Assembly: GCA_002733185.1 (NCBI GenBank)
Contig: NVUT01000008.1
Span: 60,854 to 95,086, forward strand
Source of the DNA: Flavobacterium sp.
Lineage (GTDB): Bacteria > Bacteroidota > Bacteroidia > Flavobacteriales > Flavobacteriaceae
DNA length: 34,233 nucleotides
Direction of reading: 5' to 3'
In this document: positions 1-34,233 of the stretch, piece by piece
How positions within the stretch are numbered: the first letter of the stretch is position 1
Layout: each line of letters opens with the position of its first letter
Position numbers and translations under genes: made by a program
Notes under the pieces: model-generated
Told to the model about the DNA's origin: nothing
Database searches by the model: none
The model's input: only the letters and a program-made list of their open reading frames with translations

Positions 1-1369
1 TAATTTGAGCATCCATTTTAATCTCAGGAATTAATAATTTTGGATCGATGGTTTCAGAAACCACTTTTTCAAACTGATCTTTAAACGCTTCGTAATTTTC
101 TTCTAATAAAGTAAGTCCCGCAGCATATTTATGACCACCAAATTGTTGGATAAATTCCGAGCAAGCTTCCAAGGCATTATACACATCAAATCCTTTTACA
201 CTTCTTGCCGAAGCTGCCAATACATCGCCACTTTTTGTAAAAACTAAGGTGGGACGATAATAGGTTTCAATTAATCTGGAAGCAACAATCCCAATCACAC
301 CTTTATGCCAGTTTTCATCGTAAACAACGGTTGTAAATCCTTCTTTTTCATTATTGGTTTCAATTTGCGCTAATGCTTCAATCGTAATTTGTTTATCGGC
401 TTCTTTTCTATCGGTGTTAAATTGATCAATATCTACGGCATATTCGGCAGCTAAGGTTTGATCGTTTTCAGAAAGGAGGGTTACGGCGTGATTTCCGTGT
501 TTCATTCTTCCAGCTGCATTAATTCTTGGAGCGATAATAAAAACAACATCTGTAATTGTTAATACTTTCTTTTTTACTTGCTGAAGTATCGCCTTAAAAC
601 CAGGTCTCGGATTGTTATTAATTACTTGCAATCCGTGGTAGGCAAGAATTCTGTTTTCATCCACAATCGGGACAATATCTGCACCAATCGCTGTAGTAAC
701 TAAATCGAGATAAAGGATTAAATCGTCTATGGTTTCTCCTTTTTTGGAAGCCAATGCTTGTACGAGTTTAAATCCTACACCACAGCCACAAAGTTCTTTA
801 AAAGGATAATCACAATCGTCTCTTTTTGGGTCTAAAACTGCCGCTGCATTTGGGATTTCGTTTCCCGGACGGTGATGATCGCAAATAATAAAATCGATAT
901 TTTTATCTGAAGCATAAGCAACTTTGTCGATGGCTTTTATTCCACAATCCAAAGCAATAATTAATGAAAAATCGTTGTCTTCGGCAAAATCAATTCCTTT
1001 AAATGAAATGCCATAACCTTCTCCATAACGATCTGGAATATAGGTCGCCACATTCGGATAACTTGTGAGTAAATAAGAAGACAATAAAGCCACACTAGTA
1101 GTTCCGTCCACATCGTAATCTCCATAGATTAAAATATTTTCTTCAGCAGCAATAGCAGTTTCAATTCTTGCAACTGCCTTATCCATATCCTTCATTAAAA
1201 AGGGATCGTATAAATCGTTTAGATTTGGACGAAAAAAGTCTTTAGCTTCTTTAAAGGTTTCAATTCCTCTTTGTACTAATAAGGTTGCAGTCGATTTTTC
1301 TACACCTAATTCTTTAATAAGATGTTCAACTTTATTAGAGTCTGGTTTTGGTTTAAGTGTCCAACGCAT
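1..1369 (-). CDS. recJ: Single-stranded-DNA-specific exonuclease RecJ (3' end truncated by window edge; absent from ORF track)
   Basis: Reverse-strand translation from CAT at 1367-1369: MRWTLKPKPDSNKVEHLIKELGVEKSTATLLVQRGI...ILIYGDYDVDGTTSVALLSSYL...IICDHHRPGNEIPNAAAVLDPKRDDCDYPFKELCGCGVGFKL...APRINAAGRMKHG; DHH/DHHA1 motifs typical of RecJ; open to window start. Confidence 0.95.
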   Translation of the reverse strand, partial: MRWTLKPKPDSNKVEHLIKELGVEKSTATLLVQRGIETFKEAKDFFRPNLNDLYDPFLMKDMDKAVARIETAIAAEENILIYGDYDVDGTTSVALLSSYLLTSYPNVATYIPDRYGEGYGISFKGIDFAEDNDFSLIIALDCGIKAIDKVAYASDKNIDFIICDHHRPGNEIPNAAAVLDPKRDDCDYPFKELCGCGVGFKLVQALASKKGETIDDLILYLDLVTTAIGADIVPIVDENRILAYHGLQVINNNPRPGFKAILQQVKKKVLTITDVVFIIAPRINAAGRMKHGNHAVTLLSENDQTLAAEYAVDIDQFNTDRKEADKQITIEALAQIETNNEKEGFTTVVYDENWHKGVIGIVASRLIETYYRPTLVFTKSGDVLAASARSVKGFDVYNALEACSEFIQQFGGHKYAAGLTLLEENYEAFKDQFEKVVSETIDPKLLIPEIKMDAQI

Positions 1370-1597
1370 AGTTTTTTGAAATTCCAAGAATAAACTTTAA
1401 ACTCCCAGAAATGTATGGAAATTTTTAGTTTGAATTTTAGCTTTTTTATAGTGGGAAGTAAAGAGTAAATGTAAAAATAATTCTTTAATAAAACATCAAA
1501 TTTGGAAATTTCTTAAATTTTTTATACATTCATTGATGCAAATAATAAGCTGTTTCCTTTTTGAAATTCCTCCCTAGTTTATTTTAATTTTTTTATT

Positions 1598-3091
1598 ATG
1601 AAAACTAAAAACGGTATTCTTTCATTCGTATTTTTTACTATTTCTTTTTTGGTATTTTCTCAAGATGGTGTTTTAGATCCTTCTTTTGGCGATAACGGTA
1701 TTGTAACAATGGATTTTTATAATTATAAAGATTATAGCTTTGGTATCTCTCAGCAAAATAGCGGTAAAATTATTTCAACAGGACAAATAGAAACGGAAAA
1801 TGATATATCTCAAGGGTCATTAGTTAGGTTTCAGACAAATGGTTCTTTAGATACCACTTTTGGGAACGATGGAGTTGTTCTCTTAGATCTAGGAACCTAT
1901 TTTTATTATTATAACACTATTTTTTCGCTAGATAATGACGAATTAATTGCGGGAGGTACTATTGGGAATTGGGGCGAAAAGGATTTTATAATTAGTAAGT
2001 TTATGCCTAATGGAGATGTTGATTCTGGTTATGGTGTAAACGGAAATAAAATAATTGACTTTCTTACTGAAGATGATGTTCTTTTACAAACAATTCAACA
2101 TAATGGAAAAACATTAGCAATGGGACGTTCTAAAGTAGGTTCAGAATATTTTATTTCATTAGCAAAACTACTTCCCTCTGGAGAATTAGATACTGATTTT
2201 GGTATAGATGGTTTACTTACATTAGATATTAATGAGGGATATTTTAATTCATTTTCAGCTTCTTTACAAGATGATAATTCAATTATTTTATCATTTACGG
2301 AAGATTTAAATAGTAACAATAGAGCGAATAAAATTATTAAACTTTTGGAAAATGGGACTATAGATAACACTTTTGGAAACGATGGAGTTATAGAAATTCT
2401 ATTTAGTGACGTTAATAATATTCGATCAACTATTGAGGTAGATTCTAACAATAAAATTCTTTTTATGATTACTCAAGATATTGAACTTGATGTATATTCT
2501 AGTTCAATATCTCGTTATACATCAACGGGTAATTTAGACACAACTTTTGGAACGAATGGTTTCTATAATTTTGAAACTTCTTTTTATTCTCGAAAAATAA
2601 TTATTCAACCCAATTCAAGAATTCTTATTGGCGGTGGGATTCCCGGGTTTGAAAGCTCTCAATTTGTATTAAAACGTTTGTTTGATAATGGAACAATAGA
2701 TAATTCATTAAACGAAAATATTTATGGAAATTTTGAAAACTCAGATTTTATCCTTCAAGAAGACGGAAAAATATTGGCTACAGGAAGCACTTATTGGTAT
2801 GATGGTCCAGAAGACATGGTACTTGTTCGTTATAATAACGATCCTTTAAGTATCTCAGACAACAATATCAAAAACCTTATTGTTTTCCCCAACCCCTCAA
2901 AAGGAATATTCAACATAACCCACGGTTTTATTGTTTCTGAAACAACATATCAAATTTTAGATATCACGGGAAAACTTATCCAACAAGGAAATATGTCTGG
3001 CGAACAAACGCAGTTAGATATTTCTCAATTTGAAAATGGTGTGTATTTGTTTACTTCAGAAGGAAGTACGGTTCGATTGATAAAAAACTAA
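1598..3091 (+). CDS. Delta-60 repeat (DUF5122-type) beta-propeller protein with T9SS C-terminal sorting domain
   Basis: Signal peptide MKTKNGILSFVFFTISFLVFSQ; about seven units of the D-x-x-F-G-x-x-G type (DPSFGDNGIVTMDF, DTTFGNDGVVLLDL, DTDFGIDGLLTLDI, DNTFGNDGVIEILF, DTTFGTNGFYNFET); C-term NLIVFPNPSKGIFNI...YQILDITGKLIQQG...GVYLF = type A CTD. Confidence 0.88.
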   Translation: MKTKNGILSFVFFTISFLVFSQDGVLDPSFGDNGIVTMDFYNYKDYSFGISQQNSGKIISTGQIETENDISQGSLVRFQTNGSLDTTFGNDGVVLLDLGTYFYYYNTIFSLDNDELIAGGTIGNWGEKDFIISKFMPNGDVDSGYGVNGNKIIDFLTEDDVLLQTIQHNGKTLAMGRSKVGSEYFISLAKLLPSGELDTDFGIDGLLTLDINEGYFNSFSASLQDDNSIILSFTEDLNSNNRANKIIKLLENGTIDNTFGNDGVIEILFSDVNNIRSTIEVDSNNKILFMITQDIELDVYSSSISRYTSTGNLDTTFGTNGFYNFETSFYSRKIIIQPNSRILIGGGIPGFESSQFVLKRLFDNGTIDNSLNENIYGNFENSDFILQEDGKILATGSTYWYDGPEDMVLVRYNNDPLSISDNNIKNLIVFPNPSKGIFNITHGFIVSETTYQILDITGKLIQQGNMSGEQTQLDISQFENGVYLFTSEGSTVRLIKN

Positions 3092-3514
3092 TTATTCGTT
3101 TATATGAATCGTAATAATTACCTCAGCAAAAGAACGAAACATTTTAATAACACCGCAATAACGCTCTTCAGATAAAGTGACTGCTTTTTTAATCTTTTCT
3201 TCGTTTAAATCGCTTCCTGTAAAGTAATAATCGATTCTTACTTTGTCGTAGTATTTTGGGTGTTCGGTAGTCATATTACCATCAACAACTACACTGAAAC
3301 TATCAATAGCTACACGCATTTTTTTCAATAAAGAAAGCACATCCAAACCCGTACAACCTCCAATAGAGGAAAGCATTAAAGCCTTAGGATTCATCCCTTG
3401 TTCGGTTCCTCCAAAAGCTAGATCAGTTTCCATTAAGAGGGTTTTACCGTTAGGGTTGTCAGATTCCAAAAGCATATTTTCTTTCCAGGTACTTGTTACT
3501 TTATGTGTTGCCAT
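3092..3514 (-). CDS. OsmC family peroxiredoxin-like protein
   Basis: 140 aa; LMLSSIGGCTGLDVLSLLKKMR ... SEERYCGVIKMF: two conserved Cys of the OsmC/Ohr family. Confidence 0.9.
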   Translation of the reverse strand: MATHKVTSTWKENMLLESDNPNGKTLLMETDLAFGGTEQGMNPKALMLSSIGGCTGLDVLSLLKKMRVAIDSFSVVVDGNMTTEHPKYYDKVRIDYYFTGSDLNEEKIKKAVTLSEERYCGVIKMFRSFAEVIITIHINE

Positions 3515-3676
3515 AATTTTCTGTTTAATTTGATTGCAAATTTACAAAATACCTATTAGTATTTTATTCCTTTTAAATAGATATTAATAATAGTGAAAAC
3601 AGCTTTGTCTATATAAATCCTTGCAAGAGAATACTCAAACCTTTAGCTTTGTTTTTCATCAAAAAAAAATAACCGT

Positions 3677-4267
3677 ATGCCTTTAGTAACTCCTTTATCG
3701 CCCGATCACAGTCCCGAAACCAAACAATTAGCAGATTTCTTTAACGAAACCCTTGGCTTTTGCCCCAATAGCGTACTTACCATGCAACACCGTCCAGCGA
3801 TTAGCAAGGCATTTATAAATCTTAATAAAGCGGTTATGGCGAATGATGGTCGTGTAACTTCGGCATTAAAACGTATGATTGCTTGGGTTAGTAGTAATTC
3901 GGCAGGATGTCGTTATTGTCAGGCACACGCTATTCGGGCTGCGGAAAGATACGGAGCAGAGCAAGAACAATTAGACAATATTTGGGACTACCGAACACAT
4001 TCCGCTTTTTCGGAAGCAGAAAGAGCTGCCTTAGACTTTTCATTGGCAGCTTCACAAATTCCAAATGCCGTAAATGAAGAAATTAAAACACGTCTATACC
4101 AACATTGGAACGAAGGTGAAATAGTAGAAATGCTTGGGGTGATTTCTTTATTCGGATATTTAAACCGTTGGAATGATTCTATGGGGACTTCTATTGAAAG
4201 TGGTGCTGTAGAAAGTGGCGATCAATATTTAGGAAAACATGGCTGGAATGAAGGGAAACATGTTTAA
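3677..4267 (+). CDS. Carboxymuconolactone decarboxylase (CMD)/AhpD-like family protein
   Basis: 196 aa with CxxC...H motif SAGCRYCQAHAIRAAERYGA; helical CMD-like C-terminal half. Confidence 0.8.
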   Translation: MPLVTPLSPDHSPETKQLADFFNETLGFCPNSVLTMQHRPAISKAFINLNKAVMANDGRVTSALKRMIAWVSSNSAGCRYCQAHAIRAAERYGAEQEQLDNIWDYRTHSAFSEAERAALDFSLAASQIPNAVNEEIKTRLYQHWNEGEIVEMLGVISLFGYLNRWNDSMGTSIESGAVESGDQYLGKHGWNEGKHV

Positions 4268-4287
4268 CGCATTATTCTTATAAGATT

Positions 4288-6204
4288 TTACTGTTTTACA
4301 AACCTATACAGCTCTTTTATTATTTTATTTAATAATAAGTTTTCATTAATTAACTCTTTATAATCTATACCAGATTCTATTAAAAAATCACAAAGTCTAA
4401 ATTTATAACTGGTGTTTAATGTTCCTGAAATAGCTTTAAAAGCTTTGTGGCTTGTTTTTGGAATACCATTTTTAACAAATAAGTCTTCATAAAATTTTCC
4501 TAGACCAATTTTTTTGAAATCACTTTGTTTTATTTTAAGTTCTTTAATTTCATCAAACAATCGTTCCTCCTTTAATAAAATTTTAGAAAAGGATAAAATA
4601 ATTTTTGAGGGTAACAGGTTTTCTATTTCAACAACTTCTGTGTTTTGATATTTAAAATTCTTCTTGTTTTTAGATAAAATTTCAAGTTCTTTTTTTCTTT
4701 TTCCTTTTTTTGTTGTCCCTTTAGCATTATCATTATCTGCTAGTAAATATATTTTATTTGAAATTGCAAAAGAGTTAATTTCTTCTTTTACTATTTCATT
4801 TGCTTCATTAAATTTATCATCAAATAAATAATGTGAAATTAAAGACCCTCCATATTCAAAAAAAGCAAAATCAATGTCTTCAATTAATGGAGACTCCCCC
4901 TTATTAATAGAATATTGTCTTAACCAATAGCTCAAATATTTCCTGTCTGTAGGTCCTTCTACCCAAATAGAAGAGTTTGCAATTAGGACAGAAGAATTTG
5001 ACACTCCTAAAATGTCTAGCGTATCTTTTGTTGGTTTTTTTAAATATTCAATAGTAATTGATTTCTCATTTATCTTTTCAAATTGAAAAATTGATACATC
5101 TTTACTTAAAATTGATGCATCCAAAAAATGATTAGAATGTGTTGTCATGAAAAGTTTAAGATTTTTTTTCTTAAGATATTCATCTTCCAAAATAGTTCTT
5201 AAAAATATTTTTTGGTATCCTGGGTGTAAATGATTCTCTGGTTCATCTATAAAAATCCAATCATTATTTGAAGCCGTGAAAATTGGAAACATCAGTAAAA
5301 TAATTGATTGTAAACCGTCTCCTAAATCCCACAAAAACCTCTCCTCATCTCCTATCAAAAAACGAATTTTTCTTTTGTCATTTGAAGATGTAATTTTAAT
5401 TCTTTGGTTATCAAAAAAATTAATTGATAAAAATTCTTCAAATTTATCCTTTCTCTCCTGTATTTTAAATTCTTCTCCTTGAAGATGCCTAATACTATCA
5501 AATAAATCTAATCCAATAAAAACATCTGTTTCAATTTTATAATTTTCTTTGATTGTTTCAAGAAATGTACTTTTATTTAAATTGTCGTTTGCATTTGCAT
5601 ATCTTAAAACAGGAATATATTTTCTCTTACTTATTATATTCTCCTGATGAAATAAGAGATCCTTTGAAAGAATTTTATTTAGTTTAATAATTTCTTTCAC
5701 ATTGTTAAGATAATTAATATCTTGTTGTAATATCCCTTTTTTTTCCAAGGATTCTATTTCAAATAAAATTTCGTTTTCAAGGTTAGTAAATAATTCTAAA
5801 TCTATTTTACTTGTCAAATACTTTAAAATGTCAACTCTATTATCAATATTTGATAGTTTTGCATAGTTTTCGATATTATTTCTTATATTTCTCATATTTC
5901 TTGAAGAATAATTTAACACTCTGCCATAGATGTTTTTAACATTTGAAAATAATTCTAAAATTGACGCATCTCCTTTGAACACTTCTATTTGAGGTTTGTT
6001 TAATTTAAAAACACCTCTTAAAAACCTGCTTTTCCCGCTATTATTAGCTCCAATAAAAAAATTTATCTTTTCAAAATTTTTTAAAATGGAAATTCCTTTA
6101 CTATTTAATTTTGGGAAGACTAAATCTTTATTAATTTTATAATTTGTTAAAAAAAGCTCTTCAGGGATTTCTGTATTATTCTTATATTTAATTCCAATAT
6201 TCAT
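4288..6204 (-). CDS. AAA ATPase with C-terminal TOPRIM domain, OLD-family (overcoming lysogenization defect-like) endonuclease, stand-alone
   Basis: 638 aa; Walker A FIGANNSGKSRFL, ABC-like Walker B WIFIDEPENHLHPGYQ, switch His MTTHSNHFLDAS, TOPRIM Glu WVEGPTDRKYLSYWL and D-N-D motif YLLADNDNAKG, later VVEIENLLP. Confidence 0.82.
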   Translation of the reverse strand: MNIGIKYKNNTEIPEELFLTNYKINKDLVFPKLNSKGISILKNFEKINFFIGANNSGKSRFLRGVFKLNKPQIEVFKGDASILELFSNVKNIYGRVLNYSSRNMRNIRNNIENYAKLSNIDNRVDILKYLTSKIDLELFTNLENEILFEIESLEKKGILQQDINYLNNVKEIIKLNKILSKDLLFHQENIISKRKYIPVLRYANANDNLNKSTFLETIKENYKIETDVFIGLDLFDSIRHLQGEEFKIQERKDKFEEFLSINFFDNQRIKITSSNDKRKIRFLIGDEERFLWDLGDGLQSIILLMFPIFTASNNDWIFIDEPENHLHPGYQKIFLRTILEDEYLKKKNLKLFMTTHSNHFLDASILSKDVSIFQFEKINEKSITIEYLKKPTKDTLDILGVSNSSVLIANSSIWVEGPTDRKYLSYWLRQYSINKGESPLIEDIDFAFFEYGGSLISHYLFDDKFNEANEIVKEEINSFAISNKIYLLADNDNAKGTTKKGKRKKELEILSKNKKNFKYQNTEVVEIENLLPSKIILSFSKILLKEERLFDEIKELKIKQSDFKKIGLGKFYEDLFVKNGIPKTSHKAFKAISGTLNTSYKFRLCDFLIESGIDYKELINENLLLNKIIKELYRFVKQ

Positions 6205-6890
6205 AATAATTTTTTTAATCTATTTTCCCCCCCAACTACAATAACAATCTCACCTTTGGGAGGTTTATTGGTGTAATATGCTAATACTTCGGAAGCCGTA
6301 CCTCGTATAGTTTCCTCGTGAAGTTTAGTGATTTCTCTAGAAACTGAAACAGGTCTATTAGCTCCAAAATATTCAACAAATTGAGTCAATGTTTTGAGTA
6401 ATTTATGTGGCGATTCATAGAGAATGATGGTTCTAGTTTCTTCGGCAAGAAGTAATAAACGGGTTTGTCTGCCTTTCTTTGCAGGGAGAAAACCTTCAAA
6501 CACAAATTTATCATTTGGCAATCCACTATTTACCAAAGCAGGGACAAATGCTGTGGCTCCAGGTAAACAATCTACTTCTATTCCTGCTTCCACACAAGCA
6601 CGAGTTAATAAAAACCCGGGATCACTAATGGCTGGAGTGCCTGCATCGCTAATCAATGCAATCGTTTCACCATTATTAATTCGTCTTACAATTCCCTCCA
6701 CCGTTTTATGTTCATTATGCATATGGTGGGAATGCATTTGAGTGGAAATATCGAAATATTTTAATAATTTCCCACTAGTTCGAGTGTCTTCAGCAAGTAT
6801 TAAATCGACTTCTTTTAAAACTTCAATAGCTCTAAAAGTGATGTCTTTTAAATTTCCAATAGGTGTTGGTACCAAATATAATTTTCCCAT
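6201..6890 (-). CDS. rsmI: 16S rRNA (cytidine(1402)-2'-O)-methyltransferase
   Basis: MGKLYLVPTPIGNLKDITFRAIEVLKEVDLILAEDTRTSGKLLKYFDI...ALISDAGTPAISDPGFLL...LPGATAFVPALVNSGLPNDKFVFEGFLPAKKG. ORF track begins at 6923 but the canonical start is the internal Met at 6890. Confidence 0.95.
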   Translation of the reverse strand: MGKLYLVPTPIGNLKDITFRAIEVLKEVDLILAEDTRTSGKLLKYFDISTQMHSHHMHNEHKTVEGIVRRINNGETIALISDAGTPAISDPGFLLTRACVEAGIEVDCLPGATAFVPALVNSGLPNDKFVFEGFLPAKKGRQTRLLLLAEETRTIILYESPHKLLKTLTQFVEYFGANRPVSVSREITKLHEETIRGTASEVLAYYTNKPPKGEIVIVVGGENRLKKLL

Positions 6891-6903
6891 TTTAAACTGA
6901 AAA

Positions 6904-7686
6904 TTAATTAAATCTTTTTTCAATAATTAACATAAATCGCTCTGCATACTCCTCTTTTCCTTCCCAATTATTATAATCTGGCTTAATAGTAGAATTTATA
7001 AACGAAGCAGCTTCAGTATGTGATTCCATAGTGTTAATTTGCGATAAAACACGCGTGTAATCATCTGCACTTCCTTCAAATAAATGCTTAATAAAAGCCA
7101 AACGATCGTTTAGTCCAATATTTAAACCTTGATTTAATTTATCGTTGATAGACTTCGGTTTTTCTGGCTCGGGTACTTTCTCAAATTTTTTTTCAGCACT
7201 TTGATTTGAATTATTCAAAGCTAATTTTTCTTCATCTATACGTTCAAAAACAGGCATTTCTTGATAGGAAGAAGCGAACTCTTCTATTTCATTAGAAAAT
7301 TTTTCAGATGATTGTTTATCGTCGGGTTGCTTCGGTAAGATATCTTTTAAAATCTCATCTAATTTCTGAGTTTCATTAGGCATTTGTGCCATGATATCCT
7401 TAATTTTATCCATCAAAGGTTCTACCAATGCCTCTTCGTTGGAAGGTTGAGGTACCGCTTCAGGTTCTTTAAACCAATTTTCTTCTCTATAGGTTTTTGA
7501 ATCGATTGCAGGGCGTTCGGGTTTTTTAAATTCAGTTTCAACACTCGTTTCTAAGAATTCTAAGACCGATAATTTCTCGTAAAGTTGAATTAATGTGTTC
7601 TTTATTTGTGAAATATCAAGGTCATTTTCAGAGGTAATTATTCGCTGAGCTAATGTGTTTATTTGGGATAGGACTTTCTTTTTCAT
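6904..7686 (-). CDS. Conserved flavobacterial protein of unknown function
   Basis: 260 aa intact ORF upstream of rsmI; low-complexity acidic/Pro-rich middle and more ordered C-terminus (NDRLAFIKHLFEGSADDYTRVLSQINTMESHTEAASFI..KPDYNNWEGKEEYAERFMLIIEKRF). Confidence 0.75.
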   Translation of the reverse strand: MKKKVLSQINTLAQRIITSENDLDISQIKNTLIQLYEKLSVLEFLETSVETEFKKPERPAIDSKTYREENWFKEPEAVPQPSNEEALVEPLMDKIKDIMAQMPNETQKLDEILKDILPKQPDDKQSSEKFSNEIEEFASSYQEMPVFERIDEEKLALNNSNQSAEKKFEKVPEPEKPKSINDKLNQGLNIGLNDRLAFIKHLFEGSADDYTRVLSQINTMESHTEAASFINSTIKPDYNNWEGKEEYAERFMLIIEKRFN

Positions 7687-7873
7687 ATGTTTAGAGTTTA
7701 TTTTTTAGCGGTAACATATGTGTTCGCTAAGAGTAATTACACTATATAATAATAATTTTAATTTGCTCGGTTCATAAATATTAAAATAAAGCAAATTATC
7801 TATTTTGTTTTTATAAATTTACACAACCTTTATGTAAACGTCAAGGAATTCTGTTTTAGTTTAAAAATATTTT

Positions 7874-8512
7874 ATGTTTCTCGAAAATACTGTAAATCAA
7901 AAAGAAAAATTTGGATGGATTGAAGTCATCGCGGGCTCAATGTTTTCGGGTAAAACAGAAGAACTTATCCGAAGATTAAAGCGCGCAAAATTCGCCAAAC
8001 AAAAAGTAGAAATCTTTAAACCTGCTATCGACACTCGCTACGATGACGACTCTGTTGTATCGCATGATAGTAACGAAATTCACTCAACACCAGTTCCTGC
8101 AGCCGCAAATATTCCAATTTTAGCCGATAGTTGTGATGTTGTTGGTATTGATGAAGCTCAATTTTTTGATGATGAAATTGTAAAGGTCTGTAACGATCTT
8201 GCCAATCGTGGCGTTCGGGTAATTGTAGCTGGATTGGATATGGATTTTAAAGGAAATCCATTTGGACCCATGCCAGCACTTATGGCAACCGCTGAGTATG
8301 TTACCAAAGTTCACGCTATTTGTACTCGTACTGGAAACCTCGCCAATTATAGCTATCGAAAAGCAAAAAGTGACGACCTTGTTCTTTTAGGTGAAGTTGA
8401 TGAATACGAACCGTTATGTAGATCTGCTTATTACAAAGCCATGTTGAAAGAAAAAGTTAAAAAAATGAAGGTTACAGAACCTGAAGAAATTTCTAAAAAA
8501 AAGCAAGTCTAA
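7874..8512 (+). CDS. tdk: Thymidine kinase
   Basis: [25 protein letters not shown] (P-loop), [46 protein letters not shown]; family II TK. Confidence 0.97.
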
Positions 8513-8515
8513 AGA

Positions 8516-9625
8516 ATGTTAAAAGCTACAGAAACTGTTTTAGAAATCAACCTTACCCCGCTGGGTAATAATTATCGGTATTTAAAATCGAAACTTCAGC
8601 ATAACATAAAATTTTTAGCCGTTGTTAAAGCTTACGCCTACGGAAGCGATTCGGTTGAAATTGCCAAAGAACTCGTTAAACTAGGAGCTGATTATCTAGC
8701 TGTAGCATATGTAAAGGAAGGAGTTACGCTTCGAGATGCAGGAATTAAAGCTCCGATTATTGTACTCCATCCTCAGTCTGTAAATTTCAAAACATTAATC
8801 GACCGTTGTTTAGAGCCAAGTTTGTACAGTCCAAAAATTTTTAAAGAATTTATTGAAATTGCTAAAGAAAATAAACAAAGTAAGTACCCGGTTCATTTAA
8901 AATTTAATACAGGCTTAAATAGATTGGGGTTTTTAGAAAAAGATGTTGATTTTATTAGCTATAAACTGAAAGAAACCACTTCTATTGTAGTGAAATCTAT
9001 TTTTTCACATTTAGTTGCAAGTGAAGATGAGTTTGAAAAAGATTTTTCTAATTCACAAATTAAAGCCTTCAAAAATATTTCAAAAAAACTTTTTAAAACT
9101 TTAGATTACCAACCGATATTGCATATGTGTAATACTTCAGGAATATTAAATTTTCCGGAAGCACATTTCGATATGGTACGTAGTGGAATTGGATTGTATG
9201 GTTTTAGTAATATTCAAAAAGAACAAAAACATTTTACTCCTATCGCTATTTTAAAATCGGTGATTTCCCAAATTCATACCATCGAAAAAGGAGAAACCGT
9301 TGGTTACAATAGAGCCTTTAAAAGTGATGGTTGTTTAAAATCGGCAACCATACCAATTGGTCACGCAGACGGAATTAGTCGTGCTTACGGAAATGGGAAG
9401 GGTTGGGTTACTATAAATGGTGAAAAAACGCCTATCATTGGGAATGTTTGTATGGACATGATAATGGTAAACATTACAAATATAGATTGCCAAGAAGGCG
9501 ACGAAGTTATCATTTTTGGAGAAGTTGAAAACGCCGAAAAACATGCTGAAAAAATCAATTCAATCTCCTACGAATTAATTACTGCTATCTCACAAAGGGT
9601 AAAACGTGTCGTTTATCGAAAATAG
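8516..9625 (+). CDS. alr: Alanine racemase
   Basis: AVVKAYAYGSDSVEIAKEL (PLP Lys), KFNTGLNRLGF, MVRSGIGLYGF, CMDMIMVNIT. Confidence 0.96.
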   Translation: MLKATETVLEINLTPLGNNYRYLKSKLQHNIKFLAVVKAYAYGSDSVEIAKELVKLGADYLAVAYVKEGVTLRDAGIKAPIIVLHPQSVNFKTLIDRCLEPSLYSPKIFKEFIEIAKENKQSKYPVHLKFNTGLNRLGFLEKDVDFISYKLKETTSIVVKSIFSHLVASEDEFEKDFSNSQIKAFKNISKKLFKTLDYQPILHMCNTSGILNFPEAHFDMVRSGIGLYGFSNIQKEQKHFTPIAILKSVISQIHTIEKGETVGYNRAFKSDGCLKSATIPIGHADGISRAYGNGKGWVTINGEKTPIIGNVCMDMIMVNITNIDCQEGDEVIIFGEVENAEKHAEKINSISYELITAISQRVKRVVYRK

Positions 9626-9715
9626 TTTTCTTTCAATTAATAATTGTAGTCTTTAATCGATGAAATTCTTAGAATTTTCTTATACTTGTTAAGTATTAAC
9701 TCTCAACATAAAATC

Positions 9716-10123
9716 ATGCTTAAAGAATTTAAAAAATTTATTATGACAGGCAACGTCATAGATTTATCGGTTGCCGTTTTACTTGCAGGTGCCTTAGGAC
9801 TTGTAATTAAAGGGTTTGTAAGTGATATTATGATGCCAATCGTTGGTCACTTTACCGGCGGAATGGATTTTGCAGAATTAAAGGTAATCCTTTCCCCAGC
9901 TGTATTAGATGCTGAAGGGGCGATTACAACAGCAGAAAACGCAATTAGGTATGGTAACTGGATTAATGCAATTATTAATTTAATAATCGTTGGTTTTGTA
10001 TTATTTATGATTGTAAAAGCATATAACAAAACAAAGAAACCTGTGGAAGAGGCTCCAGCACCAGATCCAGGACCAACACAAGAAGAATTACTGGCAGAAA
10101 TTAGAGATTTGCTAAAAAAATAA
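9716..10123 (+). CDS. mscL: Large-conductance mechanosensitive channel MscL
   Basis: MLKEFKKFIMTGNVIDLSVAVLLAGALGLVIKGFVSDIMMPIVGHFTGGMDFAELK; ATG at 9716 preferred over the TTG at 9686 used in the track. Confidence 0.96.
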   Translation: MLKEFKKFIMTGNVIDLSVAVLLAGALGLVIKGFVSDIMMPIVGHFTGGMDFAELKVILSPAVLDAEGAITTAENAIRYGNWINAIINLIIVGFVLFMIVKAYNKTKKPVEEAPAPDPGPTQEELLAEIRDLLKK

Positions 10124-10129
10124 AATATT

Positions 10130-10149
10130 CGTAGTACCGCGATACTACG
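10130..10149. other. Small perfect inverted repeat (CGTAGTA-CCGCGA-TACTACG)
   Basis: 7-bp arms, 6-nt loop, immediately downstream of mscL and upstream of the T-tailed terminator. Confidence 0.5.
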
Positions 10150-10173
10150 CATTCTAACCAAGTATTATTAACT

Positions 10174-10204
10174 AAACCACCTTGTAAAATTGGTGGTTTT
10201 TTTA
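10174..10204 (+). terminator. Rho-independent terminator downstream of mscL
   Basis: AAACCACC-ttgtaaaatt-GGTGGTTTTTTT: hairpin followed by T-run. Confidence 0.8.
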
Positions 10205-10293
10205 GGTTTTTATTCTGAAAAATTAAGTTACTATATAGTATTTTTGTAATTAGTTCTTAATTAATAAGGTCCTCACTTTCTCAGGGAATAGAT

Positions 10294-11283
10294 ATGAAAA
10301 TAGCAGTTGTTGGTGCCACTGGAATGGTTGGTACAATTATGATAAAATTATTGGAAGAACGTAACTTCCCCATTTCTGAATTGCTTTTGGTAGCTTCCGA
10401 AAGATCAGTTGGAAAAGAACTTTCTTATAAAGAAGAATCCATCAAAATTATTAGTTTAGAAACGACCCTTTCCAAAAAACCGGATATCGCTATTTTTTCA
10501 GCAGGAAGTACAATTTCTATAGAATGGGCTCCAAAATTTGCTGAAGTTGGTACAACCGTTATTGACAATTCTTCTGCTTGGCGAATGGATCCAACCAAAA
10601 AATTAGTGGTACCAGAAATCAATGCTTCCGAACTTACTAAAGAAGATAAAATTATTGCCAACCCTAATTGTTCTACCATTCAATTGGTAATGGCATTAGC
10701 ACCGCTTCATAAAAAATATACCATGAAACGCGTAGTGGTTTCTACTTATCAATCGGTTTCAGGAACGGGTGTAAAAGCGGTAAATCAGTTAGAAAATGAA
10801 ATAAAAGGAATTAAAGATGAAATGGCATATCCGTATCCAATTCATAAAAATGCCTTACCTCATTGCGATGTTTTTGAAGATAATGGTTACACCAAAGAGG
10901 AAATGAAATTAGCTCGAGAACCCCAAAAAATATTGAATGATCGTACTTTTTCAATTACAGCAACGGCAGTTCGGATTCCAACTGTTGGAGGACATAGCGA
11001 GTCGGTAAATGTAGCTTTTAGAAACGATTTTGACCTCAACGATGTTCGAAGAGTTTTACACGAAACTCCCGGAATAACGGTTCAAGATAATCCCGACACC
11101 AATACTTATCCAATGCCGATTTATGCCAATGGAAAAGACGATGTTTTTGTAGGTAGAATTCGTAGAGATGAAACCCAAGAAAACACCTTAAATATGTGGA
11201 TTGTGAGTGATAATCTTCGAAAAGGTGCTGCAACTAATGCGATTCAGATTGCTGAATATCTTGTTGCACAGAACCTTGTGTGA
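10294..11283 (+). CDS. asd: Aspartate-semialdehyde dehydrogenase
   Basis: MKIAVVGATGMVGTIMIKLLEER...IDNSSAWRMD...IIANPNCSTIQLVMALAPLH (catalytic Cys)...RIPTVGGHSESVNVAF. Confidence 0.96.
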   Translation: MKIAVVGATGMVGTIMIKLLEERNFPISELLLVASERSVGKELSYKEESIKIISLETTLSKKPDIAIFSAGSTISIEWAPKFAEVGTTVIDNSSAWRMDPTKKLVVPEINASELTKEDKIIANPNCSTIQLVMALAPLHKKYTMKRVVVSTYQSVSGTGVKAVNQLENEIKGIKDEMAYPYPIHKNALPHCDVFEDNGYTKEEMKLAREPQKILNDRTFSITATAVRIPTVGGHSESVNVAFRNDFDLNDVRRVLHETPGITVQDNPDTNTYPMPIYANGKDDVFVGRIRRDETQENTLNMWIVSDNLRKGAATNAIQIAEYLVAQNLV

Positions 11284-11336
11284 TAAAAGTTGCCTAATAA
11301 TTCAATTAATTTTTCTAATCTTGCAGCAAATTAGTT

Positions 11337-12263
11337 ATGATGAAAAATATAATTTTAATAATAATTTTCTCATTTATTGTTTTAAGCTGCAATAAAACAG
11401 ACGATACCATTGAAGGCTCTGAGAAGACCAACGAAACTATTTCGGTAAATGGAAGGCAACGAGAATACATTCAATTTTTACCTGAAGGATATGAGGATGA
11501 AAACAATATGCCTATTGTATTTGTACTCCACGGAGGAACAGGTTCTCCCGAAGGAATGTTAGATTATGTTGATTATAGAGCGCTAGCTAATTCTAATAAG
11601 TTCGTATTAATTTATCCAAAGGGGATTCAAAAAAACTGGAACGATGGTCGACCCACCGATGCGAATCAATTGGGAGTTGATGATGTAAATTTCTTCCGAA
11701 AATTGATTGAAAAATTAGTTGGAAACTATAACATTAACCAAGCTGCCATTTTTGTAACCGGAATTTCTAACGGTGGTTTTATGGCTTCAAGGTTAGGTTG
11801 TGAACTAAGTGATAAAATAAAAGCGTTTGCTGCCGTTGCTGCTACGATTGAAGCAAATAATGTCGCTCCAAATTGCAGTACTAATCAACCTGTATCGGCT
11901 TTATACATTCACGGAACGGCAGATGAATTTGTTCCTTTTAACGGTGGTGAAATGACGGAAGGTGATGGTGGATTTATCACTTCACATTGGGAAGCAATTG
12001 CAAAATGGAACGATACTAATAATTCTTCAAATAACCCAATCATTACAAATTTACCAGATATAGCAAACGATGACACGACAATTATTGAAACTATATATCA
12101 AGGCGATAATAACAGTGAAGTAATAAGTTATGTGGTTGAAAACGGCGGACATACTTGGCCGGGTGCTGCTGGAGGTCTTGATTTTTTCTTAGGAAATACC
12201 AGTGAGGATATGGATGCTAAATTGGTTATTTGGGAGTTTTTTAAGCGGCATATTCAGGATTAG
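11337..12263 (+). CDS. Lipoprotein PHB depolymerase/feruloyl-esterase-like alpha/beta hydrolase
   Basis: Lipobox FIVLSCNK; VFVLHGGTGSPEGMLDYVDYRALANSNKFVLIYPKGIQKNWNDGR; GISNGGFMA nucleophile elbow; GGHTWPGA His. Confidence 0.85.
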   Translation: MMKNIILIIIFSFIVLSCNKTDDTIEGSEKTNETISVNGRQREYIQFLPEGYEDENNMPIVFVLHGGTGSPEGMLDYVDYRALANSNKFVLIYPKGIQKNWNDGRPTDANQLGVDDVNFFRKLIEKLVGNYNINQAAIFVTGISNGGFMASRLGCELSDKIKAFAAVAATIEANNVAPNCSTNQPVSALYIHGTADEFVPFNGGEMTEGDGGFITSHWEAIAKWNDTNNSSNNPIITNLPDIANDDTTIIETIYQGDNNSEVISYVVENGGHTWPGAAGGLDFFLGNTSEDMDAKLVIWEFFKRHIQD

Positions 12264-12332
12264 TAAAAAGATATAACATCACATCGCTCCCATGATGAGG
12301 TATAAAATAATCTCCCTTTAGGGTTGAGGAAA

Positions 12333-12791
12333 CTAATCTACTTTCTCAATTTTATAAACTTTGCCGTTAAAACTAAATTGTTCTCTTTCTTTTTTACCAA
12401 GAAGGTAGAGCCCTATGGGAGCATTAGGAGCAACACCGAGGTAAAAGATGTTGTTTACTTCCAGTTTTCCAACTGAAATACTTATAAAAAAGTTAGCATG
12501 ATTGGTTTTAACAAGGCTTCCTAATCGGATTACTTTTGAAGTAGTACTAACATCAACCTTATTTAGTTGTTGTAAAACTTTTTCAATTTCTCTTAGCTGA
12601 TTTCCCGCGTTTTCTCGTTCAATTTGAAGCATTGCTCTTCCTGTATGATGCTTATCACCACTGGTGCTTTTAGACTCTTCTTTTAAAGAAGTTTCAATAT
12701 CTACAATGATTTTCTGAATGCGTTCTAAACGAAAATTTATAAGGTCTTTACACTGTTGTTGTAATTCAAATTTGAGCTCTAATGTTGTCAT
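12333..12791 (-). CDS. GreA/GreB-like transcription elongation factor family protein
   Basis: 152 aa; N-terminal coiled coil plus FKBP-like C-terminus (VIRLGSLVKTNHANFFISISVGKL...YLGVAPNAPIGLYLLGKKERE). Confidence 0.7.
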   Translation of the reverse strand: MTTLELKFELQQQCKDLINFRLERIQKIIVDIETSLKEESKSTSGDKHHTGRAMLQIERENAGNQLREIEKVLQQLNKVDVSTTSKVIRLGSLVKTNHANFFISISVGKLEVNNIFYLGVAPNAPIGLYLLGKKEREQFSFNGKVYKIEKVD

Positions 12792-12799
12792 AAAATTAA

Positions 12800-13696
12800 T
12801 TACTTTTTAACTGTTTTTGGCTTCCTTGTAGAAAGAAAAACTCCTGTAAAAATTAAGGTAGCGGCTGCAACGCGAATGGTAGTTAGTGAATCTGCACCCA
12901 TTATAATGGCAAATGTAGTTGCTAAAATTGGTTGTAAATAGATAAATGCCCCAATTGTAGAAGGCTTTAATTGTTTTAATGCGTAGATATTAAATAAGTA
13001 TGTAAAGAAAGTTGTTCCAACAACTACAAAAGTTAGTTTCCAGATAATATCTAAAGGCAATAGCGTCCATTCTACCGCAGTAAATTCTTTTATACCAATC
13101 GGTATATTAATGATAAATGCAAATAAGAAAAACCATTTCATTAAAGTAATGGAGCTATATTTATTAACTAAAGGTTTCACGATAATTAAGTAAATAGAAT
13201 AGGAAGTTGCATTAACTATAAAAAAGATGTTTCCAAGAGGAATATTAGGTGCATTTTCTTGAGTTTTAATTCCGAAGAAAATAAGTAATAATGCTCCAAT
13301 TAATCCTAAGCCAATTCCGATAGATTTTCGCCAAGTGATTTTTTCTTTCAAAAAAACAGCAGACATAATTAATATTAGAACAGGAACCGTTGTTATTACT
13401 ACGGAACTATTTATAGGAGTTGACAAACTAAGCCCTTTAAAAAACGCAAGCATATTTACGACCATACCTGTAAAAGCACAAGCAAGAATTCTTGTCCAAT
13501 CACTTCTTTCAATTTTTTCTGAAGGATATAAAAAGCTCACTAACCAAAAAAGGAATGCTCCGCCACTTACTCGTAAAAGAATAAAGCCATAAGGTTCAAT
13601 AACGGTTGGCATTAAATTTTTTGCGATGGTATGATTAACAGCATAGATGGCAGCCGCGGTAGATGCGGCTAAAAGGGCTAAGGCTCTAGGGTTCAT
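12800..13696 (-). CDS. EamA/DMT-superfamily transporter
   Basis: 298 aa, about ten hydrophobic TM segments in two EamA halves (IYAVNHTIAKNLMP... ; IFFIVNATSYSIYLIIVKPLV...). Confidence 0.9.
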   Translation of the reverse strand: MNPRALALLAASTAAAIYAVNHTIAKNLMPTVIEPYGFILLRVSGGAFLFWLVSFLYPSEKIERSDWTRILACAFTGMVVNMLAFFKGLSLSTPINSSVVITTVPVLILIMSAVFLKEKITWRKSIGIGLGLIGALLLIFFGIKTQENAPNIPLGNIFFIVNATSYSIYLIIVKPLVNKYSSITLMKWFFLFAFIINIPIGIKEFTAVEWTLLPLDIIWKLTFVVVGTTFFTYLFNIYALKQLKPSTIGAFIYLQPILATTFAIIMGADSLTTIRVAAATLIFTGVFLSTRKPKTVKK

Positions 13697-13708
13697 AATG
13701 GCAAGTAA

Positions 13709-14713
13709 TTACTTTAATTCCCATCCAAATCCGCTGTTAAAAATATAATCGAAATCGTTTCCTATTACCGCTGGTTGATTATCATAGTTTAATGCAAAAT
13801 CCATTTTTATATAAAAATCCCAGGGTAGATCGTATTTTAAATCTAAGTTGTAATCCAAACGGAAACGACCACTTTCAGACAAACTAGGATAGGCAGTAAA
13901 GTCAGTGGTGAGGTTGAAATCTCCAAATTCAAACATATTAAAATTAGCAGCAAGGTTGGCCTCCGTAGATTTTTTGTTTAAGGTTTCGTCAAAATAAGTT
14001 TCAATATTATAGTTAACCCCAGCTCTAACACCTAAATAAAGACGGTTAGTTCTTATTACATATTTCCCGATGCCACCAAGGGTACTCACCCTTCCTTTTA
14101 ATGCTTGTTCAGTATTTGATAAAAACGAAACGTCAACAATAGCATACCATTCATTATAAATAAACCGTTGAGCTTCTATACTCCATTCGGTTCTTTTAAT
14201 TTCAGCTACATCATCTTGGTTGGTAATTAATGAACTATAGGAAGCACTAAAATTCCAAATTTCACTTTCAAATTTTAAATTACTTCCAAGGGAAAATTGA
14301 TTAAAGTTGTTAGATTTTGTTAGGTTAAAACCTAGGTCAATAGCACCAGTAAAACGACTCCAAAACTTTGTGTCTATTGCCTTTAATTGAACAATGTTTT
14401 CAATTTTGGTATCAAAAGACATTCCATCTGTGGTAATTTCAACAATTCCGGGACTTATTGTTTTTACTTTTCCTAAATAATGACTTTTGTTAACTAAATT
14501 TATTAAAAAACTTTGATCTAGATAAATTTCTTTTACGTTGATATATTCTATTCTAAAATCTTTATCGCTATAGGATGTTTTCATAATGACAATCCCATTT
14601 ACCATAGATTTTAACTCCCCAACAATGATGTCGTTATTTTTAAGTTTTAGTGAATCTTTTTGAGCAAAAGCACTAAACCCAATAATTAATAAAAGAAATA
14701 ATAATCTTTTCAT
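13709..14713 (-). CDS. DUF481-type outer-membrane protein
   Basis: Signal peptide; DSLKLKNNDIIVGELKSMVNGIVIMKTSYSDKDFRIEY, then alternating beta-barrel-like C-terminal half (GAIDLGFNLTKSNNFNQFSLGSNL...). Confidence 0.85.
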   Translation of the reverse strand: MKRLLFLLLIIGFSAFAQKDSLKLKNNDIIVGELKSMVNGIVIMKTSYSDKDFRIEYINVKEIYLDQSFLINLVNKSHYLGKVKTISPGIVEITTDGMSFDTKIENIVQLKAIDTKFWSRFTGAIDLGFNLTKSNNFNQFSLGSNLKFESEIWNFSASYSSLITNQDDVAEIKRTEWSIEAQRFIYNEWYAIVDVSFLSNTEQALKGRVSTLGGIGKYVIRTNRLYLGVRAGVNYNIETYFDETLNKKSTEANLAANFNMFEFGDFNLTTDFTAYPSLSESGRFRLDYNLDLKYDLPWDFYIKMDFALNYDNQPAVIGNDFDYIFNSGFGWELK

Positions 14714-14754
14714 AGAGAGATAAATTCATTCCAAAAATAATGATAATTAAATTA

Positions 14755-15105
14755 TTACAACGAATTTTTAGCCGAAGCAATAACTTTTTTACTATTTCCG
14801 ATAAAAATCTGCTTCCCATTTATAAGTACAGGACGTTTTAAAAAAGTGTAATGTTCTAGCAATAATTTTTTAAAATCGGATTCTTGAAGGTTTTTGTCCT
14901 TCAACTTCCGTTCACTATATTTTTTTGCTCGTTTGTTTAGAAGCATTTCATAGTTTCCTGAAAGTTGGTGTAATTCTTTCAATTCAGCTTCAGAAATAGG
15001 AGTTACTTTAATATCTTGTTTTATAAAATCTTCTGGTAAATTTAATTCTTTTAAAATGCGTCTGTTGGTGTCACAGGTTGAGAGGTGGAATATTTTTTTC
15101 ATATC
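14755..15105 (-). CDS. ArsC/Spx-like thioredoxin-fold family protein
   Basis: MKKIFHLSTCDTNRRILKELNLPEDFIKQDIKVTPISEAEL...LLLEHYTFLKRPVLINGKQIFIGNSKKVI. Likely start is the internal Met at 15105. Confidence 0.8.
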   Translation of the reverse strand, partial: DMKKIFHLSTCDTNRRILKELNLPEDFIKQDIKVTPISEAELKELHQLSGNYEMLLNKRAKKYSERKLKDKNLQESDFKKLLLEHYTFLKRPVLINGKQIFIGNSKKVIASAKNSL

Positions 15106-15234
15106 GTATTCGTAAAAACGGGTCACTATTATAATCAAATTAGGTATAAATGTGTTTTTTTAAGTTGAAAATTGTTCTCACAAATTAATCAATTTCCATT
15201 TGAAATACATTACTTTTATTTTAAAATTAAAACA

Positions 15235-15690
15235 ATGGACTACACTTTTGATATCACTTTAAAAACAAGAGCAATTTTTAAAAATTTCCTTGAAACTTTC
15301 TCTATAGAACAGCTAAATAAAATCCCCGTAGGTTTTAGAAACACTATTTATTGGAATATAAAACACGTGGTAATTACGCAACAATTATTAGCGTACGCAT
15401 TATCGGGATTGCCTACATTAGTTTCTGAAGAAGAAATTAAAGCTTTCAGAAAAGGAAGCAAAGCAGAAGCAGATGCAACAATTGAAGATGTTGAGTTGTT
15501 AAAAAAACAATTATTTTCAACCGTTGAACAAACTCAAAAGGATTATAATAAAGGAAATTTTAAAGAATATTCAGCTTACACAGTTTCTACAAAAACGGTA
15601 TTATCTACTATTGATGAAGCTTTGGAGTTTAATAATTTTCATGAAGGCATACACTTAGGATATATTTTAGCGATGAAGAAAAATATTTAA
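15235..15690 (+). CDS. DinB-like family protein
   Basis: MDYTFDITLKTRAIFKNFLETFSIEQLNKIPVGFRNTIYWNIKHVVITQQLL...NNFHEGIHLGYILAMKK; ATG at 15235 preferred to the upstream start. Confidence 0.82.
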   Translation: MDYTFDITLKTRAIFKNFLETFSIEQLNKIPVGFRNTIYWNIKHVVITQQLLAYALSGLPTLVSEEEIKAFRKGSKAEADATIEDVELLKKQLFSTVEQTQKDYNKGNFKEYSAYTVSTKTVLSTIDEALEFNNFHEGIHLGYILAMKKNI

Positions 15691-16439
15691 AAATTTAGAA
15701 AAGGCTTTACTTCTTCAATAGGAATCAAAACTTCAATTGGACCATCAGCATAACTAGCAATTTCGTATTGATTGTATATTAAAATAAGATGTGTTTTTGA
15801 AAAACCAATAGATTCAGGAAGGCTAAAAGAATCGTTTTCAAACCAAAATCCAGTAGAATTAATATTGTCATTTTCAGCAATGTTTTTTTCTTTTCTAAAT
15901 ATTTTTTCAGCAAATGAGATAAATTCTTTTTTGTTTTTCAGCAAAGAATTTTTAGTTAATATCGCTCCAGTGGTTGGATTAAAATTTAAATAAGCTAAAG
16001 CGGTGTTTCCGTGAGCACCTCCCGTATAATTGTAAAATGAGGTTTTTATAGAGATAATATCTGAGGAAGAATAAGAATTTGAAACGGAAACCTCCGCAGT
16101 ATAAGGGCTTAAATCTGGAAACTCTTTTTTGTCAATTTCATAGGCTTTTAAAAATGAATTTGCAGCTTCAGAAATTGTAGTGGCTCTAATGTTCTTTTCT
16201 AAATCTGAATTTAAAAAATAGATAATAGAACTTCCGATAGTAAAATTTATTTTATTTACAGATTCCTTTTCACCTTGTATTTTAATATAATCAATGGTAA
16301 CCTTAGCACAATCATCACCTTTACAATCACCTTGAAACTCATCAGAAAAATTTTCAGAAGTAAGTGTAATTGAAGCCTCTTTTTTACAACTAATGGTAAC
16401 AATAAATAGTAGAAATATAAAACTGATTTTGTGGAGCAT
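15687..16439 (-). CDS. DUF3298/DUF4163 domain lipoprotein (RsiV-like)
   Basis: Lipobox IVTISCKK; YTAEVSVSNSYSSSDIISIKTSFYNYTGGAHGNTALAYLNFNPTTGAIL. Confidence 0.85.
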   Translation of the reverse strand: MLHKISFIFLLFIVTISCKKEASITLTSENFSDEFQGDCKGDDCAKVTIDYIKIQGEKESVNKINFTIGSSIIYFLNSDLEKNIRATTISEAANSFLKAYEIDKKEFPDLSPYTAEVSVSNSYSSSDIISIKTSFYNYTGGAHGNTALAYLNFNPTTGAILTKNSLLKNKKEFISFAEKIFRKEKNIAENDNINSTGFWFENDSFSLPESIGFSKTHLILIYNQYEIASYADGPIEVLIPIEEVKPFLNF

Positions 16440-16559
16440 AAATAAAAAAAATTATAGGTTTTAAATAATAGAATAAAAAACTATTTTTGTTTCAATAAAA
16501 TTACAACAATGTAACGAGCAATCAAAGATTGTAATCACTAATTAATAAAACGTTAACAA

Positions 16560-17699
16560 ATGAAATTCAATACCAAAACAATTCACGGCGGACAAGAACA
16601 CGATAAAGCATTTGGTGCAGTAATGCCACCAATTTATCAAACCTCGACATACGCACAAACAACTCCAGGAGGGCATAAAGGTTTTGAATATTCTAGGACT
16701 CATAATCCAACTCGGGCAGCATTAGAAAGAAGTTTTGCAAGTTTAGAAAACGGGAATTTTGGTTTGGCTTTTGGTAGCGGATTAGCAGCAATAGACGCTG
16801 TAATGAAATTATTAAAACCTGGTGACGAGGTGATTTCGACCAATGATTTGTATGGAGGTACATACCGTTTATTTACTCAGATTTATGCTGGTTTTGGTGT
16901 GAAATTTCATTTTATTGGAATGGAAAACGCAGATAATATTGAAGATTTTGTAAACGAAAAAACAAAATTAATTTGGGTTGAAACACCAACCAACCCAATG
17001 TTGAATATTATTGATATTAAAAAAGCAGCAGCTATTGCAAAAAAACATAATATTCTTTTAGGGGTTGATAATACTTTTGCGACACCTTTTTTGCAACAAC
17101 CTTTAGATTTAGGAGCAGATATTGTAATGCACAGTGCTACAAAATATCTAGGAGGCCACAGTGATATTGTAATGGGAGCTTTGATTGTGAAAGATAAAGA
17201 TTTGGCAGATAAACTATATTTTATTCAGAATGCAAGTGGTGCTATTTGTGGTCCACAGGATAGTTTTTTAATGCTTCGCGGAATTAAAACCCTACACGTA
17301 AGAATGCAACGTCATTGCGAAAACGGAAAAGCAGTAGCTCATTATTTAAACAATCATCCAAAAATTGAAAAAGTATATTGGCCAGGATTTGAACATCACC
17401 CCAATCACGAAATCGCTAAATCTCAAATGAATGATTTTGGAGGAATGGTTTCGTTTACTACAAAAGGAAACAGTTACGAGGATGCAATAAAAATTGTTGA
17501 GAATTTAAAAGTATTTACGCTGGCTGAAAGTTTAGGAGGCGTTGAAAGCTTATCTGGACACCCAGCAAGTATGACTCATGCAAGTATTCCTAAAGAAGAA
17601 AGAGAAAAAACAGGTGTTGTTGACTCTTTAATTAGATTGAGTGTTGGTATTGAGGATGAAGCAGATTTAATTGAAGATTTACGAAAAGCAATAGGCTAA
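16560..17699 (+). CDS. PLP-dependent cystathionine gamma-synthase family enzyme
   Basis: FNTKTIHGGQEHDKAFGAVMPPIYQTSTYAQ; MHSATKYLGGHSDIVMGAL (PLP Lys); LGGVESLSGHPASMTHASIP. Confidence 0.93.
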   Translation: MKFNTKTIHGGQEHDKAFGAVMPPIYQTSTYAQTTPGGHKGFEYSRTHNPTRAALERSFASLENGNFGLAFGSGLAAIDAVMKLLKPGDEVISTNDLYGGTYRLFTQIYAGFGVKFHFIGMENADNIEDFVNEKTKLIWVETPTNPMLNIIDIKKAAAIAKKHNILLGVDNTFATPFLQQPLDLGADIVMHSATKYLGGHSDIVMGALIVKDKDLADKLYFIQNASGAICGPQDSFLMLRGIKTLHVRMQRHCENGKAVAHYLNNHPKIEKVYWPGFEHHPNHEIAKSQMNDFGGMVSFTTKGNSYEDAIKIVENLKVFTLAESLGGVESLSGHPASMTHASIPKEEREKTGVVDSLIRLSVGIEDEADLIEDLRKAIG

Positions 17700-17706
17700 T
17701 TAATAG

Positions 17707-18561
17707 CTATTGAAGGTAATAAATATAACCAAAATTTAACCAATAATGCCATTCATTGGCTTTGTTTTCAGATACTTCTGGGTTCAAACCATCTACCCAG
17801 TTTGAAAAATAATATTGGACACGACTGTCTAACATTAAATCACTCATAGGAGTTAATTTATAACGTACACCAACACTTGCTAAAAAAGCCCAGGTGTTTC
17901 CGGCTTCATTTTGCATAGAAGTAATGGGATCGTATTTTCCACCATAGAAATTACTATCAAACCCTAATTGTTCATCATAAGTTATATTTGGGTCATAAGA
18001 AATCCAGTGAACACCCGCACTGATAAACGGAGCCAATTTAGCGCCACCAGCGGTAAAATCTCGAATACTTAGAGGAAAATATTCCAATTGAGCACCAATT
18101 TCGAAAATTCGAGTTTCCCCTTTCATAGACCTTAAAAAATCGGGTCCAGCTCCTTGTTGGTCTGGAGCAACCCATCTTCCTAAATGATCGAGTTTTGTTT
18201 TATGGTAATCTATTTCTGATCTAACTTTAAAGTGATCATTAAAATACTTATCACGCGTATAACAATTACAATCTGCTCTATAGGCAAAATTCATATAATG
18301 AATAATTCCAATTGCAATACTTGTATTTCCGAAGTTAGTTTCATTGTCATTACGTTGCCCAAAATCTGAGTATAAAGCTAAGGGGCCAACAATAACTCCA
18401 ACCTCGTGTGAGAAGCCAAATTGGCTGTAAATTTCTTGTTTAGAAAACACAAGAAACAAGACCACCAATAACATTATTCTGGTATTCATTTTAATTGTAG
18501 GTTTAGGTTGAGACGTAACAAATATATAAAAACTAATGTAACCGTAAAATTTATAACTCAT
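17707..18561 (-). CDS. Conserved flavobacterial outer-membrane beta-barrel-like protein
   Basis: Signal-like segment after MNTRIMLLVVLFLVFSKQEIYSQ; SHEVGVIVGPLALYSDFGQR...; aromatic-rich strands and C-terminal YWLNFGYIYYLQ. Probable start at the internal MNTRI. Confidence 0.7.
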   Translation of the reverse strand: MSYKFYGYISFYIFVTSQPKPTIKMNTRIMLLVVLFLVFSKQEIYSQFGFSHEVGVIVGPLALYSDFGQRNDNETNFGNTSIAIGIIHYMNFAYRADCNCYTRDKYFNDHFKVRSEIDYHKTKLDHLGRWVAPDQQGAGPDFLRSMKGETRIFEIGAQLEYFPLSIRDFTAGGAKLAPFISAGVHWISYDPNITYDEQLGFDSNFYGGKYDPITSMQNEAGNTWAFLASVGVRYKLTPMSDLMLDSRVQYYFSNWVDGLNPEVSENKANEWHYWLNFGYIYYLQ

Positions 18562-18720
18562 AATTAGTTTATTTATTGAAAAATAAGATCCTTTTTTTCA
18601 ATAAACCTTATATTTGCAAAAAAATTAATAGTAACGTTTTTAATAAATTAATTTTTATCAAACAAACAGAATAATTAATAGCGAACAACATATGACCGCT
18701 TTAATAAATATTATATACAT

Positions 18721-20064
18721 ATGAAAGAAAGTATAAAAGAATTCATTTTATCTGTTGAAAAAATGAACCCAAACGAGCCTGAATTTATGCAGGCAGTTAC
18801 TGAAGTAGCCGAAGTTGTTATTCCATTCATAGAGGATAATAAAGAGTATCAAGGTAAAAAATTATTAGAACGTATGGCAGAACCAGAACGTACTATTATG
18901 TTTAGAGTTCCATGGACAGACGATAGTGGCGAAATTCAAGTAAATAGAGGTTATAGAGTTGAATTTAACTCTGCAATTGGCCCTTATAAAGGTGGATTGC
19001 GTTTTCATCCAACGGTAAATCTTAGTATTTTAAAATTTCTAGGATTCGAACAAGTATTCAAAAATAGTTTAACTACACTTCCAATGGGAGGCGGTAAAGG
19101 TGGATCTGATTTTAATCCAAAAGGAAAAACAGATGCAGAAGTAATGCGTTTTTGTCAAAGCTTTATGTCAGAACTTTCAAGACATATAGGGCCTAACACC
19201 GATGTTCCAGCAGGAGATATTGGAGTTGGAGGTAGAGAAATAGGTTTCCTTTTTGGTCAGTATAAAAGATTAAGAAACGAATTTACAGGTGTTCTTACAG
19301 GTAAAGGGCTTTCTTATGGAGGATCATTAATTCGTCCAGAAGCAACAGGGTATGGAAATGTATATTTTGCTAAAAATATGTTAGCAACTAAAGAAACTTC
19401 TTTTGAAGGGAAAACAGTGGTAGTTTCTGGTTCAGGAAATGTTGCTCAATATGCAACTGAAAAAGCAACTCAATTTGGTGGTAAAGTTGTAACCATGTCA
19501 GATTCTGGAGGATATATTTATGATGAAGCTGGAATTGATGCGTCTAAATTGGCTTATATAATGGAGCTTAAAAATGTAAAACGTGGTCGTATTAGCGAAT
19601 ATGTTTCTGAATATCCTTCGGCTAAGTATTTTGCTGGAGAGCGTCCTTGGTCGGTTAAATGTGATGTAGCACTACCTTGTGCAACTCAAAATGAATTAAA
19701 CAAAAATGAAGCAGAAACATTGGTAAACAATGGTTGTATGTGTGTAAGTGAAGGAGCTAATATGCCTACTACACCAGAAGCAATTGAAGTATTTACAACT
19801 CATAAAATATTATTTGCGCCAGGAAAAGCATCAAATGCTGGAGGTGTTGCAACCTCAGGATTAGAAATGTCTCAAAATTCACTTCGTATAAATTGGACTG
19901 CGGAAGAAGTAGATTCAAAATTACATACTATTATGAACGACATTCATGAAGCTTGTGTAACCTACGGTAAAGACGAAGCAGGTTATGTGGATTATGTAAA
20001 AGGAGCAAATATTGCTGGCTTTGTGAAGATAGCAGATGCTATGTTAGCTCAAGGAGTGGTATAA
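18721..20064 (+). CDS. gdhA: NADP-specific glutamate dehydrogenase
   Basis: 447 aa; NSAIGPYKGGLRFHPTVNLSILKFLGFEQVFKNSLTTLPMGGGKGGSDFNPKGKTDAEVMRFCQSFM; DVPAGDIGVGGREIGFLFGQYKRL. Confidence 0.97.
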   Translation: MKESIKEFILSVEKMNPNEPEFMQAVTEVAEVVIPFIEDNKEYQGKKLLERMAEPERTIMFRVPWTDDSGEIQVNRGYRVEFNSAIGPYKGGLRFHPTVNLSILKFLGFEQVFKNSLTTLPMGGGKGGSDFNPKGKTDAEVMRFCQSFMSELSRHIGPNTDVPAGDIGVGGREIGFLFGQYKRLRNEFTGVLTGKGLSYGGSLIRPEATGYGNVYFAKNMLATKETSFEGKTVVVSGSGNVAQYATEKATQFGGKVVTMSDSGGYIYDEAGIDASKLAYIMELKNVKRGRISEYVSEYPSAKYFAGERPWSVKCDVALPCATQNELNKNEAETLVNNGCMCVSEGANMPTTPEAIEVFTTHKILFAPGKASNAGGVATSGLEMSQNSLRINWTAEEVDSKLHTIMNDIHEACVTYGKDEAGYVDYVKGANIAGFVKIADAMLAQGVV

Positions 20065-20087
20065 AATAAATTCTTTTTATAAATAAC

Positions 20088-20120
20088 AAAAGGTTGTCTT
20101 TTTCCAGGCAACCTTTTTCT
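20088..20120 (+). terminator. Rho-independent terminator downstream of gdhA
   Basis: AAAAGGTTG-tctttttccagg-CAACCTTTTTCTTTT hairpin plus T-rich tail. Confidence 0.85.
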
Positions 20121-20182
20121 TTTAAACTTAAGTAAAATAAATAGTATTTTAGCCTGTTATACTTATAGAAATTAATGAAACT

Positions 20183-22480
20183 ATGAAGCATTTACTAGTA
20201 GGATTCTTGTTTTTACAAGCCTTTTTATTACAAGCCCAAAATTTTGAAGATAGTTGGACGGGTTATTTTTCCTATGTTTCAGTAAAAAGTATTACACAAG
20301 GAAACGATAAAATATATGCTGCAGCCGAAAATTCGGTTTTTACTTACGATCTTTTTACTCAAGAAACAGAAACTATATCTACTATTAATGGACTTTCAGG
20401 TAAATCTATTTCAACCGCATATTACAGCGAAATATTTGGACTGTATATTATTGGTTATGAAAATGGGCTGTTAGAAATTATCAAAGACGACGACGATCAA
20501 GTTTTAAAAGTTGTAGATATTCTGAATAAACCAACAATTCCTCCAAACAGTAAAACTATAAACGATTTTTATGAGTATAACGATAAATTATACATTTCAA
20601 CTGGATACGGAATTTCAGTCTATGATTTAGCAAATTTAGAGTTTGGCGATACTTATTTTATAGGCTCTCTAGGAGCACAGATCAATATCACTCAAACTAC
20701 CGTACTGGAGGATTTTATTTATGCTTCATCGTCTACTAACGGAGTTAGAAGAGCTTTGGTTGCGAATGATAATCTTATAGATTACCAACAATGGTCTTCA
20801 ATTACAAATGGAGGTTATAAAGGAATTCAAACCTTAGGGAGTGAATTGTATTTAGCTAAAAATAACGACCAAATCTTTAAATTTACGCCGAGTGCTGGTC
20901 TTGAATTTGTTGAAAATATTAATTCATCTATAGTTGATTTTGAAGTCGATACTAATATTTTAACAATAACATCCACCTCTACTATTAAAGCATATTCAGA
21001 AGGATATAATTTACTTTCAGAAATAAATTCATTACCAGATTTCGATTACGTATTACAATCAGGATTAGCTTTTGAAGATGTGTTTTATCTAGGAACTACA
21101 GAGTTAGGAATGTTCAAAGTTCCTTTCGGAACTTCACAAGTAGAACAAATTTTGCCTGACGGCCCTTTATTAAATCAGCCATTTGCCATTGATGCTTCCC
21201 CTGGTCAGTTATGGGTTGTATTTGGCGATGTAGATTTAAATTTTAATCCTTATCCTTTAAGTGAAAGAGGAATAAGTAATTTTAAACAAGAGATTTGGAC
21301 AAATTTAAGTTACGAAGAAATCACCAGCGAAATTGGAGGTGCGGCAGTAAATGACATCAGTTATGTTACTATTAATCCTACTAAAAATAATGAAGCTTAT
21401 ATGAGTTCATATCAGAAAGGTTTATTGAAAATTAAAAATCAAGTACCCATTATTTTATATGACGAAACAAATAGCCCTATAGATATACCTGGAGGGAACG
21501 AAGCCGTTGGTATTCGTTTGTATGGCTCCGATTTTGATAGAGAAGGAAATTTATGGGTTGTGCAATCTAGAACAGATGAAGGCTTAATAAAACTAACTCC
21601 TGAAGGTCAATTTCAAACCATAGACATATCTAACATTATAGATGCGGTTGGAAACCAAGCTTTAAGTGAAGTTAGAATAAGTAGAGAAGGATATGTATTT
21701 ATTGGTGCTGTTGACAAAGGGTTAATAGGATATAATCCTACCACAGGCGTTTTTAATTTAATAGCGGAAGAAGTTGGAAACGGAAACCTCCCAACAAATA
21801 ATATTAGAGCCTTAGCATTTGATAATCAAAATAGATTATGGATAGGAACCACCAAAGGGTTAAGAGTATTGTTTAGTATTGGAAATTTTTTCGAAGACGG
21901 AGCAAATATCGAGTCTCAACCAATCATTATTTTAGAAAATGGGGTGCCACAGGAGTTATTATTTCTTCAATCGATTACAGATATTGAAGTAGATGGTTCT
22001 AATAATAAATGGGTTTCTACGGCAACTTCGGGAGTGTTTTATTTTTCTTCCAACGGACAAGAAACATTATTGCGATTTACAGCAGACAATTCTCCTTTGC
22101 CTTCAGATAATGTATTAGATATTGCGATAGATAGCTCAACAGGAATCGTATATTTTGCAACTGCTAATGGCTTGGTTGCCTATAAGGGAAGTTCCACAGC
22201 ACCGAAAGACGATCTTGAAAACGTATATGTGTTTCCAAATCCTGTACGTCCAGAGTTCTTCGGAAATGTAACCATCGACGGTCTTACCGCAAAAGCAAAT
22301 GTAAAAATTACCGATATCACAGGGAATCTTGTTTTTGAAACTACCTCGGAAGGAGGAAGCGTACAATGGGATACTACCGCTTTCGGAAGACATAGAGTCG
22401 CTTCAGGTGTGTATTTAGTGTTGATAACCTCAGACGATAATCTGTTGACTAAAGTGGCAAAAATTATGATTATTAGGTAA
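20183..22480 (+). CDS. porZ: PorZ-like T9SS component (two-component-regulator-type propeller with CTD)
   Basis: Signal peptide; NFEDSWTGYFSYVSVKSITQGNDKIYAAAENSVFTYDL; propeller repeats (LPTNNIRALAFDNQNRLWIGTTKGLRVL); C-term VYVFPNPVRPEFFGNVTIDGLTAKANVKITDITGNLVFET...VASGVYLVLI; immediately upstream of recO as in other Bacteroidetes. Confidence 0.85.
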   Translation: MKHLLVGFLFLQAFLLQAQNFEDSWTGYFSYVSVKSITQGNDKIYAAAENSVFTYDLFTQETETISTINGLSGKSISTAYYSEIFGLYIIGYENGLLEIIKDDDDQVLKVVDILNKPTIPPNSKTINDFYEYNDKLYISTGYGISVYDLANLEFGDTYFIGSLGAQINITQTTVLEDFIYASSSTNGVRRALVANDNLIDYQQWSSITNGGYKGIQTLGSELYLAKNNDQIFKFTPSAGLEFVENINSSIVDFEVDTNILTITSTSTIKAYSEGYNLLSEINSLPDFDYVLQSGLAFEDVFYLGTTELGMFKVPFGTSQVEQILPDGPLLNQPFAIDASPGQLWVVFGDVDLNFNPYPLSERGISNFKQEIWTNLSYEEITSEIGGAAVNDISYVTINPTKNNEAYMSSYQKGLLKIKNQVPIILYDETNSPIDIPGGNEAVGIRLYGSDFDREGNLWVVQSRTDEGLIKLTPEGQFQTIDISNIIDAVGNQALSEVRISREGYVFIGAVDKGLIGYNPTTGVFNLIAEEVGNGNLPTNNIRALAFDNQNRLWIGTTKGLRVLFSIGNFFEDGANIESQPIIILENGVPQELLFLQSITDIEVDGSNNKWVSTATSGVFYFSSNGQETLLRFTADNSPLPSDNVLDIAIDSSTGIVYFATANGLVAYKGSSTAPKDDLENVYVFPNPVRPEFFGNVTIDGLTAKANVKITDITGNLVFETTSEGGSVQWDTTAFGRHRVASGVYLVLITSDDNLLTKVAKIMIIR

Positions 22481-23199
22481 TGATTGTCAATACCAAAGCC
22501 ATTGTTTTTTCATCCCTTAAATATGGAGAAGCAGACCTTATTGTAAAATGTTTCACACAATCTTCAGGTTTAAAAACCTATTTGCTTCGGAATGTATTGA
22601 AAACAAAAAAAGGAAAACTTAAACCTTCCTATTTTCAAGTATTAACACTTCTAGAAATCGAAGCTTCTCATAAAGATAAAGGCACTTTAGAATATTTAAA
22701 AGAAGTTAAAATATCGTACCCTTATAAATCACTTCATACTCAAATATTAAAAAGTAGCTTAGCGATTTTTATAGCCGAAATACTTTCAAATTCCATAAAT
22801 GAAGAAGCGGAAGACAAAGAATTGTTTCAATATATTGAAGCTTCTTTAATTTGGTTAGATACCAATGCTGCAATAGCCAATTTTCATATCTTATTTTTAT
22901 TAAATTTAAGTATGTATTTAGGATTTTATCCAGATACTTCCACTGTTTCAAAGAAATACTTTAATTTAATAGAAGGTAATTTTCAAGATTATAACGACGG
23001 AAAATATTGTGAATCAGGACAAGCTATTGTTGACCTAAAAAGATTTTTCGGCATAGATTTTGATGTAATATCGCGAATAAAACTAACAAAAAACCAACGA
23101 TCGGATCTATTAAATTTGTTATTGATTTATTATCAATTACATTTGCACGGCTTTAAAAAACCAAAGTCTTTAGAGGTCTTAAACCAAATATTTCAATGA
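22480..23199 (+). CDS. recO: DNA repair protein RecO
   Basis: MIVNTKAIVFSSLKYGEADLIVKCFTQSSGLKTYLLRNVLKTKKGKLKPSYFQVLTLLEIEA. Confidence 0.95.
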   Translation: MIVNTKAIVFSSLKYGEADLIVKCFTQSSGLKTYLLRNVLKTKKGKLKPSYFQVLTLLEIEASHKDKGTLEYLKEVKISYPYKSLHTQILKSSLAIFIAEILSNSINEEAEDKELFQYIEASLIWLDTNAAIANFHILFLLNLSMYLGFYPDTSTVSKKYFNLIEGNFQDYNDGKYCESGQAIVDLKRFFGIDFDVISRIKLTKNQRSDLLNLLLIYYQLHLHGFKKPKSLEVLNQIFQ

Positions 23200-25604
23200 G
23201 CATAAAACTGCCCATAGTTTTCATATTTTTCTTCCTTTCTTTTTCTTCAATCATTGCTCAAAAGATTCAAGTTTTTGAAAAAGAAACACATTCTCCAATT
23301 TCTGGAGTTGCCATATTTAATAACGATAAAACCATTTCAGGAATTACAGATTTTGATGGTTTTGTAGATATTTCAGGGTTTTCAGCAAACGAAAAAATCA
23401 CATTTCAGCATATAGCTCATAGTACGATTACACTTTCCAAAGAGCATATTCTAGAATCTAAAAAAACAGTGTATTTAGAATTGGATGCTAGTACTCTTGA
23501 TGAGGTGATTTTATCAGTTTCAAAATTTAAACAAGACAAAGGAGATATTCCTCAGAAAATATCGAGCATTACCAGCGAAGACATCATGTTTACCAATCCT
23601 CAAACTTCTGCAGATTTACTTGAAAGCAGCGGAAATGTGTTTATTCAAAAAAGTCAGTTAGGGGGAGGAAGTCCAATAATTAGAGGGTTTTCAACCAATC
23701 GTTTGTTAATTGCGGTTGATGGAGTACGATTTAATAATGCGATTTTTAGAGGCGGGAATGTGCAAAGTATTATTTCAATCGATCCTTTTACCGTAGACCA
23801 CACTGAAGTTATTTTAGGACCAGGTTCCGTAGTTTACGGGAGTGATGCTATTGGAGGTGTAATGAATTTTTACACCAAAGATGCTAAATTTTCTTTTGAA
23901 GAAGGAACCTCTTTTTCTGGAAATGCAACCCTAAGATATGCAACCGCAAGTGAGGAAAAAACAGGGCATATAGATTTTAATATAGGACTAAAAGAATGGG
24001 CTTTTTTAACCAGTGTCTCCTATACTGATTTTGGAGATTTAAAAATGGGAAAATACGGTCCAAACGATTTTTTACGCCCTGAATATGTAGAAACAATTGA
24101 CGGAGTAGATGTCGTGGTTACAAATGACGATCCAAGAGTGCAAACGCCCACAGGTTATAACCAGATTAATGCGATGCAAAAAATTAGGTTTATGCCAACT
24201 GAAAATTGGGATTTTAATTTAGGTTTATTTTACACAACCACCAGCGATTATCCAAGGTATGACCGTTTGACTAGAAAGAAAGACGGGCAATTTAGATCTG
24301 CTGTTTGGGATTATACTCCCCAGGAATGGATGAGTGGAAATCTTGAAATAACACATAACGGAACCACTTTTTACGACAAAAGTATCTTGACTTTATCCTA
24401 TCAAAATTTTAAAGAAGGAAGAAAAGATAGAAGCTTTGGTGAGACTACTTTATACGAAACCAAAGAGAAAGTAGATGCCTATACTTCGGCATTGGATTTT
24501 ATAAAAAAGTTTGGAAAAAGCAAACTGTTTTACGGACTTGAATATATTTATAACAAGGTTAATTCCAACGGAAAGAAAACCGATATTTTCAATGGAGATA
24601 CTGCCGAAACAGCCTCACGTTATCCAGATGGATCTACTTGGCAATCGATGGCAGCCTATGTAAGTTTACAATCTAAATTAACCGAAACCCTCTCATTACA
24701 AGCAGGATTGCGTTATAATTACATATTATTATATGCCAATTTTGATACTCCTTATTATGATTTTCCTTTTACCGAAGCAGATATCAATACAGGAGCCTTA
24801 ACAGGTAGTGCAGGGTTAAATTGGCAAGCAAGCAATATTTTAGGATGGCGGTTTAACTTTTCAACTGCATTTAGAGCACCTAATATTGATGATATTGGAA
24901 AGATTTTCGATAGCGAACCGGGATCGGTAGTAGTTCCAAATCCAGATTTAAAACCCGAGTATGCCTATAATGGTGAAATTGCAGCCACCTTAAATTTTGA
25001 AGACATAGTAAAATTTGATTTTGCGGGATATATGACCTTTTTGGAAGATGCTTTAGTACGTAGAGATTATAGTATTGATGGTCAAACCGAAATTATATAT
25101 CAAGGAGAATTAAGCAATGTACAAGCCATTCAAAATGGAGGAAAAGCTAAAATTTATGGTTTTGAAGTAGGAGTTGAAATCAACTTTTCTAAAAGCGTCC
25201 AACTTACCTCACAATATAATATTACCGATGGCTATCAAGAAGAAGAGGATGGAAGTAGAGTAGCAATTAGACACGTAGCTCCACAATTTGGGAACACGCA
25301 TTTAACCTGGAAATTCAACAAACTAAAATTAGATGCTTTTGCAGAATACAATGGGGAGTTTAGTTTTGAAGACTTAGCACCAGGCGAACAAGGAAAACCT
25401 CATTTATACGCTTTAGATGAAAACGGAAACCCATATTCGCCCTCTTGGTACACTTTAAATTTTGGAGCACAATACCAAATCACCCAAGCATTACAAATTA
25501 ATGCTACTTTAGAAAACATTACCAATCAACGTTACCGAACCTATTCTTCTGGTTTGGCAGCTCCTGGACTTAATTTTATTGCTGCGGTTAGTTATAAGTT
25601 TTAA
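23196..25604 (+). CDS. TonB-dependent receptor with N-terminal carboxypeptidase-like (CarboxypepD_reg) domain
   Basis: 802 aa; plug motifs (SGNVFIQKSQLGGGSPIIRGFSTNRLLIAVDGVRFNNAIFRGGNVQSI...LGPGSVVYGSDAIGGVMNFYTK); barrel end GLNFIAAVSYKF. Confidence 0.95.
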   Translation: MSIKLPIVFIFFFLSFSSIIAQKIQVFEKETHSPISGVAIFNNDKTISGITDFDGFVDISGFSANEKITFQHIAHSTITLSKEHILESKKTVYLELDASTLDEVILSVSKFKQDKGDIPQKISSITSEDIMFTNPQTSADLLESSGNVFIQKSQLGGGSPIIRGFSTNRLLIAVDGVRFNNAIFRGGNVQSIISIDPFTVDHTEVILGPGSVVYGSDAIGGVMNFYTKDAKFSFEEGTSFSGNATLRYATASEEKTGHIDFNIGLKEWAFLTSVSYTDFGDLKMGKYGPNDFLRPEYVETIDGVDVVVTNDDPRVQTPTGYNQINAMQKIRFMPTENWDFNLGLFYTTTSDYPRYDRLTRKKDGQFRSAVWDYTPQEWMSGNLEITHNGTTFYDKSILTLSYQNFKEGRKDRSFGETTLYETKEKVDAYTSALDFIKKFGKSKLFYGLEYIYNKVNSNGKKTDIFNGDTAETASRYPDGSTWQSMAAYVSLQSKLTETLSLQAGLRYNYILLYANFDTPYYDFPFTEADINTGALTGSAGLNWQASNILGWRFNFSTAFRAPNIDDIGKIFDSEPGSVVVPNPDLKPEYAYNGEIAATLNFEDIVKFDFAGYMTFLEDALVRRDYSIDGQTEIIYQGELSNVQAIQNGGKAKIYGFEVGVEINFSKSVQLTSQYNITDGYQEEEDGSRVAIRHVAPQFGNTHLTWKFNKLKLDAFAEYNGEFSFEDLAPGEQGKPHLYALDENGNPYSPSWYTLNFGAQYQITQALQINATLENITNQRYRTYSSGLAAPGLNFIAAVSYKF

Positions 25605-25658
25605 TTGCTAATTTTGTATATTGGTTTATAGATATAATAAGTAATTAAACAAAACTAT

Positions 25659-26099
25659 ATGACTAAAATAAAAATATTGACAAGCATTTTGATTTTAACA
25701 ATTACATTGAGTAGTTGTGAAAATAAAAAAAATGAAGAAAAAACTAACTCAAAAGCCGAATTAGAAAGAGTTGAATTGACTGAGAAAGTTTTCACCGAAT
25801 CAGAAATTGCTAAATACACAATATCAGCAATTATGAATCAACCACCTGAATTAATAAATGTTGAAGACAATGACGGAATTTATTACGTCTCTTACTCTCA
25901 AAAGGACGACGAAAAAACAAATAACTACAAAATTAAGATTAGCGGAAATATAATAATTTGGGGAAATAGTGATGGCAGATGGAGAGACACGAAATTTGAC
26001 GAAAAAATAAAGTACTTTGAGAAAGGTAATGAACTGAAAATTACACAAACTTTTGAAGATGGTTCTAAAATTGTAAAGGAATTTAAAAAATTGCAATAA
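25659..26099 (+). CDS. Small hypothetical lipoprotein
   Basis: 146 aa; lipobox ILTITLSSCENK; no recognised family. Confidence 0.65.
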   Translation: MTKIKILTSILILTITLSSCENKKNEEKTNSKAELERVELTEKVFTESEIAKYTISAIMNQPPELINVEDNDGIYYVSYSQKDDEKTNNYKIKISGNIIIWGNSDGRWRDTKFDEKIKYFEKGNELKITQTFEDGSKIVKEFKKLQ

Positions 26100-26275
26100 A
26101 AATCACTTACAACACCGCTTATATTTCAGAACGAATGAATTCCCTGTCGAAAATTAACTCTTATTTGGTATCTTTGAATTATAAAAACCAAATATGGTAT
26201 ACAAATTAACAGCGTAAAATCAATTTTAAACTGTAGCCGTATTTTAGGGCAAGACACTAACTATAATATTAATAA

Positions 26276-27328
26276 ATGAATCATTTTTATTCTTTCGGAA
26301 TCTTCTTATTTGTCAGTTTAAATATTTATTCTCAGGCAACAGATTTTGTCACAGGATTAAATCAACCACAAGACCTCTTAGTATATGAAGGTGAACTTTA
26401 CATCTCAGAAAGAAACGCAAATAGAATAATTAAAGTGGATCTATCAGTACCAGATCCCATACCAGAAGTAGTTCTTAGTGTTGTTCAACCTTGGGGATTA
26501 GCAATTGATGGAACTGAATTATATTTCTCTCAAGTTCAGGGAATAAATACAATTTCTAAAATAGATCTTTCGGATCCTAATCCGACACCTATCGTTGTAG
26601 TTGAAAATGTTTCAAGTGCATTTGACTTAGAAATGTACGGGAATGAATTATATATAGCTCAATTTGGTTTGGATAGAATAATAAAAATAGATATATCAAT
26701 TCTGAACCCTCCTATTGTTGAGGTTATAAATGGAATTGAAACACCTTACGCATTGGAATTAGTAGAAGATGATTTGTATATAGCCACGTATGTAGAAGAT
26801 AAAGTTTTAAAAATTGATTTAACCGATCCAAATCCAATAGTAATTAATGTAATTTCAAATCTATTATTACCTATAGGATTGGCACATAGAGGATATGAGT
26901 TGCATATAGCTGAAGCTGGGCAAAGTAATGGTCAAGATCGTATCTCTAAAATTGATATGAGAAATTCAAATCCAGTAAGAGAAACAGTTGTTAATGGGTT
27001 GTATAATCCTACTCAAGGATTAGAAATTTATAATGACGTACTTTATATAGCAGAGAACTTTAAAATAAGTAAGTTTGAATTGCCTCCTCTTTCTATTAGC
27101 GATTTTGATAAAGAAAAAATTAATGTGTACCCTAATCCGGCATCTGATTTTATTCAAATTTCAGGATTAAGAAATACCGTGAACTATTCAATATATAGTA
27201 TTTCTGGAGCTATTTTGGAGAAAGGCATTGTTAAAAAAAATGAAAAAATTAACGTTCAAGATCTGTCTGCAGGGATCTATTTTCTAATTCTTAATGAAAG
27301 TAAAATTATTAAAGTCATTAAAGAATAA
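26276..27328 (+). CDS. NHL/SMP30-like beta-propeller protein with T9SS type A sorting domain
   Basis: Signal peptide; ~45-aa repeats (NRIIKVDLSVPDPIPEVV..., STISKIDLSDPNPTPIVV-type..., DKVLKIDLTDPNPIVINV...); C-term INVYPNPASDFIQISG...YSIYSISGAILEKG...LSAGIYFLIL. Confidence 0.85.
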   Translation: MNHFYSFGIFLFVSLNIYSQATDFVTGLNQPQDLLVYEGELYISERNANRIIKVDLSVPDPIPEVVLSVVQPWGLAIDGTELYFSQVQGINTISKIDLSDPNPTPIVVVENVSSAFDLEMYGNELYIAQFGLDRIIKIDISILNPPIVEVINGIETPYALELVEDDLYIATYVEDKVLKIDLTDPNPIVINVISNLLLPIGLAHRGYELHIAEAGQSNGQDRISKIDMRNSNPVRETVVNGLYNPTQGLEIYNDVLYIAENFKISKFELPPLSISDFDKEKINVYPNPASDFIQISGLRNTVNYSIYSISGAILEKGIVKKNEKINVQDLSAGIYFLILNESKIIKVIKE

Positions 27329-27411
27329 CCTTTTACTGTATAAAAATAATAGCGGTTTAAACGATAAAACGAGAGTAATTAAGTTTATGTATAGGCAGTA
27401 GGCAGCATTAA

Positions 27412-27480
27412 CGAACCGATACTTCTGGTTTGGCAGCTCCTGGACTCAATTTTATTGCAGCTTTAAGTTATAAGTTTTAA
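27412..27480 (+). pseudogene. Orphan 3'-terminal remnant of a TonB-dependent receptor gene
   Basis: ~69 nt encoding RTDTSGLAAPGLNFIAALSYKF*, close to the last residues of the intact receptor ending at 25604 (RTYSSGLAAPGLNFIAAVSYKF*). Confidence 0.8.
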
Positions 27481-27549
27481 AATTAATTGGTATAATCCAT
27501 AAAAAAGCTACTAAAATTAAACAGTAGTTTTTAGTAAAAATTTTATCTT

Positions 27550-27963
27550 TTAATGAGGCAGCGATTTCCTAAAATACCCGTAAGCAAATGTTCCAAGTAA
27601 AGCCGCACCAATAAATACGATAAAAATAGTATATCCTGAACCTACTAATACGAACATCATTCCAGAACAAACACCGGTAAGTGCCCATCCCATTCCGAAG
27701 ATAATTCCGCCTAAAATATAACGCCACCATTCGTGACTCTTATCATTAAATTTTACGGTTTCGCCATGAACGGCTTTAATTTTACCTCTTTTAAATAGTT
27801 GAGTAATAATAATCCCTATAACAACACCGCTTATAATTATCCCGTACATATGGAACGATTGAAAGTGGAACATTTCTATGATTCTAAAGGTTGATATTGC
27901 TTCGAGTTTCCACATTCCGAAACCGAATAAAAAACCGATGATTATATATTTGAATAATTTCAT
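27550..27963 (-). CDS. YeeE/YedE-type (DUF6691-like) sulfur-transport membrane protein, second half
   Basis: 137 aa; GGIIFGMGWALTGVCSGMMFVLVGSG; paired with the upstream YeeE/YedE gene. Confidence 0.87.
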   Translation of the reverse strand: MKLFKYIIIGFLFGFGMWKLEAISTFRIIEMFHFQSFHMYGIIISGVVIGIIITQLFKRGKIKAVHGETVKFNDKSHEWWRYILGGIIFGMGWALTGVCSGMMFVLVGSGYTIFIVFIGAALLGTFAYGYFRKSLPH

Positions 27964-27978
27964 TTTTCTGAATTTTAA

Positions 27979-28647
27979 TTAAATAGTGATTTGTAAAATG
28001 TAAGGAAGTATGAGCCAAGTCATAATTAAACCTCCAACGAAAAATCCAATTACAGCTACCAATGATGGTAATTGTAAATTAGCAATACCAGAAATGGCAT
28101 GACCAGAAGTACAGCCTCCGGCGTATCTAGCTCCAAATCCTATTAAAAATCCGCCCCCCACAATAATGATTAAACCTCTAACGGTAAATAAGGATTTCCA
28201 AGAATATAAGTTCCACCATTCTGGAAGATTTACTCCGTGCAAGGTATCTTTTCCAGGAACTATATGTACATTATCTGCTGTTAAATAAGGTTCTGGAGAC
28301 ATTTGATTTAACGTGTCTAATGCTGCTTGAGAAATGTGTGCAAGACCATCACCACCAAAATAATTAGCAGCTACATAACCACCAAACATAGCACCTAAGG
28401 CTACCATTAAATTCCAACCTTGTTTTCCCCAATCAAAATCAAAAAAGTCCGCGTATTTCCCTGCACCATCGGCAGCACACATCGTTCGTAAATTGGCGGA
28501 TAATCCAAAATCTTTATTAAATTTAAATAATAAAAAAAGAGTAAGACCTATAACAACACTTCCCATCCACCAAGGCCAGGGTTGGCTGATGAATTCTTGC
28601 ATTTCTAATACTTTATCGTACATGTTTTTAAATTTATTGATTAGCAA
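27979..28647 (-). CDS. YeeE/YedE family membrane protein, first half
   Basis: 222 aa; GGGFLIGFGARYAGGCTSGHAISGIANLQLPSLVAVIGFFVGGL conserved Cys motif. Confidence 0.9.
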   Translation of the reverse strand: MLINKFKNMYDKVLEMQEFISQPWPWWMGSVVIGLTLFLLFKFNKDFGLSANLRTMCAADGAGKYADFFDFDWGKQGWNLMVALGAMFGGYVAANYFGGDGLAHISQAALDTLNQMSPEPYLTADNVHIVPGKDTLHGVNLPEWWNLYSWKSLFTVRGLIIIVGGGFLIGFGARYAGGCTSGHAISGIANLQLPSLVAVIGFFVGGLIMTWLILPYILQITI

Positions 28648-28717
28648 ATTTAGATCTAAATATACCCTAAATATATGACAATTATCAATTTGAGAAATTT
28701 ATTGGAAAAAGAAAATA

Positions 28718-28901
28718 CTACTTAATTTGCTTCAAATTTACATCGTAAAGCCCAATTAAAACACTATTTCCTTCTTTGTCAATTTTTAAGCCTCCGTATT
28801 TTGCTTCTTCATATTTTTCACCTTCTCCTTCTTGAAAAAAGTAGGATTCTGCTCCAATATCCAGATTCCAATTATCGCTAGTGTATTTAATTAAAAGTTC
28901 G
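28718..28901 (-). pseudogene. 3' remnant of a GDYXXLXY-like protein gene, truncated at the transposon left end
   Basis: Reverse-strand open frame ...ELLIKYTSDNWNLDIGAESYFFQEGEGEKYEEAKYGGLKIDKEGNSVLIGLYDVNLKQIK* (stop 28718-28720). C-terminal pattern resembles GDYXXLXY-family proteins. No start codon; chromosomal similarity ends at the inverted repeat. Confidence 0.6.
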
Positions 28902-28926
28902 GCGGTAACTATATACCACTTTACAC
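28902..28926 (+). repeat. Left terminal inverted repeat
   Basis: GCGGTAACTATATACCACTTTACAC; mirrors 32490-32514. Confidence 0.8.
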
Positions 28927-29180
28927 TAGAGATGAAAAAGTGTTTTTATAATTTTAGCTATTTACATTAATATATTAAGGGAAAAATAGTCATATAAGAT
29001 ATTATGACGCATAAGCCGTTAATCGAGTTTTCTTTTATATTTTGCTTTCGTATTACTATTTTATATATATTTACAACATATAGCACTCTTGGCTACGTTT
29101 TTCCAAATGTTATTTCTTAACTAATAGCGGGAATACCAACCCAAGAGTTTTCTTTTATCCCCATTTTTAATATTTATTAA

Positions 29181-29867
29181 ATGAATAAAAACGGCTCTAA
29201 AGTTGCCATTTTAGTAGATGGGTCATTCTTCTTAAAAAGATATAAATCCCTCACCAAGGATTACGACACCAAGTCTCCATCTGATGTAGTTAGTGAATTA
29301 TATGAAATGTGTATGAAGCACATTTATAAAAATGACTCATTATATCGAATTTTGTTTTACGATTGTAAGCCCCTTGTAAAAAAAGCTCATAATCCTATAT
29401 CTGGAAAACTCATAGATTATTCTAAAACGGAAGTATCGATTTTTAGGAATGAACTATTTGAACAATTGAAGAGAAAAAGAAAGGTTGCATTGCGTCTAGG
29501 GTATCTTCAGAGTAGTAAGGACTGGGTTATTTCGCCTTGGAAAACAAAAGATTTACTAAATGGAAAAATAAAGATTTCAGATCTCACGGATAAAGACATT
29601 CAACTTAATATTAAGCAAAAAAGAGTTGATATTAAGATCGGGCAAGACATAGCATCGTTAGCTCTCAAAAAATCTGTTGATAAAATAATACTTATATCTG
29701 GGGATGGAGATTTTGTGCCTGCTGCTAAATTAGCTCGTAGAGAGGGAATTGATTTTGTGTTAGATCCAATGTGGAATCAAATAGACCCATTGCTTTTTGA
29801 GCACATCGATGGATTAAGAAACGTAATCCCTAAACCAAGCTATTTAAAAAAGAAAGAAGGCTCCTGA
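29181..29867 (+). CDS. NYN-domain (PIN-like) putative RNase
   Basis: 228 aa; acidic NYN signature residues: VAILVDGSFFLKR, YRILFYDCKP, KIILISGDGDFVPAAKLARREGIDFVLD. Confidence 0.85.
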   Translation: MNKNGSKVAILVDGSFFLKRYKSLTKDYDTKSPSDVVSELYEMCMKHIYKNDSLYRILFYDCKPLVKKAHNPISGKLIDYSKTEVSIFRNELFEQLKRKRKVALRLGYLQSSKDWVISPWKTKDLLNGKIKISDLTDKDIQLNIKQKRVDIKIGQDIASLALKKSVDKIILISGDGDFVPAAKLARREGIDFVLDPMWNQIDPLLFEHIDGLRNVIPKPSYLKKKEGS

Positions 29868-30148
29868 AAGCCTTCTTGAGACCTAAAGGTCTACTCAAGT
29901 CTTACAAAGCGATCCAAAAGGCAAAGCACTTGGCTTTCTTAGGATAAATCCTAACTCCATTTTTGACAATGAACCTTCTAAATACTAGCTTGTGTAAAAC
30001 TCCATTGAACATCTTGGTTTTCATACTAATAAGTATTAACTGGCAGACGTATTAATACTAAAGGCTTAAAATTAGCCTGCATAACGTTAAGCCCATTGCC
30101 TTTTTAGGCAACTGAAAACCCTCGATATCAGGATAACGAGGGTTTTTT
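29855..30148 (+). ncRNA. Candidate structured RNA / structured 3' UTR downstream of the NYN gene
   Basis: No ORF in the supplied track; series of inverted repeats: AGAAGGCT/AGCCTTCT (29855-29876), CTTGAG/CTCAAG (29875-29899), TTAGGA/TCCTAA (29939-29954), AGTATTAA/TTAATACT (30032-30059), AGGCT/AGCCT (30062-30078), TTGCCT/AGGCAA (30096-30111), then terminator 30115-30148. Confidence 0.45.
30115..30148 (+). terminator. Strong rho-independent terminator
   Basis: AAAACCCTCG-atatcaggataa-CGAGGGTTTTTT. Confidence 0.9.
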
Positions 30149-30328
30149 ACTGTTAAACGAAGCGTTTGTGATTTCTTCGATTTGATTTATCTACCAAATT
30201 ATTCAGAATACAAAAACACGTTCAACTATTTAATACTATTAGTATAGTAAGATGTTCGAAGCAAATATACACAAATATACCAAGCCAAGAATAAAATTAA
30301 ATAATTAGAACTTAAATACACTATATTA

Positions 30329-30360
30329 TTTGTATAAGTGTAATTAACTACTTATATTTG
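30329..30360 (+). promoter_or_regulatory. Predicted Bacteroidetes-type promoter for the transposase
   Basis: TTTG (30329-30332), 20-nt spacer, TATATTTG (30353-30360) matching the -33 TTTG / -7 TAnnTTTG pattern; transposase ATG at 30382. Confidence 0.65.
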
Positions 30361-30381
30361 TGATGTGCTAATTGATATGTT

Positions 30382-31293
30382 ATGATTAACAAGGACTTTA
30401 AATCGATACTAGAATTAATAAAAGCGTTTCCAGACGAGCAAACTTGCATCGACCACTTAACTGAAATACGTTGGAACGAAAACGTGGTAAGTCCTTTTGA
30501 CGCATCTTCTAAGGTATATAACTGTGCAGGGAGTAAGTACAAGTGTAAAAACACAGGAAAGTACTTTAATGTAAAAACCAATACAATATTTGATAATACT
30601 AAGTTGCCATTACAAAAATGGTTTCTTGCTATTTGGTTGGTCACAGGACATAAAAAAGGAATTTCATCTTTACAATTAGGACGTGATTTAGACATTACTC
30701 AAAAATCTGCTTGGTTTATGTTACAACGCATACGACAATGTTTTGGAATTGATAATAACGAGCAAATGGATGGAGAGATTGAAGCTGATGAAACATTTGT
30801 AGGTGGTAAAAATAAAAACAGACACGCAAATAAAAAGGTTCACGGTACTACTAATGATAAAACACCAGTTTTAGGAATGATACAAAGAAACGGTAGATTA
30901 GTAGCTAAAAAAATACCTAATACTACTAAGGAAACACTAACCGCTGAAATCATTAAGAATGTAAAATTAGGCGCTACTTTATATACAGATGAATACACTT
31001 CTTACAAGTCTTTACAGCGAGTTTACGACCACCAAACAGTTAAGCATAGCCAAAGACAATATGTTAACGGTAGGGTTCATACAAATACAATAGAAGGTTT
31101 TTGGTCAATCTTAAAACGTGGTATTTTTGGAGTATACCATTTTACCTCTAAAAAGCACTTACAGTTATATGTAGATGAATTTGTGTTTAGATATAATTCA
31201 AGAACAATTACAGAAGCAAGTAGATTTAATTTACTTTTGACAAATACAGAGAATAGAATAACATATAAGGAATTGATAAATGACAAAAGATAG
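30382..31293 (+). CDS. IS1595 family (ISXO2-like) transposase
   Basis: 303 aa; degenerate zinc ribbon YNCAGSKYKCKNTGKYFNVKTNTIFDNTKLPLQKWFLAIWL; GEIEADETFVGGKNKNRH, LYTDEYTSY, HTNTIEGFWSILKRGIFGVYH. Confidence 0.93.
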   Translation: MINKDFKSILELIKAFPDEQTCIDHLTEIRWNENVVSPFDASSKVYNCAGSKYKCKNTGKYFNVKTNTIFDNTKLPLQKWFLAIWLVTGHKKGISSLQLGRDLDITQKSAWFMLQRIRQCFGIDNNEQMDGEIEADETFVGGKNKNRHANKKVHGTTNDKTPVLGMIQRNGRLVAKKIPNTTKETLTAEIIKNVKLGATLYTDEYTSYKSLQRVYDHQTVKHSQRQYVNGRVHTNTIEGFWSILKRGIFGVYHFTSKKHLQLYVDEFVFRYNSRTITEASRFNLLLTNTENRITYKELINDKR

Positions 31294-32269
31294 GTTTTTA
31301 AACGTTGAAGACACGATAATTTCAGTACTAGATGTAAATAATTCAGATTACATAAGTTTAACTGATATGGTCAAAAACGAAGAAGGTAACGATCATATCC
31401 GTAACTGGATGCGTAATAGAAATACTGTTGAGTTTTTAGGTGTTTGGGAAACATTAAACAATAAAAATTTTAAAGGTGTCGGATTCGACACCCTTAGAAA
31501 AGAAGCGGGTTTGAACTCATTTAATTTAACTCCTCGAAAATGGATTGAAACAACAAATGCTAGTGGTATTATTTCTAAGTCTGGCAGAGGTGGCGGAACT
31601 TATGCTCATAAAGACATTGCCTTTGAGTTTGGCGCATGGATAAGCCCAATTTTTAGATTATATGTAATTAAAGAGTATCAGCGGTTAAAAAAGGTTGAAA
31701 ACGACACATATAATCTTGAATGGGACGTAAGAAGAATATTAACTAAAGCTAATTATCATTTTCATACTGACGCTGTACAAAACCATATTATACCAAATTC
31801 TAAAAAACCAAAAGACAAACAATGGTTAGAATATGCAGAAGAAGCAGATTTGCTTAACCTAGCTGTTTTTGGATGCACTGCAAAAGAATGGAGAGATGCA
31901 AACCCTCAACTTGTAAAAGACAAGAAAAATATTAGAGATTTTGCTAGTATTAACGAATTAGTTGTGATGGGTAATATGGAATCTTTAAGTGCTGAAATGA
32001 TAAAAGTTGGAGGTTCAAAGGAGGCTCGTTTTAAGTTAATGAAAACATCAGCTAAAGAACAATTAGAAAAGTTAAAAGACATTGATTTAATAAAATCGGT
32101 AAGAAAACAAAGTAAGACTACTTATATTGAAGCACAAGAAAAAACAGGAGAAGAATTAGAATTGCTTACGGGTAAATCAATCCTAGATAAAAATAAAAAA
32201 GCTCTTTCTGACTTTAATAAAAAATTAAAAAAGGGATTAGAATGGAATCCGAAAGAACATAAAAAATAA
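31280..32269 (+). CDS. KilA-N domain DNA-binding-like protein (transposon passenger)
   Basis: 329 aa; SDYISLTDMVKNEEGNDHIRNWMRNRNTVEFLGVWETLNN...SGIISKSGRGGGTYAHKDIAFEFGAWISPIFRLYVIKEYQRLK; overlaps transposase 3' end by 14 nt. Confidence 0.88.
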   Translation: MTKDRFLNVEDTIISVLDVNNSDYISLTDMVKNEEGNDHIRNWMRNRNTVEFLGVWETLNNKNFKGVGFDTLRKEAGLNSFNLTPRKWIETTNASGIISKSGRGGGTYAHKDIAFEFGAWISPIFRLYVIKEYQRLKKVENDTYNLEWDVRRILTKANYHFHTDAVQNHIIPNSKKPKDKQWLEYAEEADLLNLAVFGCTAKEWRDANPQLVKDKKNIRDFASINELVVMGNMESLSAEMIKVGGSKEARFKLMKTSAKEQLEKLKDIDLIKSVRKQSKTTYIEAQEKTGEELELLTGKSILDKNKKALSDFNKKLKKGLEWNPKEHKK

Positions 32270-32489
32270 TCGCATCGGTTTTGACCGTATGTTAGGACTA
32301 AGCTCTAAGAGATAGTATTAACAAGTGCAACACGTTCAATGACAAGTAAGAATTAAATTTGACTTAATAGTCGGCAAAAGCTTATGCTTTACACGAACTG
32401 AATTAGCGGTAGTGAAAGTATAGATTGAACAACTTACATATTTCAAAAAAAGCACGTTTTCTAAGTGCGAAATTTAACTTTACTTATCG

Positions 32490-32514
32490 GTGTAAACTTG
32501 TATATAGTTACCCC
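32490..32514 (-). repeat. Right terminal inverted repeat
   Basis: Plus strand GTGTAAACTTGTATATAGTTACCCC; reverse complement matches 28902-28926 at 22/25. Confidence 0.8.
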
Positions 32515-32522
32515 ATATATTA

Positions 32523-32542
32523 GTTTGTAAACGCTTACAAAC
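32523..32542. other. Perfect inverted repeat just outside the right transposon end
   Basis: GTTTGTAA-ACGC-TTACAAAC: 8-bp arms, 4-nt loop. Confidence 0.7.
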
Positions 32543-32728
32543 AACTATAAACGAAAGTAAGTAGGTACTAACCGACTCTATTTTTTTGTCGCTGTATGTT
32601 TGCAGTGTTGAAATATTAGAACGACGATTTAATAAAACAAGATCAAGTTTTAATTTCAATATTAATAAAAATCCAAAGGAAGAGCCTGCGGAAAAATACT
32701 TAACTGTTTAAGACAAAAATTTAAAATT

Positions 32729-33067
32729 ATGAACTCATTAAGAAACAAAGTACAGTTGATTGGAAACTTAGGAAATGACCCAGAAATTATCAATTTAGAT
32801 TCTGGAAAAAAATTAGCAAAATTTAGCATCGCAACAAATGATAGCTATAAAAATGCAAAAGGTGAAAAAGTTCAAAACACCGAATGGCATAATGTTGTTG
32901 CTTGGGGAAAAACTGCCGAGATTATCGAAAATTACGTAACCAAAGGAAATGAAGTTGCTATTGAAGGAAAACTAACTACCCGATCTTGGGACGATAAAGA
33001 AGGGGTAAAACGATACATCACCGAAGTAGTTTGTAGCGAACTTTTAATGATAGGTAATAAGCAATAA
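32729..33067 (+). CDS. ssb: Single-stranded DNA-binding protein, short form without acidic C-terminal tip
   Basis: 112 aa OB-fold: MNSLRNKVQLIGNLGNDPEIINLDSGKKLAKFSIATNDSYKNAKGEKVQNTEWHNVVAWGKTAEIIENYVTKGNEVAIEGKL; ends ...LLMIGNKQ. Confidence 0.93.
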   Translation: MNSLRNKVQLIGNLGNDPEIINLDSGKKLAKFSIATNDSYKNAKGEKVQNTEWHNVVAWGKTAEIIENYVTKGNEVAIEGKLTTRSWDDKEGVKRYITEVVCSELLMIGNKQ

Positions 33068-33091
33068 CCTGTATAGGTTTTTATAAAAAGC

Positions 33092-33177
33092 AAGACTGTT
33101 TAAATAACGTCTTTTTAACTCCAAATAGTTGGCAGGTAAAAGACACGGGGAGTTATTTTTAAACGGTCTTCTTTTTT
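33092..33177. terminator. Complex convergent terminator between ssb and the Fic gene
   Basis: Outer arms AAGACTGTTTAAA / TTTAAACGGTCTT followed by CTTTTTTTAT; additional internal complementary segments. Confidence 0.7.
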
Positions 33178-33775
33178 TATTCCATCGAAAAAGAAATTAA
33201 ATCTTTAAAATCTCCTTGATCTGCTTTTTTTAAAGCTGTAATATAAAATTTTCGATTGTCATTTTTACTACCCAGTTTTTTTGACCCCCAAGTAAAGCTA
33301 GGTTTTTTAAAAATCTGTTTCATAATAATATCTCCCAATAGTCTCGAATGTCTTCCATTTCCATTAGGGAAAATATGAATAGCAACTAATTCATGTTTAA
33401 AACGAATGGCAATTTCTTCTTCAGAAAAGGTTTTATTATCAATCCAAAAAATACAATTATCGATTAATTGTCTTAATCGAATAGAAATTTGAAACCGATC
33501 AACTCCAATGTTTTTATTCGAGTTTCTTAATGTTCCAGCCCATTTCCATACATCTCCAAACATTTGTTTATGAACCCTTAAACAAACTCTTGAGTTAAGA
33601 TTATCTCTTTCTTAAATTTCCTTCGTAATAAATAATATTCAATAGCTTTTTCAATATTTAATTGTTCAAATTCATTAAGTTCTTCCTGACTTGTAATTGT
33701 AGGAATTAGTAAACCTTCTTTTTCATCCTCATCAATTGGAGTTTGTCCAACGTTGTATCTTAAATCTAATCCCAT
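33177..33775 (-). pseudogene. Mobile mystery protein B-like Fic-domain protein, split by an apparent 1-nt frameshift
   Basis: ORF 33578-33775 (MGLDLRYNVGQTPIDEDEKEGLLIPTITSQEELNEFEQLNIEKAIEYYLLRRKFKKEIILTQEFV*) continues in another frame as RVHKQMFGDVWKWAGTLRNSNKNIG...HIFPNGNGRHSRLLGDII (33177-33578). Confidence 0.82.
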
Positions 33776-34230
33776 AAATATCTTGGCATTTCAGAAACTA
33801 ATTGAATCGTTTTGTCTTCTATTGCTTTTTGTAGTCGTTCGTCACGATTTTCTTGATCTTCTAATGCCATGGTATTGGAAGTTGATTTTACAATTTCCAA
33901 AGCTAATTCTCTAGCGCGTTTTTCTATTGTTATTTCAATTGATCCATCCAAAGGAACAAACCCATAAACAAGTTTCATGTTTAAAATACGTCCCGCTTCC
34001 TCTAAACTTTTAAGAGTAATGCTTCCATTTCTCTCTCTTTTTTCTATACTCTCTGCGGAAGGGGCAGTGATGCCTAATCGCTCACCAAATTGTCTAAAAG
34101 ACATTTTATAAGTTTTTCGAATCGCATGGATCCACCCTTTTTCTGGTTTTTGAATTTTTAATAACGGAACATATACTTGGAGCTTACTATCTAATTGCTC
34201 GATTATTAATTTTTGTTTTGAATCTTTCAT
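33766..34230 (-). CDS. Mobile mystery protein A-like HTH protein
   Basis: 154 aa; KGWIHAIRKTYKMSFRQFGERLGITAPSAESIEKRERNGSITLKSLEEAGRILNMKLVYGFVP; overlaps the Fic gene start by 10 nt. Confidence 0.88.
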   Translation of the reverse strand: MKDSKQKLIIEQLDSKLQVYVPLLKIQKPEKGWIHAIRKTYKMSFRQFGERLGITAPSAESIEKRERNGSITLKSLEEAGRILNMKLVYGFVPLDGSIEITIEKRARELALEIVKSTSNTMALEDQENRDERLQKAIEDKTIQLVSEMPRYLWD

Positions 34231-34233
34231 ATT

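Follow-up and report, generated by a model that had tools for sequence, protein, structure and literature searches.

A TEG147-like hairpin RNA accompanies a family of NYN-domain nuclease genes on mobile elements and probably keeps the nuclease in check

In type III toxin–antitoxin (TA) systems (ToxIN, CptIN and TenpIN), which act in abortive infection, an RNA gene, a terminator and an endoribonuclease gene lie under one promoter (PMC5086642). In prophage phi027 of Clostridioides difficile, the RNA RCd22 directly binds and neutralises the RNase AbiF, in cis and in trans; read-through yields the toxin mRNA, and deletion of RCd22 raised expression 17-fold (PMC12373285). Teg147 is a small RNA (sRNA) from a genomic island of Staphylococcus aureus without assigned function (PMC5826253, PMC3053349, PMC7779021), listed among bona fide sRNAs with a length of 60 nt and expression in HG003 (PMC5826253). 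The papers that we found on TEG147 report neither a function nor a link to NYN proteins, and Rfam types the family (RF03535) as Cis-reg. The phage protein family phrog_5783, which is the NYN family described below, is annotated as of unknown function with no RNA partner recorded.

Here we analysed a 34,233-nt stretch of Flavobacterium DNA (contig NVUT01000008.1, in the following called the window). The plus-strand gene at 29181–29867 encodes a NYN-domain protein of 228 amino acids. The domain call, made in the first-pass annotation from the letters of the DNA, was confirmed by the PF01936 profile (E-value 3.4e-12; 47.5 bits against a gathering cut-off of 24.2), and the phrog_5783 profile matched as well (E-value 6e-78, 262.8 bits). 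Pfam assigned NYN as the sole domain, without ToxN/CptN/TenpN or Abi_2/HEPN, and PADLOC returned NYN/LabA-like together with a weak HEC-09 match. The acidic residues D13, D61, D150, D156, D175 and D177 are invariant across 49 homologues, and the protein is, judged from its sequence, a putative RNase with intact active-site residues. An AlphaFold model reached a pLDDT of 93.5; Foldseek gave nothing better than weak matches to Rossmann-like structures (TM about 0.3), and a sequence search of the PDB yielded no solved-structure relatives. Homologues about 40–57% identical are found on plasmids, phages and in Bacteroidota genomes. The closest relative, 86% identical at the protein level and 47% at third codon positions, lies on a contig from the metagenome-assembled genome of an uncultured Dokdonia (locus L003).

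Looking at the DNA before the NYN homologues, we found a terminator-like hairpin directly 5′ of the start almost every time. We aligned 57 of these RNAs (alignment A2), deliberately excluding the window and L003, and derived a general covariance model (R1) from them. In the consensus, an outer stem of roughly 8 bp encloses an internal loop, inner stems of 2 bp and 4 bp and a short loop, and a U-tail follows; the RNAs are single hairpins without tandem repeats. The internal loop contains UA in 54 of the 57 sequences and GUA in 46, with AGUA opposite GA in 28. Double-sided changes occur in every one of the 14 pairs, and 90.6% of the cells are paired; the covariation score is 0.668, whereas shuffled alignments give 0.262 and slid ones no more than 0.268. 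The ten column pairs with the strongest APC-corrected mutual information are all pairs of the structure.

Of 89 distinct NYN loci, 77 have an R1 match 5′ of the gene (70 of them with at least 30 bits), and 4–83 nt lie between the match and the first aligned residue of NYN. Because most of the 89 loci had also supplied sequences to R1, the independent test is given by nine further non-lambda loci outside the model, which all matched. The median distance from the RNA to the start codon is 16 nt, and sigma70-like promoters scoring at least 10/12 precede the RNA in 49% of cases, compared with 3% of shuffles.

In the Bacteroidota type the inner stem and the loop are longer, which is why R1 barely detected the RNA of the window (14.8 bits). 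We therefore built a separate model (R2) from eight members of the Bacteroidota type, again leaving out the window and L003. R2 matched the window at 29083–29156 on the plus strand (~74 nt) with 58.3 bits and an E-value of 2.6e-14; the next best match scored 11.5 bits, and this is the sole strong match in the genome. Including the window, the Bacteroidota subtype is 94.3% paired with a covariation score of 0.555 (0.274 shuffled, at most 0.168 slid), and a hand alignment of subtype sequences agrees on the covariation. A search with R2 over 396 genomes of the phylum, using strict filters that miss weak matches, gave two matches, both directly 5′ of NYN.

The window RNA is composed of stem S1 (29085–29092/29141–29148), stem S2 (29097–29104/29129–29136) and a U-tail (29149–29156), a combination predicted to act as a terminator, and 24 nt separate it from the NYN start. 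An additional hairpin on the 5′ side of S1 with a stem of at least 6, found in 48% of the family and 20% of shuffles, is absent here. The fold has a z-score of −3.4, and the RNA is 85% identical to its L003 counterpart, compared with 53–56% for the flanks. Upstream lies a predicted Bacteroidota-type promoter (29041–29073, plus strand), with TTTG at 29041–29044 and, after 21 nt, TATATTTA at 29066–29073, where L003 carries TATATTTG; we take the underlying consensus to be TTTG/TAnnTTTG. About 10 nt lie between the promoter and the RNA, and S1 begins about 11 nt past the −7 box.

Several NYN-associated RNAs match TEG147 end to end (model positions 1–60); one of them (L078, 58.3 bits) exceeds the gathering score of 56.1 bits and another (L023) comes near it. 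The Rfam model, being narrow, fails to detect most of the family, including the window RNA, for which Rfam gave no match.

The RNA with its covariation was found 5′ of NYN in elements from Bacteroidota, Bacillota, Pseudomonadota and Deinococcota. A structured RNA of 60–75 nt accompanies the NYN family on phages, plasmids and in bacteria of several phyla. The carriers are temperate phages, plasmids and transposons, and the cassettes adjoin integrase or CI genes or lie between CI and N, a position also held by rexAB in lambda. On a Thermus plasmid (L027), the RNA and NYN lie between helicase and N-6 DNA methylase genes in a defence-island-like setting.

When viral contigs were searched with the RNA pattern only, NYN was the next gene in 8 of 11 loci; the other three copies (L225:9263, L229:3632 and L257:3208) have no NYN gene in their vicinity. 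Phage L057 has one copy before NYN and a second (2939–2998, plus strand, 59.8 bits) before a tyrosine integrase gene. Together with the NYN-less copies, this shows that the link between the RNA and NYN is not a strict one. No recognisable RNA was found 5′ of NYN in the Campylobacter plasmid homologues (L009, L030 and L031), and in two lambda-type loci (L008 and L026) the RNA position is taken by a three-tier hairpin that R1 does not score. In E. coli the RNA is found in all 275 records, in most of which the match to the NYN query extends over only about half its length. We inspected one record, an O157:H7 prophage (L258), where NYN is shortened beside an IS1203 copy and the upstream RNA is intact. 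The shortening may have arisen once and then been passed on within a clone.

In the window, two arms of a possible terminal inverted repeat (28904–28926, plus strand, and 32490–32512, minus strand; 21 of 23 nt complementary) enclose 3.6 kb with the RNA, NYN, a small-protein gene described below, a transposase gene and a KilA-N gene. The transposase (30382–31293, plus strand) belongs to the IS1595 family (ISXO2-like; PF12762, E-value 3.8e-45) and is part of a blastn block shared with L003 (28947–31289), which reaches from about 28947 to the transposase end. A related end (17 of 23 positions) lies at the left of L003. The enclosed element is possibly an IS1595-type transposon of 3.6 kb; no target-site duplication was found at its ends. 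The KilA-N gene (31280–32269, plus strand), whose start overlaps the transposase end, matches the PADLOC candidate defence model PDC-S22 very strongly (E-value 2e-117). Elsewhere in the window we noted an AAA_15/OLD-like ATPase (4288–6204, minus strand) related to the defence proteins AriA, AbiLi and GajA. At the right end (33177–34230, minus strand), a Fic-domain protein (PDC-S04-like) and a helix-turn-helix protein form a possible defence or toxin–antitoxin module.

From the linkage and the covariation we propose, with a probability of roughly 0.58, that the RNA is an antitoxin or attenuator controlling a NYN toxin and that NYN supplies the protein component of a mobile RNA–RNase cassette. 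The 60–75-nt RNA probably keeps the nuclease in check in the manner of an antidote. The promoter would drive the ~74-nt hairpin RNA, which would end in its own intrinsic terminator; most transcripts would stop there, keeping NYN expression low, and a minority would read through into the NYN mRNA. The RNA, present in excess, would bind NYN, probably at the conserved region of internal loop and inner stem, and hold the RNase inactive. Loss or degradation of the RNA, for instance upon phage takeover or loss of the element, would then free the RNase to cut RNA, resulting in abortive infection or addiction. Such a role in exclusion or abortive infection agrees with where the cassettes lie, beside integrase and repressor genes or in the interval from CI to N.

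As the RNA is a single hairpin and itself the terminator, it could be merely a cis attenuator under feedback, with NYN or another factor binding or cleaving the leader hairpin and thereby tuning read-through, possibly also for other genes with the same leader. This is the chief rival of an antitoxin role, and it accounts well for the short median distance between terminator hairpin and start codon, for the second RNA copy of phage L057 directly before the integrase gene and for the Cis-reg type given to TEG147. We nevertheless consider it rather unlikely, because Teg147 is listed as a separate, expressed sRNA of 60 nt (PMC5826253) and because the internal loop, with its near-constant UA and frequent GUA, shows stronger conservation than a simple terminator would require.

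The strong one-to-one genomic linkage and the conserved internal loop would also suit an effector ribonucleoprotein, in which the RNA carried by NYN helps to choose or present targets instead of inhibiting the protein. The RNAs have short and partly conserved apical loops and no variable guide-like segment, and we regard this idea as improbable.

A further candidate lies on the other side of the gene. The first-pass annotation had described a hairpin-rich, non-coding tract of about 290 nt, transcriptionally fused to NYN, as the RNA partner or substrate of the RNase. Its structural description was borne out. A hairpin formed by AAGAAGGCT and AGCCTTCTT at 29854–29877 holds the TGA stop of NYN within its loop, several further inverted repeats follow, and the tract ends in a plus-strand terminator (AAAACCCTCG...CGAGGGTTTTTT, 30115–30148). 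Its predicted folding energy is −76.3 kcal/mol, compared with −58.0 kcal/mol for dinucleotide shuffles (z-score −4.1, 0 of 100). The tract (29868–30148) is 92% identical to L003, and must be strongly constrained given the 47% identity at third codon positions of NYN. The Rfam comparison suggested at that stage gave no family on either strand, and a search for tRNA and tmRNA genes was negative as well.

The tract is, however, not free of open reading frames, as had been stated. An intact ORF of 40 amino acids (MKTKMFNGVLHKLVFRRFIVKNGVRIYPKKAKCFAFWIAL) lies at 29902–30024 on the minus strand, overlooked because it is too short for the 60-aa ORF track. Its L003 counterpart keeps 38 of the 40 residues; the ten nucleotide differences comprise eight at codon position 3, all silent, and two at position 1, both conservative (I>V, L>V). 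On the minus strand, the hairpin at the NYN stop continues into TCTTTTTT and looks like the intrinsic terminator of the small-protein gene (AAGAAGGCT ttcagg AGCCTTCTT TCTTTTTT, 29846–29877), with the NYN stop overlapping its loop.

Upstream of the ORF, a structured leader of ~234 nt is predicted at 30025–30258 (minus strand), whose fold (z-score −5.46, 0 of 200 shuffles) is stronger than that of the plus-strand tract. The hairpin at 30115–30148 sits inside this leader and doubles as the plus-strand terminator, and two hairpins of the leader show compensatory changes relative to L003. A putative −7 box of the promoter, TATATTTG, can be read directly at 30262–30269 (minus strand) and is conserved in L003; a −33 box is not clearly recognisable. 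The motif KNGxRIYP of the 40-aa protein recurs in small proteins annotated on plasmids of Planococcus, Staphylococcus xylosus and Parabacteroides, which is suggestive of a relationship; these sequence matches are short, with a best E-value of 0.1. The leader of the possible relative in S. xylosus likewise holds a GCC(A-rich)GGC hairpin. Matches to the 40-aa protein in the genomes of relatives were mostly due to chance.

Comparison with homologous loci, as had been proposed for the stems of the tract, thus provided compensatory changes in L003 for two hairpins, but the tract is present at just 2 of the 89 NYN loci, the window and L003. Neither tract nor peptide was detected by blastn or tblastn 3′ of the other 87 homologues, and the tract was not found in plasmids or, by exact 24-mer search, in viral contigs. 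Weak matches in genomes of the class other than that of the window were short, AT-rich and due to chance. Stable folding, together with conservation and compensatory changes in L003, does speak for the first-pass reading; the restricted occurrence, the silent third-position changes of the minus-strand ORF, the stronger minus-strand fold and the use of the stop-codon hairpin as a minus-strand terminator make it very improbable that the tract is the partner or substrate of NYN. The suggested pairing of an RNase with a structured RNA does fit the locus, with the difference that the RNA lies upstream of the gene (29083–29156). The tract is most plausibly a convergent gene that encodes a small protein behind a structured leader and is tied to the transposon rather than to NYN, and not a non-coding extension of the NYN transcript, and this gene accounts for the tract at least in part. 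Since no plus-strand terminator precedes 30148, a long NYN 3′UTR running antisense to the 40-aa gene is possible. A hairpin-rich tract taken as non-coding can thus prove to be a convergent small-protein gene.

A ligand-sensing riboswitch or attenuator unrelated to the protein, which a structured leader with terminator might bring to mind, is hardly credible, as no Rfam riboswitch matched and the partners belong to one nuclease family on mobile elements and not to metabolic genes.

The preferred reading, an RNA antitoxin or attenuator paired with a NYN toxin, brings together in one testable module the phage family phrog_5783, whose proteins have no assigned function, and TEG147, an sRNA family known from S. 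aureus for which no role has been reported. If true, it extends RNA-controlled RNases past the ToxN-type and HEPN (AbiF) proteins to the NYN fold. In the literature we found no report on an RNA antitoxin of a NYN protein, with bioRxiv and subscription papers largely outside the coverage.

Like AbiF-RCd22, the cassette places a short structured RNA, which has a promoter of its own and a Rho-independent terminator, immediately 5′ of an RNase gene, and it occurs on temperate phages. The nuclease is of the NYN type, unlike the HEPN-type AbiF, and the conserved hairpin is itself the terminator, whereas RCd22 has two abiF motifs and a separate terminator. The abiF motif (RF03085) gave no match in the window (E-value ≤5) or in 17 homologous loci (E-value ≤0.5). 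With type III TA systems the cassette shares the order of promoter, RNA, Rho-independent terminator and nuclease gene, as far as the arrangement and the putative toxin can be read from sequence, as well as the occurrence on plasmids, phages and chromosomes. It differs from them in having neither a tandem-repeat array nor a predicted pseudoknot, and in a nuclease that is NYN and not ToxN, CptN or TenpN. The RNA–NYN cassette belongs to neither type III TA nor AbiF-RCd22. Tentatively, and at slightly less than even odds, we suggest that it represents a new class of RNA-neutralised toxin, in which a NYN-fold RNase on temperate phages, conjugative plasmids and transposons of at least four phyla would be checked by a single self-terminating TEG147-like hairpin RNA that is sometimes borrowed for other genes, such as integrase.
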